Shown: in pieces, positions 1 through 64,000 of the stretch | Position numbering within the stretch: the stretch's first letter is position 1 | Layout: each line of letters starts with the position of its first letter | Assembly: GCA_025655595.1 (NCBI GenBank) | Contig: JAHXIO010000001.1 | Coordinates: forward strand, 186,001-250,000 | Direction: 5' to 3' | DNA from: Candidatus Thiodiazotropha sp. (ex Monitilora ramsayi) | GTDB taxonomy: Bacteria; Pseudomonadota; Gammaproteobacteria; Chromatiales; Chromatiaceae | Length of the DNA stretch: 64,000 nucleotides | Translations under genes and position numbers: made by a program | Notes under the pieces: model-generated | Seen by the model: only the letters and a program-made list of their open reading frames with translations | Told to the model about the DNA's origin: nothing | Database searches by the model: none

Positions 1-144
1 GGGTGCAATGGTACCGATCTGTCCCGAGATATAGAAGGTGCTGGCACCTTTCAGGTGCATCGGCACATCGACGCCGAAGTCATCGGCATTGAGATTGCTG
101 ATAAAGGCGAGGGAAAGCAGCAGTGCGGTGGCTGTCCTGAACAT
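1..144 (-). CDS. N-terminal fragment of a secreted/outer-membrane protein (truncated by window edge)
   Basis: Minus-strand ATG at 144..142 reads MFRTATALLLSLAFISNLNADDFGVDVPMHLKGASTFYISGQIGTIAP, a clear signal peptide; frame open to window edge. Confidence 0.6.
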   Translation of the reverse strand, partial: MFRTATALLLSLAFISNLNADDFGVDVPMHLKGASTFYISGQIGTIAP

Positions 145-380
145 GCGACTCGTTTTCTTGTAAAAAGGGTTTTATTTCTATACTCCATTCATCGGTCGAC
201 AGATGTCTAACTTGAATAGGAATAGGTAGATTTAGAGTGAGATTTACCAGGGAAACCGGTTTCTCTTCCCGGCTGATGAGGCTGTTATTATGAATAGGCG
301 ACAAATAGCGCCATTTTGCCCCGATATTTGTTACAGTTCCCGCCTGTTACCACAAGTTACTCAGAGACTGATTTGACGCC

Positions 381-1652
381 ATGATTGACGAGATTTCCGA
401 TGTAAAGCGCTACATGGTGGCACTGGGTCGCCAGGCCAGACAGGCTTCGCGTGCCCTGGCCTCATCCTCCACAGCCCAAAAGAACCAGGCGCTGGAGGCG
501 ATGGCCGATGACCTGGATGCCCAACGGGAACTGCTGATGCAGGAGAATCGGAAGGACCTGGAGGCCGGTGCGAAAAAGGGTCTTGATGCCGCGTTGCTGG
601 ACCGTCTTGAGCTGACGCCGGCCCGCATCGACAGCATGATCGAGGGGTTGCGCCAGATCGCGGGTCTTCCGGACCCCATCGGCGAGATCTTCGACATGAA
701 GTATCTCCCCAGCGGGATTCAGGTAGGACGTATGCGCGTACCCCTGGGTGTGGTCGGCATCATTTATGAGTCCCGGCCCAATGTCACGGCGGATGCCGCA
801 GGACTCTGCCTCAAATCAGGCAACGCTGCAGTTCTACGGGGTGGTTCCGAGGCGTTTCACTCCAACCAGGCCATTGCCGTCAGCATTGGGCGGGGATTGG
901 AAAAGGCTGGTCTGCCAACAGCCGCCGTACAGGTGGTCGCCACCACCGATCGCGCCGCAGTGGGAGAGATGATTGCCATGCCCGAAGCGATCGATGTGAT
1001 CATTCCCCGTGGCGGTAAAGGGCTGATCGAGCGTATCAGTCGGGATGCCAGGGTGCCGGTGATCAAGCACCTGGACGGCATCTGCCATGTCTACATCGAT
1101 GATCAGGCCGAGGTGGGCAAGGCATTCGATGTGGCCATGAACGCCAAGACCCAGCGCTACGGCACCTGCAATACCATGGAGACCTTGTTGGTTGCGGAGG
1201 AGATTGCGCAAGAGATGCTGCTGGTGTTGGCACCCCCCCTGTTTGAAAAGGGTGTGGAGATCCGGGGTTGTCCCCGGACCCGGGATATCGTCGACGGCTG
1301 CGAGGCGGCCACGGATGAGGATTGGGATACCGAATATCTGGCACCCATTCTTTCCATCAAGGTGGTTGCGGGTCTCGATGAAGCGATCGACCATATCAAT
1401 ACCCATAGCTCCCAGCACACCGATGCCATCGTCACGGAAAACTATACCCGGGCCCGCCGTTTTCTGACCGAGGTCGACTCCAGTTCGGTCATGGTGAATG
1501 CCTCCACTCGATTTGCCGACGGTTTCGAATATGGTCTCGGGGCGGAGATCGGTATCTCGACCGACAAGTTCCACGCCAGAGGACCGGTGGGGCTGGAAGG
1601 GCTGACATCGGTGAAATTCATCGTGCTGGGTGACGGACATATCCGCACCTGA
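381..1652 (+). CDS. proA: Gamma-glutamyl phosphate reductase
   Basis: 423 aa, characteristic ProA sequence ([69 protein letters not shown]). Confidence 0.98.
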
Positions 1653-1661
1653 GGTCGTTCC

Positions 1662-2291
1662 ATGATCGGTATCCTGGGGGGCACCTTCGACCCGATTCAT
1701 TTTGGTCATCTGCGTACCGCTCTGGATGTGATGCAAGCCGTCGGACTGGATGAGGTCAGGTTTATTCCCTTACACGGCGCCGTCCACAGGGGTCAGCCAG
1801 AGACCCCCGCGGCACTGCGTCTGGAGATGGTCCAGGCTGCAGTCAGCGGTCAGGCGGGATTTGTCGCCGATGACAGGGAGCTGAGACGGGAAGGCGATTC
1901 CTATACCGTCGATACCCTGCTATCTCTGCAACGGGATTTGCCCAAAGAAAAATGCTGCCTCATCGTAGGCATGGATGCCTTCAATGGCTTTGCCACCTGG
2001 CGTCAGCCTGAAGAGATTCTCTCTCTTAGCCACCTGATTGTGATGCGGAGACCGGGAGAGGAGGTATCGCAGGATGGCTGGATCCGGTCCCTGTTGGCGG
2101 CAAGAGGGTGTGAGAGTACCGGGGCACTGCAAGCGGAAACTAGCGGAAAAATCCTGATTCAGGATGTCACTCAGCTTGAGATCTCATCAACCCGGATTCG
2201 TACCATGATCGCTGCAGGTGAGAGTCCGCGATATCTGCTGCCCTCAGCCGTTTTGCACTTGATAGAGAAAAATCGTCTCTATCAGAAGTGA
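1662..2291 (+). CDS. nadD: Nicotinate-nucleotide adenylyltransferase
   Basis: GILGGTFDPIHFGHL nucleotidyltransferase motif and ISSTRIR motif; follows proA and precedes rsfS. Confidence 0.96.
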   Translation: MIGILGGTFDPIHFGHLRTALDVMQAVGLDEVRFIPLHGAVHRGQPETPAALRLEMVQAAVSGQAGFVADDRELRREGDSYTVDTLLSLQRDLPKEKCCLIVGMDAFNGFATWRQPEEILSLSHLIVMRRPGEEVSQDGWIRSLLAARGCESTGALQAETSGKILIQDVTQLEISSTRIRTMIAAGESPRYLLPSAVLHLIEKNRLYQK

Positions 2292-2394
2292 TATCTTTTC
2301 CAGCCAATGGGTTATGCTAATTGTAAAGGTCCGGTAGAATCACCGCTTTTTTCGGCCTGCCCGGCCTTAATTTCAACAACTTAAATGGGACTCA

Positions 2395-2751
2395 ATGGAG
2401 ATAGAAGCACTTAGAGACGTCGTCCTGCAGGCATTGGATGACATGAAAGCGAAGGATGTGGTGGTCCTGGATGTCAGAGGCAAGACCAGTATCACCGATA
2501 TCATGATCGTTGCCAGCGGCACCTCGGACCGGCATGTAAAATCGATCGCTCAAACCGTGGCGTTCAAGGCCAAAGAGGCCGGTGAGGCACCTCTCGGTAC
2601 CGAAGGCGTTGATGATGGTGAATGGGCTTTGGTGGACCTCAACGGTGTCGTGCTGCACGTGATGTTGCCTAAGGTACGTGACTTCTACCACCTGGAGCGG
2701 CTTTGGTCGATGGACTCGACGGAAACCCAGCCGAGTCTCGAGAGCCGCTAG
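2395..2751 (+). CDS. rsfS: Ribosome silencing factor RsfS
   Basis: 118 aa; [48 protein letters not shown] typical of RsfS/Iojap. Confidence 0.95.
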
Positions 2752-2764
2752 GTCCTGGTTCTCG

Positions 2765-3739
2765 ATGGATCGGTTCGACCGTATCTTCGAGCTCAACCGA
2801 ATCCTGCAGTCTGCCCGCTACCCGGTATCCCGCCAACGATTGGAGGAGGCGCTGGAGTGTTCACGCGCCACTGTCAAACGTCTCATTGAGGAGATGCGCC
2901 TCTATCTCAATGCACCGATCGTCTACGACCGTAAGCTCAACGGCTATCATTACGACCGCTCTGAAGGTGAGATGTATGAGCTGCCCGGGCTCTGGTTCAA
3001 TGCTTCGGAGCTGCAGGCGCTGCTGGCTGTACAACAACTGCTTGAGAATGTGCAACCGGGACTGCTGGAGAATCATCTGCAGCCGCTGAGACGAAAGATC
3101 GACGAGTTGTTGAGTCGCCAGCCGGGCAGCGGTGCGTCGGTGATGGGACGTATCCGCCTGCTGAAATCGGCGGCTCGGTCTGCCGGTCCGCACTTCAGCC
3201 AGATTGCGGGAGCCCTGGCGGCCCGCCAACGGCTAAAACTGGTCTACTACAGCCGGGCCCATGACAGTTTGAGTGAAAGGGAAATTTCACCGCAGCGCCT
3301 GACCCACTATCGGGACAACTGGTATCTCGATGCCTGGTGCCACCTGCGTAACGGTTTACGCACTTTCTCCCTGGACGCCATCCGAGAAGTGCATTCACTG
3401 ACAGATTCGGTCAAGGAACTGGAGGAATCGGTACTGGACGCCCATTATACCGATGCTTACGGGATCTTTTCCGGGGCAGCGACACATTGGGCTGTGCTTC
3501 GATTTGCGCCGTCGAGGGCTCGTTGGGTCTCGATGGAAACCTGGCATCCTCAGCAGCGGAGCCACTGGCTCGACGACGGGCGATATGAGCTCTCGCTGCC
3601 ATACAGTCAGCCGGACGAACTGATCATGGATCTATTGCGTTTCGGTCCCGATGTGGAAGTGGTTGAACCGGCTTCTTTGCGTCAAGCGGTGGCGGCGCGA
3701 TTGCGGGCGGCGGCCGATATCTATGTCGACTCCCTGTGA
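2765..3739 (+). CDS. YafY-type HTH/WYL-domain transcriptional regulator
   Basis: MDRFDRIFELNRILQSARYPVSRQRLEEALECSRATVKRLIEEM HTH N-terminus and WYL-like region (WYLDAWCHLRNGLRTFSLDAI). Confidence 0.9.
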   Translation: MDRFDRIFELNRILQSARYPVSRQRLEEALECSRATVKRLIEEMRLYLNAPIVYDRKLNGYHYDRSEGEMYELPGLWFNASELQALLAVQQLLENVQPGLLENHLQPLRRKIDELLSRQPGSGASVMGRIRLLKSAARSAGPHFSQIAGALAARQRLKLVYYSRAHDSLSEREISPQRLTHYRDNWYLDAWCHLRNGLRTFSLDAIREVHSLTDSVKELEESVLDAHYTDAYGIFSGAATHWAVLRFAPSRARWVSMETWHPQQRSHWLDDGRYELSLPYSQPDELIMDLLRFGPDVEVVEPASLRQAVAARLRAAADIYVDSL

Positions 3740-3972
3740 TCCCGATATCCATGACTTACCTGCGTCAGCGTCTTAAAACTGTTGTGTGGAGAAACCATCT
3801 AACTCTTCATGCCGAACATCGCTGTCTGCACTACAACGCTGACCAGTAGCAAAGGGCTATTCCAGATTTACCCGTCTTCCAGATGCATCCTTTCGCAAGG
3901 ATTTGAGGAGCATCTTTCTCCCTGATAGAAGCTTTCAATTGAGCTGGGACATATGATCGTTCCCGTTTAATT

Positions 3973-4001
3973 GTTACAGTTTAATGTCTTTTTTATGACA
4001 G
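3973..4001 (-). promoter_or_regulatory. Candidate Pho-box-like PhoB-binding repeats
   Basis: Minus-strand reading CTGTCAT-AAAA-AAGACAT-TAAA-CTGTAAC: three 7-mers in exact 11-nt phase, upstream of the PiT phosphate transporter. Confidence 0.5.
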
Positions 4002-4046
4002 CCTTAATGCCTTTCCAGATAAACGACTTCTTTGGGTAAAAAAATA

Positions 4047-5609
4047 ATGGAACTCGAAAAAATTGCTGAAATAGAACACGCCACCTGGGCCAACCGAAAA
4101 GAGCTGCTGAGATTGGGGATCGCGGTGCTTTTTATCGTTGGCGTTATGCTATATGTCGGTTCCACGGATGCGGAAGTGAGCCATATGTTGATTGTCGCCG
4201 CGATGATCGGTGGCTACATGGCAATGAATATCGGCGCCAACGATGTGGCCAACAATGTGGGGCCGGCGGTGGGCTCCCGCGCCATTACGCTCACAGGCGC
4301 AATCCTGATCGCCGCAATCTTTGAGGCGATGGGGGCTTTGGTGGCCGGTGGTGATGTGGTAGGGACGATCAAGAAAGGGATTATCGATCCTGCGCTGATT
4401 AATGACACGGATACCTTTATCTGGTTGATGATGGGTGCCCTCTTGGCAGGTGCATTATGGTTGAACCTGGCAACAGCAATCGGCGCGCCGGTATCTACCA
4501 CCCACTCAATTGTTGGTGGTGTACTCGGTGCTGGTATCGCCGCTGGGGGTTGGGGCATCGCAAACTGGGTGAAGATGGGGCAGATCGCTGCCAGCTGGGT
4601 GATCTCGCCCGTATTGGGCGGCATCATAGCCGCCGCTTTTCTCTATCTGATCAAGCGCACCATCACCTATAAATCCGATATGGTGCAGGCGGCAGGAAAG
4701 ATGGTGCCGATACTTGTCGGGGTTATGGCGTGGGCTTTCGGCAGCTATCTGATGCTGAAAGGACTGAAAAAGCTCTGGAAGGTCGATATGCCGGTGGCGT
4801 TGCTGATCGGGTTGGCTATCGGGCTGGCCGTGATGTATCTCTCCAAACCGCTGGTCGCCAAGGCGTCGGAAAAACTGGAAAACAGCAAAAGAAGTGTCAA
4901 CAGTCTTTTCACCGTACCCCTGATCTTTGCTGCCGCACTATTGAGCTTTGCTCATGGTGCTAATGATGTGGCCAATGCGATCGGGCCACTGGCAGCGATC
5001 AACGATGCGCTGGCTTCCGGCGGTATTGCAAAGAAAGCGGCCATTCCGATGTGGGTGATGATGGTAGGCGCTATCGGAATTGCAATCGGACTTGCGCTCT
5101 ACGGGCCCAAGCTGATCAGAACAGTGGGTACGGAGATTACAGAGCTCGATCAGACGCGTGCTTTCTGTATTGCCCTGGCGGCGGCAATCACCGTCATCAT
5201 CGCAACCCAGTTGGGTCTGCCTGTGAGTTCGACGCATATAGCAGTGGGCGCGGTATTCGGTGTGGGTTTCCTTCGTGAATACCTTAAGGCCAACTATGCC
5301 CGTATGGTGGATGAGATCGAGATGCACCATCAAGGCGCTGACCGGGAAGAGGTGGAGACATTCCTGGAACGTTTCAAAGTGGTGGGCCTTGAAGAGAAGG
5401 CGGATATGCTCAACCAGTTGAAGGAGCACAAGGCCAAAGCCGAACTGACCAAGAAAGAGCGTAAAGGTCTGAAAAAGGTCTATCGGCATGAGCTGGTAAA
5501 ACGGTCGGCGCTGTTGAAGATTGCGGCTGCCTGGGTCATCACAGTACCGGCATCGGCTTTACTGGCTGCCATGTTGTTCTTCACCATTCGCGGCATGATG
5601 TTGCCATGA
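4047..5609 (+). CDS. PiT-family inorganic phosphate transporter
   Basis: Duplicated signature GANDVANNVGPAVGSRAITL and HGANDVANAIGPLAAI; PVSTTHSIVGGVLGAG and PVSSTHIAVGAVFGVG. Alternative TTG start at 4032. Confidence 0.93.
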   Translation: MELEKIAEIEHATWANRKELLRLGIAVLFIVGVMLYVGSTDAEVSHMLIVAAMIGGYMAMNIGANDVANNVGPAVGSRAITLTGAILIAAIFEAMGALVAGGDVVGTIKKGIIDPALINDTDTFIWLMMGALLAGALWLNLATAIGAPVSTTHSIVGGVLGAGIAAGGWGIANWVKMGQIAASWVISPVLGGIIAAAFLYLIKRTITYKSDMVQAAGKMVPILVGVMAWAFGSYLMLKGLKKLWKVDMPVALLIGLAIGLAVMYLSKPLVAKASEKLENSKRSVNSLFTVPLIFAAALLSFAHGANDVANAIGPLAAINDALASGGIAKKAAIPMWVMMVGAIGIAIGLALYGPKLIRTVGTEITELDQTRAFCIALAAAITVIIATQLGLPVSSTHIAVGAVFGVGFLREYLKANYARMVDEIEMHHQGADREEVETFLERFKVVGLEEKADMLNQLKEHKAKAELTKKERKGLKKVYRHELVKRSALLKIAAAWVITVPASALLAAMLFFTIRGMMLP

Positions 5610-5664
5610 GCAAAGATTCTGAACGCAAACAGCGACGATCAGTTTCTGACTCATAGGTGACTCA

Positions 5665-7488
5665 ATGTTACGTAAGATTCTTCTCCCCACGATATTTGGG
5701 GTGCTGAGTTACGGCTTTTGGGTCAGTCCCGATTTCAAGGAGATCGCCGCTGGTGTGGCGATCTTCCTCTTCGGCATGTTGGCGCTGGAGGAGGGATTCA
5801 AGGCCTTTACCGGCGGTATTCTGGAGAGAATTCTCCAACGCACCACCAACCGACTCTGGAAAAGTGTGAGTTTTGGTGTTCTCACCACGACGGTGATGCA
5901 GTCGAGTTCCCTGGTGTCGGTGATCACCATCTCTTTCTTGAGTGCGGGCCTGATCGGTCTTGCCTCAGGCATTGGCATCATCTTTGGCGCCAACCTGGGT
6001 ACAACTACCGGTGCTTGGCTGGTAGCGGGTTTCGGGCTCAAGGTGAAGATCTCCGCATACGCCATGCCGATGTTGGTGTTCGGCGTGATTCTGGTTTTCC
6101 AGAAATCCAAATCCCTCAAGGGTGCCGGATACATCCTTGCGGGACTGGGTTTTCTTTTCCTGGGCATCCACCACATGAAGGAGGGTTTCGAAGCCTTCAA
6201 GGATGCCATCGATCTGGCTGCTTACGCCTTGCCCGGACTGAAGGGACTTCTGGTCTACTCTCTCCTGGGTGCCGCAGCGACCGTTGTGATGCAGTCCAGT
6301 CACGCCACTCTGGTATTGATCATCACTGCATTGGCCGCACAGCAGATCAGTTATGAGAACGCCCTGGCGCTGGCGATCGGCGCCAATGTGGGTACCACCA
6401 TCACGGCGATACTCGGTGCCATGAGCTCCAATGTACAGGGTCGTCGGCTTGCAGGGGCGCATCTGATATTTAATGTCACTACCGGTTTGGTTGCGATCCT
6501 GTTTATTCAGCAGTTCCTGCTGGCGGTGAACGGGATCAGCGACAGACTGGGTATCGCCGAAGACGACTACACCATGAAACTGGCGGTATTCCATACCCTC
6601 TTTAATCTGGCGGGCGTCATGATCATGCTGCCTCTGACCGGTAAGCTGGTAACACTGCTCGAGCGGGTTTTGCAACAACGCGAGCGTTTGGTTGAAGAGC
6701 CCTTGTATCTGAATGATGCGGCAATGGAACTGCCGGAGTCGGCAATGCAGGCCCTGCGCAACGAGATGGGGCATCTGTTTGAAAATGCCTATGAACTGAT
6801 TATCTCGGCATTGAATCTCAAGCCTGAGCTGCTGCGCTCATCCCACGATCTGAGGCGGTTGGTGGAAGCGAATCGGCAGGTGGAGAAGATCGATATCGAC
6901 GAGATCTACGAGCAGCGTATCAAGACGCTCTACAGTGCGATCATCGCCTACATCAGCCAGGTGCAGTCGAGTGCATCGGAACACTTCGGGGAAGAGCTCT
7001 ATCAACTGCGCCTGGCGAGCCGGAGCATCGTCGAGGCAGTGAAGGATATCAAACACCTGCAGAAGAACCTGGTGAGATTCACCCAGTCGCCCAATGATGA
7101 GATACGGCAGCAGTACAACAATCTACGCCTTCAGTTGGCGGAGGTTTTACGGGAGCTGGCGGAGGCAAGAGTCGATGAGGCGGAGGGAATATCGTTACTC
7201 TCGCTTGACAGCGTCAAGTTGGTGTTGGAAGAGAACGATGTGACCGCCAATGGCGAGTTGGACCGGTTGATCAGGGAAGATGCCATCAGTGCCGAAATGG
7301 CGACCTCCTTGATGAATGACAGCGCATACGCCTATGATGTGGCGGATAATCTGATCAACATGGCCCGTATTCTTTTTGCACCGCTTGAGCGGGAGCTGCG
7401 TGAAGTGGAGAGCGAGCTGGTGTTGAACGAGGATGAGCTTGAGGCGCTCCTCGAGTCCGAGGACGACGTCAAAACTAAACGAGAATAA
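5665..7488 (+). CDS. Na/Pi cotransporter family protein with C-terminal PhoU-like region
   Basis: GTTTGAWLVAGFG, TVVMQSSHATLVLIITALAAQQISYENALALAIGANVGTTITA; helical PhoU-like C-terminus. Confidence 0.92.
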   Translation: MLRKILLPTIFGVLSYGFWVSPDFKEIAAGVAIFLFGMLALEEGFKAFTGGILERILQRTTNRLWKSVSFGVLTTTVMQSSSLVSVITISFLSAGLIGLASGIGIIFGANLGTTTGAWLVAGFGLKVKISAYAMPMLVFGVILVFQKSKSLKGAGYILAGLGFLFLGIHHMKEGFEAFKDAIDLAAYALPGLKGLLVYSLLGAAATVVMQSSHATLVLIITALAAQQISYENALALAIGANVGTTITAILGAMSSNVQGRRLAGAHLIFNVTTGLVAILFIQQFLLAVNGISDRLGIAEDDYTMKLAVFHTLFNLAGVMIMLPLTGKLVTLLERVLQQRERLVEEPLYLNDAAMELPESAMQALRNEMGHLFENAYELIISALNLKPELLRSSHDLRRLVEANRQVEKIDIDEIYEQRIKTLYSAIIAYISQVQSSASEHFGEELYQLRLASRSIVEAVKDIKHLQKNLVRFTQSPNDEIRQQYNNLRLQLAEVLRELAEARVDEAEGISLLSLDSVKLVLEENDVTANGELDRLIREDAISAEMATSLMNDSAYAYDVADNLINMARILFAPLERELREVESELVLNEDELEALLESEDDVKTKRE

Positions 7489-7490
7489 AT

Positions 7491-7739
7491 ATGACCAGCG
7501 AGAAGCTCATCGAGAAATTCAGTGTGTTGCTCAACATGGAGCGTCGACAGCAGAAAGAGAAGCGGGACAAGATCCGTGCGCTGCTGAAAAAGCTCAAAAA
7601 GCAACAGGTGAATTTACAGGTCAAGCTGGAGAAAGAGCAGGATCCCGGAGACCGCAAACGCTTGAAACGAAATCTGAAAGTGATCCAGGCGCAGAGAAAG
7701 AAAGGCATCAAGCTCTGTAAGAGTATCAAGTGTAAATAG
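7491..7739 (+). CDS. Small basic coiled-coil hypothetical protein
   Basis: 82 aa ORF immediately downstream of the Na/Pi cotransporter (3 nt gap), Lys-rich heptad-like sequence. Confidence 0.65.
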   Translation: MTSEKLIEKFSVLLNMERRQQKEKRDKIRALLKKLKKQQVNLQVKLEKEQDPGDRKRLKRNLKVIQAQRKKGIKLCKSIKCK

Positions 7740-7859
7740 CGTGAGCAGGCACTATCCCAAAGGGATAGCGTCATGGGTCGTTTCCGGTCGCCTACGCGCA
7801 TCGTCAGGGCGAACTCTCAGCCTTTAAGCAATGGCGGTTTTCGCAGAAATGAGAATCCT

Positions 7860-8153
7860 ATGGTGAAAGGCGCCAAAAAACCCGATACCCGGACGGCCAT
7901 GCAGCTGCTCATCCGAGAAGCGCGCAATGCGATACCTTTCGGGCTGCCTGACGACGCTGTCTGCGGTGATAGCTGCCAGGGCTGTTCAAGCAAGCTGCTG
8001 ATCTATCTCGAGACCGAACTGGATACCTGGGAGATGAAGCTGGCCGACGGGGCCGTACCCAGCCTTGGGGACCTGCACCGTCTAGCGAAACAGTGCAGGA
8101 AGATTCACCAGGTACTGGTGGATAACGGGGTGCCGGTCGCTGGGTCAAATTGA
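7860..8153 (+). CDS. Conserved hypothetical protein
   Basis: ORF 7773..8153 contains MVKGAKKPDTRTAMQLLIREARNAIPFGLPDDAVCGDSCQGCSSKLL; the internal ATG (7860) looks the more plausible start. Confidence 0.6.
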   Translation: MVKGAKKPDTRTAMQLLIREARNAIPFGLPDDAVCGDSCQGCSSKLLIYLETELDTWEMKLADGAVPSLGDLHRLAKQCRKIHQVLVDNGVPVAGSN

Positions 8154-8223
8154 CGGATTCAGGTCTGCCGAAGAATTGCTGGCCCGGTCCGCTCTTTCAT
8201 TGCTGATTTCTATACATCCCGGT

Positions 8224-8260
8224 CATTCAGGCCATTCCATATCATTCAGCTTTCATTCAG
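8224..8260 (+). promoter_or_regulatory. CATTCAG direct repeats, candidate OmpR/PhoB-family response regulator site
   Basis: CATTCAG at 8224, 8243 and 8254 plus degenerate CATTCCA at 8233; last two copies 11 bp apart; just upstream of gene 8308. Confidence 0.45.
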
Positions 8261-8307
8261 GGAAACCCCCATAAGCTCTAGTTGAGGCTTAATAAAGGAG
8301 GTTCTCC

Positions 8308-8604
8308 ATGAATCGTAAAGCATTGATTATCTGCACTGCCCTGGCCGCGTCCCTGACATTTGGCGGTGCAGCACAGGCACATGACTATGACTATCCCTAC
8401 GGTCTGCTGGGTGGATTATGGCTTGGGTATCACCTGAGCGATGGCTACAACTACGGGCATGGCCATCGGCATCACCACGGGCGACACCACTACCGCCACC
8501 GTGAGTATCGCCGCAGCGACAGCCACGGCTATAAGCATCGGGACAGGCATAAGCGCCACCATGGACATGGCAAGCATAAACGCCGTTACGATTATCGGGA
8601 TTAG
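8308..8604 (+). CDS. Histidine-rich secreted protein
   Basis: Signal peptide (MNRKALIICTALAASLTFGGAAQAHD), AGGAGG upstream, then His/Arg-rich tail (HGHRHHHGRHHYRHREYRRS...). Confidence 0.75.
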   Translation: MNRKALIICTALAASLTFGGAAQAHDYDYPYGLLGGLWLGYHLSDGYNYGHGHRHHHGRHHYRHREYRRSDSHGYKHRDRHKRHHGHGKHKRRYDYRD

Positions 8605-8618
8605 TCGGGAGGCTTCTC

Positions 8619-9362
8619 ATGCAGTGGAATGAAGTAACAAAGCGGATGACGTTTGGTGTCGGACTGGTGCTGCTGTTATCGGGTCAGGGTGTAGCGGCGG
8701 TGGACACCGCCGTACGGCAGACCCAGTCGGTCGAAGGACCGGCAGCGGAGCAGAGAAGCGACCTGTCGGTGCAGTTGGAGATTGCGCCGATCACAGAGGC
8801 GCCGGCACTCGATACTGGCGGAAGCCGACAGGAGCGGGCCACACAGCAGAAACTGATGGCACATCCCATGGGTCGGGTTTTCTCGATCTTCGACGCGCAG
8901 ACCGTCATCAGTCGGGATGACGACGGGGACGGCTACTACCATCGACTCAAGGTCAGCTTCGACGCAGATGTGGAGAGCGGTACGGCCTGGGTCTACGCCA
9001 AGCTCTACCTCAGTTTGGAGGGCGGTCCATGGAACCACTACTTCACCACTGATGTTTTTTCCATCGAGGATGATTTCAGCGATGACGCCTACAATGTGGT
9101 GACCCGACTGTTGGACGGCTATCCCACCGGTTACTACGATGTGTTGATCGAACTCTACGACGCAGACTTCGATCTGCTGGTGGTCAACTACGGTCCCTTT
9201 GAAGATCGTGATCTGGCGGTACTCCCGCTGGAGGATTTTCATAGGGACGATTTCCACGATGGCGGCGGCGGTGCAATGGGGCCGGCCATCCTGCTCTTAG
9301 CCCTTCTCGCGGCTGTCAGGCACTATGGTTTACAACGCAGGACTGGCAATTTGAGGTCGTGA
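8619..9362 (+). CDS. Choice-of-anchor H-like secreted protein with GlyGly-CTERM-like tail
   Basis: N-terminal signal sequence; C-terminus HDGGGGAMGPAILLLALLAAVRHYGLQRR (GG + hydrophobic helix + basic end). Confidence 0.75.
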   Translation: MQWNEVTKRMTFGVGLVLLLSGQGVAAVDTAVRQTQSVEGPAAEQRSDLSVQLEIAPITEAPALDTGGSRQERATQQKLMAHPMGRVFSIFDAQTVISRDDDGDGYYHRLKVSFDADVESGTAWVYAKLYLSLEGGPWNHYFTTDVFSIEDDFSDDAYNVVTRLLDGYPTGYYDVLIELYDADFDLLVVNYGPFEDRDLAVLPLEDFHRDDFHDGGGGAMGPAILLLALLAAVRHYGLQRRTGNLRS

Positions 9363-9428
9363 TGAATGACAATGGAGTGATCGTGCCCATCGGGACATCA
9401 CAAAAATCATTCGTCGGGAGTACCCTCC

Positions 9429-10286
9429 ATGTCCAGAATACCGCTGCCAATCCTGGTGTTGATCCTTTTCGCTGTCTCCGGATGCGCCACACTTGAGCAG
9501 GTCGGCCAGGTCCTCGAAGGGCAGACACCCACCGCCGAAGTGAAAGGGCTGAGGCTGACCCAGCTCGACTTTAGCGGCGTTGATCTTGCTTTTGACGTAC
9601 AGGTCGACAACCCCAATCCAGTGGGTATCTCGTTGTCTGGGCTGGACTACGACCTCAAGCTGCTGGGCAGCCGGTTTCTCACCGGTGAGCAGCCGATGGG
9701 ATTACAGGTCGCAGCAAATGGAAGCAGCCCGGTTGCGGTACCGGTAAGGTTGGAGTTCCAGCAACTGATGACCGCCTATCAGCAATTGAAACATGCCGAC
9801 AAGGCTGGATATCAACTCGATCTGGGACTCGGTTTCGACGTACCGGTCTTGGGGAGCCTGCGGGTGCCGGTCAGTTATAATGGTGAGCTTCCCATACCGA
9901 AGATGCCCGATCTCAAGGTCCGCTCCCTCGATGTGCAGCAACTCAGTATGAGCGGCGCCAAGCTGCTGATGCAGCTGGAGGTGGATAACCCCAATGCCTT
10001 CTCCCTGTTTCTGAATCAGCTCGACTATGATCTGAAGCTGAACGGGTTCCAGGTGGGCGGTGGTCAGATCACCCGGCCGGTGGATCTCAAGCAGGACGGG
10101 CAGGGGGTGATCAGTCTGCCGCTGACTCTTGATTTTGCCCAGGCCGGTATGGGGCTCTACAAAGCGCTGCTCGGTGATGGGATTCAGTATGACCTCAATG
10201 GTTCGATGAGTGCCTCGGGTTCGAATCCCATCCTGAGCGGATTCAGTATGCCTTTGAATAAAAAAGGTACCGTTGGGTTGAAGTAG
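9429..10286 (+). CDS. LEA type 2 (WHy domain) family lipoprotein
   Basis: Lipobox FAVSGCATLEQ; two WHy-like repeats (VDNPNPVGISLSGLDYDLKLLG and VDNPNAFSLFLNQLDYDLKLNG). Confidence 0.85.
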   Translation: MSRIPLPILVLILFAVSGCATLEQVGQVLEGQTPTAEVKGLRLTQLDFSGVDLAFDVQVDNPNPVGISLSGLDYDLKLLGSRFLTGEQPMGLQVAANGSSPVAVPVRLEFQQLMTAYQQLKHADKAGYQLDLGLGFDVPVLGSLRVPVSYNGELPIPKMPDLKVRSLDVQQLSMSGAKLLMQLEVDNPNAFSLFLNQLDYDLKLNGFQVGGGQITRPVDLKQDGQGVISLPLTLDFAQAGMGLYKALLGDGIQYDLNGSMSASGSNPILSGFSMPLNKKGTVGLK

Positions 10287-10482
10287 CTCGGTGTCTTGCC
10301 GTTGCTGTTGAGCCAGTGAATATCGGCCACGCATGAGATGAACTAGAATTAAATTGTGGCACCCGAGGGTGCCTGTGTCTGTTCGTAAGATCAGGTCGAT
10401 GACTGTTGCCGGGCCTTCACCGGATTCGAAGAGCGATATCCGATTTGCCCGGTGAATGCTCGCATCAAAGGAGGAGGTGGCC

Positions 10483-10803
10483 ATGAAAGTCTTCATGCTG
10501 ATGACCGGAAGCGGCCCGCTGATGATTCTGACATCTCACGCTTCCATCGAAGACCCCCAGATCCTGGAAAAACTCGCTAGCAAGGGTATTGAAAAGTTTC
10601 TTGCCTACGAAGTGCCGTTTGAACTGGCACGGAATCGTTACGGCGGGCACTTCAATGTCGTATCCCAGGATCTACATGAGACGGACGACCTCAGGGTACT
10701 CGATTATAACGGTGAGCGGGCCTTCAAGCTCTTCTCGTTTAAGGAGTTAGGCAACCCGATTAGTCATGAACCCGGCGTCGGGCTGGTCAACGAGGTAGCC
10801 TGA
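10483..10803 (+). CDS. Conserved hypothetical protein
   Basis: 106 aa from ATG at 10483, preceded by GGAGGAGG; globular sequence. Confidence 0.65.
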   Translation: MKVFMLMTGSGPLMILTSHASIEDPQILEKLASKGIEKFLAYEVPFELARNRYGGHFNVVSQDLHETDDLRVLDYNGERAFKLFSFKELGNPISHEPGVGLVNEVA

Positions 10804-10930
10804 CTGCAGCAGGGAATTAGTGCAGGGTCGACAAACTTGCACGATAGCGTTAATCGTTTGCCGGTTACCGGAGAGGTGTCATCATGCTTGTGTTTGACTG
10901 CTCCCCTTTCTCAATCACTTATCAGTCGCC

Positions 10931-12385
10931 TTAGGGTGGGCAGCGGATAATTTCAGACAGAGGACCGCATTCTCGGGCCAGTGAATCATCTATTGAAGAA
11001 TTTAAGCCTGAACCAGCCGTCTGGAACGAGACCCTGAGTTTTTCATGGATGGCCTCCCCCACATACCGCTGAGGCATGGACGATTGACGACGCTCCCGCT
11101 GTTCTTTCTCCTCAACCCAACTGGCCGCCAGGTCAAAGGCCTGGATGAAATCGGGTTGCTTGTCCAGCGCATGTTTGAAGTATGCCGTACCAAAATCGGT
11201 AAAAGTGCTCTCAGCGCCGCAGCCGAAGGATTGCCGATCGGCTGCAGCGGCGGTGATGATAAGGGTATAGGGATCCTTCAGGGGTTCGATGAATCCACCG
11301 GAATAACAGCTTGAGACGACGATCACCCGCCAGCGGATACCGGCGTCATCCAGCGCCTGCCTGATCTGTTCGGGGCTCAGGTCGTCGAGTGGAACGGGGC
11401 CGAAGTCCACGGAGAAACGGTGATTGCGGCTGCCGTGGGAAGTCATGAAGAGAAACAGCATGTCTTCTTCAATATCCATTCTCTCCGCAATGCCATATAA
11501 GGCGTCTGCCAGGTTATGGCGGTTTGCCATTGGATAGTTAGTAACCGTACCGGGATTGTTGACCAGGATCAGCGATCGGTTATGAGTGTCGAAGCGACGA
11601 TCAAAAAGTTGTTGTACATAGTCCACTTCGTTGAGGAAAACGTTCTCCAGGCCGTAACCGCCGACGGCCAGCAGATAGAGATCTGTGATGCCCGGACGAT
11701 TTTCCTCCAATCCCGCTAAAGCATCGTTGAGCAACCACTGCTGATCGTAAAAGAGATCCTCAATACTCAGCTTGCTGAGTTCGGCATAGGGACTTTCTTC
11801 ATAGGCGGGCGCATCGCTGTACCAGAGGTCGTTTTGTGGTAGAAACCATAGGCTGGAGAATCCGATCGCGATATTCAGCAGCGCCAGCGCCAACGATTTG
11901 CCGACTCTGATCCCGAGTATCGTGATCAACAGGCGGGTAAGAAAATAGAGATGCCAGATCACCGGCAGCACCCACAAACCCCAGGCAGTTGCCGGATTGT
12001 CTCCAGCATGCCCCATGGATTGCTCAATGAGGTAAACCGCCAAGATGTAGGGTGGTGTCATCGCAAGGCTGGCCAGCAGCAGGCGTCCCGCATCTGGTAA
12101 CCCGGCGCCTGCCAGGCGGCCGACCAGGAGGATCAGTAGCAGGTCGAGCAGATAGATGGCACCAAGATAGTTGAGCCCGTAGGTAGAGAACCTGGCCGGT
12201 TGCTCCGTCGTCAGATAAGCAAGGATTGTCTCGAAAACAAACGCGAAAGCAATGAGCCAGATGCCCTGGTCGAGTGAGTAGACGAAGTCATCACGGGAGA
12301 TCGGACGACCGGTCATGAGCCGGAGGCCCGCCAGCAGATTGATGCGCAGTGCCGTGAGTTGTTCGGTCAGCCAGGGTGCGTCCAT
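10931..12385 (-). CDS. Membrane-anchored C13 (legumain-like) family peptidase
   Basis: N-terminal multi-TM region; C-terminal MLFLFMTSHGSRNHRF (catalytic His-Gly) and WRVIVVSSCYSGGFIEPL (catalytic Cys). Confidence 0.85.
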   Translation of the reverse strand: MDAPWLTEQLTALRINLLAGLRLMTGRPISRDDFVYSLDQGIWLIAFAFVFETILAYLTTEQPARFSTYGLNYLGAIYLLDLLLILLVGRLAGAGLPDAGRLLLASLAMTPPYILAVYLIEQSMGHAGDNPATAWGLWVLPVIWHLYFLTRLLITILGIRVGKSLALALLNIAIGFSSLWFLPQNDLWYSDAPAYEESPYAELSKLSIEDLFYDQQWLLNDALAGLEENRPGITDLYLLAVGGYGLENVFLNEVDYVQQLFDRRFDTHNRSLILVNNPGTVTNYPMANRHNLADALYGIAERMDIEEDMLFLFMTSHGSRNHRFSVDFGPVPLDDLSPEQIRQALDDAGIRWRVIVVSSCYSGGFIEPLKDPYTLIITAAAADRQSFGCGAESTFTDFGTAYFKHALDKQPDFIQAFDLAASWVEEKEQRERRQSSMPQRYVGEAIHEKLRVSFQTAGSGLNSSIDDSLARECGPLSEIIRCPP

Positions 12386-12492
12386 TGCAACACTCCAATG
12401 TTTCCATCGCTATCGAACAATACCTATCGGCAGTAGGACTTCAGACTGAAGTTGTCAGCAGGTTGTCGTTGTAATACGAATTGTGGCCGGCC

Positions 12493-15400
12493 TCAACTGT
12501 CCGGTTCATAGGCCAGGTTGGGTGCCAGCCAACGCTCTACCTCTCCCAGGGGTAGGCCTTTACGTTGGGCATAGTCACTTACCTGGTCCCGGTTGATCTT
12601 GCCGACGGCGAAATAACGGGAGTCGGGATGGCTGAAGTAGAGTCCGCTGACCGAGGCGGTGGGGACCATCGCCTTGCTTTCGGTGAGCCAGATGCCGGTG
12701 TGATCCTGTACCGAGAGGAGATCCCATAACACGTCCTTCTCCGTATGGTCGGGACTGGCAGGATAGCCCATGGCGGGACGGATGCCGGTGTACTGTTCCG
12801 CGATTAGTGCCTTGTTGTCGAGGGACTCCTGGTTGGCATAGCCCCAGTAGCGCTTCCGCACCTGCTCGTGCAGCCACTCCGCCAATGCCTCGGCCAGACG
12901 GTCGGCCAGCGCCTTTAACATGATGGCGTGGTAGTCGTCGTGATCCTGCTCGAACTCGGTGATCTTCTCGTCGATGCCGATGCCTGCGGTACAGGCGAAG
13001 GCGCCGACATAATCGGGCCTGCCGCTTGAGACCGGTGCGACGTAGTCGGCCAGGCACTCGTTGTACTTGCCATCGGGCTGGCGTCCCTGCTTGCGCAGGT
13101 TGCTGAAGGTGGCAAGCGTCTTTGCATGGCTGTCATCGCCGAAAACCCGTATGTCGTCCCCTTCTGCATTGGCGGGAAAGAGGCCGATGACAGCTGCGGC
13201 GCCAAGCCACTTTTCGTCGATTATTTGGCCCAGCATAGCCTGCGCATCGTCGTAAAGTTTGCTCGCTTCCTCGCCCTTCTGCGGGTCGTCGAGGATTTGC
13301 GGATAACGTCCTTTGAGTTGCCAGGCGTGGAAGAAGAAGGTCCAGTCGATATAGTGTGCCAACGTCTCAATGGGTATCTCATTCAATACCAGCAGACTGG
13401 CGCAGGGTTCACCGTCCTGGGGATCGGATGTCAGCCGAATGAGATGGGTTCCCTCCGGGGGCTCAAATTGCGATCGGCAGAGTTCGGGTATGCAGGGGGT
13501 GAAGCCGGACCAGTCTACAGGGGTCGGATTGGCCCTGGCCTCTGCGATGGGTATCAGGTTACGTGCCTCATTGGCGCCTGCACGTCGTTGGCGCACGACC
13601 TCGTACTCTTCACGCAGTTGGCTGACATACTGGTCACGCAGCTCATCGGAGAGCAGGTTAGAGGCGACACCCACAGCACGCGAGGCGTCCGACACATAGA
13701 CAACCGGGTGATCGTATTGCGGCTCGATCTTCACTGCCGTATGGGCAACGGAGGTGGTGGCGCCGCCGATCATCAGCGGCTGGGTCATGCCGAGGCGCTG
13801 CAACTCTTTTGCGACGTGTACCATCTCATCCAGGGAGGGGGTGATGAGGCCGGAGAGTCCGATGATGTCGACCTGCTCCTCTTTGGCTTTCTGCAGGATG
13901 GTGTCTGCGGATACCATGACGCCGATGTCGATCACTTCGTAGTTGTTGCACTGCAGGACCACACCGACAATGTTTTTGCCGATGTCGTGCACATCCCCCT
14001 TGACCGTAGCCATGAGGATTTTGCCTTGTGCCTGGACGCCGCACTCGGCCTTCTCCGCCTCCAGATAGGGCTCCAGGTAGGCGACTGCTTTTTTCATGAC
14101 CCGGGCCGATTTGACCACCTGGGGCAAAAACATCTTGCCGGCGCCGAAAAGGTCTCCTACCACGTTCATGCCATCCATCAGGGGACCCTCAATGACCTCC
14201 AGGGTACGTTTGGCCTCTTGGCGCGCGGCCTCCGTGTCTTCATCGATGAACTCGGTAATGCCCTTGACCAGGGCGTGCTCCAGCCTCTTATTGACCGGCC
14301 AGGACCGCCATTCGGCATCCTCTTTGACCACCTCGGCGCTTCCGTCACCCTGGTATTTGGGTGCCAGCTCCACCAGCCGTTCACCGGCCTGGGGGTCCCG
14401 GTTGAGGACCACATCCTCGACCGCATCACGCAGCTCTGCGGGGAGATCGTCATAGACGGCCAGTTGTCCCGCATTGACGATGCCCATATCCATACCCGCC
14501 CGGATGGCATGGTAGAGAAAGACCGCATGGATCGCTTCGCGCACCGGGTTGTTGCCGCGGAAGGAGAAGGAGACATTGGATACCCCGCCGGAGATGAGGG
14601 CGTGGGGCAGGGTCCGCTTGATCTCCCGGGTCGCCTCGATAAAGTCGACGCCGTAGTTGTCGTGCTCTTCAATGCCGGTGGCGATGGCGAAGACATTGGG
14701 ATCGAAGATGACGTCTTCGGGCGGGAAGCCCACCTGCTCGGTGAGCAGCTTGTAGGCGCGGCTGCAGATCTCCACCTTGCGTTCACGAGTGTCTGCCTGC
14801 CCCACCTCGTCGAAGGCCATGACGATGATTGCTGCACCGTAGCGGCGACAGAGCCTGGCCTGTTCAAGAAACTTATCCTCTCCCTCTTTCATGGAGATGG
14901 AGTTGACGATGGGTTTGCCCTGTACGCACTTCAGCCCGGCCTCGATGATCTCCCACTTGGAGGAGTCGATCATCACCGGCACCTTGGCGATATCCGGCTC
15001 CCCGGCACAGAGATTGAGGAAGCGCTGCATGGCGGCGATACCGTCCAGCATCGCCTCATCCATGTTGAGGTCCACCACCTGAGCACCGTTCTCCACCTGC
15101 TCGCGGCAGACATCCAGCGCCTCATCGTAGGACTCATTGAGGATCAGACGCTTGAATTTGGCCGAACCGGTGACATTGGCCCGCTCGCCTACATTGACGA
15201 AGAGCGATTCGGTCTCGATGTTGAGGGGCTCCAGTCCCGATAGACGGCAGGCAGCATCAGTGTCAGGCAGCTGGCGTGGAGGCTTGTCGGCCACCGCAGC
15301 CGCGATCGCTTCGATATGTTGCGGCGTGGTGCCGCAGCAGCCGCCAACGATATTGAGAAAACCACTCTCGACCCACTCGGCAATGTACTCGGCCATATGC

Positions 15401-16278
15401 GCCGCATCCAGATCGTACTCGCCGAACTCGTTGGGCAGTCCCGCATTGGGATGGGCCGAGACATGGGTCTCGGAAATACGCGACATCTCCTCCACATACT
15501 GGCGCAGCAGGTCGGGGCCCAGGGCACAGTTGAGGCCGATGGAGATGGGACGGGCATGACGCAGGCTGTTGTAGAATGCCTCGGTGGTCTGGCCGGAGAG
15601 TGTGCGTCCCGATTGGTCGGTGATAGTGCCGGAGATCATCACCGGCAGGCGTACATTATCTTCCTCAAAGACCTGCTCGCAGGCGAAGATGGCAGCCTTG
15701 GCGTTGAGCGTGTCGAAAATGGTCTCGATCAGGAGCAGATCGCTGCCACCGGCGATCAGGCCTCTTGCCGCTTCGGTGTAAGCGCTTACCAACTCGTCAA
15801 AACCTATATTGCGGGCACCTGGATCGTTGACATCCGGGGAGATCGAGGCAGTCCGGTTGGTCGGGCCGAGCACGCCGGCCACTAATCTGGGTCTTTCGGG
15901 GGTCGAGTATTTGTCGGTTGCCTCCCTGGCCAGTCTTGCGCCGGCCTCGCTCATCTCATAGGCCAGGGACTGCATATCATAGTCGGCCATGGAGATGCGA
16001 TTGGCGCCGAAGGTGTTGGTCTCGACGATATCAGCGCCCGCCTCCAGGTAGGCCTCATGGATGCCGCGGATGATCTCCGGCTGGGTCAGCACCAGCAGAT
16101 CGTTGTTGCCTTTGAGGTCGCTTGGCCAGTCTGCGAAGCGGTCTCCCCGGTAGTCCTGCTCCCCCAGTTTGTGGCGCTGGATCATGGTTCCCATGGCACC
16201 GTCGAGGATCAGAATACGCTCTGACAATAGGGATTTAAGATGCGATTCAGAGGGATGTAGACCTGTGCTGCTCATCAA
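12493..16278 (-). CDS. metH: Cobalamin-dependent methionine synthase
   Basis: 1261 aa; [53 protein letters not shown] and C-terminal activation domain. Confidence 0.98.
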
Positions 16279-16398
16279 GATTCTCAGGTTTTAGGTAAAA
16301 CGGTCGCCAATTATAGAGTGCTACAGGATGGCAGGCGAATTATTGCAACTTCTGGGCTATATCTATTTGAAAACGACATATATTGAGAGATTTGTACC

Positions 16399-17523
16399 GT
16401 GAAACAAGCATTTCTGGTGGATGACTCGAAGTCGGCGCGTATTGTTTTAAGCCGTATGCTGAAAAAGAGCGGATTCGACGAGGTGGAAATGGCAGAGTCC
16501 GGTGAGGAGGCCCTGGAACAGCTGAAGGCCATCACTCCGGATGCAATTTTCGTCGATTTCCTGATGGATGGCATGGATGGTCTGGAGACCATCAACGAAA
16601 TTAAAAAGGATCCCCGTTTCGTCTCCACCCCTGTTGTGATGTGTACAGCCAACGAAGGGGACGAGTATGTCCGCGCGGCTGTGGATCACGGTGCATTGGG
16701 TATTCTCGCCAAGCCACCCACCCACGAAAGTCTGGGCGAGATCATCGATATGATCGAGAAACACCAGATGGAAGCGGCTGCCAACGATACTACCGCGCCG
16801 GTACCCGAAGCGACATCTTCCGCACCCGCTGACACGGCAGCAGCGGCGGTGCCGACACCCGCGCCTGTCAATACATTCACTGAGGCTGAAATCCGTAAAA
16901 TTGCCGAAGAGACAGTGGTCCAGCAGGTTGAAGGCAGAGTGTCGGATGCTGCCAGCCGTGCGGTCGCAGAACAAGTGGTTACAGCTGTGACCGGTTACCT
17001 GGATGAGCAGTTGGAGCCGCTGGTCAATCGCCTCATTGAGGAACAGATCAAGGCAGTCGAACCGCCTGCGGTCGATACAGAATCCCTGCAGGATGAGGTA
17101 GTGAAACAGGTCAATGGACAGTTGGAGGAGTTTGTCCGCCAGCTGAACCAGCGTACTGTGGAGGGCCTGATCGAGGCCAGTATCTATGAACAGATCTCCG
17201 ATGTTGCCAATGATTTCTCCCAGCGGTTGCGGGATACGGAACAGAGTATCCTGAGTCAGGTGCCCGAAAAGAATGAGATGATCGAACATATCCGTGTCGT
17301 GACAGAGGGATCGCTGGAGGCTCAGGTACAGGAGACAGCGAGACATGTGGCCCAGGAGGTCTCCAATTCTGTGGCCACGGAGACGGTCGAGACACTGCTC
17401 GACCAGCATCTGACCCACCAAAGTCTGGAGAACCAGACGCGTCCGAACCACACTTGGCTTTGGGTGACGGCTCTGGCACTGACAGTTGCTGTTGGATCAG
17501 GACTCTATTACTACTTTCTCTGA
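16399..17523 (+). CDS. Receiver-domain response regulator with long helical region and C-terminal TM anchor
   Basis: CheY-like N-terminus (FLVDDSKSARIVLSRML...AIFVDFLMDGMDGLE...VMCTANEG), Glu/Gln-rich helix, then HTWLWVTALALTVAVGSGLYYYFL. Confidence 0.88.
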   Translation: MKQAFLVDDSKSARIVLSRMLKKSGFDEVEMAESGEEALEQLKAITPDAIFVDFLMDGMDGLETINEIKKDPRFVSTPVVMCTANEGDEYVRAAVDHGALGILAKPPTHESLGEIIDMIEKHQMEAAANDTTAPVPEATSSAPADTAAAAVPTPAPVNTFTEAEIRKIAEETVVQQVEGRVSDAASRAVAEQVVTAVTGYLDEQLEPLVNRLIEEQIKAVEPPAVDTESLQDEVVKQVNGQLEEFVRQLNQRTVEGLIEASIYEQISDVANDFSQRLRDTEQSILSQVPEKNEMIEHIRVVTEGSLEAQVQETARHVAQEVSNSVATETVETLLDQHLTHQSLENQTRPNHTWLWVTALALTVAVGSGLYYYFL

Positions 17524-17681
17524 TACGATCCCACCTGATTTTTACCTCCACGGCGGGATAGATTCCGCTGTGAATAGCTCTCGTATGCGAGCTCCCAAAT
17601 GATTCAATTAAGTGATGCGTGGTTTTCCCTGGAAGGAACGGCGCTATATTCAGCCTAACTGGCTCGAGTGTGAGGTGAGAT

Positions 17682-18317
17682 ATGTTTGGACTTGGACGAA
17701 AAACCCAGATGCCTACGATGGATGAGGCCCTGCCGGGTCGTGCCAAGCCGATTCATCCTCCTGCCGAACATTTCGTGAATGGAAATTCCATGGACGGCCC
17801 TTTTTGTGATCATCTGCAGATGGCTATGTTCGGCATGGGCTGTTTCTGGGGTGCGGAACGGCGTTTCTGGGAGCAACAAGGCGTCTATTCCACCGCTGTG
17901 GGTTATTCCGGTGGTTTCACGCCCAATCCGACCTATGAGGAAGTGTGTACCGGAATGACCGGACACAACGAAGTGGTGCGGGTGGTGTTCGATCCGGCCA
18001 AGATAAGCTATCAGTCACTGCTCAAATTGTTCTGGGAAGGACATGACCCCACTCAGGGGATGCGCCAGGGAAACGATACGGGCACCCAATACCGGTCCGG
18101 GATCTACACCTTTGACGACGACCAGGCCAAAGCGGCAAATACCTCGAGAGAACACTATCAGCACGCTCTGCAACAGATGAGTGGGGCACCGATCACCACG
18201 GAGGTTCTGCCTGCGCCCACATTCTATTTCGCCGAGGACTACCACCAACAATATCTTGCAAAGAATCCTGGTGGCTACTGTGGACTGGGGGGTACAGGGG
18301 TCTGCTATCCCGAATAA
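17682..18317 (+). CDS. msrA: Peptide-methionine (S)-S-oxide reductase
   Basis: [16 protein letters not shown] catalytic motif; [43 protein letters not shown]. Confidence 0.96.
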
Positions 18318-18378
18318 TATGCCGGGTTGCCCCCCTGATCCTCAAAAGGAAGAGGACGGATCGACCATCGCATACGGT

Positions 18379-19038
18379 TTATGCCAGCTGCTCCTGCAGG
18401 AAGGCCGTCAGCTCTGACCATGCAGCCGCATCGGCTTGCAGATCATAGCGAGGGCTTTCCGGATTGGTGAAACCGTGGGCCGCATCATAGCCTACAGACC
18501 GGGTCGCTCCACCTGCCGCCTGCATGGCCGATTCGAAATCCTCTTGTTTCTGTGGCCAGTTACGCTCCTGCTGCGCATAGATGGCCAGGACCGGTCCCTG
18601 CAGTCTTGATAATTTCTCGGGGTCTGTCTCCATGCGGCAGTAGGCGAGGACAGTGGCATTGATCTTCTCCGGTCGCAACAGACTGGCCTGCATCGCCTGC
18701 TTGCCGCCGAATGAGCAGCCATAGACTGCTAGAGGACGGTCGGAACCGGTGAGGTAGTCGATGGCGGCGACAAGCTTGCGGTCTGCTGCCTGTTGATCGA
18801 TTTCCCGCATCCATGTGGCGGCCACTTCAGAGTCGTCGGTGACCCGGCCGTCGTAGAGGTCGACAGCCATGGCCAGATACCCGGCTTCGGCCAGGCGATC
18901 GGCCCAGCGTCGGTTATGCGGCTTTAAGCCCCACCACTCGTGCAGAATCATGACGGCGGCGCCGGCATTCGCTTTGCCGGCAAGATAGCAGTCGAACCCA
19001 TCTTTATCGGCACAGGTCAAAGTGACATCTCTACCCAT
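18379..19038 (-). CDS. Dienelactone hydrolase family protein
   Basis: ILHEWWGLKPHNRRWADRLAEAGYLAMAVDLYDG; nucleophile YGCSFGGKQAM; DAAHGFTNPESPRYD. Confidence 0.93.
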   Translation of the reverse strand: MGRDVTLTCADKDGFDCYLAGKANAGAAVMILHEWWGLKPHNRRWADRLAEAGYLAMAVDLYDGRVTDDSEVAATWMREIDQQAADRKLVAAIDYLTGSDRPLAVYGCSFGGKQAMQASLLRPEKINATVLAYCRMETDPEKLSRLQGPVLAIYAQQERNWPQKQEDFESAMQAAGGATRSVGYDAAHGFTNPESPRYDLQADAAAWSELTAFLQEQLA

Positions 19039-19042
19039 GGTG

Positions 19043-19507
19043 TCAGTCCGCTTTGTGCAGCAGCTCGCCCGTCTCGTTGTAGACCTCGACCCCCACGTCG
19101 ATGCCTTCGCGGATACTGGCAGTGACTACGCAGAAATCCTCGAACAGTTTCATACAGCGTTCGCGCTTCTTGCTCTCCAGCAGTTCGTCACCGGCAGTGA
19201 TACGGACATCGATTCTGCCCACACGCAGGCGTTTTTTCTCGTTGCGTACCATGGTGCAGGTGGCCTCTGTCTTGACCGTATTTGCAGGGACATCCTCCTT
19301 GGCGAGACAGAACATGAGACTGGCGCTGAGGCAGTTGGCGGCAGCGGCAGTCAGCAGGCGCGAAGCATTGGGTCCGTTGCGTTCACCCAGTGGTGGCGGT
19401 TCGTCCATCAGGATGTCGTCCGCCTTCTTCAAGTCGAACTTTACGCGGAACGCGTAATCCTCTTCTTGTTCCATGTGGATGGTGAATTTGCCGACTTCTT
19501 TCGACAT
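19043..19507 (-). CDS. OsmC family protein
   Basis: LLTAAAANCLSASLMFCLAK with peroxidatic-type Cys pair; adjacent to DLH gene. Confidence 0.88.
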   Translation of the reverse strand: MSKEVGKFTIHMEQEEDYAFRVKFDLKKADDILMDEPPPLGERNGPNASRLLTAAAANCLSASLMFCLAKEDVPANTVKTEATCTMVRNEKKRLRVGRIDVRITAGDELLESKKRERCMKLFEDFCVVTASIREGIDVGVEVYNETGELLHKAD

Positions 19508-19600
19508 GCATCTACTCCTCTGTGTGGTTGTTATGTGTCATCGGATATTGTGGTCGATATGAGTCAATCCTCAAACCATAATCGTCAGAGTTCTCGTAGG

Positions 19601-20248
19601 CTATGCGGCTTTTGAGCGGACTGCCTGCCATGCTTTGTGTTGGGCGACCAACGCCAATGCCTTTTGTAACAGGCCCTTACCCGGGCTCGTCCGATGCCAG
19701 GTGGAGGCCCCGGACGGGTGGGGCAGGGGGATGATATCCACGGGATAGTCCGCCAGGCTGACTTGGTGTCGTTGTCCGATAACATCCGTGAGTTTTTTCA
19801 CCGGCAAGAATTGGGCGATGGCCAGTTTTCCCACCGGCAGGATGAGTTGGGGATGCAACAGGTCGATCTCGGCATCGAGCCATTGTCTGCAGTTTTCGAT
19901 CTCATCCCGGCTGGGTACCCGGTCGCCGCCTTTGGGGTTTTTACCGGGAAAACAGCGGCAGACGGCGGCCATGTAGACACGCTGTCGAAAAGCGGTTTCA
20001 TCCAGACCGATGGATTCAAACCAACCAAAGAGTGTTTTACCGGCTGTCCAGGCAAAGGGTTTTCCGGCAGGCCCCTCCTTGTCGCCGGGTGCCTGTCCGA
20101 CTAACAGCAGCGGTGAACTGACGGGGGTTCCAGTGACCACTGGTCCAATCATTTCGTGACAAATCCGGCAGTCCTTCAAACGGTGTTGATGAGAAATGAT
20201 TGCTTGCAGATTGGACATGGAGCCCTCAAACATTAAAAATGGTGTCAA
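19601..20248 (-). CDS. Uracil-DNA glycosylase superfamily protein
   Basis: LLLVGQAPGDKEGPAGKPFAWTAGKTLFGWFE, AAVCRCFPGKNPKGGDRVPS, PLPHPSGASTWHR. Confidence 0.9.
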   Translation of the reverse strand: MTPFLMFEGSMSNLQAIISHQHRLKDCRICHEMIGPVVTGTPVSSPLLLVGQAPGDKEGPAGKPFAWTAGKTLFGWFESIGLDETAFRQRVYMAAVCRCFPGKNPKGGDRVPSRDEIENCRQWLDAEIDLLHPQLILPVGKLAIAQFLPVKKLTDVIGQRHQVSLADYPVDIIPLPHPSGASTWHRTSPGKGLLQKALALVAQHKAWQAVRSKAA

Positions 20249-20286
20249 CCACCCAGCCGGAAATGCCGGCGGACCGGAGACGCAGT

Positions 20287-20493
20287 ATGCAGACGATTTT
20301 GGGTTTAGGCATGGGGGCGTTTTTGCTCACGGCCTTCATCTGGTTTCTACCCATTCTACTGATCCTGCGATCGGATAAAACCAATGGAGCGGAGAAACTG
20401 TTCTGGATACTCGCGGTGATCTTTGTCTCCTGGTTCGCCTGGATCTTCTATGCGCTGTTGGCGCCACTGGGCGGGCATAGGGAAATACAATAG
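20287..20493 (+). CDS. Small membrane protein (two predicted TM helices)
   Basis: MQTILGLGMGAFLLTAFIWFLPILLILRSDKTNGAEKLFWILAVIFVSWFAWIFYALLAPLGGHREIQ; preceded by purine-rich RBS. Confidence 0.6.
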   Translation: MQTILGLGMGAFLLTAFIWFLPILLILRSDKTNGAEKLFWILAVIFVSWFAWIFYALLAPLGGHREIQ

Positions 20494-20573
20494 AAAAATA
20501 GTTTCCGGTTGAGTACCGGGTCAAACTATCGATAAAGGATTTCGAGGCCGCACGTCGGTACCGGGAGGAGAGA

Positions 20574-21569
20574 ATGCAAGCGATAGTTATGAGGGAGACT
20601 GGCGGTCCTGAGGTGTTGGGACTGGAACTGATCTCCGATCCTGAGATTACCTCGCCAACGCAAATCAAGGTCGAAATCAAAGCGGCGGGTGTCAATCCTA
20701 TCGATACCAAGTTGCGCAGCCGGGGGGTATTCCTGCCCGAGGGGCTGCCGGCCATACTGGGGTGTGACGGTGCCGGTGTAGTCGTGGAGGCCGGCAGAGA
20801 GGTCAGCGCTTTACGGGAGGGAGACGAAGTCTGGTTCTGTGACGGCGGGCTGGGAGGTCTTCGTGGTAACTACGCTGAATATGCGGTTATCGAAGAGTCG
20901 GCCTGTTGCAGAAAACCGGCCTCCATCGATTTCGCCCATGCGGCGGCAGCGCCGCTGGTGCTGATTACTGCCTGGGAAGCTTTGTTCGGGCGTGCACACT
21001 TGGTGGAGGGCCAGACGCTCCTGATACACGCGGGCGCCGGTGGCGTCGGTCATGTGGCCATTCAGTTGGCCAAGCAGGTGGGTGCACGGGTATTAACGAC
21101 TGTCAGCAGTCCACAAAAGGCAGAGTTTGTGCGCAGCCTGGGCGCTGACGAGGTGATCAACTATCGCGAGAGCGACTTTGCCCGGGAGGTACTGCGCCTG
21201 ACTGAGGGGGCTGGAGCGGATGTTGTAATCGATACGGTAGGCCCGGAGGTATTCAGGGAGTCGATTGCGGCTACTGCGCACTATGGCGATCTAGTCACGT
21301 TGCTGGATCCCGGGCCAGAGATGGACTGGAAAGAGGCCAGGACAAGGAATCTTCGTGTCGGTTATACCCTGATGCTGACACCGATGCTACGTGATCTGCC
21401 TCAAGCCAGGGCCGATCAGGTCGCTATTCTCAGTAACTGTTCCGAATTTATCGACAGCGGCAGTATCAAGATCAGTCTGTCGGACAGTCTGCCGTTATCG
21501 CAAGCGGCAGCGGCACACCGCCTGATCGAGGGGGGGCACACCCGGGGGAAGATCGTACTCATCCCTTAG
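20574..21569 (+). CDS. Zinc-type alcohol dehydrogenase/quinone oxidoreductase family protein
   Basis: MDR-superfamily sequence; NPIDTKLRSRG, LLIHAGAGGVGHVAIQLAKQVGARVLTTVSS. Confidence 0.92.
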   Translation: MQAIVMRETGGPEVLGLELISDPEITSPTQIKVEIKAAGVNPIDTKLRSRGVFLPEGLPAILGCDGAGVVVEAGREVSALREGDEVWFCDGGLGGLRGNYAEYAVIEESACCRKPASIDFAHAAAAPLVLITAWEALFGRAHLVEGQTLLIHAGAGGVGHVAIQLAKQVGARVLTTVSSPQKAEFVRSLGADEVINYRESDFAREVLRLTEGAGADVVIDTVGPEVFRESIAATAHYGDLVTLLDPGPEMDWKEARTRNLRVGYTLMLTPMLRDLPQARADQVAILSNCSEFIDSGSIKISLSDSLPLSQAAAAHRLIEGGHTRGKIVLIP

Positions 21570-21594
21570 CCGTGTAACCGGAGCAAGTTGAGGC

Positions 21595-23451
21595 ATGATG
21601 CTGAGACTTCTGCAGACAAGATATTACTGGCTCCTGCCACTGGTCTTCTGGCTGGTGGTTGCCGGTGCGTCCATGCTGTGGAATCTGAACCGACTGGAGC
21701 ATGCCATCAGCGACATCGCCATGGAACGGGGCAGGATCATGTATGAGATGGTCAAACAGACCAAGATCAATCCTGTCCTCATGGCTACCGACGCCACTAT
21801 TTTCAAGAAACAGGCCATCGAGCATATCGGTTATCGCGTAGTCTCCTCGCTACCGAAGAACCATGAGAACCAGGCGGATGCTTGGGAGAACAAAGTACTC
21901 GACGGCTTTGCCGATCCATCCGATTTTGCATTCGCGAAGACCGTCCACAACGGTGAAGCGGTGTTTCGCTACATCGGTCCTGTGTTTGTGGATGAGGTTT
22001 GTCTCTCCTGTCATGGCGGAGAGGGTGTCAAAGTGGGTGATCTGCGCGGCGGTATCAGTGTGTTGGTAAAGAGCGGGCCTATCTACGATTCCCAACAAGA
22101 TGCCCGCATGATGATGATCTTCATGCATCTGGCAGGTTTTTTGGTGCTGTCTCTGACTTCGATATTTTTTATGGGTCAGTTACGCACCCAATGGCTGGAA
22201 CTGACGGAGACCCGTGACGAGCTGATGGATAAGGAGAAATTTCTCTCCGATGTCACCAATGCCATGGGTGAAGGCTTTCTGGTGCTCGATATAGAGGGAG
22301 GGGTGACCTACGCCAACCCGGAAAGTGAGCGGCTGCTCGGTTGGCGTGCGGATGAAATGGTGGGAGTAAAATTGATCGATCTGGTCTGTCATGAGAAGAC
22401 GTTGGATTACAATCAGCACCCTATCATGCAGTCACTGCAGGATGGGACCGCGAGACGGGAGGATGACCATATATTCCTGCATAAGGATGGACGTAAAATC
22501 CCTGTCGCTTTCTCAGTCTCCCCGATGTACGAAGGAGAAGCATTGCATGGTGTAGTGATCAACTTTGATGATATCTCCGAGCGTAAAGAGCATGAAGCGG
22601 AGAAGAGTCGTCTGGAACGGGAATTGAATCAGACCCATAAAATGGAAGCGGTCGGTCAACTGGCTGGCGGTATTGCCCATGAGATCAATACGCCGATTCA
22701 ATATGTCGGGGACAATCTGCGATTCATCAAAGATGCCTATGAAGATATCCAGCGTTTATTGGCAGCTTATGCGGATTTACAGGAGCTGGCGGCACAAAAT
22801 AGCGCACTGAGGGAAAAGAGCGATCAAGTGAAGGATGCTCTTGAGGAGGCGGATCTGGACTATCTGGACGAAGAGGTGCCGAAGGCGCTGGAACAGTCGA
22901 TTACCGGTACCGAACAGGTTGCACGTATCGTGCTCGCGATGAAAGAGTTTGCCCATCCAGGCACCAAGAGTCTGGCCCTGGAAGATATCAACCGGCTCAT
23001 CAACAATGCAGTGGCGGTGAGTAAAAACGAGTGGAAATATACTGCAGATACGAGTTTGAAACTGGATCCGGATCTACCTCAGGTTGAATGTCTGGGAGGT
23101 GAGCTTTCCCAGGTGTTGTTAAACCTCATTGTCAATGCCGCTCATGCCATTAAATCGGCAGAATATGAGAGCAAAGGCTTAATCACTATCTCCAGCCACC
23201 AGGTTGATGAGTATGTAGAGGTTCGTGTGGCGGATAACGGCACCGGTATTCCTGTCGCTATACGTGATTCTATTTTCAATCCCTTCTTTACCACCAAGGA
23301 TGTGGGCAAAGGCACCGGTCAGGGATTGGCCATCGCGCAAGATATCGTGGCGGTTAAGCATCAAGGGGAGCTCTTTTTTGAAACCGAAGAGGGGGTTGGC
23401 ACCACATTTATTATCCGTTTACCGCTCAATCGGTCAGAGTCAGTATCCTAG
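21595..23451 (+). CDS. Histidine kinase with periplasmic DUF3365/Tll0287-like heme domain, PAS and HATPase
   Basis: [11 protein letters not shown] (CXXCH), PAS-like [73 protein letters not shown]. Confidence 0.92.
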
Positions 23452-23560
23452 CCCAAACTTGACTGGAACGGATCGTTGAAGCGCAAGACCGACAGTAAGG
23501 ATTTGATGTGATTAAGTCTGTTCCCGGCTGCCGGTATGAGGTGAACCGGCGCTGGATCGG

Positions 23561-24712
23561 TTACATTTGAGTGATGCGAAAGACCCTGATTTTGCCGTTG
23601 ACGACACCGCTCTCTTCGGCTGCCAGTAGCCTGAACAGAACCGCCTGACTCAACACCTGTCCTTTGGCGATCAAGAGTACACCGCTCTCCGTCGAAACCG
23701 GCTGATCGAGGATAAGTCCCGGCTCCAATTCGGCAATCGCCAGATTCAGTACCTCGAGTTTCTGGTTCTTCGAGCCGATGGCGAGGGTCTCTACCAGAAC
23801 GGGATCGTAAAGCTCGGGATTCTCCTTGAGGGATTCGATCGCAGCAGTTTCGTCCTTTCCCTGAGTGACCAGCTGATCATAAGCATTTGCAACTTTGAGA
23901 ATCTGACCACCCAGTGTCGCTTTCTGTGAATTGTCGAGCTTACCCTGAAAATCGAGTCGGCCGATGCTGTCGTGTTGCTTTTCCACCATCTCCGAGACGA
24001 TTTCGAGTCTTGGGATATGCTTCAGGAGTCGTGCCCCTACCGCCGGATGACTCCTAAAAAGCTGCCGCTCGCTACTACTCAATTTTTCCCCGCTGCCCAG
24101 CTTGCCAATCAATTCCTGGGGTAGGCTGATGAAGCCGATGTGGCAGAGCATGGCCGCCAGGTCATAGTGCCAGCCGTCCTCCAGTGAGAGTGATTGCACG
24201 ATTGTGTGGACATGCCGCTTGATCCTTGTCGATTGGCTGAAGGCTGTCGGGTTCACCATACTGAGAAGATCGGCCAGTAGATCCACCGCGCCCTTGAGCG
24301 TTTTATTGAGCAGGATCTTTTCGGCTGATTGCAAGCGGTACTGCTGGATACTGTCGATGATGACTTGATAGAGCTGCTCGGTCTCCACCGGCTTGTTGAG
24401 GAAACGAAAGATATTGCCGTCGTTGACGGCATCGATGGCCACATCCAGGTTGGCGTTGCCCGTTAGCATGATGCGTATGGTATTCGGTGAGATGCTCCTT
24501 ACCCTGGAGAGAAATTCGATACCGTTCATATTGGGCATCTGCATATCGGAGATGACCACGGCGAATGGTCCACCGTCTCGAACCGCCTGTACGCCGTCCG
24601 CGCCGCTTGTGGCAGTTTCCAGAGTCAGGCGTTTGCGGAATTGCCGCCGAAATGAGTCGAGCAGGTTCCTGTCATCATCGACCATCAAGACCTTTTCGGA
24701 AGGTTTATCCAT
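23561..24712 (-). CDS. Response regulator with degenerate HD-GYP-like output domain
   Basis: Receiver KVLMVDDDRNLLDSFRR...ISDMQMPNMNGIEFL; output AAMLCHIGFISLPQEL in place of canonical HDIGK. Confidence 0.85.
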   Translation of the reverse strand: MDKPSEKVLMVDDDRNLLDSFRRQFRKRLTLETATSGADGVQAVRDGGPFAVVISDMQMPNMNGIEFLSRVRSISPNTIRIMLTGNANLDVAIDAVNDGNIFRFLNKPVETEQLYQVIIDSIQQYRLQSAEKILLNKTLKGAVDLLADLLSMVNPTAFSQSTRIKRHVHTIVQSLSLEDGWHYDLAAMLCHIGFISLPQELIGKLGSGEKLSSSERQLFRSHPAVGARLLKHIPRLEIVSEMVEKQHDSIGRLDFQGKLDNSQKATLGGQILKVANAYDQLVTQGKDETAAIESLKENPELYDPVLVETLAIGSKNQKLEVLNLAIAELEPGLILDQPVSTESGVLLIAKGQVLSQAVLFRLLAAEESGVVNGKIRVFRITQM

Positions 24713-25907
24713 CGACTATCTCCGTGGCGAATGCATGCCACTGGGTGAACGCTTCGTGGGTTAGCAACGATTGTAGATGGTCCGTGTCGTAATGTACCTT
24801 TTCGGCATCACTGCCCAACGCGTGGAGCAGGAGGTTGGCCGCATAAACAATCAGGCAGACGGTACTCCGAGAAGACTGGCGCTCGGGTGAATGATGCAGG
24901 GCGACCGCTTCCACTGCTGAGAAAGGCAGACCCCAAAGACCCATCAGATAGGCACCCAGGGTTGCATGGGAACACCAGATGGATTCGGACTCTACCAGAT
25001 AGAGGGGCACTCCCTGTCGTCTGGACTGGCGGATAATGCGTCGGTATTCATTGCTGTCACAGGTCGCGAGCACCACTTTTCCCAAGTCGTGCAGCATGCC
25101 GGCAAGCATAGGGATCTCACATTCCTGAGGACTCATTCCCGTTGCCTGTGCGAGACGCTTCGAGAGTGTCGCGACGGCAATACTGTGCTGCCAGAGTGTG
25201 TCCAGCTCGAACTCCTCCATCAGGCTCTCATCGAGTTGTGCGAAGATGCCTGCGGTCAAGGCAAGATTGGTCACTGTTTCCGTGCCCAGCAGAGAGACCG
25301 CATGTTCCGGTGATGCGATCTGCTGAGGAAGACCGAAAAAGGCGGAGTTGACCATCTGTAGTATCTTGGCAGACATGCCGATGTCCTGGGCGACGATCAT
25401 TCCGATATCTTTCACCGTGGCAGATTCTGACTGGAGCGCAGTGATCAGCCGTTGATAGGTCTGGGGCAGGCTGGGGAGCTTATCCAGGCTGTTGACCAGC
25501 GCTTCCATGGCCGGGTTGCCAATAGATTCCCTCAGTCGACTGACCCGTTTCAATGTCGCAACCAGGTCGTCTTTACTGCAAGGTTTTGCTATGAACTGGT
25601 GGGCATACTGCACCGTCTCCTGCGCAGGGGTGCGTAGCGCTTGTCCGGAGAAGAGGAGGCGGGTGGTGCGGGGGAAGCGTTGATGTATTTGCTTGAGCAG
25701 CTCGCTACCGCTGCTGCCTGTTAGCTGGGTTTCACAAACGACGATGTCCACCTCGAGTTGTGTCATGATCTCCATCGCCGAGACGGCGTCTTCGGCGAAG
25801 TACATGATCCATTCTTTGCGGTAATCGCGCAGATTGCGCTTTAGTGACTGCAGTTGATTGCTGTCACTGTCGACGAAGAGGATGACACTGCTATTTTGGT
25901 GTTGCAT
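24705..25907 (-). CDS. Response regulator with HDOD output domain
   Basis: Receiver domain followed by LPSLPQTYQRLITALQSESATVKDIGMIVAQDIGMSAKILQMVNSAFFG...MLAGMLHDLGKVVL; overlaps next gene by 8 nt. Confidence 0.9.
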   Translation of the reverse strand: MQHQNSSVILFVDSDSNQLQSLKRNLRDYRKEWIMYFAEDAVSAMEIMTQLEVDIVVCETQLTGSSGSELLKQIHQRFPRTTRLLFSGQALRTPAQETVQYAHQFIAKPCSKDDLVATLKRVSRLRESIGNPAMEALVNSLDKLPSLPQTYQRLITALQSESATVKDIGMIVAQDIGMSAKILQMVNSAFFGLPQQIASPEHAVSLLGTETVTNLALTAGIFAQLDESLMEEFELDTLWQHSIAVATLSKRLAQATGMSPQECEIPMLAGMLHDLGKVVLATCDSNEYRRIIRQSRRQGVPLYLVESESIWCSHATLGAYLMGLWGLPFSAVEAVALHHSPERQSSRSTVCLIVYAANLLLHALGSDAEKVHYDTDHLQSLLTHEAFTQWHAFATEIVDG

Positions 25908-26140
25908 GTTTCAACTGCGCCTGACTTTGTCTGGTTTCTGGCGCAGCTCCTTGATATTTCGCCGGCGTTTACCGGATGTTTCCTACATGCCTGTGCTGAA
26001 GCGACAGACGTAATCGCTTCAGCGTATCGTTTTCAATACTATATTGCTATATCGGTATGACAGCAGATAATCTTGAGCTTCAAGCAGGTTTTATTTGGGG
26101 TTTTTCCTGGTATCGGTTTTATTTCAGGTAGAAGTTGTTT

Positions 26141-26587
26141 TTACTTATCCCGACTCACTAGCAAAACTACACCCTGGACACCCGTGACTCTTACTTGGGT
26201 GCCAGCAGGACAATCCTCGCCGTTGATCTTCCAGGTGCTGTCGTCGACACGGATTTTGCCTTCGCCATTGACGATAGGTTCGTGCAGTGTGAATGTGCGG
26301 TCAAGATACTGCTCACCCCGCCGGTTGAGATGGGGTTGATCGGTTTCAATCGGCCGGCGCTGGAGAAATGCACGTACGGCAACAATGGTGGCCACACTGA
26401 GCAAGGCGAACAGTAGGATCTGTACCTGCCAACCGAGATCAGGGAATACCAGCAGCATCAGTCCGACCGCTCCCGCGGCGAGACCCAGCCAGAGCAGAAA
26501 AGCACCGGGAGAGAAAACCTCAAGGATCATCAGCAGCACCGCCAGGATCAACCAGTGCCAGTAATCGAGCTGGGAGAGCCACTGCAT
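26141..26587 (-). CDS. NfeD family membrane protein
   Basis: TM-rich N-terminus, C-terminal OB-fold (GRTFTLHEPIVNGEGKIRVDDSTWKINGEDCPAGTQVRVTGVQGVVLLV-like); paired with SPFH gene. Confidence 0.9.
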   Translation of the reverse strand: MQWLSQLDYWHWLILAVLLMILEVFSPGAFLLWLGLAAGAVGLMLLVFPDLGWQVQILLFALLSVATIVAVRAFLQRRPIETDQPHLNRRGEQYLDRTFTLHEPIVNGEGKIRVDDSTWKINGEDCPAGTQVRVTGVQGVVLLVSRDK

Positions 26588-27522
26588 CAGCCTGCTCCTC
26601 CCGTCCCTTTCTTATCCAGGGCCTGCTTTGCGATCTCACCGATTCCTGCGATGGATCCAATCAGGCTCGAAGCCTCCAATGGCATCATGATGATTTTTTG
26701 GTTTTCGGCGGCAGCAATCTGCTGCAGGGCGTCGGTGTATTTCTGTGCCACGAAGTAGTTGATGGCATTCACATCGCCCTTGGCGATCGCCTCTGAAACC
26801 ACTGTGGTCGCTTTGCCTTCCGCCTCCGCCAGGCGCTCACGGGCCTCGGCTTCCCGGAATGCGGCTTCCTTTTCACCTTCCGCCTCCAGGATGGCAGCCT
26901 GCTTTTCGCCCTCGGCTTTAAGGATGGCGGATTGACGCAGGCCCTCCGCCTCCAGAATGGCGGCGCGTTTTTCCCGTTCAGCCTTCATCTGCCTTGCCAT
27001 GGCGTCGACCAGGTCTCGTGGGGGTGAGATGTCCTTGATTTCGATACGGGTCACTTTGACCCCCCAGGGCGTGGTGGCATCATCCACAACGGTCAACAGT
27101 TGGGTGTTTATGGTATCGCGCTGAGAGAGCAGTTGGTCCAGATCCATGGAACCCATCACTGTTCGGATATTGGTCATGGTCAGGTTGAGGATGGCGCTGT
27201 AGAGGTTGTTCACTTCATAGGCGGCCTGGGAGGCGTCCAGGACCTGAAAGAAGATTACTCCATCCACTGTCACCATGGCGTTGTCCCTGGTGATGACCTC
27301 CTGGGACGGCACGTCGAGCACTTGCTCCATCATATTCATCTTTTTACCGATCTGATCGATGACCGGGACGATGAGATTAAGTCCCGGGCGTAGCGTTTTG
27401 GTGTAACGCCCAAAACGCTCGACTGTGTACTCGTTTCCCTGGGGTATACGTTTAGCGCCGAGTACGACAAGAACGACAGCAAAGGCCAGGACGGCAAGCA
27501 CGAAAATATCCATATGATTCAT
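26587..27522 (-). CDS. SPFH/band 7 (stomatin-like, QmcA-type) protein
   Basis: [70 protein letters not shown]. Confidence 0.95.
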
Positions 27523-27620
27523 CCTCTGATCGGGTTGTTATGGTGCAAAGATGCTTGATCCTTTGTCCGATTGCAATCTACTGCGTTGGTGGTCTGGCGG
27601 CTTCATGCCAAAATAGCCAG

Positions 27621-28355
27621 ATGAAGTCATATGAAAAACCCCCAAAATCGTTACTGCGAAAAGTCGGCCGGGCTATTGCCGATTTCGATATGATCCGGGA
27701 GGGTGACCGCATCCTCCTCGGTGTCTCCGGTGGTAAGGATTCGCTCTCCCTGTTGCAGATTCTTTGCCACCTGAAGACCTATGCGCCGGTTCGTTTCGAT
27801 TTGGGCGTGATCACCGTCGATCCTGAGGTTGAGGGCTTCGATCCCGCGCCTCTCAAGGCTTACTACGATGAGTTGGGCGTGCCCTGGCAGTATGCTGAGC
27901 AGCCGATTATGGAGGAGGCGGCCAGGAATATGGATGGCGACTCATTCTGTGCCTATTGTGCAAGGATGAAGCGGGGCATCATGTATAGCGCCTGTCGAAG
28001 AGAGGGCTACAATGTATTGGCATTGGGCCAGCATCTGGACGATCTTGCGGAGAGTTTGATGATGTCCCTGTTCCATGGCGGGCAGCTTCGCACCATGAAG
28101 GCGCACTACCTCAATGATGCAGGCGACATTCGCATCATTCGTCCGCTGGTCTATTGTCGTGAAACCCAGACGGGGGCATTTGCCGTTGAAGCGGGCTTGC
28201 CGGTCATCCCCGACAGCTGTCCCGCCTGTTTCACCGCGCCTACCCAGCGTGCTTATATGAAAGCGCTTCTGGCGACGGAGGAGCGAAAAAACAGCCATCT
28301 GTTCGCCAATATGCTGCATGCAATGAAACCTTTGATGGATGAAACGCCACCATGA
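27621..28355 (+). CDS. ttcA: tRNA 2-thiocytidine(32) synthetase TtcA-like protein
   Basis: PP-loop GVSGGKDSLSLL, CAYCARMKRG and CPAC cysteine motifs; HHLDD-like GQHLDDLAES. Start ATG at 27621. Confidence 0.85.
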   Translation: MKSYEKPPKSLLRKVGRAIADFDMIREGDRILLGVSGGKDSLSLLQILCHLKTYAPVRFDLGVITVDPEVEGFDPAPLKAYYDELGVPWQYAEQPIMEEAARNMDGDSFCAYCARMKRGIMYSACRREGYNVLALGQHLDDLAESLMMSLFHGGQLRTMKAHYLNDAGDIRIIRPLVYCRETQTGAFAVEAGLPVIPDSCPACFTAPTQRAYMKALLATEERKNSHLFANMLHAMKPLMDETPP

Positions 28356-28810
28356 AAATTAAACACATATCCATTCCGACCAAGGTAGCAAGGCCGGACA
28401 TGCTGGTGGGTGATGTGATGACGGAGTGTGTTGAAAAGGATGTGCCGGGGATCCCTTTTGTAGATGCGGAGGGAAAGCTTACCGGCCGTTTCTCTGTCAG
28501 GCATCTGTTCCTGCTCTGCTGTATTCCGCAAGATATTATACAGGGTGCCCACCTCCTTGGAGACGATATTGAGGCTCTCGATTTTCCCCATGTCCAGGCG
28601 GACGAACTGATGGCGCGAAAAGTGGATGAGTTCATTTTTCCTGATGCCATCCGTCTTTCGCCCAATTTTCAGGCAATCAAGGCGCTTGCCATCATGGAGA
28701 AGTACAACACGGAATATCTTTTTGTGACTGAGGATGAAGATTACCAGGGAGTCGTCACCCGCCTGAGCATTGCCAAGGCGATCGTTACTAAAGTCTGCTG
28801 TGTCGAATAG
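28352..28810 (+). CDS. CBS-domain protein
   Basis: DVMTECVEKDVPGIPFVDAEGKLTGRFSVRHLF and second CBS-like repeat; ATGA overlap with ttcA stop. Confidence 0.85.
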   Translation: MKIKHISIPTKVARPDMLVGDVMTECVEKDVPGIPFVDAEGKLTGRFSVRHLFLLCCIPQDIIQGAHLLGDDIEALDFPHVQADELMARKVDEFIFPDAIRLSPNFQAIKALAIMEKYNTEYLFVTEDEDYQGVVTRLSIAKAIVTKVCCVE

Positions 28811-28816
28811 CTGATC

Positions 28817-30127
28817 ATGGATAACGTCACACTGGATATGTGGATCTCCGCTGCCGTGCTGGTAGTGGCCTACACACTCATATTCTCGGAGGTATTGCAT
28901 CGAACCATCGCTGCCCTGCTCGGTGCAGTGATCATGATCGGTGTCGGTATGTATATGGGCTTCTATTCACAAGAGGCGGCCATGCTGGCAGTGGATGGCA
29001 ACACTATACTTCTTCTCGCCGCCATGATGATGCTGGTGGCGCTGTTGAGACCTACCGGTGCTTTCGATTACGCGGCGGTGCATATCACACATTGGGCCAA
29101 GGGAAACCCCAAGCTGCTTTTAATCTATCTCAGTCTGGCTGTGAGCCTGATCAGTATGATTCTCGACAATGTCACTACCGTTATCGTGTTTGCGCCCTTG
29201 ACGGTTTTGATCTGTCGTCTGCTCAAGATCAATCCCATGCCCTATCTGATGGCTGAGGCGATGTTGTCCAATATCGGCGGTGCGGCAACCCTTGTGGGTG
29301 ATCCGCCCAACCTGATGATCGGCAGTGCGGCGGACATCAGCTTCAATTCTTTTGTGCTGCACATGGGTTTCCCCGTGCTTGTGGTGTGGTTGGGCACGGT
29401 AGGGTTGATGCTGTTTCTCTTTCGTGATCAGCTGACGGATGGCGGTAGTGACCCAAAAACCCTGGTTGCCACTCACGCCATCAAGGATGTTGAGGGATTA
29501 AAGCGGATTCTTTTGTCGCTTGGGGTTGTGGTGGTACTGTTTTTTATTCACCACACACTTCATGTTCTACCTGCCTATGCCTCCTTTATCGGTCTCAGTC
29601 TGGCACTTATACTGATGCGCCCCGATATGGAAAAACTCTTCAGTGCGGTCAATTGGTCGGTCCTCTTCTTCTTTGCCGCCCTGTTCATGATCGTTGGCGG
29701 CGTGGAAGCGTCAGGGCTGCTGGATCTGCTGGGCCATGAACTGGCCAAGTTGGCGAAGGATCCGCAGATGCTGCTGCTGACCGGGCTCCTGCTGATGTGG
29801 GTCGCAGCGATTCTCAGTGCCGTAGTGGACAACATCCCTTTTACCGTCACGATGATTCCCATCATTCTGGGATTGGAGAGTAGCGGCGTCAACATCGCCC
29901 CCCTCTGGTGGGCATTGGCATTGGGTGTCGGGTTGGGCGGTAACGGTACCCATATCGGCGCCACGGCCAATATCATTGCCGTTAGCGAGTCTGAAAAGAG
30001 CGGCATGCCTGAAGCGAAAATTACTCCCTTGGTGTGGATGCGGACCGGTATGCCGGTGATGTTTTTCGGATTGATCCTTGCCAGTGCCGTCTACTGGATT
30101 TTCTTTGAGATGTTTACAACCATTTGA
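28817..30127 (+). CDS. ArsB/NhaD (SLC13/IT superfamily) ion transporter
   Basis: 436 aa multi-TM; SMILDNVTTVIVFAPLTVLICRLL, SNIGGAATLVGDPPNLMIGSAADISF, NGTHIGATANIIAVSESEK. Confidence 0.92.
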   Translation: MDNVTLDMWISAAVLVVAYTLIFSEVLHRTIAALLGAVIMIGVGMYMGFYSQEAAMLAVDGNTILLLAAMMMLVALLRPTGAFDYAAVHITHWAKGNPKLLLIYLSLAVSLISMILDNVTTVIVFAPLTVLICRLLKINPMPYLMAEAMLSNIGGAATLVGDPPNLMIGSAADISFNSFVLHMGFPVLVVWLGTVGLMLFLFRDQLTDGGSDPKTLVATHAIKDVEGLKRILLSLGVVVVLFFIHHTLHVLPAYASFIGLSLALILMRPDMEKLFSAVNWSVLFFFAALFMIVGGVEASGLLDLLGHELAKLAKDPQMLLLTGLLLMWVAAILSAVVDNIPFTVTMIPIILGLESSGVNIAPLWWALALGVGLGGNGTHIGATANIIAVSESEKSGMPEAKITPLVWMRTGMPVMFFGLILASAVYWIFFEMFTTI

Positions 30128-30271
30128 GTGTTTTACACGGCAATTGCGTCTGTTGATGTGGAATCTTCTCCTGCCGTCCAGTCAACAGACTGACTCTCCC
30201 GATCCTCTCAAACTTGTAAAGCCGGCGCGAAATACCACAGGCAGAGCATCTGTATATGGGCAGGGATTTTC

Positions 30272-30300
30272 TTGACTGTTTTCCTGGGTATTTCTATAGG
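30272..30300 (+). promoter_or_regulatory. Candidate sigma70 promoter
   Basis: TTGACT-N17-TATAGG, 39 nt upstream of ATG at 30339. Confidence 0.55.
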
Positions 30301-30338
30301 TAGTGAAAGAGCGTAATTCAACACGGGAGATTTGACCC

Positions 30339-30548
30339 ATGAATATCCGTACCACAACCGATCCCATCACTCTCCGCGAAGTGCCGAACCCCGAACAACA
30401 TCCCTGTCTTTATGAGGGAGATGGAGAGAACGGTGTCGAGATCTATTTCGAGAGTGAGGAGACTAAGCGGATGTACATCGACATGGAGCTGGAAGACTCG
30501 AAAGTGATTATCGGCGATGACACTGACGACTATGTCGCCCAGGGATAA
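30339..30548 (+). CDS. Small acidic hypothetical protein
   Basis: 69 aa with near-consensus promoter and GGGAGA upstream; adjacent to 30554 gene. Confidence 0.65.
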   Translation: MNIRTTTDPITLREVPNPEQHPCLYEGDGENGVEIYFESEETKRMYIDMELEDSKVIIGDDTDDYVAQG

Positions 30549-30553
30549 ATGCC

Positions 30554-31063
30554 ATGATCTTGAGACGTCTCTATCTGTTGGTGCCGGGAAGGTCTCACGC
30601 CGATGCGGTGGTGAGGGATCTGATGGCAGAACGCATCAGTCGCAAACATATACATACCATCGCCAAACCGGGTGTGGATATTGAGGGACTGCCCGAAGCG
30701 ACACTTAGGCAACGCAGTGACTTTGGTGCAAAGGTGGAACGCTGGTTCTGGGATATGAATCTGTTGGTCTTTTTTGCCGCGCTGGCATTGCTGTTAATAG
30801 CGCTTTGGCTGGGTGCCTGGCTCTGGGTGGTTGGTGCCGCAATCGTAGCAGTTACAAATGTGGTTCTGGGTTATCTCTTTGCCGGACATGTACCGAAAAC
30901 CCATGTCGAAGATTGTCTGACCCCTCTGCGACATGGAGAAATTCTCCTGCTGGTCGACGTACCTCGTTGGCGGATTACGCAAATTGAGCGAAATATCCGT
31001 CAAAGCCATCCCGAGGTCGAGATCGGTGGTGTTGGCTGGGGACTGGATGCCCTGGGTATCTAA
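30554..31063 (+). CDS. Hypothetical membrane protein (two TM helices)
   Basis: 169 aa, central LLVFFAALALLLIALWLGAWLWVVGAAIVAVTNVVLGYLF hydrophobic region; followed by intrinsic terminator. Confidence 0.7.
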   Translation: MILRRLYLLVPGRSHADAVVRDLMAERISRKHIHTIAKPGVDIEGLPEATLRQRSDFGAKVERWFWDMNLLVFFAALALLLIALWLGAWLWVVGAAIVAVTNVVLGYLFAGHVPKTHVEDCLTPLRHGEILLLVDVPRWRITQIERNIRQSHPEVEIGGVGWGLDALGI

Positions 31064-31088
31064 TCTTCATAGTCCACCGGCCCAACAA

Positions 31089-31121
31089 GGGCGGTGCGCC
31101 CGCACCGCCCGGTTTTTTTTT
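31089..31121 (+). terminator. Intrinsic terminator
   Basis: GGGCGGTGCG-CC-CGCACCGCCC perfect 10-bp stem followed by GG and a 9-T run. Confidence 0.9.
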
Positions 31122-31287
31122 CATATAACTTGCAAGCCTCGGTCAAAATATATTGGCTAGGAGAAATCCTGCCGAATAGCGTCGTTTAGGAATTCAGGCA
31201 TCTACTGCATCTTTCCTCTGACTCGCCGTGGTAGACTTTGGCGTCAAGTCAACAGTCTGTCACGATCGCCATCACAGCGAGGGAAGC

Positions 31288-34071
31288 ATGAAGCTGCCAA
31301 ATAAACCGTTAAGTCTGGGTTTCTTTGTACCCTGGATCCTGATCACAGTATTTTTTATCTCCGGTTGCAATCTGTTTACCAGCAACGAGGAACGTTTTCG
31401 CAAAGCCGTTGATCATCAGGAAAAAGGTGAAGTCAATGCAGCGATTATCGAGTTCAAGAACGTAATAAAGAGTGACCCGGAACACGCTCAGGCTCGCCTG
31501 CTATTGGGAAAGGCTTACCTGAAAATCAATGATGGAGCCGGTGCAAAGAAGGAGCTGCTACGCGCGCGTTCACTGGGAGTCGTGGATAGTGACCTGGCAG
31601 TCGAGCTGGCCAAAGCGTATCTGTTGACGGATGAATTGGATGAGGCCCAAAGCCTCCTAGAAGAGACACCATCGCTCCCGCAAGACGGTGAGACCCTGAC
31701 GCTCAAAGGAGATGTGGTTCTGGCGTTGGGTCGAATTGCGGAGGCGAAACGACACTATCAGGCAAGTCTGTCATCAGACCCTACCTATATCAGAGCGCGT
31801 TACGGCTTGGTCCGTCTCGCTTTGAGAGAAAATAACAATGTAGAGGCGTCGCAGCAGATCAAAAAGATATTGGATTTGGATGAGAGTGACTTTCAGGGAC
31901 TGATTTACCTGGCGGAAGTGGAACTCAATCAGGGAAATCCTCAGGCTGCTATTGAAGCGTATAAGCGTGCCCTGAAAACGGCCGACAATACTTTCGTCAG
32001 GATCGGGTTGGCGAGAGCCTATCTGGCGGTGAGCGATACAGAGTCTGCAGACAGGCAATTGGATGCTGTCGCAGAGAGAGAACCGGAAAACCTGGTCGTC
32101 AGCTATTTGAAAGCGGTCTCCGCATACCAGAGAAACGATCTTTCAACAGCGAAAACCCTGCTGCTTGAGGTGGTCGGCAAGGCGCCGGACCACTATCCCA
32201 GTCTGCTGTTGCTCGGTTCGGTCCATTTCCATCTTGCCGAGTATGAGCAGGCGATAAACAACTTGGTGCGCTATCTGGCTCAAGATGAGAGCCATGTGCG
32301 GGCAAAAAAGGTGCTGGCCCAGTCCTATGTCAAGTTGGGGGACCTGGATCGAGCCATCGAACGCCTGGAGTCCGCAGCCGATACGACACCCAATGATCCC
32401 GAATTGATGATGATGTTGGGGAATCTCTATACTGGAAAAGGCGACTATGCCAGCGGTGAGAGTTACTACAACAAGGCAATGAAACTGGCGCCGGGTGTCA
32501 AGGAGATCGAGACCCGGATGGCAATCAATCGGTGGGCGTCAGGCGATCATGACCAGGCCATTGCCGATCTCAATACCATCACAGAATCGGAGCAGGCCTA
32601 TCTCCCGGCAGATATCGCACTGATCACGGCGCATATGCAGTCAAAGGAATTTCAGCAGGCGCTGGATGTGTCGCGAAAGCTGATAGAGAAGAAGCCCGAC
32701 ATGCCGATCGGATATGCGCTGGCCGCTGCCGCACAGGAGGCGATGGGGGCAAAAGCCGAGGCGGTGAGCTATCTGGAACAATCCCTGCAGGTCGATCCCG
32801 GTTATATGAATGGCTATCTGTTGTTGGCTCGTATGGCGCTAAAAGAGGGGGATGTTCAGCGGGCCAGACGTCGACTTGAGCAGGCATTGACGCAACAGCC
32901 GAATGACGAGAAAGCCTTGCTGATGCTGGCAACACTGGAAGAGCAAGCTGGCAATAAAACCCAGGCAACGAAACTGGTGGAGCAGGCCAGGGCAGGTAAT
33001 CCCAGGGCAGTTACACCGCGAGTCTTATTGGCGAACGCAGCTCTGGGCCAGGGCAAGATTGACGAAGCGAGAGCGTTGACTCAGGAGGCGCTGACGATTG
33101 CCCCATCAGATATATCGGTCGTCCTTCTGCAGGCAGAGCTTGAACAGGCCGCTGGAGACAATCAGGCTGCTTTGAAGGCGTATGAAAAAGTGCTGGAGAT
33201 CAATCCCGGCGCTTTCGATGTCGCCGCGAAAATGGCTGGTATCATGGCAAAACTCGGGGATCTTGCGGGTGCCCAGCGCGTTTTCGAAAGTATTCTGGCC
33301 CAGAAGGCAGACCATATCGGTGCCCAATGGGCACTCGGCGGAATTGCCTTACAACAGGGCAAGCCCAAGTTAGCGGCAGAGTATGCCGAGAGATTGATCA
33401 AGCAGCATGACGCTTCTGCAGCCGGTTATTCCCTGAAGGGTGACGTGATGATGAGTCGGAAGCAGTTCGAAGGGGCGCTGGCAGCCTATCGGGAGGCCTT
33501 CAGCAGGTCCGAAGGGCGAATGACTCTGGCCAAGATCACTCAGTCTCTGCAGACCCTGGGTCGAAAACGAGAATCTCTGGAAATGTTGGATCAGTGGTTG
33601 GAGAAGCGCCCTGAGGACATCGATACCCGACTGAGCTATGCGACACAGCTACAGAGCTTGGGAGACGATGCCAGAGCGATTGCTGAATACCAGGAGATTC
33701 TGCAGCGGAAACCGGATCACCCTGTGGCCATGAACAATCTGGCCTGGCTGTACTACACCCAGGGGAGTACCGAAAAAGCCCTGGACCTTGCCAAGCGTGC
33801 TCACCAGATAGCGCCATCAGTACCGGGTATCATAGATACTTATGGTTGGATCCTGGTCAACAACAACCAGGTCGATGCGGGCCTTAAACTGCTGGAGGAG
33901 GCCAGAGCCAAACGGCCTGAGGATCTCGATATTCGCTACCATCTGGCGGCTGCGCATGCGCGAGCCGGCAACAGCGGATTCGCCAAAAGCGAACTGGAAG
34001 AGATCCTGGCCTCAAACAAAGGTTTCAGCGAGAAGCAGAACGCGGCTGATCTCTTGAACAGCCTGCGCTAA
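31288..34071 (+). CDS. TPR-repeat lipoprotein, PrsT-like (PEP-CTERM system-type)
   Basis: Lipobox FFISGCNLF; ~900 aa of TPR repeats; N-terminus EERFRKAVDHQEKGEVNAAIIEFKNVIKSDPEHAQARLLLGKAYL resembles PrsT/TIGR02917 family. Confidence 0.85.
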   Translation: MKLPNKPLSLGFFVPWILITVFFISGCNLFTSNEERFRKAVDHQEKGEVNAAIIEFKNVIKSDPEHAQARLLLGKAYLKINDGAGAKKELLRARSLGVVDSDLAVELAKAYLLTDELDEAQSLLEETPSLPQDGETLTLKGDVVLALGRIAEAKRHYQASLSSDPTYIRARYGLVRLALRENNNVEASQQIKKILDLDESDFQGLIYLAEVELNQGNPQAAIEAYKRALKTADNTFVRIGLARAYLAVSDTESADRQLDAVAEREPENLVVSYLKAVSAYQRNDLSTAKTLLLEVVGKAPDHYPSLLLLGSVHFHLAEYEQAINNLVRYLAQDESHVRAKKVLAQSYVKLGDLDRAIERLESAADTTPNDPELMMMLGNLYTGKGDYASGESYYNKAMKLAPGVKEIETRMAINRWASGDHDQAIADLNTITESEQAYLPADIALITAHMQSKEFQQALDVSRKLIEKKPDMPIGYALAAAAQEAMGAKAEAVSYLEQSLQVDPGYMNGYLLLARMALKEGDVQRARRRLEQALTQQPNDEKALLMLATLEEQAGNKTQATKLVEQARAGNPRAVTPRVLLANAALGQGKIDEARALTQEALTIAPSDISVVLLQAELEQAAGDNQAALKAYEKVLEINPGAFDVAAKMAGIMAKLGDLAGAQRVFESILAQKADHIGAQWALGGIALQQGKPKLAAEYAERLIKQHDASAAGYSLKGDVMMSRKQFEGALAAYREAFSRSEGRMTLAKITQSLQTLGRKRESLEMLDQWLEKRPEDIDTRLSYATQLQSLGDDARAIAEYQEILQRKPDHPVAMNNLAWLYYTQGSTEKALDLAKRAHQIAPSVPGIIDTYGWILVNNNQVDAGLKLLEEARAKRPEDLDIRYHLAAAHARAGNSGFAKSELEEILASNKGFSEKQNAADLLNSLR

Positions 34072-36104
34072 CCGGTGATGCCGCTGTGGCGTAGCAGCGG
34101 CTCGATCTCCGGCTCTCTTCCGCGAAAGGCGATAAAGAGGTCCATGGCGTCTTTTGAACCGCCCTGCTCGAGGATCTCCTGCAGAAAGGTCTGTCCAGCG
34201 TCGGGGTCGAAGATGCCTTTCTCCTCGAACAGTGAGAAGGCATCGGCGGAGAGCACCTCGGCCCATTTATAGCTGTAGTAGCCGGCCGCATAGCCGCCGG
34301 CGAAGATATGGGCGAAACCGTGGGCAAAACGGTTCCAGGTTGGCGCCTGAACGACTGAGACCTGTTGCCTCACCTGATCGAGAATCGGGTAGATACGCCC
34401 CCCCTTTTCCGGATCGAACTCGAGATGGATACGAAAATCGAACAGAGCAAATTCCAGTTGACGCACCATCATCATAGCGGACTGGAAATTTTTCGCCTCT
34501 CGCATGCGCCTGTATAGATCGTCGGGTATGGGTTCGCCGGTATCCACATGGCCGGAGATGAGATCCAGCGCCTCCTTCTCCCAGCACCAGTTCTCCATGA
34601 ACTGACTCGGAAGCTCCACGGCATCCCAGGCAACGCCGCTGATGCCGGCCACCGGGGGATAGTCGATGCGGGTCAAAAGGTGGTGCAGGCCATGCCCGAA
34701 CTCATGAAACAAAGTCTCAACTTCGTCGTGGGTAAACAGGGCGGGCTTGCCATCGACCGGCGGTGAGAAGTTACAGGTCAGATAGGCGACGGGGATCTGA
34801 TCGATCTCATCTGTGAAGAAACGGCTGGCACAGTCGTCCATCCAGGCGCCTCCTCGTTTCATGGGACGCGCATAGAGATCGAGATAAAACTGTCCGCGTA
34901 GGTGGTGGTCGGTATCGCGGATCTCAAAGAAGCGCACATCGGGATGCCAGGTATCGACACCCTCCACCTCCTGAACTCGCAGTCCGTATAGTCGCTCCAC
35001 CACGGCGAACATACCGGGGATCACTTTTGTTTCAGGAAAGTAGGGCTTAAGCATCTCCTGGGAGATGTTGTGTCGCTGCTGACGCAATTTCTCGGCATAG
35101 TAGCCAGTATCCCATGCCTGCAGGTCGGACATGCCGTATTCTCGTTGGGCAAAAGCCTTCAACTCGTCGAGCTCTTGCTGTGCCTGATGGTGGGAGCGCG
35201 ATGCCAGATCAGTCAGGAAGGCCATTACCTCATCCGCATTGCGCGCCATCTTGCGTGCCAGGGAGCGTTCCGCGTAGTTGGCGAAGCCTAGCAGCCCGGC
35301 CTGTTCGTGGCGCAAGGCGAGAATCTGCTCCATGACTTCGGTGTTGTCGAACTTGCCCGCATGGGGGCCCTGATCGGAAGCCCGGGTGGCATAGGCTTCA
35401 TAGACCTCTCGGCGCAACTCGCGATTGTCTGCATAGGTCATTACCGGCATGTACGAAGGAAAGTCCAGGGTCAGCAGCCAGCCTTTCCGATGATCGCGCT
35501 GAGTGGCGGTCTGTCGGGCCAGTGCCATGGCCGACTCCGGTAGCCCTGCCAGTTCATCGGCATTGGTAATCAGCTTGCTCCAGGCATTGGTCGCGTCGAG
35601 CAGGTTCTCCTCGAATTTGGTGGTCAGCTTCGAGAGCGCCTGGCTGATCTCCTTGAATCGCTGTTTCTTCTCGGTGGGAAGGTCGACGCCTGAAAGACGG
35701 AACTCCAACAAGGCATTGTCCAACAGTTTGCTTTGCGCGCAATCGAGCCCGTTACGGTTGGCTGCAACACGCTTGTAGGCATTACACAGGCTCGAGTTCT
35801 GTCCCATCTCAGTGGCGTAATCGCTGAGTTTCGGCAGGCAGGCGTTGTAGGCTTTGCGCAATGTCTCGCTATTGACCACCGAGTTCATGTGGCTGACGGG
35901 GGACCATGCCCTACCGAGCTTGTCATCGAGTATCTCGAGCGGTTCGATAAGACCTTTCCAAGTGTGAGTCTGCGGGGCATCCAGGAGGCGCTGAATCTCG
36001 TGCCTGTTCTCTGCCAGCAATGCGTCGATGGCCGGTTCAACCATCTCGGGGGTGATCTTCGAGAAGGGGGGTAGGCCTTCCATTTCAAGTAGTTGGTTGG
36101 TCAT
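34068..36104 (-). CDS. prlC: Oligopeptidase A (M3 family)
   Basis: FTHDEVETLFHEFGHGLHHLL zinc motif, EPAIDALLAENR, SWCWEKEAL-type region; start at MTNQLLEMEGLPPF (36104). Confidence 0.95.
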   Translation of the reverse strand: MTNQLLEMEGLPPFSKITPEMVEPAIDALLAENRHEIQRLLDAPQTHTWKGLIEPLEILDDKLGRAWSPVSHMNSVVNSETLRKAYNACLPKLSDYATEMGQNSSLCNAYKRVAANRNGLDCAQSKLLDNALLEFRLSGVDLPTEKKQRFKEISQALSKLTTKFEENLLDATNAWSKLITNADELAGLPESAMALARQTATQRDHRKGWLLTLDFPSYMPVMTYADNRELRREVYEAYATRASDQGPHAGKFDNTEVMEQILALRHEQAGLLGFANYAERSLARKMARNADEVMAFLTDLASRSHHQAQQELDELKAFAQREYGMSDLQAWDTGYYAEKLRQQRHNISQEMLKPYFPETKVIPGMFAVVERLYGLRVQEVEGVDTWHPDVRFFEIRDTDHHLRGQFYLDLYARPMKRGGAWMDDCASRFFTDEIDQIPVAYLTCNFSPPVDGKPALFTHDEVETLFHEFGHGLHHLLTRIDYPPVAGISGVAWDAVELPSQFMENWCWEKEALDLISGHVDTGEPIPDDLYRRMREAKNFQSAMMMVRQLEFALFDFRIHLEFDPEKGGRIYPILDQVRQQVSVVQAPTWNRFAHGFAHIFAGGYAAGYYSYKWAEVLSADAFSLFEEKGIFDPDAGQTFLQEILEQGGSKDAMDLFIAFRGREPEIEPLLRHSGITG

Positions 36105-36126
36105 CTCGTCTTTCCAGGCTTTGCGA

Positions 36127-36669
36127 TTATCTTTCGCTGCCGATGAATGGTGTATTGACCAGCTGATTGTCCCGCATGGCCCTGAATACTGCATCGGGTG
36201 GGTTCGGTTTGCCGGTGAGCAGGTTACAGATCAGATCCTCATAGAGGATGGTCCTATATTCTCCGCCCTTGGGTATGGCTTCCCACTCAGCGCCCGGCAT
36301 GGGGGTCAATTTTTCACCGTCGCCATAGGCGTAGGTCTTGTGCTCCCGCAGACCGCAACGCAGCCCCTCATAGCTGCTGTTGACCGCACCCCTGTTGGAA
36401 CGGATGACCAGCAGAAAACGTGTGACACCGTCACCACCTGTGCGGAGTGAGTCGCGTTCGATGAAATATTGGAAGCGGCTGTTTGGATCGGGTACCGTGA
36501 AGGACTGCAGATTATCTTCACTGAAGTGTTTAGGAATCTCTACGGTTTCCTCCTGCCAGTTCTCAACCGGTGCCACATAGTCGTTTCTCTCCTCTTTGTC
36601 CAAAGGATCGTAGGCTTGCAGGTCTGAACAAAGAATGAGAAATAGGAGTAGGACGGAAGCGGGTTTCAT
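36127..36669 (-). CDS. CNP1-like family secreted protein
   Basis: Signal peptide; GDGVTRFLLVIRSNRGAVNSSYEGLRCGLREHKTYAYGDGEKL resembles CNP1-like family. Confidence 0.7.
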   Translation of the reverse strand: MKPASVLLLFLILCSDLQAYDPLDKEERNDYVAPVENWQEETVEIPKHFSEDNLQSFTVPDPNSRFQYFIERDSLRTGGDGVTRFLLVIRSNRGAVNSSYEGLRCGLREHKTYAYGDGEKLTPMPGAEWEAIPKGGEYRTILYEDLICNLLTGKPNPPDAVFRAMRDNQLVNTPFIGSER

Positions 36670-36821
36670 GTAAATTGGGTTCCTGCATTCGTGAAAGACT
36701 TAGTGTCGCATTCTGGTCTGGTGTGGAAAAGCCCTGATACCTTATGTTTGTCCAGGAAATCACCGTGAGGCCGGCTGGCAGCTATTTTACGGCCCATTTC
36801 AGTGGAAAATCACTTGGTTAT

Positions 36822-37769
36822 TCAGATGAATCTTGCGGTCAGCAGCCAGACCATAAGAGAACCGAGGACAAAAAACCCCAACAATGCGCCGACAGCAAAA
36901 CGACGAAATCGCCGGACGATATCAAACTCCTCTTTAGTTGATATCAGTAGAGGGCGTCTGCTGGATTCCGTTCCGCTTAAGGTGTGAATCGACTGCTGGT
37001 CCTCCAGCATCTGTTCGCGCACGACCTCGCGGGTCGCTGCTCGACGCACACCCTCCCATTCGTCAAGGTCGATCTGGCCGTCCCGATTGCGGTCGAACTT
37101 CTCAAGCAGAGCGGCGTGATCTGTCTTCCACTGGCGGAGCCTGCCTTTGATCATCTCATCACGCATGGCCTGACGGTCGATTTCGCCAACCGATTTGAAG
37201 AGGCCGATGGCATAAAGGGGATCCCCGGGCATGATGGTCTCTTCCGTGTAGCGGTAGTCACCGCCAAAGGTGTTATGAACCGATATGTTGACGCCCATGA
37301 CACGGAAGTTACTCTGATTTGTACCCATGCCCCGGTCTGGTCCTGCCCCGGGTGTGGCATTGGGTCCATACCAGATGTTCTTTTCGCTGGGGGAGACCTG
37401 TGCATCCTCGGGATCGATGATGCATTCGCCGGTTTCATCCCGTAAGAGGAATAAACTGTCACTGACGCCGCTTCTTTGGGTGCGCCAGCCCTTGTCGTTT
37501 TTTCGCTCGACTTTATAGCGCCACCAGCAGCAGGATGTGCTGCTGAGGGGGGAAAGGATCCGCTCCCCCTTCATTATAGCTGCCTCGCCGATCAGCTCTA
37601 CGTAACCCTGATGGGCGGATCGGATACGCGAGGTTGGAGTGTCCTCGATCAGTCTGGCCCGATGCAGGTTACGGAACGAATAGTAGAGTGACAGCACGGC
37701 CGACAGTGCCAGCAGAGCACTCCAGAACCAGAAGGCGCCGTCGCCCATTTGTGTGATCTCTCGAACCAT
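36822..37769 (-). CDS. GIDE-domain membrane protein with EF-hand motif
   Basis: GIDE-like HQGYVELIGEAAIMKGERILSPLSSTSCCWWRYKVERK; EF-hand-like DRNRDGQIDLDEWE; TM at both ends. Confidence 0.8.
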   Translation of the reverse strand: MVREITQMGDGAFWFWSALLALSAVLSLYYSFRNLHRARLIEDTPTSRIRSAHQGYVELIGEAAIMKGERILSPLSSTSCCWWRYKVERKNDKGWRTQRSGVSDSLFLLRDETGECIIDPEDAQVSPSEKNIWYGPNATPGAGPDRGMGTNQSNFRVMGVNISVHNTFGGDYRYTEETIMPGDPLYAIGLFKSVGEIDRQAMRDEMIKGRLRQWKTDHAALLEKFDRNRDGQIDLDEWEGVRRAATREVVREQMLEDQQSIHTLSGTESSRRPLLISTKEEFDIVRRFRRFAVGALLGFFVLGSLMVWLLTARFI

Positions 37770-37790
37770 CTTGAGAGGGGGGTATCTGAG

Positions 37791-38363
37791 TTAACTGAAG
37801 AGCTGGCTCATGTCCACGTCGGTCAATTCCGCCTCATCGAATTCCAGCAACTCAGCTGCCTTGAATCCCAGGCGTTGAGCAACGAGGATATCCGGGAACT
37901 GTTCGATTCTGACATTGTTGATATTCACCGACTCGTTGTAGAACTCGCGCCGGTCGGCGATGCTGTTCTCCAGGCCGGTTATACGGGACTGTAAGTGCAG
38001 AAAGGTCTCGTTGGCTTTCAGGTCGGGGTAGTTTTCGGCGACTGCGAAGAGATTGCCCAGACCGAGGCGCAACTGGCTCTCAGCGGCACCGACAGCACCA
38101 ACGTCACCTTGGCGCACGGCATTGTTCACTGCAGCGCGAGCCTGCATGACTTTTTCCAAGGTCTCCTGCTCGAATTTCATATACTGCTTACAGGTCTCCA
38201 CCAGCTTGGGCAGTTCGTCATGCCGTTGCTTGAGCAATACGTCGATGTTGGCCCAGGCCTTGGTGACGTCATGTTTCAGCCGTACCAGATTGTTGTAAAT
38301 CAGCACGCCATAGATCAGGATAGCGACTACGATCCCGATCAGGACGAACAGTAAAATTTCCAT
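37791..38363 (-). CDS. lemA: LemA family protein
   Basis: YNNLVRLKHDVTKAWANIDVLLKQRHDELPKLVETCKQYMKFEQETLEKVMQAR; GGAGG RBS upstream of ATG 38363. Confidence 0.95.
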   Translation of the reverse strand: MEILLFVLIGIVVAILIYGVLIYNNLVRLKHDVTKAWANIDVLLKQRHDELPKLVETCKQYMKFEQETLEKVMQARAAVNNAVRQGDVGAVGAAESQLRLGLGNLFAVAENYPDLKANETFLHLQSRITGLENSIADRREFYNESVNINNVRIEQFPDILVAQRLGFKAAELLEFDEAELTDVDMSQLFS

Positions 38364-38385
38364 CAGCTGCTTACCTCCGATTGCC

Positions 38386-38916
38386 ATGTCCAATATACGC
38401 CGCTTCGAATCCCACACCCCAAACATTGCCCAGGATGCCTGGGTCGACGAAACGGCTGTCATTATCGGCGATGTCAGTATCGCATCCCAGGCCTCGATCT
38501 GGCCAATGTGCGTGCTCCGGGGTGATGTGCATCACATCAAGATCGGAGAACGGTCCAATATCCAGGATGGCTCGATACTGCATGTTTCCCACGACAGCCA
38601 CTATCTGCCCGGCGGACGTCCGCTGACCATCGGTGATGGTGTGACGGTAGGCCATCGGGTGATGCTGCATGGCTGTGAGATTGCCGACGGTTGTTTTATC
38701 GGCATGGGTTCGACAATTCTTGATGGTGCTGTTCTCGAACCCGAGACGATGCTAGGTGCAGGTTCACTGGTGCCCCAGGGGCGAACACTGGAAGGTGGCT
38801 ATCTGTGGTTGGGTCGACCGGCCAGACGGGTGCGCGCCCTTAACGAAAAGGAAGTTGAGGTAATTCACTATACGGCTAATCACTATGTTCGCCTGTCACA
38901 GCGACACCAAAAATAG
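38386..38916 (+). CDS. Gamma-carbonic anhydrase family hexapeptide-repeat protein
   Basis: WPMCVLRGDVHHIKIGERSNIQDGSILHVSHDS...GHRVMLHGCEIADGCFIGMGSTILDGAV. Confidence 0.94.
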   Translation: MSNIRRFESHTPNIAQDAWVDETAVIIGDVSIASQASIWPMCVLRGDVHHIKIGERSNIQDGSILHVSHDSHYLPGGRPLTIGDGVTVGHRVMLHGCEIADGCFIGMGSTILDGAVLEPETMLGAGSLVPQGRTLEGGYLWLGRPARRVRALNEKEVEVIHYTANHYVRLSQRHQK

Positions 38917-39123
38917 GATTTAAAAGTCATGCCGGCCGATATTCTGTACGACGTATTTCCTCGACACTGGAGTCACCAATTAAAAAGGAAGTCCGGCAGG
39001 CCGCAAACTAATATTAGTGTTAACGGGGCCTGGCGTAATCTACGGATTGCGATTATTGCAAACGTCTTTGCCGAGGGTATGGTGTATATCTGGTTAAGTC
39101 GTCAGGCATGAAGCTATAACAGA

Positions 39124-39579
39124 GTGCCGATGGTGATACGGGGGAGCTTAAGGGTGAAAAAAAATCATATCCTATTGGTTGAAGATAATCCCGATGATGA
39201 ACTGCTTGCGATGCGCGCGCTGAAAAAGAACAATATTCTCAATGAGGTAAAAGTAGCTCGAGATGGTGCCGAGGCCCTTGACTACCTCGAGAGTCTAGCC
39301 GGGGATGATACACTTCCGGAGCTTATTTTACTGGATCTGAAACTACCAAAGGTCAGTGGTCTGGAAGTGTTGAAGACCATTCGTAATAACCCGAGAACCC
39401 AGTTGTTGCCGGTTGTGATACTGACCTCATCAGATGAAGAGAAAGATCTGGTGAGTAGTTATCAACTGGGTGCCAATAGCTATATCCGGAAACCTGTGGA
39501 TTTCGGTCAGTTTGTTGATGCGGTCCAACAGTTGGGAGTCTACTGGCTGGTATTGAATTTAACGCCGCCCGCAAAATAG
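39124..39579 (+). CDS. Single-domain response regulator (Rcp1-like)
   Basis: HILLVEDNPDDELLAMRALKKNN...LILLDLKLPKVSGLEVLKTIR...VILTSSDEEKDLVSSYQLGANSYIRKPVDFGQF. Confidence 0.92.
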   Translation: MPMVIRGSLRVKKNHILLVEDNPDDELLAMRALKKNNILNEVKVARDGAEALDYLESLAGDDTLPELILLDLKLPKVSGLEVLKTIRNNPRTQLLPVVILTSSDEEKDLVSSYQLGANSYIRKPVDFGQFVDAVQQLGVYWLVLNLTPPAK

Positions 39580-39581
39580 CT

Positions 39582-41273
39582 ATGACTGACAATTGCTTGC
39601 GTCTGCTATTGGCCGAGGACTCAGAGGATGATGCCCTTTTGTTATTGCATCACCTGAAAAAAGACAGGTGGGAGATCGAGCACTATGTCAGGGTGGATAA
39701 CCCTGAAGACATGCGAGCCGCTTTGGATGACGGAACCTGGGATCTGGTGATAACCGACCACAATATGCCCTCGTTTGATTCGGAAGAGGCGCTGAAGCTG
39801 GTGCGCGAGAATCATTCGGATATTCCAGTCATCATTGTCTCAGGCAGTATCGGCGAGGAGCTGGCCGTCTCCATGATGAAGAGCGGCGCGGCCGATTACA
39901 TCATGAAGCACAATCTAACCCGTCTCGGTGCTGCGATTGAGCGGGAGTTACACGAGGCAAAGTCACGTGCAGCACGTCGCCATGCTGAAGACCAACTGCA
40001 ACATATGGCGTTCCATGATTCGCTGACCAATCTCAAGAATCGGCGTGAACTGGAACAGGCACTGACAGAAACACTCCGTAGCGCACGCCGAAACCATGAG
40101 ATTCACTCATTTATGTATCTCGATCTGGATCAGTTCAAGGTGATCAATGATACCTGTGGCCACATGGCCGGAGATGAGATGTTGCGCCAGATCTCAGCGC
40201 TGTTGAAGCACCAGGTAAGGGAGACCGATCTGCTGGCGCGCCTTGGTGGTGATGAGTTTGGCGTGATTTTACGCAACTGTTCGCTACTCCAGGCTGAACT
40301 CCTGGCCAACAAGCTTCGCGAGGCCGTCGAAGGCTATAAATTTGTGTGGGAAACGCGACCATTCAGCACGGCGGTGAGTATCGGCCTGGTCGATATTACA
40401 CCCGAAACTAAAAGCAGCGACGAAATCCTGAGTAATGCCGATATGGCCTGCTTCGCGGCTAAAAGTCGGGGGCGAAACCGTGTTCATGTCTACACGGCAG
40501 AAGATGACGAGTTGGCATTGCGACGTGATGAGATGCAGTGGATAAGTAGGATCAACAGTGCGCTGGATGAGGGGCGTTTTCTACTCTATCAGCAACCGAT
40601 TGTTTCGCTGCAAGACGATCACACACCGAGGCATGCCGAGATCCTGCTGCGTATGCAGGGCACTGATGGCAGCATTATAGAGCCTGGCGCATTTATCCCA
40701 GCGGCGGAAAGATATGATTTGATGCCGCGTCTTGATCGCTGGGTCGTGAATGCAATATTCAGCTACCTGGGTGAAAGGGCCGGTCTGTGTGCGGATGGTC
40801 GTCTCCACTTTATCAATCTTTCCGGTAATTCTTTGAATGATCCAGATTTTTTTCTCTATATACGGGAGCGGATGTCGCATCTGAAAGTCCCAGCGGAATC
40901 CATTTGTTTTGAAGTGACGGAGACGGCCGCGATCAATAACCTCAACACGACGGTCAGCTTTATACAGGAGATCCGGGAGATGGGATGCTCCTTCGCGCTT
41001 GATGATTTCGGCACCGGACTCAGCTCCTTTTCGTACCTCAAATCGTTACCCGTCGATTTTCTAAAGGTCGATGGGTCATTCGTAAAGCAGGTAGAAGAAG
41101 ATGAGATGAGTCGTGCCATTGTTGACGCGATCAATAAAATCGGGCATGTGGCTGGGTTAAAGACCATTGCGGAATTTGTTGAGCAGGATGAGACGTATAA
41201 TTTACTCCAGGCGATGGGACTCGATTTTGCCCAGGGCTACGGTATCTGCAGGCCGACCCCGTTAGCGAGTTAA
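39582..41273 (+). CDS. Response regulator with GGDEF and EAL domains
   Basis: Receiver; RETD-LLARL-GGDEF (I-site plus active site); EAL domain with EILLRM, DDFGTGLSSFSYLKSLPVDFLKVDGSFV. Confidence 0.95.
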   Translation: MTDNCLRLLLAEDSEDDALLLLHHLKKDRWEIEHYVRVDNPEDMRAALDDGTWDLVITDHNMPSFDSEEALKLVRENHSDIPVIIVSGSIGEELAVSMMKSGAADYIMKHNLTRLGAAIERELHEAKSRAARRHAEDQLQHMAFHDSLTNLKNRRELEQALTETLRSARRNHEIHSFMYLDLDQFKVINDTCGHMAGDEMLRQISALLKHQVRETDLLARLGGDEFGVILRNCSLLQAELLANKLREAVEGYKFVWETRPFSTAVSIGLVDITPETKSSDEILSNADMACFAAKSRGRNRVHVYTAEDDELALRRDEMQWISRINSALDEGRFLLYQQPIVSLQDDHTPRHAEILLRMQGTDGSIIEPGAFIPAAERYDLMPRLDRWVVNAIFSYLGERAGLCADGRLHFINLSGNSLNDPDFFLYIRERMSHLKVPAESICFEVTETAAINNLNTTVSFIQEIREMGCSFALDDFGTGLSSFSYLKSLPVDFLKVDGSFVKQVEEDEMSRAIVDAINKIGHVAGLKTIAEFVEQDETYNLLQAMGLDFAQGYGICRPTPLAS

Positions 41274-41298
41274 TATGCCAACGAGTTTCTTTCCCGGT

Positions 41299-43473
41299 TC
41301 AAAGCGCCGTTCGAACTTCCAGCCACACTGAACGGCTCTCCATGGGGTAGTCTTCGGGTATCGATGTCGTGCTGGGCTCGCGGATGTCCTCATCAAACAG
41401 ATTGCGAACCGCCAAAGCCAGGTCGATAGTGTCGAATAGTTTCTTGCGGCGCAGGGTCAGGTTGACGGTGCTGTAGTCATCGATGTCAGAACGCGTATCT
41501 CCTGCAGCCCGCTTACGGTCGCCAATCCATATCCACTGGCCGTCAACTGACCACCTGGGTAGGAATTTCCAGTGCGCATTGGCGTAGGCTTGTAGTCCAG
41601 GCGCATCCGGTGTCGGGTCGCCGGTCGCTTTGTCTTCCGAGTCTTGCCAGGCCAGATTCCCTGTTAAACGGAGGTTTCGGGTGGTTTCCCAGTCTATCTC
41701 CAGTTCAACGCCCTGGCCTTTCTGGTCTCGACTGTTTTGCGAGGTTGCGGATGCCCCGCCTGGATCGGGAACGAACTCGATCAGACCATCGATTTCGTAA
41801 ACGAAGAGGTTGGCGGCCATTCGCAGGTCCGGTGATGGGCGATAATCCAAAGCCAGTTCCAGGGTATCGATCACTTCCGGATCAAGGTTGGGGTTACCCA
41901 AACCGATGGGATTGTTTTGCGCATGCATGTTGCTGAAGCTGGGTGCCCGAAAAGCGCGTCCGTAAAGCAGTTTTGTGGTCAGATCGTGACGCGTCTGCCA
42001 CACCAGTGCTGCCCTTGGGTTGAATGTGCCGCCGAAGTCGGAGTAGTGGTCGTATCGGGCGCCGAGGGTCAGCTCCCAGTTATGGGTGAAGGCCCACTCA
42101 TCCTGGGCGGAGAGGTACCAGAGCTTTCGGTCGACATCGGGCATAAAGATGCCGGGCTGGCCGGTAAGATCGGTCAGAGAACCGTCCACCACAGCCTGAC
42201 TACCGTCTATGACGCCTGGTCCCCAGTTCTGTCTGGCGCGATAGCGGACGTCGGCATACTGGTATCCGAGTGCAAAGCGCATGTTGTGTTGCGCCAGACC
42301 GTTATAAAGCGCCGAGGTCTCAAGGCTGTAGCGGTTGAATGTGTGCTCCGGGGCGCCGATGAAACCATCGGTGAACAGGGTGAAGCCAGCAGGGGAGGTG
42401 AAGTTAAGATTGCCGTCACTGCCGATGGGCAGAACCGCACCGGCGGGAAACAGCTGCAGATGGTCCTCCTCCTCGTTGTACAGGTAGCCCAATCGGAATC
42501 CAAGCGTCCAGTTCTGAAACCACTGGTCATTGCTGTAATCAATATCACCCAAGAGTAGGTTGCTACTCCTCCGGTTGTTAGTGCTCAAGGCCTCAGTAAG
42601 ACCGGCACCAACTCCTCCATCCCTTTCACTCCAGCCCCACAGGTGGAGCTTCCAGTGTTGCCGGTTCATCACAACGTGCGTACTGATGGTGTTGTATTGG
42701 GTCTCTAACGGTCCGGGTGCCAGGGAGGCTGAGGTGCCGAAATTAACATCCAATGCGCTCTGCGTATCCCGCCCGATGATACGCTCGTCATCCCCGTCCG
42801 ATCGCATAAGGTCGAAACCCACTGCCAGATCCCAGTCTCCGTATTTGCCGCCATGTTGTACCCAGGCATCCTTGCGGCCAAATGAGCCGCCGCGCACGCC
42901 TGCCTGAACCCCATCTATCTCCTGGCCATCCTTGGTGATTACGTTAATGGTGCCGGCAAAAGCATCTGCGCCGTGAACCGCAGAGCCCGGCCCACGGATT
43001 ACCTCCACCCGGGAGATCATACTGACCGGGAGTTGGAACTGGGCGGGGCGAAAGCCCACGTGAAGATTCTGAATAGGTTGACCGTTGATCAACAGCAAAA
43101 CCTGGGGATTACCCTCGGTATGAATACCGCGAATAGACCATTTTTTTGTAAACAGCGAGAACGAAGAGATGTAGACATGTAGTCCCGGTACAGTCTCGAG
43201 CACCTCATCCAGTGTGGCAGCTCCTATGGCCTCAATCTCTTCCTTGGTAATGACGCTGGCAACCGAGGGTGCGAGAAATACGGGTTTGGCGCTGCCGGTG
43301 GCGCTGGTCAGAATGGCATCGGTTCGATAGTAGTCCTCTTCGCTGGGACCGCTGAAGAGCCGTTCGGCCTCCTTCATCTGCTGGTCTGAAATCAATGGGT
43401 CGTCAGCGGAGGCGGGTAGAGAAACCGAAACAGCCAGCGCCAGGATCATTGATAGACGATGTATATTTTTCAT
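41299..43473 (-). CDS. TonB-dependent receptor
   Basis: Signal peptide, plug domain (PSVASVITKEEIEAIGAATLDEVLETVPGLHV...INGQPIQNL...VEVIRGPGSAVHGADAFAGTINVITK), beta-barrel. Confidence 0.95.
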   Translation of the reverse strand: MKNIHRLSMILALAVSVSLPASADDPLISDQQMKEAERLFSGPSEEDYYRTDAILTSATGSAKPVFLAPSVASVITKEEIEAIGAATLDEVLETVPGLHVYISSFSLFTKKWSIRGIHTEGNPQVLLLINGQPIQNLHVGFRPAQFQLPVSMISRVEVIRGPGSAVHGADAFAGTINVITKDGQEIDGVQAGVRGGSFGRKDAWVQHGGKYGDWDLAVGFDLMRSDGDDERIIGRDTQSALDVNFGTSASLAPGPLETQYNTISTHVVMNRQHWKLHLWGWSERDGGVGAGLTEALSTNNRRSSNLLLGDIDYSNDQWFQNWTLGFRLGYLYNEEEDHLQLFPAGAVLPIGSDGNLNFTSPAGFTLFTDGFIGAPEHTFNRYSLETSALYNGLAQHNMRFALGYQYADVRYRARQNWGPGVIDGSQAVVDGSLTDLTGQPGIFMPDVDRKLWYLSAQDEWAFTHNWELTLGARYDHYSDFGGTFNPRAALVWQTRHDLTTKLLYGRAFRAPSFSNMHAQNNPIGLGNPNLDPEVIDTLELALDYRPSPDLRMAANLFVYEIDGLIEFVPDPGGASATSQNSRDQKGQGVELEIDWETTRNLRLTGNLAWQDSEDKATGDPTPDAPGLQAYANAHWKFLPRWSVDGQWIWIGDRKRAAGDTRSDIDDYSTVNLTLRRKKLFDTIDLALAVRNLFDEDIREPSTTSIPEDYPMESRSVWLEVRTAL

Positions 43474-43746
43474 ATTGTGGCCTGGAAGCGCACAGCAGAG
43501 TGTGAGAGTCTTTTTACCCTACTACTATTAAGGTAGATTTTGTAGTGGTGCTGATGGCTGGACAGTATTCCTTCCGTCAGGCTTATGATGCTTTATCGAG
43601 CACTGATTCAAAAAATTTAGTCAGGAAGGTAATTCCTTATCACTCGAAGAAGCGGGTTGTCAGAACAGGAATATCTGGTTGATGTGGAGTCGCCATACTT
43701 TCTTGCGAAGGGGTGATTTCTTGTGCCCACCACACTGGCTTAGTTT

Positions 43747-45354
43747 ATGACCATATCTGAAATCGGAGAAAAAACGAAAAGACTCCCACCGATCAGAATC
43801 TATCTGATCGTGATGAATCTGGCCCTGCTACTGATATTTGCCGGCATCAGCTTGCTTTTCTGGCAGCAGATCGTTGATTTTCGTGAGCGAAAACAGCAAG
43901 AAGATATTCAGGCCATGCACGCTGCGATGCAGGCCAGCAGTGCCTCCTTGATGCGCAGTATGGTTTTGAGCGCAAACCAGGCCGTTACGGGTTATGACTT
44001 TAGTTTCCTCAATACACTGATGCAGCAGGTTGCTGAAGGCGATGATGAGATCCGTTCTTGCCAGATGGTCAGTGAAGTGGGAATGGTGATTGCACATAAT
44101 GATCCGCGTCAGGTGGGTAAAGTACTCGAGGGCGATTTGGATAAGCGGGCATTGGCACTCATGAAGAGTGATTTTCAGGGAGTCGGGCAGAGTGCGCCTC
44201 CCATAAAGTTTCTCAGAAGCGGCCCGGATACATCTCAGCCTGGCGATCTGCTGGAGGCCGTATCTCCGATCCATAATGGCGGAGAACTCTGGGGAATCTT
44301 ACGCTGTGGTTTTTCCACAGAACGCCTGCAGAAACATATTCAAACCCGTGAAAAGGAGTGGGAACAACAGCTTCAGCAAACCAAGATTTTCTATTTATCA
44401 GTGGTGGGTCTGTTAGTTCTGCTAGGGTTTTCGGTGGCACTTCTTTTTACCCGGCGATTACTCAAAGTCATCAGCGAGCTTGCTGTGGGAGTCAGGCAGG
44501 TGTCCGAGGGAGATCTTCAGCACCAGCTGAATATACAGGATCTTGTCTGTGCCGAATTTGGCTCCCTTGCCCACTCTTTCGATACCATGACTCAAAATCT
44601 GGAGACTTCCCGCAGGCAGCTGGATGAGCATAACCGGTCTCTTGAATTGAAAGTTGCAGAGCGTACCTTCGAGCTGGAACGCAGCAACAAGGAGCTTGAG
44701 GCGTTTAACTATTCCGTTTCTCACGATCTCAGAGCGCCCCTGCGCAGTATTGACGGGTTCAGCCAGGCATTGGAGGAGGATTATCGCAGTCAGCTCGATG
44801 GAACAGGGCGGGATTATCTGAGGCGGGTACGAGCTGCAGCAAACCGCATGGGATTGCTGATTGACGACATGTTAAGGCTCTCTCGATTGGGTCGGCAGGA
44901 GATGACCATTGGCAATGTAAACCTGACTGAGCTGGCGGAGTCTGTTGTCAATAAATTACGTGAAACAGATATGGAACGCTCTGTCGCATTTAAGATAGAG
45001 CCTGGGTTGCAGACCAGGGGGGATGCCCACCTGCTGGATATCGCTTTGGATAATCTGATAGGAAATGCTTGGAAGTACAGTGCACGTAGAAATCATGCCG
45101 AGATTGAGATTGGGCAAACCCAGCATGACGGCAATAAGGTGTTCTTTGTGCGCGACAATGGCGCAGGTTTTGATATGAAATATGTCGACAAATTGTTTGG
45201 TGCCTTCCAGCGTTTACATAAGAGTACGGAATTTGAAGGGACGGGTGTAGGGCTGGCGACAGTGGCAAGAATTGTCCACCGCCATGGAGGATCTATTTGG
45301 GCTGAAGCCGAAGTGGATAAAGGGGCGACTTTTTACTTCAAACTGCCAGAGTAG
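43747..45354 (+). CDS. Sensor histidine kinase (periplasmic sensor, HAMP, HisKA, HATPase)
   Basis: Two TMs flanking extracytoplasmic domain; FNYSVSHDLRAPLRSIDGFSQAL; DNLIGNAWKYSARR; FVRDNGAGFDMKYVDKLFGAFQRLH. Confidence 0.94.
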   Translation: MTISEIGEKTKRLPPIRIYLIVMNLALLLIFAGISLLFWQQIVDFRERKQQEDIQAMHAAMQASSASLMRSMVLSANQAVTGYDFSFLNTLMQQVAEGDDEIRSCQMVSEVGMVIAHNDPRQVGKVLEGDLDKRALALMKSDFQGVGQSAPPIKFLRSGPDTSQPGDLLEAVSPIHNGGELWGILRCGFSTERLQKHIQTREKEWEQQLQQTKIFYLSVVGLLVLLGFSVALLFTRRLLKVISELAVGVRQVSEGDLQHQLNIQDLVCAEFGSLAHSFDTMTQNLETSRRQLDEHNRSLELKVAERTFELERSNKELEAFNYSVSHDLRAPLRSIDGFSQALEEDYRSQLDGTGRDYLRRVRAAANRMGLLIDDMLRLSRLGRQEMTIGNVNLTELAESVVNKLRETDMERSVAFKIEPGLQTRGDAHLLDIALDNLIGNAWKYSARRNHAEIEIGQTQHDGNKVFFVRDNGAGFDMKYVDKLFGAFQRLHKSTEFEGTGVGLATVARIVHRHGGSIWAEAEVDKGATFYFKLPE

Positions 45355-45362
45355 ATGATTTT

Positions 45363-46154
45363 TTGAAGACAGGAATCCATAACCTGATATGCGGACTCTC
45401 TCTTTGTCTGCTCATCCTGGCAGGGTCCGCGTATGCCGATACGGCGCTGCGTTTTTACTATTTCAATCCCGATGCGCCACAGCATAACCTCGAGCGTTTG
45501 AAGCACGACATGGAGATGTTGCTGGATAAGCTGGGTTTGGATGTTGACTTTCAACCCTTTGCTCGTTTGACCGATTTCAATCAGGGCGTGCGTAGTGATC
45601 GTCCATCTTTTGTGTTTGCGCCCGATTGGTATCTGCATAGTTATGGCAACGCATTGCAGCTCAAGCCAATGCTGCAAGCAGTTCGCGATCATCGCCAAAG
45701 CTATCATAAGGTGCTGGTTTCTGCGCGATATTCACACAAAGACATGCAAGCGTCTGAGCGTATCTCTCTAGCCATGACCAGCTTAGGTCCAGATTCCGTT
45801 GAGATTCTCAACATTATTTTTCCCGATGATGAAGTGGTTGACCTGAAAAAGATCCGTGTGGTCGAGGTGCCGAAGGATGTAGATGCCATTTTTGCAGCGG
45901 CATTAACGCAGGTGGATGTGGCTTTGGTTTCTCAGGTCAGCCTGCAGCAGTTTCGAGCAATCAATCCGCGATTGATTGATTCGCTGAATGTGTTGGGGAA
46001 ATCCAAATCATTGGATATGCCGGTACTTGGTTATCTGGAGGATTCATCCACTTCCGAACAGCTGGCGATATTCCGACAATTCATGATTTCAACAGGAAGC
46101 AGTCAAGTGATGCGTGCGCTTCGTATAGATGGATGGAGTGAACACAATGAGTAG
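45363..46154 (+). CDS. PhnD-like periplasmic binding protein
   Basis: Signal peptide; ALRFYYFNPDAPQHNLERLKHDMEMLLDKLGLDVDFQPFARLTDFNQGV; starts (TTG) 9 nt after kinase stop. Confidence 0.7.
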   Translation: MKTGIHNLICGLSLCLLILAGSAYADTALRFYYFNPDAPQHNLERLKHDMEMLLDKLGLDVDFQPFARLTDFNQGVRSDRPSFVFAPDWYLHSYGNALQLKPMLQAVRDHRQSYHKVLVSARYSHKDMQASERISLAMTSLGPDSVEILNIIFPDDEVVDLKKIRVVEVPKDVDAIFAAALTQVDVALVSQVSLQQFRAINPRLIDSLNVLGKSKSLDMPVLGYLEDSSTSEQLAIFRQFMISTGSSQVMRALRIDGWSEHNE

Positions 46155-47070
46155 GCGTTGGCGGGCTTTGATCTTACTGTTATTTACCTGGCCTGCATGG
46201 TCTGCAGAGGGCCCCGTGGCTGTTTTATTATCAGATAGTGAAGCCGCATATGAGCAGCCGCTGGCTGAGTTTGAAGCGAAATTGATGCGGGATGTCTCAG
46301 TTTACAATCTTCATGGTGATATCAAAAGGGCGCCTGAATTGATGCAAAGGATTATGAATTCCGGCCCGTCCTTGATTCTGGCGCTGGGCGCAAAAGCTGC
46401 CTACTTTGCCAAGGCTGCTACCGCATCGAGACAGGATGTACCGGTCGTATTCGCCATGGTACTCAACTGGCAGCGTTATAAACTGATGCAAGGGCAGGGA
46501 AACATCGCCGGAATCGACTCCGATGTCTCATCGGGTACCCAATTGCTCTCATTGAACCTGCTCTTCCCTGAAGTCGCGCGGCTAGGTATTCTCTATAGCA
46601 AGACTCACAGTTCATCGACCATCGATGAAGCTGTTCGTGCGGCTGAGCTGGTGGGCATGGATGTCGTCTCCTATCCGATCGATAGAGCCAAAGAACTCAA
46701 GCAGGGATACCGGCGACTGGTGGGGAGGGTCGATGCGCTTTGGTTGCCGACAGATCCGGTACTGTATACGTTGGACAATATTCACTGGCTGAAACGGCAG
46801 TGTCTTAAAGATCGTCTGATCTGCATTGGTCAGTCCGATAATATCGTGCGTTTGGGAATGCTGCTGGCTGTCAATCCGGATATTCCCAGTATTGGGTTGC
46901 AGGCTGCAGTCATAGCCGAGGATATTCTGCATCACGGCGTAAAACCCAGTGAGATTGGTGTGCAGGACCCTCTTGGTACTCGTCTGACCTTGAATGCTGG
47001 AACAGCAAAGAAAATTGGGCTTACGCTGGCAGAGGATGTGTTGCGGATGGCTGATGAGGTTGTTGAGTAG
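46147..47070 (+). CDS. ABC-transporter substrate-binding-like protein (PF04392-type)
   Basis: Signal peptide; PVVFAMVLNWQRYKLMQGQGNIAGIDSDVSSGTQLLSLNLLFPEVARLGILYSKTHS; overlaps upstream gene by 8 nt. Confidence 0.8.
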   Translation: MSRRWRALILLLFTWPAWSAEGPVAVLLSDSEAAYEQPLAEFEAKLMRDVSVYNLHGDIKRAPELMQRIMNSGPSLILALGAKAAYFAKAATASRQDVPVVFAMVLNWQRYKLMQGQGNIAGIDSDVSSGTQLLSLNLLFPEVARLGILYSKTHSSSTIDEAVRAAELVGMDVVSYPIDRAKELKQGYRRLVGRVDALWLPTDPVLYTLDNIHWLKRQCLKDRLICIGQSDNIVRLGMLLAVNPDIPSIGLQAAVIAEDILHHGVKPSEIGVQDPLGTRLTLNAGTAKKIGLTLAEDVLRMADEVVE

Positions 47071-47137
47071 TCGGAGCGGGCGCAGCAATTGCGTTCCCGG
47101 TCAAGTCATTTCACATGTCTCGGAGTATCGGTCGGTT

Positions 47138-47959
47138 TCAATTGCGCGCATTGCGCAGTTGGGCAATGACAGGCGTCGTTTCCGGTAGGACATCACGCCA
47201 CAGGCGAAAAGACTCTGCAGCCTGTTCGACCAGCATACCCAAACCATCCAGTGAGCGTCCGGCCCGGCGCTCATTCCCCCATTCCTGGAATGGGGTGGCT
47301 TGGTCGCTGTAAAGCATGTCGTAGCACCAGCCGCCGTTCGCCAGTATGGAGCCAGGTATCTTGGGTACCTCCCCTTTGAGTCCGGCGGCGGTACCGTTAA
47401 TGATCAGGTCGAACTGCATGCCATCAAGTTCATCGAATCCACAACCCGCCACCTGACCGTACTCTAAAAGTCCGTTGGCCAAGGAGTAGGCCTTGCTCGC
47501 TGTACGATTGGCGATGACGATCCGTTTCGGATTCTGTTCCAAAAGGGGGCGCATGACGCCGCGTACGGCCCCTCCGGCCCCTAGCATCAGTATCCGCTTA
47601 CCCTCGAGTCTAAATCCCTGGTTGACAGTTAGGTCTCTTACCAAGCCTACGCCATCAGTGTTGTCGCCCCGCAGCCGATTATTTTCCAAACGGGTTAGCG
47701 TATTCACTGCGCCAGCGGTGTGCGCCTTGGAACTCAGTTCGTCAGCCAGACGCCATGCCGTTTCTTTAAATGGCACTGTAACATTGAGGCCCTGTCCGCC
47801 CTCGGCAAGAAAACGTCTCACGTCTCCGTTGAAATCGTCGGGATTGCCGAGTAGACGGATATACTCGATATCCTCTCCGGTCTGACGGGCAAAGGCGGTG
47901 TGTATCTCTGGAGATTTACTGTGCTCAATGGGATTGCCGATGACTGCGTATCTGTCCAT
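47138..47959 (-). CDS. aroE: Shikimate dehydrogenase
   Basis: DRYAVIGNPIEHSKSPEIHTAFARQTG; GLNVTVPFKE; NTDGVGLVRDL; LMLGAGGAVRGVM. Confidence 0.97.
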   Translation of the reverse strand: MDRYAVIGNPIEHSKSPEIHTAFARQTGEDIEYIRLLGNPDDFNGDVRRFLAEGGQGLNVTVPFKETAWRLADELSSKAHTAGAVNTLTRLENNRLRGDNTDGVGLVRDLTVNQGFRLEGKRILMLGAGGAVRGVMRPLLEQNPKRIVIANRTASKAYSLANGLLEYGQVAGCGFDELDGMQFDLIINGTAAGLKGEVPKIPGSILANGGWCYDMLYSDQATPFQEWGNERRAGRSLDGLGMLVEQAAESFRLWRDVLPETTPVIAQLRNARN

Positions 47960-47978
47960 TTATCCGATTTTGAATTAT

Positions 47979-48998
<1,020 letters not shown>

Positions 48999-49077
48999 CT
49001 ACAGGCTTGGGTCAAACCCTTAAGATAACCTATCATGCACGCCCCAAACCACTCATCAGGCAGATAAGGCGCGATTC

Positions 49078-49458
49078 ATGAGTCAAAAAACCTCGACTTC
49101 CCCCCATATCTTCGATGTAGACGAGGCGACATATGAGGAGAAGGTCATCCAGGCTTCCCGCCATCAACCCATACTGGTCGACTTCTGGGCCGAATGGTGC
49201 GCCCCCTGTATCTCACTCTCACCGGCCCTGGAGCGCGTGATCGATGAACTGGAAGGCCTGGTGTTGCTTGCCAAGGTGGAAGTCGATGACAACATGCGCC
49301 TTGCGGGACGATACCGACTGAGGGGGTTTCCCACTGTGATTCTGTTTGTCGACGGTGAGGAGGCGGGCCGATTCCACGGTTCCCGGGCTACACACTGGCT
49401 GCGGGAGTGGATCGATGAGCACCTGGGGGATTATCTCGCTCATGCCAGCCGGGAGTGA
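49078..49458 (+). CDS. Thioredoxin-family protein with WCAPC active site
   Basis: ILVDFWAEWCAPCISLSPALERVIDEL...RYRLRGFPTVILFVDGEEAGRFHG. Confidence 0.92.
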   Translation: MSQKTSTSPHIFDVDEATYEEKVIQASRHQPILVDFWAEWCAPCISLSPALERVIDELEGLVLLAKVEVDDNMRLAGRYRLRGFPTVILFVDGEEAGRFHGSRATHWLREWIDEHLGDYLAHASRE

Positions 49459-49591
49459 ATTCGGTGGAAACCGGCGAATCTTGTTCGCAGTTTAAACGAA
49501 TAACGAGGCTTTCAGATGGGCTTTCGGCAATAAAAATACATAAATAACTGTAAGTTAGATAATTTTTTTCGTTTTTTAAATATAATAATAA

Positions 49592-49717
49592 ATAAGACTA
49601 AAGGTCTAGCTGGGACTGCCGCCACTATGGGTAACAGGCAGTATTGTAGGTTTCGATCCTCCTCCGGCGCTAAAACAAGCGCTTTAGGCCCACCCCCTCC
49701 CCGGGTGGGCCTTTTTT
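49592..49717 (+). ncRNA. Candidate small regulatory RNA with exposed anti-SD (UCCUCCUCC) tract
   Basis: TATAAT at 49581-49586; hairpin ACTGCC(49615-49620)/GGCAGT(49637-49642); TCCTCCTCC 49657-49665; hairpin GCGCT/AGCGC (49667-49682); intrinsic terminator 49687-49717; no plausible ORF in this region. Confidence 0.6.
49687..49717 (+). terminator. Intrinsic terminator
   Basis: GGCCCACCC-CCTCCCC-GGGTGGGCC, 9-bp stem, followed by TTTTTT. Confidence 0.92.
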
Positions 49718-50287
49718 CTAGCTCCTTACGACTTCTCCGCTGATGGCATTCCTGATCGGCGTGGGGCGGGTGAGACCGCCGGTTTGACCGTGTACTATCC
49801 AGTCAACCTCATCTCCGCAACGCAGCCTGACCTGTAACGCGGTGCGCGCCGGTTGTCTACCGCTCAGGTTTGCACTGGTGGAGACGAGTGGCATGCCGGC
49901 GACGCGGCAGAGGGCCGAGGCAATGGGGTGATCGGTCACCCGCATGGCCAGGGTCGAGTGTTGTCCGGTCAGCCATGAGGGTGTCTGCTTGGCCGCTGGC
50001 AGCAGCCAGGTGATGGCGCCAGGCCAGTGAGAGAGTACGTGATCGAGTGTGGCCTGAGGCAGATCTCCAACGAGGGGTTTCAAGCGATCAAAACTGTCCG
50101 CGATCAGTATCATGCCTTTCTCGACAGGCCGTTGCTTGAGTGCCAGGAGCCGGAGAACCGCCGCTTCGTCGAACGGGTTACAACCCAGGCCGAAGACGGC
50201 TTCAGTGGGATAGGCCACAATGGCTCCCATCTGAAGCATGCGGGCGGCGGTTCGAATACGCCAGGTATCAATTGACTGTGTCGTCAT
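49718..50287 (-). CDS. tsaC: Sua5/YciO/YrdC-type L-threonylcarbamoyladenylate synthase
   Basis: GAIVAYPTEAVFGLGCNPFDEAAVLRLLALKQRPVEKGMILIADSFDRL; start at MTTQSIDTW (50287). Confidence 0.92.
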   Translation of the reverse strand: MTTQSIDTWRIRTAARMLQMGAIVAYPTEAVFGLGCNPFDEAAVLRLLALKQRPVEKGMILIADSFDRLKPLVGDLPQATLDHVLSHWPGAITWLLPAAKQTPSWLTGQHSTLAMRVTDHPIASALCRVAGMPLVSTSANLSGRQPARTALQVRLRCGDEVDWIVHGQTGGLTRPTPIRNAISGEVVRS

Positions 50288-50497
50288 ATCGTATCGTACG
50301 GAATGTAAACTGAAGGGGAATTCTACTATCCCATCGCACAAAATGTTGGATACAGCTGTGTGTAATGACCGTATCGCCTTACACATGACTCAACGTCTCT
50401 GCAGGATACCACTGTTTTATCTTGATACAGTTTGTGAAATAGTTAGCGTCCGCCCCACGCGGGAGGCGTGGTACGCAGATGACGTCTGGGAACTTGT

Positions 50498-51892
50498 ATG
50501 CCAAAGAGACCATACAGCCTTTATCTCCTCATATACCTGTGTTTCTATTGGGTGTCCGCGGATTCTGCACAGATAGCGCGATACAACGTGGCTGAAAAGT
50601 CCTGGCTTGATAGCCATCAGGTACTGCGGGTCGGTGTAGTGGAATGGACACCGCCGATTCTCTTCTATGCCGGTGGATCTCAGCCGAAAGGCTTGGTGGC
50701 GGACTATCTTCGGGCGCTTGCGATGCATCTCGGGCTGCAACTTGAAATCAAGCGTTTTCCAAACGAATCAGCATTGGCGACTGCATTGGCCAGTGCAGAG
50801 GTAGATGTGGTGGGCGCCGTTGCCACAGGGCTGGATGGAAACAGGTCGTGGATATGTACGCGCCCTTATCTCAGTCTTCCTGTTGCACTTTTCAGTAATC
50901 AGGAGTTGTCGAGCCGCGGGCTTACTGAATTGAGAGGCAAGACAGTAGCAGTCGTTAGCGGCAGTGTCTGGGACCAGGGACTGACTACTCTGGTTCCAGG
51001 TGTGAAAGTCAACGATTTCCCAACGCTTGAGCAGGCGTTACAGGCGGTTTCTGAAAACAGAGCACTGGCTTATCTGGGAGATGTGGCCAGTGCTGCTTAC
51101 CTGCTTCAACAGACAGAAATTGGGGATATCGAGGAGCAGGTACGTACGACACTGACCTACGATATCTCACTGGCAACACCACAAAGATATCCAGAATTGC
51201 AGAGCCTGATCCAAAAGGGTATCGATCGTATCACTAGCGAAGAGCTGCAGGCCATCTGGCTTCGCTGGCCGCGAGTGGAGAGGCCGGATAACTTCCAAGA
51301 TCCGATTCCGACCTGGGTATTGATGTTACCCCTCCTGATCGCTTGGACGCTTTTTGTCGGCTGGGCGGTTCGGCGCTACACAAGGCAACAGCAGATACAT
51401 CGACATGGCCGACTGAAACAGACGATTCGTCGATTGCAACGGAGAGAGAGGCACCTGAAGGAGAAGTTGCTGCGCTTAAAACGCAAGGCATTAAGCTATC
51501 GTAAGGATTCGCGACGGCATCGGCGACAACTGGGCTTGTTGCAGGATGTCATGCCGAATGCTGCCTGGGTTTGGGATCCGTCTGTAGGGCGATGTCAATG
51601 GGATGAGGGTATGTACGGATTTTTCCGGGCGGAAGAGGAAGCGTTTGAGCCGACACCGCAGGCGATTCTGGATCGGGTGCATTCAGAGGATCGCGATAAA
51701 GTGTCCGCCCTTTTCTCCGCACAGGAAGAGAACGGTGAGTTGCAGATGAGTTATCGGATTTTGCTGCCGGACGGGCAAATCAGATGGGTGCTTGACTACA
51801 GCCACGGGCATATTGAGGAAGGAGTACAGCAACGTGTGGGGATCTGCTGGGATATCAGCGGCTATCAACTGGACAGCGATCACGGATCCTAG
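50498..51892 (+). CDS. Periplasmic solute-binding (SBP family 3) sensor protein with TM and PAS-like domain
   Basis: HQVLRVGVVEWTPPILFYAGGSQPKGLVADYLRALAMHLGLQLE; TM PTWVLMLPLLIAWTLFVGWAVRR; PAS-like VMPNAAWVWDPSVGRCQWDEGMYGFFRAE. Confidence 0.82.
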   Translation: MPKRPYSLYLLIYLCFYWVSADSAQIARYNVAEKSWLDSHQVLRVGVVEWTPPILFYAGGSQPKGLVADYLRALAMHLGLQLEIKRFPNESALATALASAEVDVVGAVATGLDGNRSWICTRPYLSLPVALFSNQELSSRGLTELRGKTVAVVSGSVWDQGLTTLVPGVKVNDFPTLEQALQAVSENRALAYLGDVASAAYLLQQTEIGDIEEQVRTTLTYDISLATPQRYPELQSLIQKGIDRITSEELQAIWLRWPRVERPDNFQDPIPTWVLMLPLLIAWTLFVGWAVRRYTRQQQIHRHGRLKQTIRRLQRRERHLKEKLLRLKRKALSYRKDSRRHRRQLGLLQDVMPNAAWVWDPSVGRCQWDEGMYGFFRAEEEAFEPTPQAILDRVHSEDRDKVSALFSAQEENGELQMSYRILLPDGQIRWVLDYSHGHIEEGVQQRVGICWDISGYQLDSDHGS

Positions 51893-51970
51893 ACAGGGGC
51901 AGAGTATGTTGGCACCTTCACTGGATTAAGTTGTCATAGGGCCCGTTGGGCCATAGTCAGGAATAGAAGA

Positions 51971-52600
51971 ATGAACAGGTTAGTGACGTTGTTTCTGTTA
52001 GGGTTGTTTTTCACATCCAGTCTGCCTGCGGCGGTGACGGTGACACCGTCTGCGCGCATCAAGGAGACTGTGGATAATATTCTCGAAGTATTGAAAAACC
52101 CGGTATTGGATAAGCGGCAGCGAAGGATACATGTGCGGGAAATCGTCAGGCGTCGTTTTGACTATGAGTCCATGTCTCAGGTCATACTTGCCGCCAGTTG
52201 GCGCAAGGCCACTCTGCCTCAGCGGGAACAGTTCATCACGCTGTTTCGGGAACTTCTCGAGCAGACATACTATTCTGCCATGGACAGCTACCGGAACCAG
52301 TCTGTACGCATGGGGAGGGAGAGGCAGAAAGGTAAACTTGCTGAAGTCCAGACCTACATCGTCTCATCCAATAAAGAGGTCCCGGTCAGTTATAAACTTC
52401 GACAGCGAAAGGGTGACTGGTACGCTTACGATGTCACCGTGGATGGCGTCAGTCTGGTGAGTAACTACCGAACCTCTTTCAGAAATCTGGTGAAACAGAA
52501 GGGTATGGATGGTCTTCTGGCTGAATTGGCGGAAAAAGTGGCTACACTCAAAACGAAGAACCAGCTCGCCGAGCAACAACAGGATGTGAATAAGGAGTAG
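51971..52600 (+). CDS. MlaC/Ttg2D-family phospholipid-binding protein
   Basis: Signal peptide; RIKETVDNILEVLKNP...VRRRFDYESMSQVILAASWRKATLPQREQFITLFRELLEQTYYSAMDSYRNQ; DVTVDGVSLVSNYRTSF. Confidence 0.9.
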   Translation: MNRLVTLFLLGLFFTSSLPAAVTVTPSARIKETVDNILEVLKNPVLDKRQRRIHVREIVRRRFDYESMSQVILAASWRKATLPQREQFITLFRELLEQTYYSAMDSYRNQSVRMGRERQKGKLAEVQTYIVSSNKEVPVSYKLRQRKGDWYAYDVTVDGVSLVSNYRTSFRNLVKQKGMDGLLAELAEKVATLKTKNQLAEQQQDVNKE

Positions 52601-52739
52601 GGCGTAATGGGGAACGAGGTGTCTCCGGCTGTCGCAGCCGAATCTTAATCTTTCCGCCACTTCACTCGTTGGATAACTATTGATAACAGACAGAACGATA
52701 ACGACCGTAAAATAAGAGATAACACAAGAGGAGAGTCCG

Positions 52740-53441
52740 ATGCACGAGAAAAAGACCATGGTGCTTGCGTTTGCTTCAATACTGGCCTGCAGTCTGCCTC
52801 TGTTGGCCGAGGAAGCGACAAGTGAAACCGCAGAGCCTGTAGGGGAGACTGCAGAATCGCCAGAGGCGGTTACACAGCGTGTCGATGTGCCAACACCCGC
52901 ATCAATACAGAAATCGATCGAGGAGGAGCGGGAGTCGCGCTGGGAGGTGCGTAACGAGCATTATCAGGACCTTAGACAACGTGCAGAAAAGCTGGGTGTG
53001 ATGTTGCCAGAGAGTCCGCCCTGGAATCGCACGGGTTCTATGATGAGGTCGCGTCCCGATATGGAAGAGCGCCAACGACGGCATGAGAAGATGATGTCAA
53101 TGACGCCCGAAGAGAGAGAGGCGGCCCGCCTGGAGCACTACCAGGAAATGCGGGAGCAGGCCATGCAGAGGGGAGTCGAACTGCCGGAAACGCCCCCCTG
53201 GAAGAGAAGACAGCAGATGATGGATGAGACCTGGGCCAAACACCAAGCCGCGATCGATGGCATGAGTGATGAGGAACGGGCAGCCTGTCATGCCATGCAT
53301 CAGCGTCACATGGGTATGATGCGAGACGAAGGTCGTGGTCCGATGATGCGCGGGCCTGGTATGGGGCGTGGTATGGGACCGGGATACGGCTATGGCCCAA
53401 TGCCATACGGACCACAAAATTTCTGGGATCCCAACCAGTAG
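52740..53441 (+). CDS. Secreted low-complexity protein with duplicated HYQxxRxxAxxxGVxLPExPPW motif and Met/Gly-rich tail
   Basis: Signal peptide; two internal repeats at HYQDLRQRAEKLGVMLPESPPWNR and HYQEMREQAMQRGVELPETPPWKR; GMGRGMGPGYGYGPMPYGPQ tail. Confidence 0.75.
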   Translation: MHEKKTMVLAFASILACSLPLLAEEATSETAEPVGETAESPEAVTQRVDVPTPASIQKSIEEERESRWEVRNEHYQDLRQRAEKLGVMLPESPPWNRTGSMMRSRPDMEERQRRHEKMMSMTPEEREAARLEHYQEMREQAMQRGVELPETPPWKRRQQMMDETWAKHQAAIDGMSDEERAACHAMHQRHMGMMRDEGRGPMMRGPGMGRGMGPGYGYGPMPYGPQNFWDPNQ

Positions 53442-53449
53442 CCCTTGAT

Positions 53450-53479
53450 ACCGTACCTGCTGCAAGTGGCAGGTACGGT
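53450..53479. terminator. Perfect hairpin between convergent genes (possible terminator lacking T-run)
   Basis: ACCGTACCTGC-TGCAAGTG-GCAGGTACGGT, 11-bp stem, between genes ending at 53441 (+) and 53486 (-). Confidence 0.45.
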
Positions 53480-53485
53480 TGTCGA

Positions 53486-54124
53486 TCACCTGTCGGCAAC
53501 AAGCGTGTCTGCCTCCTCCTTGGTGAGATGGCGCCAGGGAACAGGGATCAAGCCTGGGACACGCGCACAGTAGTGATCGTATCTCTCTCCGTGATAGACC
53601 TTCAGTTTTCGCTCCTCGAGTCGTGAGCCAAAAATCAAGTAACCCGTGATCAGGAGGGCGCTGACCAGCCTGGCCGCATCCATATCCTGGGTCCAGATCA
53701 ACAGCAGGCCCAGACTGTACCAGGGGTGACGAACGTACCGATGCATGGGCGAGATGTGCAGACTCTCCTGGTCCTTTATATCCCTCTGGCCTTCGCTGAG
53801 CTGTTTCAGTCCCATGAACTCCCGCCCGTCGTAGTAGCGCATTGACCAGAGGAAACCGGCCACGGCCACCAACATGATGGCAAGTCTGAGCCAGTGCCAA
53901 ACCCCCTCAAACTGCCATAGGGGGGCGCCCTGCAACCAGAACATGTAGGCAACAGGGGGAATCAGTAACAGCGTGGCGAGGGTGTTGAAGATCAACCGGT
54001 AAGCGGGCATCAGCCAGTCATGGCGGGCGGCTACTCGGGATTTCAGCCAGAGCGAGGCCAACAGGGAGTGGAGGCAGAAATAGGCTATCCAAAGCAGACC
54101 GAGCAGGGTCAGAGACAGGGTCAT
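53486..54124 (-). CDS. Isoprenylcysteine methyltransferase-like/NnrU-like membrane protein
   Basis: Multi-TM; MHRYVRHPWYSLGLLLIWTQDMDAARLVSALLITGYLIFGSRLEERKLKVYHGERYDHYCARVPGLIP. Confidence 0.8.
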   Translation of the reverse strand: MTLSLTLLGLLWIAYFCLHSLLASLWLKSRVAARHDWLMPAYRLIFNTLATLLLIPPVAYMFWLQGAPLWQFEGVWHWLRLAIMLVAVAGFLWSMRYYDGREFMGLKQLSEGQRDIKDQESLHISPMHRYVRHPWYSLGLLLIWTQDMDAARLVSALLITGYLIFGSRLEERKLKVYHGERYDHYCARVPGLIPVPWRHLTKEEADTLVADR

Positions 54125-54258
54125 GAGGGTGAATTACCGGTCAATCGATCTTAACTGTTTCGGCCACTGATAGCGGCTGTGGTTCCCGCCAGTTGTACTG
54201 CCGCCCAAGATTGTGGGCGGCAGAGTCAATGTAAAGGGATTGGTGGGCTCTGATCAGA

Positions 54259-55221
54259 TTAACCGACGAACTTGCCTCGTTGTAGGCGTTGCGCCTCCAT
54301 TAGCTCCAGTTCGCGTGAGCCGGAAATGACGACGCTGTGATCCGGCACAAAATCGAGATCCTCATCCAGCCGCTCATAAGGTACCGCATTGAGAATCACT
54401 TTCATGGCGTTCAGGCGGGCCTGGTGTTTATTGTTCGATCGGATGATGGTCCAGGGTGCGTGGGTGGTATTGGTTCGACGCAGCATGTCATATTTCTGTT
54501 TGGTGAACTCATCCCAGCGGTCCTGGGCCTGTACGTCTATCTCAGAGAGCTTCCACTGGCGGAGTGGATCGGTCTTGCGTCGATCGAATCGCCTGGCCTG
54601 CTCCTCTTTGGTCACGGAGAAATAGAGTTTCACCAGGATCGTGCCTTGACGCACGAGATCTTTCTCAAACCCCGGGCAACCGATCATGAAGTTCTCGTAC
54701 TCCTCCGGGGTACAGAAACCGAAGATCGGTTCCACCACGGCCCGGTTGTACCAGCTGCGGTCAAACAGCACGACCTCACCACCTCGAGGGCACTGGGCGA
54801 CATACTTCTGGAAAAACCACTGCGTCTTCTGCTCTTCCGTAGGCTTGCCAAGTGCGACAACCCGATAGTGCTTCTCATTCATGTAGCGGGTGACCCGGCG
54901 GATGGTGCCGCCTTTCCCTGCGGCGTCACGGCCCTCGAACAGAATAATCATGCGTTGACGAGTCTGCTCAAGATACTGCTGCATCTTGATCAGCTCAGCC
55001 TGGTACGGCTTCAGTTCTTCTTCTTGAGAGTACTTGCGGACGGCCTTTTTCTGAGCCTTTTTCTCTTGCGCCGCATCTGCTTTCAATTTCTGGTATTCGG
55101 TCAGCAGTTCATCCAGTCTTACCGGCTGCTCATCGATCAGAATGGTTTCTGGGTTGCTGTTCTGGTCGTTCATTTTGCCTCCCAACAGTGCTGAATCGAC
55201 AGTGTCGTTTAAACTATCCAT
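54259..55221 (-). CDS. ppk2: Polyphosphate kinase 2
   Basis: MIILFEGRDAAGKGGTIRRVTRYMNEKHYRVVALGKPTEEQKTQWFFQKYVAQCPRGGEVVLFDRSWYNRAVVEPIFGFC. Confidence 0.97.
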   Translation of the reverse strand: MDSLNDTVDSALLGGKMNDQNSNPETILIDEQPVRLDELLTEYQKLKADAAQEKKAQKKAVRKYSQEEELKPYQAELIKMQQYLEQTRQRMIILFEGRDAAGKGGTIRRVTRYMNEKHYRVVALGKPTEEQKTQWFFQKYVAQCPRGGEVVLFDRSWYNRAVVEPIFGFCTPEEYENFMIGCPGFEKDLVRQGTILVKLYFSVTKEEQARRFDRRKTDPLRQWKLSEIDVQAQDRWDEFTKQKYDMLRRTNTTHAPWTIIRSNNKHQARLNAMKVILNAVPYERLDEDLDFVPDHSVVISGSRELELMEAQRLQRGKFVG

Positions 55222-55275
55222 TCTAAAGTATTCCGTGCCTATTCGCCGGGCTTTTTAGGGACTGGCTGATCTGGC

Positions 55276-57003
55276 TCAAAAACGGTAGGCGGATTCGATC
55301 TGTGAACGGGTAAGAATGCCCTGGATACGCCAGAAGTGTTGGTTGTCGAACCACTCGATATAGAGTGCCTCGGCACGGCTGTCATCCAATTGCTCCAGCG
55401 CCTCCTGCAAGGTTGCCTGCATCTTCAGAGGGGCCAGTTCATAGCGGGTTGCGGGGATCTCCTGCAGGTCGATCTCATCATCCTGTTGCTCTTTCACTGC
55501 GCGCACCAGATCGACGCCGGGCATCAACGTGAGTGAGTCGTCGTCATTCGAGATCACCAGCCATTCCGGCGCATCTTCCAGCAGCATCTGTGCGGTCTGA
55601 CGCTTAATGAGTGGGCTGACCTGGGCGAAGTTGCGGTTCATGAACCGCGCAGCGCCCGTTCGCCGGAGCGATTGCATCACCGGATCAGTATGGTAGTTGA
55701 GTCCGGTAGCCTGCAACAGTGTATGAAACATGGATGACTTGCCGAACAGCTCGCTGCTGATGAGGCTGGCGATGACGATAGCCAGCATGCCCGGCATGAT
55801 GATTTCGGGATTGTGGGCCAGTTCGATCACCGCAGTCAGTGCGGCCAGAGGTCCCTGCAGGGCTGCGCCCATTACAGCTCCCATACCGATCAAGACGTAG
55901 ACTGCCGGGTCAGATACAGTGCCGTTGAACAGTAGGCCTGGCAGTGGTGCGATGATGCCGCCGACCGTGGCACCGATAAAGAGTGCGGGGCCGATGGTAC
56001 CTCCCGGTATGCCGAGACCGATGCTTGCGCTGGTCGCGACGAGTTTTGCTATCAGGAGCAGAATGAGCAAGCTCAGACCCATCTCTCCCAGCATGATTGT
56101 ATTAACCGTGTCGTACCCAATTCCCATTACCTGAGGTAACCAGAGGGCGATGAGGCCGATCACAACACCAGCCAGAGTGGTACGGATCCAGAAGGGGATT
56201 TGTCGGCTTCTGTCTGAGATTTTGTCTATCAGGTGCACATAAGCGGCGGCAGCCACACCGGCAACAATACCGAGCAGCAGGATAAACATGAGTTCATGCA
56301 GAGACCCCAGTTGCATGATGCCGATATCGAACACCCGTTCACCTTCGAATATCAGCAGGGAGAGGCTGTTGGCGCTGACCGCTGCCAGGATGATCGGGAT
56401 AAAGCTGACCAGGGTGTACTCCATCATCACCACTTCCAGCGCGAAAATAACCCCTGCCAGTGGCGTATCGAAGGAGGCTGATATCCCTGCGGCGGTGCCA
56501 CATCCCACCAATGTACGAATACTGTTGTTGGGCAATGAAAGCCTCTGCCCGAGTAGAGAGCCGCTGGCTGCACCCAGATAGACATGAGGGCCTTCGCGTC
56601 CTACCGAGTGGCCGCTTATGATGGCGATGGCGGCACCAAGAAACTGTAGCAGAAAGCTGCGCAGGCTCAGATATCCTTGGTGGTAAACGAGTCGCTCCAT
56701 CACCCGGGCAATCCCCAGCACATAATCTCCCTTGGCCAGGCGGGTAAAGACCAGGCCTAGCAACAAACCACCGGCAATAGGCAAAACCAGACGTAGTAGT
56801 GGTGGCAATCCCTCGTAGTTCTCCGGATGCCCGCCCGGCAACATATCGGCCTGAAAGCCCTCCACAAAGAGACGGAAGAGGACGATCACACCACCCGCCA
56901 GAAAGCCGGTGACTAGGCCCAGAACCGAGAGCAGTGGCAGGGCGTCGGAGCGTGAGAGCTGAAAACGCAGCCGGTCAAACCAATGAATAACGCTATCAAA
57001 CAA
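55276..57003 (-). CDS. ClC-type chloride channel with C-terminal CBS-like region
   Basis: GHSVGREGPHVYLGAASGSLLGQRL; LVGCGTAAGISASFDTPLAGVIFALEVVM; GIPGGTIGPALFIGATVGG. True start uncertain; TTG at 57003 plausible since the ORF ATG at 57144 overlaps the divergent gene. Confidence 0.9.
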   Translation of the reverse strand: MFDSVIHWFDRLRFQLSRSDALPLLSVLGLVTGFLAGGVIVLFRLFVEGFQADMLPGGHPENYEGLPPLLRLVLPIAGGLLLGLVFTRLAKGDYVLGIARVMERLVYHQGYLSLRSFLLQFLGAAIAIISGHSVGREGPHVYLGAASGSLLGQRLSLPNNSIRTLVGCGTAAGISASFDTPLAGVIFALEVVMMEYTLVSFIPIILAAVSANSLSLLIFEGERVFDIGIMQLGSLHELMFILLLGIVAGVAAAAYVHLIDKISDRSRQIPFWIRTTLAGVVIGLIALWLPQVMGIGYDTVNTIMLGEMGLSLLILLLIAKLVATSASIGLGIPGGTIGPALFIGATVGGIIAPLPGLLFNGTVSDPAVYVLIGMGAVMGAALQGPLAALTAVIELAHNPEIIMPGMLAIVIASLISSELFGKSSMFHTLLQATGLNYHTDPVMQSLRRTGAARFMNRNFAQVSPLIKRQTAQMLLEDAPEWLVISNDDDSLTLMPGVDLVRAVKEQQDDEIDLQEIPATRYELAPLKMQATLQEALEQLDDSRAEALYIEWFDNQHFWRIQGILTRSQIESAYRF

Positions 57004-57059
57004 AAGTAGGGCCTGTTGGGTAGAATGGTGCCTCGTAACATTAACGGAGCGGCGGGATA

Positions 57060-57785
57060 TTGTCAGCACAACAGATGGTAATAGACGATCCGGTGGCCTA
57101 TGAGACAGCCACCGAACTGGAGATGATGGAGCGATTATTGCCATTGGAGAACGCCAAGGTTCTCGAATTGGGTTGCGGTGCGGCCTGGATCACGCGACAT
57201 TTTGCGGCACGTTATCCCGCTAGTCGTTTTGTGGCCACCGAAGTGGATCAGAGGCAGCACGAGAAAAATCTCCGGCAGCCATCGCCGGAGAATCTGACTT
57301 TCCTTTTCGGCGGTGCCGAGGCGGTTCAGGCGGCCGATGAGAGTATCGACGTTGTGTGGATGCTCAAATCTTTGCATCACGTGCCGGAGAGATTGATGCC
57401 TGAAGCAATGAAAGAGATTGTCCGCGTGCTCAAACCCGGGGGGTTGGCCTATTTTTCCGAACCGGTCTACAGTGGCGCATTCAATGAACTGATGCGTCTG
57501 ATTCACGATGAGAAGATCGTTAGGGAGAAGGCATTCCTGGCCATACTCCGCTTGGTGCAAAGCGGTGACATGCAGCTGCAAGGTGAATGTTTTTTTAATG
57601 TGCCGGGATGCTACGAGAGCTGGGCACAGTTCGAAGACCGCTTTCTCAATATCACCCATACGCCACTCTCAATCGACAAGGTGCGCTATGAGAGGATCCG
57701 ACAGTCTTTTCTTGCCCACATGGGACCTCGGGGTGCCGAGTTTCTCAAACCGCACCGGGTCGACCTCCTGCAGAAGCCGGTCTGA
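57060..57785 (+). CDS. Class I SAM-dependent methyltransferase
   Basis: ENAKVLELGCGAAWITRHFAARYPASRFVATEVD; VWMLKSLHHVPERLMPEAMKEIVRVLKPGGLAYFSEPV; TTG at 57060 or ATG at 57075. Confidence 0.93.
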   Translation: MSAQQMVIDDPVAYETATELEMMERLLPLENAKVLELGCGAAWITRHFAARYPASRFVATEVDQRQHEKNLRQPSPENLTFLFGGAEAVQAADESIDVVWMLKSLHHVPERLMPEAMKEIVRVLKPGGLAYFSEPVYSGAFNELMRLIHDEKIVREKAFLAILRLVQSGDMQLQGECFFNVPGCYESWAQFEDRFLNITHTPLSIDKVRYERIRQSFLAHMGPRGAEFLKPHRVDLLQKPV

Positions 57786-57881
57786 TTGGGTTCGGGTGTC
57801 ACGTCGCAGGCAATTTAACTATATAAGTTAATTGCAATATACTCCATGCTCCCTCTTGCAATATCCAGGTTTTATTGTTTT

Positions 57882-57900
57882 AATGAGAATCATTATCACT
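57882..57900 (+). promoter_or_regulatory. Candidate Fur box upstream of feoABC
   Basis: AATGAGAATCATTATCACT closely resembles the GATAATGATAATCATTATC Fur consensus; 20-40 nt upstream of feoA. Confidence 0.75.
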
Positions 57901-57919
57901 AACATCTTGAGCAGACCGG

Positions 57920-58186
57920 GTGATTGAGCGTAATAACAGATCGGCGGATACGATGATCTCCCTGGCGAAACTGCCCGTGGGTTCACATGTGTGTATCAAA
58001 CGTATTGCCGGTGGACGCCAGCTGATACATCGGCTGCTCAGCCTGGGGCTTCGTGTCGGTTCTGAGGTGGAGTTGACGCAACGGCGTGGCGGGGGGGTGG
58101 TGGTTGCAAACGCCGGTACCCGCGTGGCGCTTGGTGCCGGGGTGGCTGAGAAGCTGCTGGTGGTGCCTATCACCGGGACCGACTAG
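57920..58186 (+). CDS. feoA: Ferrous iron transport protein A
   Basis: SLAKLPVGSHVCIKRIAGGRQLIHRLLSLGLRVGSEVELTQRRGGGVVVANAGTRVALGAGVAEKLLV; start possibly ATG at 57953. Confidence 0.93.
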   Translation: MIERNNRSADTMISLAKLPVGSHVCIKRIAGGRQLIHRLLSLGLRVGSEVELTQRRGGGVVVANAGTRVALGAGVAEKLLVVPITGTD

Positions 58187-58194
58187 AGACAAAT

Positions 58195-60552
58195 ATGGCC
58201 TGCCACGACGAATCCCCATCAGCTGATCCAAGCAGAAATCAACGACTGACGATCGCCCTGGCTGGCAATCCCAACTGCGGCAAGACAGCGTTGTTCAATA
58301 TGCTGACGGGCATTCGCCAGCGTACCGGTAACTGGCCGGGTGTTACCGTTGACCGTAAGGAGGGACGTTTCGTCATCGACCGGGATGAGGTTAACGTTAT
58401 CGACCTGCCCGGGATCTATTCGATGGATGCCTCCTCGCTGGATGAGCAGGTCACGCGGGACTATCTGCTTTCCGACGACGCAGATCTGATCGTCAACATC
58501 GTCGATGCCGCCAATCTGGAACGCCATCTCTACTTTACCGTGCAGATGCTGGAGATGGGTGTACCGCTGATTTTGGCGCTCAACATGATGGATGTAGCCC
58601 GTAAGCGGGGCATGGAGATCGACATCGAGCGCCTGAGCCAGGACCTTGGCTGTCCCGTGGTGCCTATTGTGGCCGTTAGCGGTGAAGGGATTACCAAGTT
58701 GAAGGGCGCGATCCAGGACCTGGCGGCGGGTGATGTGACTGGGGGATTCGCCCTCGCCCAGGATGAGGTGGTGGAGCAGGCGATCACAGCGATGGAACCC
58801 GCCCTGCCAAATGGGCAGGCGTTCGATCGTGCCAAACGGCGCTGGCTGCTGCTGAAGATGCTGGAGAGTGATTCGTTCGCCCTCACCTATGCCGATGACG
58901 CGCTTAAGTCTCAAGTCTCCCATTGGCAGAATCTCATTGAGGACCGTGTGGATGAGGAGATCGATATCTATATCGCCGATACCCGATACGGACACGCCCA
59001 CGCCATTTCGCAGAACGTAACCCGAACCCGGGGTCGAGTGGAAAAGACCTTCAGTGACCGTATCGACAAGGTGGTGTTGAGCCGCTACTTCGGGATACCG
59101 GTCTTTCTTGCTGTGATGTATCTGATGTTCATGTTCGCCATCAACATCGGTGGCGCCTTTATCGACTTTTTCGATGGGGTGGCGGGTGCGATTTTCGTGG
59201 ACGGCTTTGGCGAACTGCTGGGGAGTGTCGGCGTACCTGACTGGTTGATAGTCCTGCTGGCCGACGGTGCCGGTGGCGGCATACAGGTGGTGGCCACCTT
59301 CATCCCTATCATTACCGCCCTCTACCTGTTTCTCTCGGTGGTGGAGGACAGCGGATACATGGCGCGGGCGGCCTTTGTCATGGACCGCTTCATGCGTTCC
59401 ATCGGCCTGCCGGGGAAGGCGTTTGTGCCGATGATCGTAGGCTTTGGCTGTAACGTGCCGGCAGTGTTGGCAACCCGCACTCTCGAGAGCGAACGGGAAC
59501 GCAAGCTGACCATCCTCATGAACCCTTTCATGTCTTGTGGTGCGCGATTACCGGTCTATGTGCTGTTCGCCGCCGCTTTCTTCCCGGCTAACGGGCAGAA
59601 TCTGGTCTTCGGTCTCTACCTGATCGGTATCGTGGTGGCGATACTGACCGGCCTGGTGATGAAGAAGACCCTGCTGTCGGGTGAGAGTGCGGGTTTCATG
59701 ATGGAGCTGCCTCACTATCATATGCCGACCGTCAAAGGAGTTACCCTGCGTACTTGGGACCGGGTCAAACTCTTTATCAAAGAGGCGGGTCAGGTGATCG
59801 TGATCATGGTGCTGATCATCAACACTCTCAACTCTATCGGTACCGATGGCAGCTTCGGCAACGAGGATACGGAACACTCTGTGTTGAGCGCCACAAGCAA
59901 AGTCATCACACCCGTGCTCTCGCCGCTAGGGATCGACCAGGATAACTGGCCGGCAACCGTTGGCGTATTCACCGGTATCCTCGCTAAAGAGACTGTGGTG
60001 GGTACACTTGATGCGCTCTACTCTAACTTGGCGCGCAGCGGCATGACGTCACCGCTCGAGGAGGCCCCATTTGACCTCTGGCAATCACTTGCGGACGCCG
60101 CCGCTACCGTACCGGAAAACCTGCTGGGCGTACGGGACCTGATCACTGATCCTTTGGCGATGGATGTGGGCGATATCACCACCTACGAAGCGGCAGCTGA
60201 AGCACAAGCGGTCAATGTCGATGTCTTCGGCGCCATGGCGGCCCGGTTTAATGGGCAGGCGGGGGCGTTCGCCTACTTGTTGTTCATCCTGCTCTACTCT
60301 CCTTGTGTCGCCACCATCGGTGCCATCCGCCGAGAAGCCGGTCCTCGCTGGGCGGCATTCGTTGTAGCCTGGTCGACCGGAATCGCCTATATAACAGCCA
60401 GTCTGTACTATCAGATCGCAACTTATGCAGAGCACCCGCAGAGTGCGATGGCCTGGATTATCGGACTGATGATTTTGTTAGTGGCCATTATCGGCGGTTT
60501 GAGATACTGGTCGTTTCGCAGCCAGCAGCTGACACCCGAAGTGGCCAAATAG
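58195..60552 (+). CDS. feoB: Ferrous iron transport protein B
   Basis: GNPNCGKTALFNMLTGIRQRTGNWPGVTVDRKEG G-domain; GFGCNVPAVLATRTLESERERKLTILMNPFMSCGARLPVY. Confidence 0.98.
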   Translation: MACHDESPSADPSRNQRLTIALAGNPNCGKTALFNMLTGIRQRTGNWPGVTVDRKEGRFVIDRDEVNVIDLPGIYSMDASSLDEQVTRDYLLSDDADLIVNIVDAANLERHLYFTVQMLEMGVPLILALNMMDVARKRGMEIDIERLSQDLGCPVVPIVAVSGEGITKLKGAIQDLAAGDVTGGFALAQDEVVEQAITAMEPALPNGQAFDRAKRRWLLLKMLESDSFALTYADDALKSQVSHWQNLIEDRVDEEIDIYIADTRYGHAHAISQNVTRTRGRVEKTFSDRIDKVVLSRYFGIPVFLAVMYLMFMFAINIGGAFIDFFDGVAGAIFVDGFGELLGSVGVPDWLIVLLADGAGGGIQVVATFIPIITALYLFLSVVEDSGYMARAAFVMDRFMRSIGLPGKAFVPMIVGFGCNVPAVLATRTLESERERKLTILMNPFMSCGARLPVYVLFAAAFFPANGQNLVFGLYLIGIVVAILTGLVMKKTLLSGESAGFMMELPHYHMPTVKGVTLRTWDRVKLFIKEAGQVIVIMVLIINTLNSIGTDGSFGNEDTEHSVLSATSKVITPVLSPLGIDQDNWPATVGVFTGILAKETVVGTLDALYSNLARSGMTSPLEEAPFDLWQSLADAAATVPENLLGVRDLITDPLAMDVGDITTYEAAAEAQAVNVDVFGAMAARFNGQAGAFAYLLFILLYSPCVATIGAIRREAGPRWAAFVVAWSTGIAYITASLYYQIATYAEHPQSAMAWIIGLMILLVAIIGGLRYWSFRSQQLTPEVAK

Positions 60553-60776
60553 TGCTTAGCGAAATCAAGAATTATCTCTCCAAGCGGGGTCAGGCCACAC
60601 TGGCTGAGATAGCGCTGCATATGGATGCAGAGCCGGATGCGGTGAGAGGCATGCTGCAGCAGTGGGTACGAAAGGGCAGGGTTGAGCAGCGAAAAGTCGA
60701 CATGGCGTGCGGGAGCCAATGTCATCGGTGTGATACCGCTTCGACCGAGCTTTATATCTGGCGGCAACGAGATTAG
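60552..60776 (+). CDS. feoC: FeoC-like transcriptional regulator
   Basis: GTG start overlapping feoB stop (tagtg); VLSEIKNYLSKRGQATLAEIALHMDAEPDAVRGMLQQWVRKGRVEQRKVDMACGSQCHRCDTASTELYIW. Confidence 0.85.
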   Translation: MLSEIKNYLSKRGQATLAEIALHMDAEPDAVRGMLQQWVRKGRVEQRKVDMACGSQCHRCDTASTELYIWRQRD

Positions 60777-61076
60777 GCTCCGGTGCCTCTTGGGTGCGGC
60801 TTCATCCTGGCAGCTTGATATCTCCGATAAATAGGCATTTGGTGCATATAAATATCCTTGGTTGCGTTAGTTGAACGGTTGACTCTCTCTGTCACCCGGA
60901 TAATCCGCGTTCTCATTGATTTTGTAATACTTCCAGTAGGATAGGCCCCTATGATCTGTCTTGGGCCTATTGCCATCGATCTATTTCCATAATTTCCCTC
61001 ATGTTTATTTCAGCTTCGCCGATATATTGAGGCAAGACTCTTCTATCGCCACCAGTCCATCTGGTGAGGGGGCACT

Positions 61077-62681
61077 ATGAACGCATGGATAGCCTCATTA
61101 ATTCAGTCTGCTTTACGAGTTTTCGGACTCAAGTCTCTGGATAAGCAATACTTCGCTTCGTACATCCTGATATTTGCCTTTGCCGGTTTGATGGTGGGCT
61201 CTCTTTTTATCAGCCTTGGCTCTGATGCGACAGGGATCAATGTAGCTGGCAGACAGCGCATGTTGAGTCAGAGATTGGCCAAGGAGGCGCTACTTGCAGC
61301 GCAAGAGGTTGAGTCCCGAGACACGGTTAACAAGACCATTACGCTGTTTGAAAGCTCGCATCGGAATCTGCTCAATGGAAACCAGGAAGCCGGCATACAA
61401 GCCATTGGCGATCCGGTTATTCGGGATCAACTGCATAAAGTGGAAGGGTTGTGGAAAGCCTATCGAAAGTCCATTAACAGTTATCTGGACAAGCCTTCGG
61501 ATGAGGGGCTGAAGGCCATACAAACCCAGTCGGTAGTCGTCCTGAAGGAGATGCACAAAGGGGTCAATATGATGGCCTCCAGTGCGAATGAAACTGTGCA
61601 GACTCAGCAGATATTCACCCTGGTGTTGGCAGGCGGTATCGTGCTTTTGGTATGGCTCGGGCGTCTGTTCGGGACGGCGATTCTGATGAGAAATATCGAA
61701 CAGCTGAAATCGCGCCTGATGGCTGTAGCGAAAGGGGACTTTTCCCATCCGCTAGAAGTCGAACATGCCGATAATGAGATCGGTGAAACATTTACTGCCT
61801 ACAACACGATGCTGGATCAGGTGGGAGAGATCGTTAACAGCGTTGAGCATACTTCGCATCATGTACAGACAGGTACCGAGAAGGTCGCGAAGACGCTACA
61901 AGACACCAATGAGGGTGTACGTCTACAGCACACTGAGCTCGAACAGGCGGCAACTGCGATGAATCAGATGGCTTCCACCGTGCAGGAGGTGGCAAAGAAT
62001 GCCACCCATGCGGCCGAGGCGGCACAAAACGCCGATACCCAGGCCGGATCTGGAAGGAGCATCGTTGGTGAAACCATCGCCAGTATCAATGACATGGCGA
62101 GGCAGTTGGAAGAGACGTCCAATGTGATGATAAAGCTGGAAAAGGATAGTCATGAGGTCGGACAGGTGCTTGAAGTCATCACGGGTATTGCAGAGCAGAC
62201 TAATTTACTAGCGCTGAACGCAGCCATTGAAGCGGCACGTGCCGGTGAACAGGGGCGTGGTTTCGCAGTGGTTGCCGATGAAGTGAGGACGCTTGCGAAA
62301 CGGACCCAAAAGTCAACCGAGGAGATTCGCGAAATTATCGATCGGCTACAGGGTGGAACCAGCGAAGCGGCCAAAGCCATGACCTCCAGCAGAGATCTCG
62401 CGCAGAACAGTGTCGAGCAAAGCAGCGAAGCTGATCAGGCCCTGGACAAAATTGTCGAGTCGGTGTCGAGCATCCATGAAATGAATGTCCAGATAGCAAC
62501 CGCGGCACAAGAGCAGAGCAGCGTGGCTGAGGAGATTAATCGTAGTATTTCAAATATTGCAACGGTGGCTGACACGACAACTCATGCAGCCAGCGAGGCA
62601 GTCAACTGCACATCATCCATTCAGAGCTCGATGAGCGAGTTGAACGATTTGATATTACGGTTCAAGGTGAGTCACAAGTAA
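61077..62681 (+). CDS. Methyl-accepting chemotaxis protein with PilJ-type N-terminal sensor
   Basis: [22 protein letters not shown] PilJ-like domain, HAMP, signalling tip [42 protein letters not shown]. Confidence 0.96.
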
Positions 62682-62753
62682 ACCTTGTGGGCGTGACGCT
62701 GCCGGTCATAACCCGATGAGATCTATTTGCTATCGGCAGGTGAATGACTGAAT

Positions 62754-63323
62754 CTACTTTTTCAGCTTGATGACAAGACTGGCTATGTTGTTCTCATTAG
62801 CCAGTCTGCGCACGGCATTGAGCTGTTGCTGGGTCGAGTAGGGACCGCTGCGTACCCGGTGGAAGGTATCCCGGTTGTTGATGCTGACCTTTTGAATCTC
62901 AGCTTCGATACCGATCAGTGCCAGTTTCGCTTTCATGCGGTCGGCGTCACCATATTTTCGGAATGAACCCATCTGCAGGATGTAGGCAGTGCCATCCTTG
63001 ACCGTTGGCGTAGGTGTCTCTGGCTGGCTTCTGGCGGGTTCGGGGTCTTCCGGCACCATCAGCTCCTCGTCTGGTATGACGACCTCCATCTCCGGCAATA
63101 TGGTATAGAACTCAAATGTCGGTTTGGGCGTGTTGGACTTAGGCGACGTCGTCGGTTTGGTGACACCCGGTACGGGTGCATTACTGAGATCACCGCCCAG
63201 TTTGAGCCAGAGCAGTCCAACGACAAAGGCGCCGGCAACGATGCCGGCGAAGAACCAGATGCTGCAGCTGGTGTGGCCCCGGTTTTTCTTTTTTGGGTTC
63301 GCGCGTCGTTTATAATCTGCCAT
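62754..63323 (-). CDS. SPOR-domain (FtsN-like) protein
   Basis: N-terminal TM after KRRANPKKKNRG; C-terminal YILQMGSFRKYGDADRMKAKLALIGIEAEIQKVSINNRDTFHRVRSGPYSTQQQLNAV; directly downstream of argS. Confidence 0.9.
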   Translation of the reverse strand: MADYKRRANPKKKNRGHTSCSIWFFAGIVAGAFVVGLLWLKLGGDLSNAPVPGVTKPTTSPKSNTPKPTFEFYTILPEMEVVIPDEELMVPEDPEPARSQPETPTPTVKDGTAYILQMGSFRKYGDADRMKAKLALIGIEAEIQKVSINNRDTFHRVRSGPYSTQQQLNAVRRLANENNIASLVIKLKK

Positions 63324-63326
63324 GAA

Positions 63327-64000
63327 TCACATCTTCTCCGGCGCATTCACACCCAGTAGATTGAGCCCGTTTCTCAAGACCTGCCGTGTCGCCAGGATCA
63401 ACTGCAGGCGGGCATCCCGCAAACCGATATCGTCGATCAGGAATTTGTGTGTGTTGTAGTAGGTATGGAAGTCGTTGGCCAGTTCACGCAGATAGTGGGT
63501 GAGTACATGGGGCTCTTCGTTCAGCGCAGCGGCCTCCAGGGACTCGGGATAGCGCGAAAGATTGGTAATCAGACTCTGTTCGTGGGCTTCGGTCAACTTG
63601 CTGTAGTCGACACGATTGGGATCGCTCTCGAAGGCAATCCGCTGTTCCGCCGCCTGATCGAAAACGCTGCAGATACGCGCATGGGCGTACTGGACGTAGT
63701 AAACCGGGTTGTCGCTCGACTGGGATTTGGCCAGGTCGAGGTCGAAATCCATATGCTGCTCGCACTTTCGCATGACATAGAAAAAGCGGGCGGCGTCTTT
63801 CCCCACTTCCTTGCGCAATTCACGCAGGGTGACGAACTGGCCGGAGCGGGTCGACATCTGAATCTTCTCTCCACCACGGTAGAGAATGGCGAATTGAACC
63901 AATAGCACATCCAGCTTGCTTGGGTCGTCTCCCAACGCCTGCAAGGCAGCTTTGACCCTGGGCACATAGCCGTGATGGTCGGCGCCCCAGACATCGATGA
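63327..64000 (-). CDS. argS: Arginyl-tRNA synthetase, C-terminal portion (truncated by window edge)
   Basis: Frame continues to the edge ([23 protein letters not shown]...[62 protein letters not shown]). Confidence 0.97.

Follow-up and report, generated by a model that had tools for sequence, protein, structure and literature searches.

A candidate sigma28-linked small RNA with an anti-Shine–Dalgarno module in Candidatus Thiodiazotropha and other Gammaproteobacteria

CU-rich and FliA-dependent small RNAs

In the parts of PMC5688073 considered here, the Rfam family RF02278 (Betaproteobacteria toxic sRNA) comprises double-hairpin or 'toxic' small RNAs (sRNAs), such as NcS03, NcS05, NcS27 and NcS62. 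The Burkholderia double-hairpin RNAs display CU-rich unpaired stretches that are predicted to cover ribosome-binding sites (RBSs), and overexpression of NcS27 in Burkholderia attenuates growth (same parts of PMC5688073). The Bordetella S17S, as presented in the sections of PMC11722255 used here, is a 67-nt RNA that starts near a C/U-rich loop, represses BP2158, contains a block of 27 nt that is shared among Betaproteobacteria, and is apparently processed from S17L. In Alphaproteobacteria, unpaired regions of the ar14/NfeR1, CcsR and 'cuckoo' RNAs carry CCUCCUCCC anti-Shine–Dalgarno (anti-SD) motifs (PMC3927594, PMC10746234), with CcsR occurring together with a DUF1127 gene under RpoH (PMC10253847). 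In the literature searched, the sigma28-dependent sRNAs comprise UhpU, MotR, FliX and FlgO of E. coli, which are expressed under FliA (PMC10578931) and conserved among some Enterobacteriaceae, and a single FliA-dependent one of C. jejuni, CJnc170/FlmR (PMC11187230).

Here, we describe a real, conserved and apparently undescribed sRNA gene in the 4.68 Mb genome of a lucinid-clam symbiont, Candidatus Thiodiazotropha sp. (ex Monitilora ramsayi), found in a 64,000-nucleotide stretch of DNA (hereinafter the window). Its 3′ module is like that of the CU-rich anti-SD sRNAs and its promoter like those of the E. coli flagellar sRNAs, a combination that we have not found described; an open-access literature search likewise recovered no paper joining Thiodiazotropha and small RNA.

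An Rfam scan of the window and 12 homologue loci recovered no family at threshold, in agreement with an initial annotation that had considered the RNA to be of no known family. Sub-threshold matches were recovered to anti-hemB, Betaproteobacteria toxic sRNA, ar14 and CcsR1. The best of these in the window is to RF02837 (anti-hemB, Burkholderia), with 24 bits (E 0.001) and at most 28.5 bits in homologues, as compared to a threshold of 49.5. While hemB is close to many homologues, the window RNA, unlike RF02837, is not antisense to that gene, which lies past the thioredoxin gene (trx). RF02278 scores 23.3 bits in the window and at most 30.1 in homologues (threshold 50), and its order of a CU-rich stretch, a hairpin and a terminator is reproduced in the window sRNA. 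Thus, as far as the parts of the two sources used here extend, the latter is like RF02278 and S17S in being a short RNA that combines a CU-rich anti-RBS stretch with a small hairpin and a terminator. However, by the same parts a Burkholderia genome has several copies of the former as against the one strong copy in our source genome, and a sigma28 promoter goes without mention for either in those portions of PMC5688073 and PMC11722255.

The ar14 and CcsR1 models score 22.6 bits (threshold 58.8) and 12 bits, respectively, in the window. The likeness to ar14/NfeR1, CcsR and the 'cuckoo' RNAs lies in the anti-SD motif in an unpaired region. In contrast to NfeR1, with its at least three motif-bearing hairpins and sigma70 promoter, and to the several hairpins each with an unpaired CCUCCUCCC that typify the ar14/cuckoo type, the window sRNA has one CCUCCUCC between structures and a C-rich terminator loop. 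With the sigma28-dependent sRNAs it shares a promoter directly upstream, as judged by sequence motif and fixed spacing; yet, while the E. coli versions are UTR-derived, it is intergenic, possesses a conserved anti-SD module and occurs across many further families.

Anatomy of the locus

The gene sits in the gap between trx and tsaC (Table 1), as initially annotated, on the same strand as trx and about 170 nt downstream of it. The existence of an unannotated, conserved non-coding RNA gene at this position was borne out by matches in all 21 other genomes of the genus.

Table 1. Features of the sRNA locus in the window
Feature	Position	Strand	Basis or remark
hemB	47979..48983	-	PF00490; next gene past trx
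trx (thioredoxin gene)	49078..49458	+	PF00085; neighbour upstream of sRNA
TATAAT	49581..49586	+	judged not a promoter: unconserved in place, no + strand sigma70-like site
sigma28 -35 element TAAAGGTC	49599..49606	+	T(A/C)AAG in 22/22 genus loci; exact 11-nt spacer
sigma28 -10 element GCCGCCAC	49618..49625	+	G(C/T)CG in 22/22 genus loci
sRNA	49632..49717	+	predicted, 86 nt; conservation, covariance-model matches, no conserved ORF
anti-Shine–Dalgarno tract UCCUCCUCC	49657..49665	+	invariant in genus
hairpin 1 GGCGCU/AGCGCU	49666..49683	+	GCGC pairs in 31/31 representatives' folds
intrinsic terminator, C-rich loop CCUCCCC + T6	49687..49717	+	pair covariation; terminator scan
tsaC	49718..50386	-	PF01300; convergent with sRNA, stop at 49718

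From 5′ to 3′, the predicted RNA is composed of a variable part, a mostly single-stranded AUCCUCCUCC, an invariant GCGC hairpin and a covarying terminator. The latter three accord with the initial annotation: the anti-SD tract reads TCCTCCTCC in the DNA, its second hairpin is present as GGCGCT/AGCGCT, and the GC-rich terminator has the letters GGCCCACCC-CCTCCCC-GGGTGGGCC-T6. The outer pairs of the hairpin vary between G-U, G-C and A-U among 31 representatives. The comparison across relatives that it had called for shows a conserved core and covarying terminator pairs: 7 of the 9 pairs exhibit changes on both sides among 23 sequences, a level attained in 0–1 of 500 shuffles, and a terminator scan found one terminator as against 0.3 expected. 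The fold of a 90-nt RNA is more stable than those of its shuffles (z -2.6). The proposed upstream hairpin, ACTGCC/GGCAGT, is present in letters but does not stand as a part of the RNA, since its left arm falls inside the conserved -10 box and is thus probably not transcribed. When the 3′ module is folded by itself, 22 of the 31 representatives leave CCUCCUCC fully unpaired, while in the predicted full-length RNA the mean unpaired probability of the tract is 0.39 in the window and 0.28–0.98 in relatives; the tract may hence be partly paired in the modeled full-length RNA. A search across homologues recovered no conserved reading frame, and on that ground we rejected the reading of the locus as a small ORF.

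The predicted sigma28 promoter and the spread of the sRNA

Directly upstream of the predicted RNA is T(A/C)AAG followed at a fixed distance by G(C/T)CG, which we take to be the classical sigma28 promoter; its conserved form is TMAAGnnn-N11-GCCGnnAn (49599–49625). The window's -10 box, GCCGCCAC, is weaker than the consensus GCCGATAA. With this promoter, a start about 6 nt past the -10 box would yield an RNA of about 86 nt, rather than the ~125 nt earlier estimated. The same box is found in the source genome upstream of flgK, cheW and a flagellin-like gene, the last identified by eye. The initial annotation overlooked this promoter, and with it the link to the flagellar regulon, as well as the spread over families and the likeness to the betaproteobacterial CU-rich sRNAs.

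The motif T[AC]AAG-N14-G[CT]CG is present within 60 nt at 35 of 48 distinct loci, as compared to 0.004 expected per 60 nt, with the qualification that the 48 are not all independent and that L074 probably matches by chance; most of the remaining 13 have a sigma28 motif further upstream. A promoter score of at least 19 is reached at spacer 11 by 27 of 31 family representatives, by none of the 31 at spacers 7–10 and 12–15, by 0.1% of shuffled sequence and by 0.35% of flanking windows. In the other families of the class, 21 of the 22 homologues tested have, at most 300 nt away, a motif with the 11-nt spacer that scores at least 18.5, a value attained by 0.3% of their flanking windows. The weights behind these scores were set by hand after the motif had been seen, the spacer scan and the flanking windows serving as safeguards. 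One homologue near tsaC at the start of a contig (L102, genome G489) shows no recognizable sigma28 box, with FliA present in the genome, which may reflect either a promoter change or a truncated contig; at L332, the stretch is ended by the contig end. Separately, sigma28-like sites are located in the source genome (L028, L034 and L043) upstream of genes that, judged by eye, encode HD-GYP- or HDOD-like signaling proteins, which suggests that its sigma28 regulon is broader than flagella.

The sRNA is present in 22 of 22 Candidatus Thiodiazotropha genomes examined, the other 21 matching at E 1e-15 to 1e-32, with the conserved blocks being GATCCTCCTCCGGCGCT (an invariant core), the hairpin's second arm, and the terminator. 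About a dozen further families of Gammaproteobacteria have homologues with the same kind of promoter. When 387 genomes of the class were searched with R1, a model of the 3′ module, many matches were recovered, and inspection of these revealed homologues in other families with CTCCTCCG(A/G)CGC, the hairpin and the terminator. A two-hairpin model (R2) recovered 22 genomes at E<=1e-7, rising to 27 with the cut-off relaxed to E<=1e-4; as it was built partly from the R1 class matches, its scores for those are not independent, a limitation that does not apply to the tests on promoter, FliA and synteny. Five weak model matches (L350, L354–L357) are unlike the 3′ module and without the sigma28 motif. 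A pattern scan of named genomes added a few further homologues, the matches listed being mostly due to chance. As for genomic neighbors, trx adjoins the sRNA in many other genera, though not at every homologue, tsaC is nearby in other genera and some other families, and hemB in other genera and several other families. In many genera, as well as in several other families, homologues have HemB, TsaC or Trx nearby, which argues for the common descent of these RNAs.

Each of the 27 genomes of the class in which a homologue was recovered (E<=1e-4) encodes FliA, as compared to 219 of 387 overall (p=1e-7); within the family, FliA is encoded by 30 of the 32 sRNA-bearing genomes (R1 E<=2e-8), as compared to 47 of 86 without the sRNA (p=2.5e-5); these p-values ignore species kinship and, the genomes being related, the test is not fully independent. 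Completeness is 40% and 82% for the two exceptions among the sRNA-bearing family genomes, and a fragment of FliA is present in one of the two (G035).

Proposed function, targets and competing explanations

Drawing on the promoter motif and its spacing, the 3′ module, the terminator, the co-occurrence with FliA and an hfq gene in the genome, we posit, with a probability of roughly 0.7, that this is a trans-acting sRNA of the flagellar regulon that masks the strong SDs of selected mRNAs. Under this proposal, FliA (sigma28) would transcribe the sRNA from its own promoter from the predicted start, and transcription would stop at the intrinsic terminator. The resulting RNA would expose the AUCCUCCUCC stretch ahead of the small hairpin and the terminator, and this stretch, probably assisted by bound Hfq, would pair with GGAGGA-type SD sequences, thereby blocking the translation of selected mRNAs while flagella are being made. 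The SD targeting put forward in the initial annotation is thus retained as a prediction.

An RNA derived from the trx 3′ UTR, with an RNase cutting read-through transcripts near the CU-rich stretch and the sigma28 promoter as a second source, would fit the placement of trx upstream on the same strand, ~170 nt away and kept in many genera, and has a precedent in the apparent origin of S17S from S17L (parts of PMC11722255 used here). Nevertheless, we regard it as unlikely, because the exactly spaced sigma28 box is kept across families even where there is no nearby Trx match, and some homologues lack a trx neighbor.

For the flagellar-regulon sRNA, the best start-codon antisense match to CGGAGGAGGATCGAAA outside the sRNA gene, among the matches examined, is CTGAGGAGGATCGAAA, which directly abuts the ATG of a LolA-like (PF17131) gene in G000, G005, G018 and G014. 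The 14 contiguous base pairs with the sRNA at this start region are found in only 4 of the 22 genus genomes, and an SD of the AGGAGGAT or AGGAGGATT/G type in 22 of 22. On this complementarity, the LolA-like gene is the best candidate among predicted targets. It lies at L255:1501-2475 (G000:C2:470869-471843) and is followed by the gene for a second secreted-looking protein. Ranking of duplexes within the flagellar stretches gave no clear flagellar target; fliA and flhG were rejected for weak and variable pairing, and fliQ for the loss of complementarity in G015. GGAGGAT precedes an ATG at 80 places in the source genome, as compared to 15 in a reversed control, with the genes concerned including those for a porin, a DctP solute-binding protein, fliQ and a SoxB-like protein (by eye only); this is too many to single out targets.

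The above excess, together with a tract that is close to a pure anti-SD and the growth attenuation by overexpressed NcS27 (parts of PMC5688073 used here), might also be read as pointing to a broad damper of translation or a decoy, i.e., an unspecific anti-SD that would slow initiation on strong-SD mRNAs at large instead of acting on a defined set of targets. We judge this slightly less probable still than a 3′ UTR origin, given that most members of the genus share ~15 invariant nt (UUUCGAUCCUCCUCC), beyond what a generic anti-SD needs, and that the match at one gene is both long and exactly placed. That the locus is merely a terminator or tRNA remnant without a trans function is very improbable: although the locus does contain a terminator, TTCGATCC is similar to a tRNA T-arm and one model match (L072) is a real tRNA-Ala, a terminator needs neither an invariant single-stranded tract nor an upstream sigma28 promoter, Rfam offers no match at threshold in the window, and a tRNA origin was rejected as L072 is a separate tRNA-Ala and the other ten of the eleven class matches scanned contain no tRNA. 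We give as little credence to a sigma70-transcribed RNA of ~125 nt starting past the TATAAT, as initially annotated: the letters are there, but they are absent from the aligned position in relatives, a + strand scan found no sigma70-like site, and it is the fixed-spacing sigma28 box that is conserved instead.

Returning to the flagellar-regulon sRNA, the retention of the promoter, the anti-SD module and often the neighbors across about a dozen families indicates that it may be a core component of the flagellar programme in these organisms, which include uncultured animal symbionts. It offers a testable link between motility and how other genes are translated, and might bridge the CU-rich sRNAs of Alpha-, Beta- and Gammaproteobacteria. 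More speculatively, and as a view that we hold only tentatively, it could be an ancient gammaproteobacterial flagellar sRNA that, made under FliA, ties motility to a broad repression of strong-SD mRNAs during flagellar assembly and has an ancestry common with the betaproteobacterial anti-hemB and toxic sRNAs.

The predicted length of the RNA ranges from about 80 to 290 nt in relatives. Long forms (~250–290 nt) are seen in other families at L333, L343, L345, L348, L351, L352 and L353, and they have in common a 5′ domain, absent from the short form of the window, in which a motif resembling GGUGUGAA..UCC....GG-AUCCUGA..ACACC may fold into a hairpin. In addition, two genomes of one genus each show two adjacent R1 matches on one short stretch (L448-type: G448:C74:53-168 and G488:C83:350-454), which may be tandem copies.
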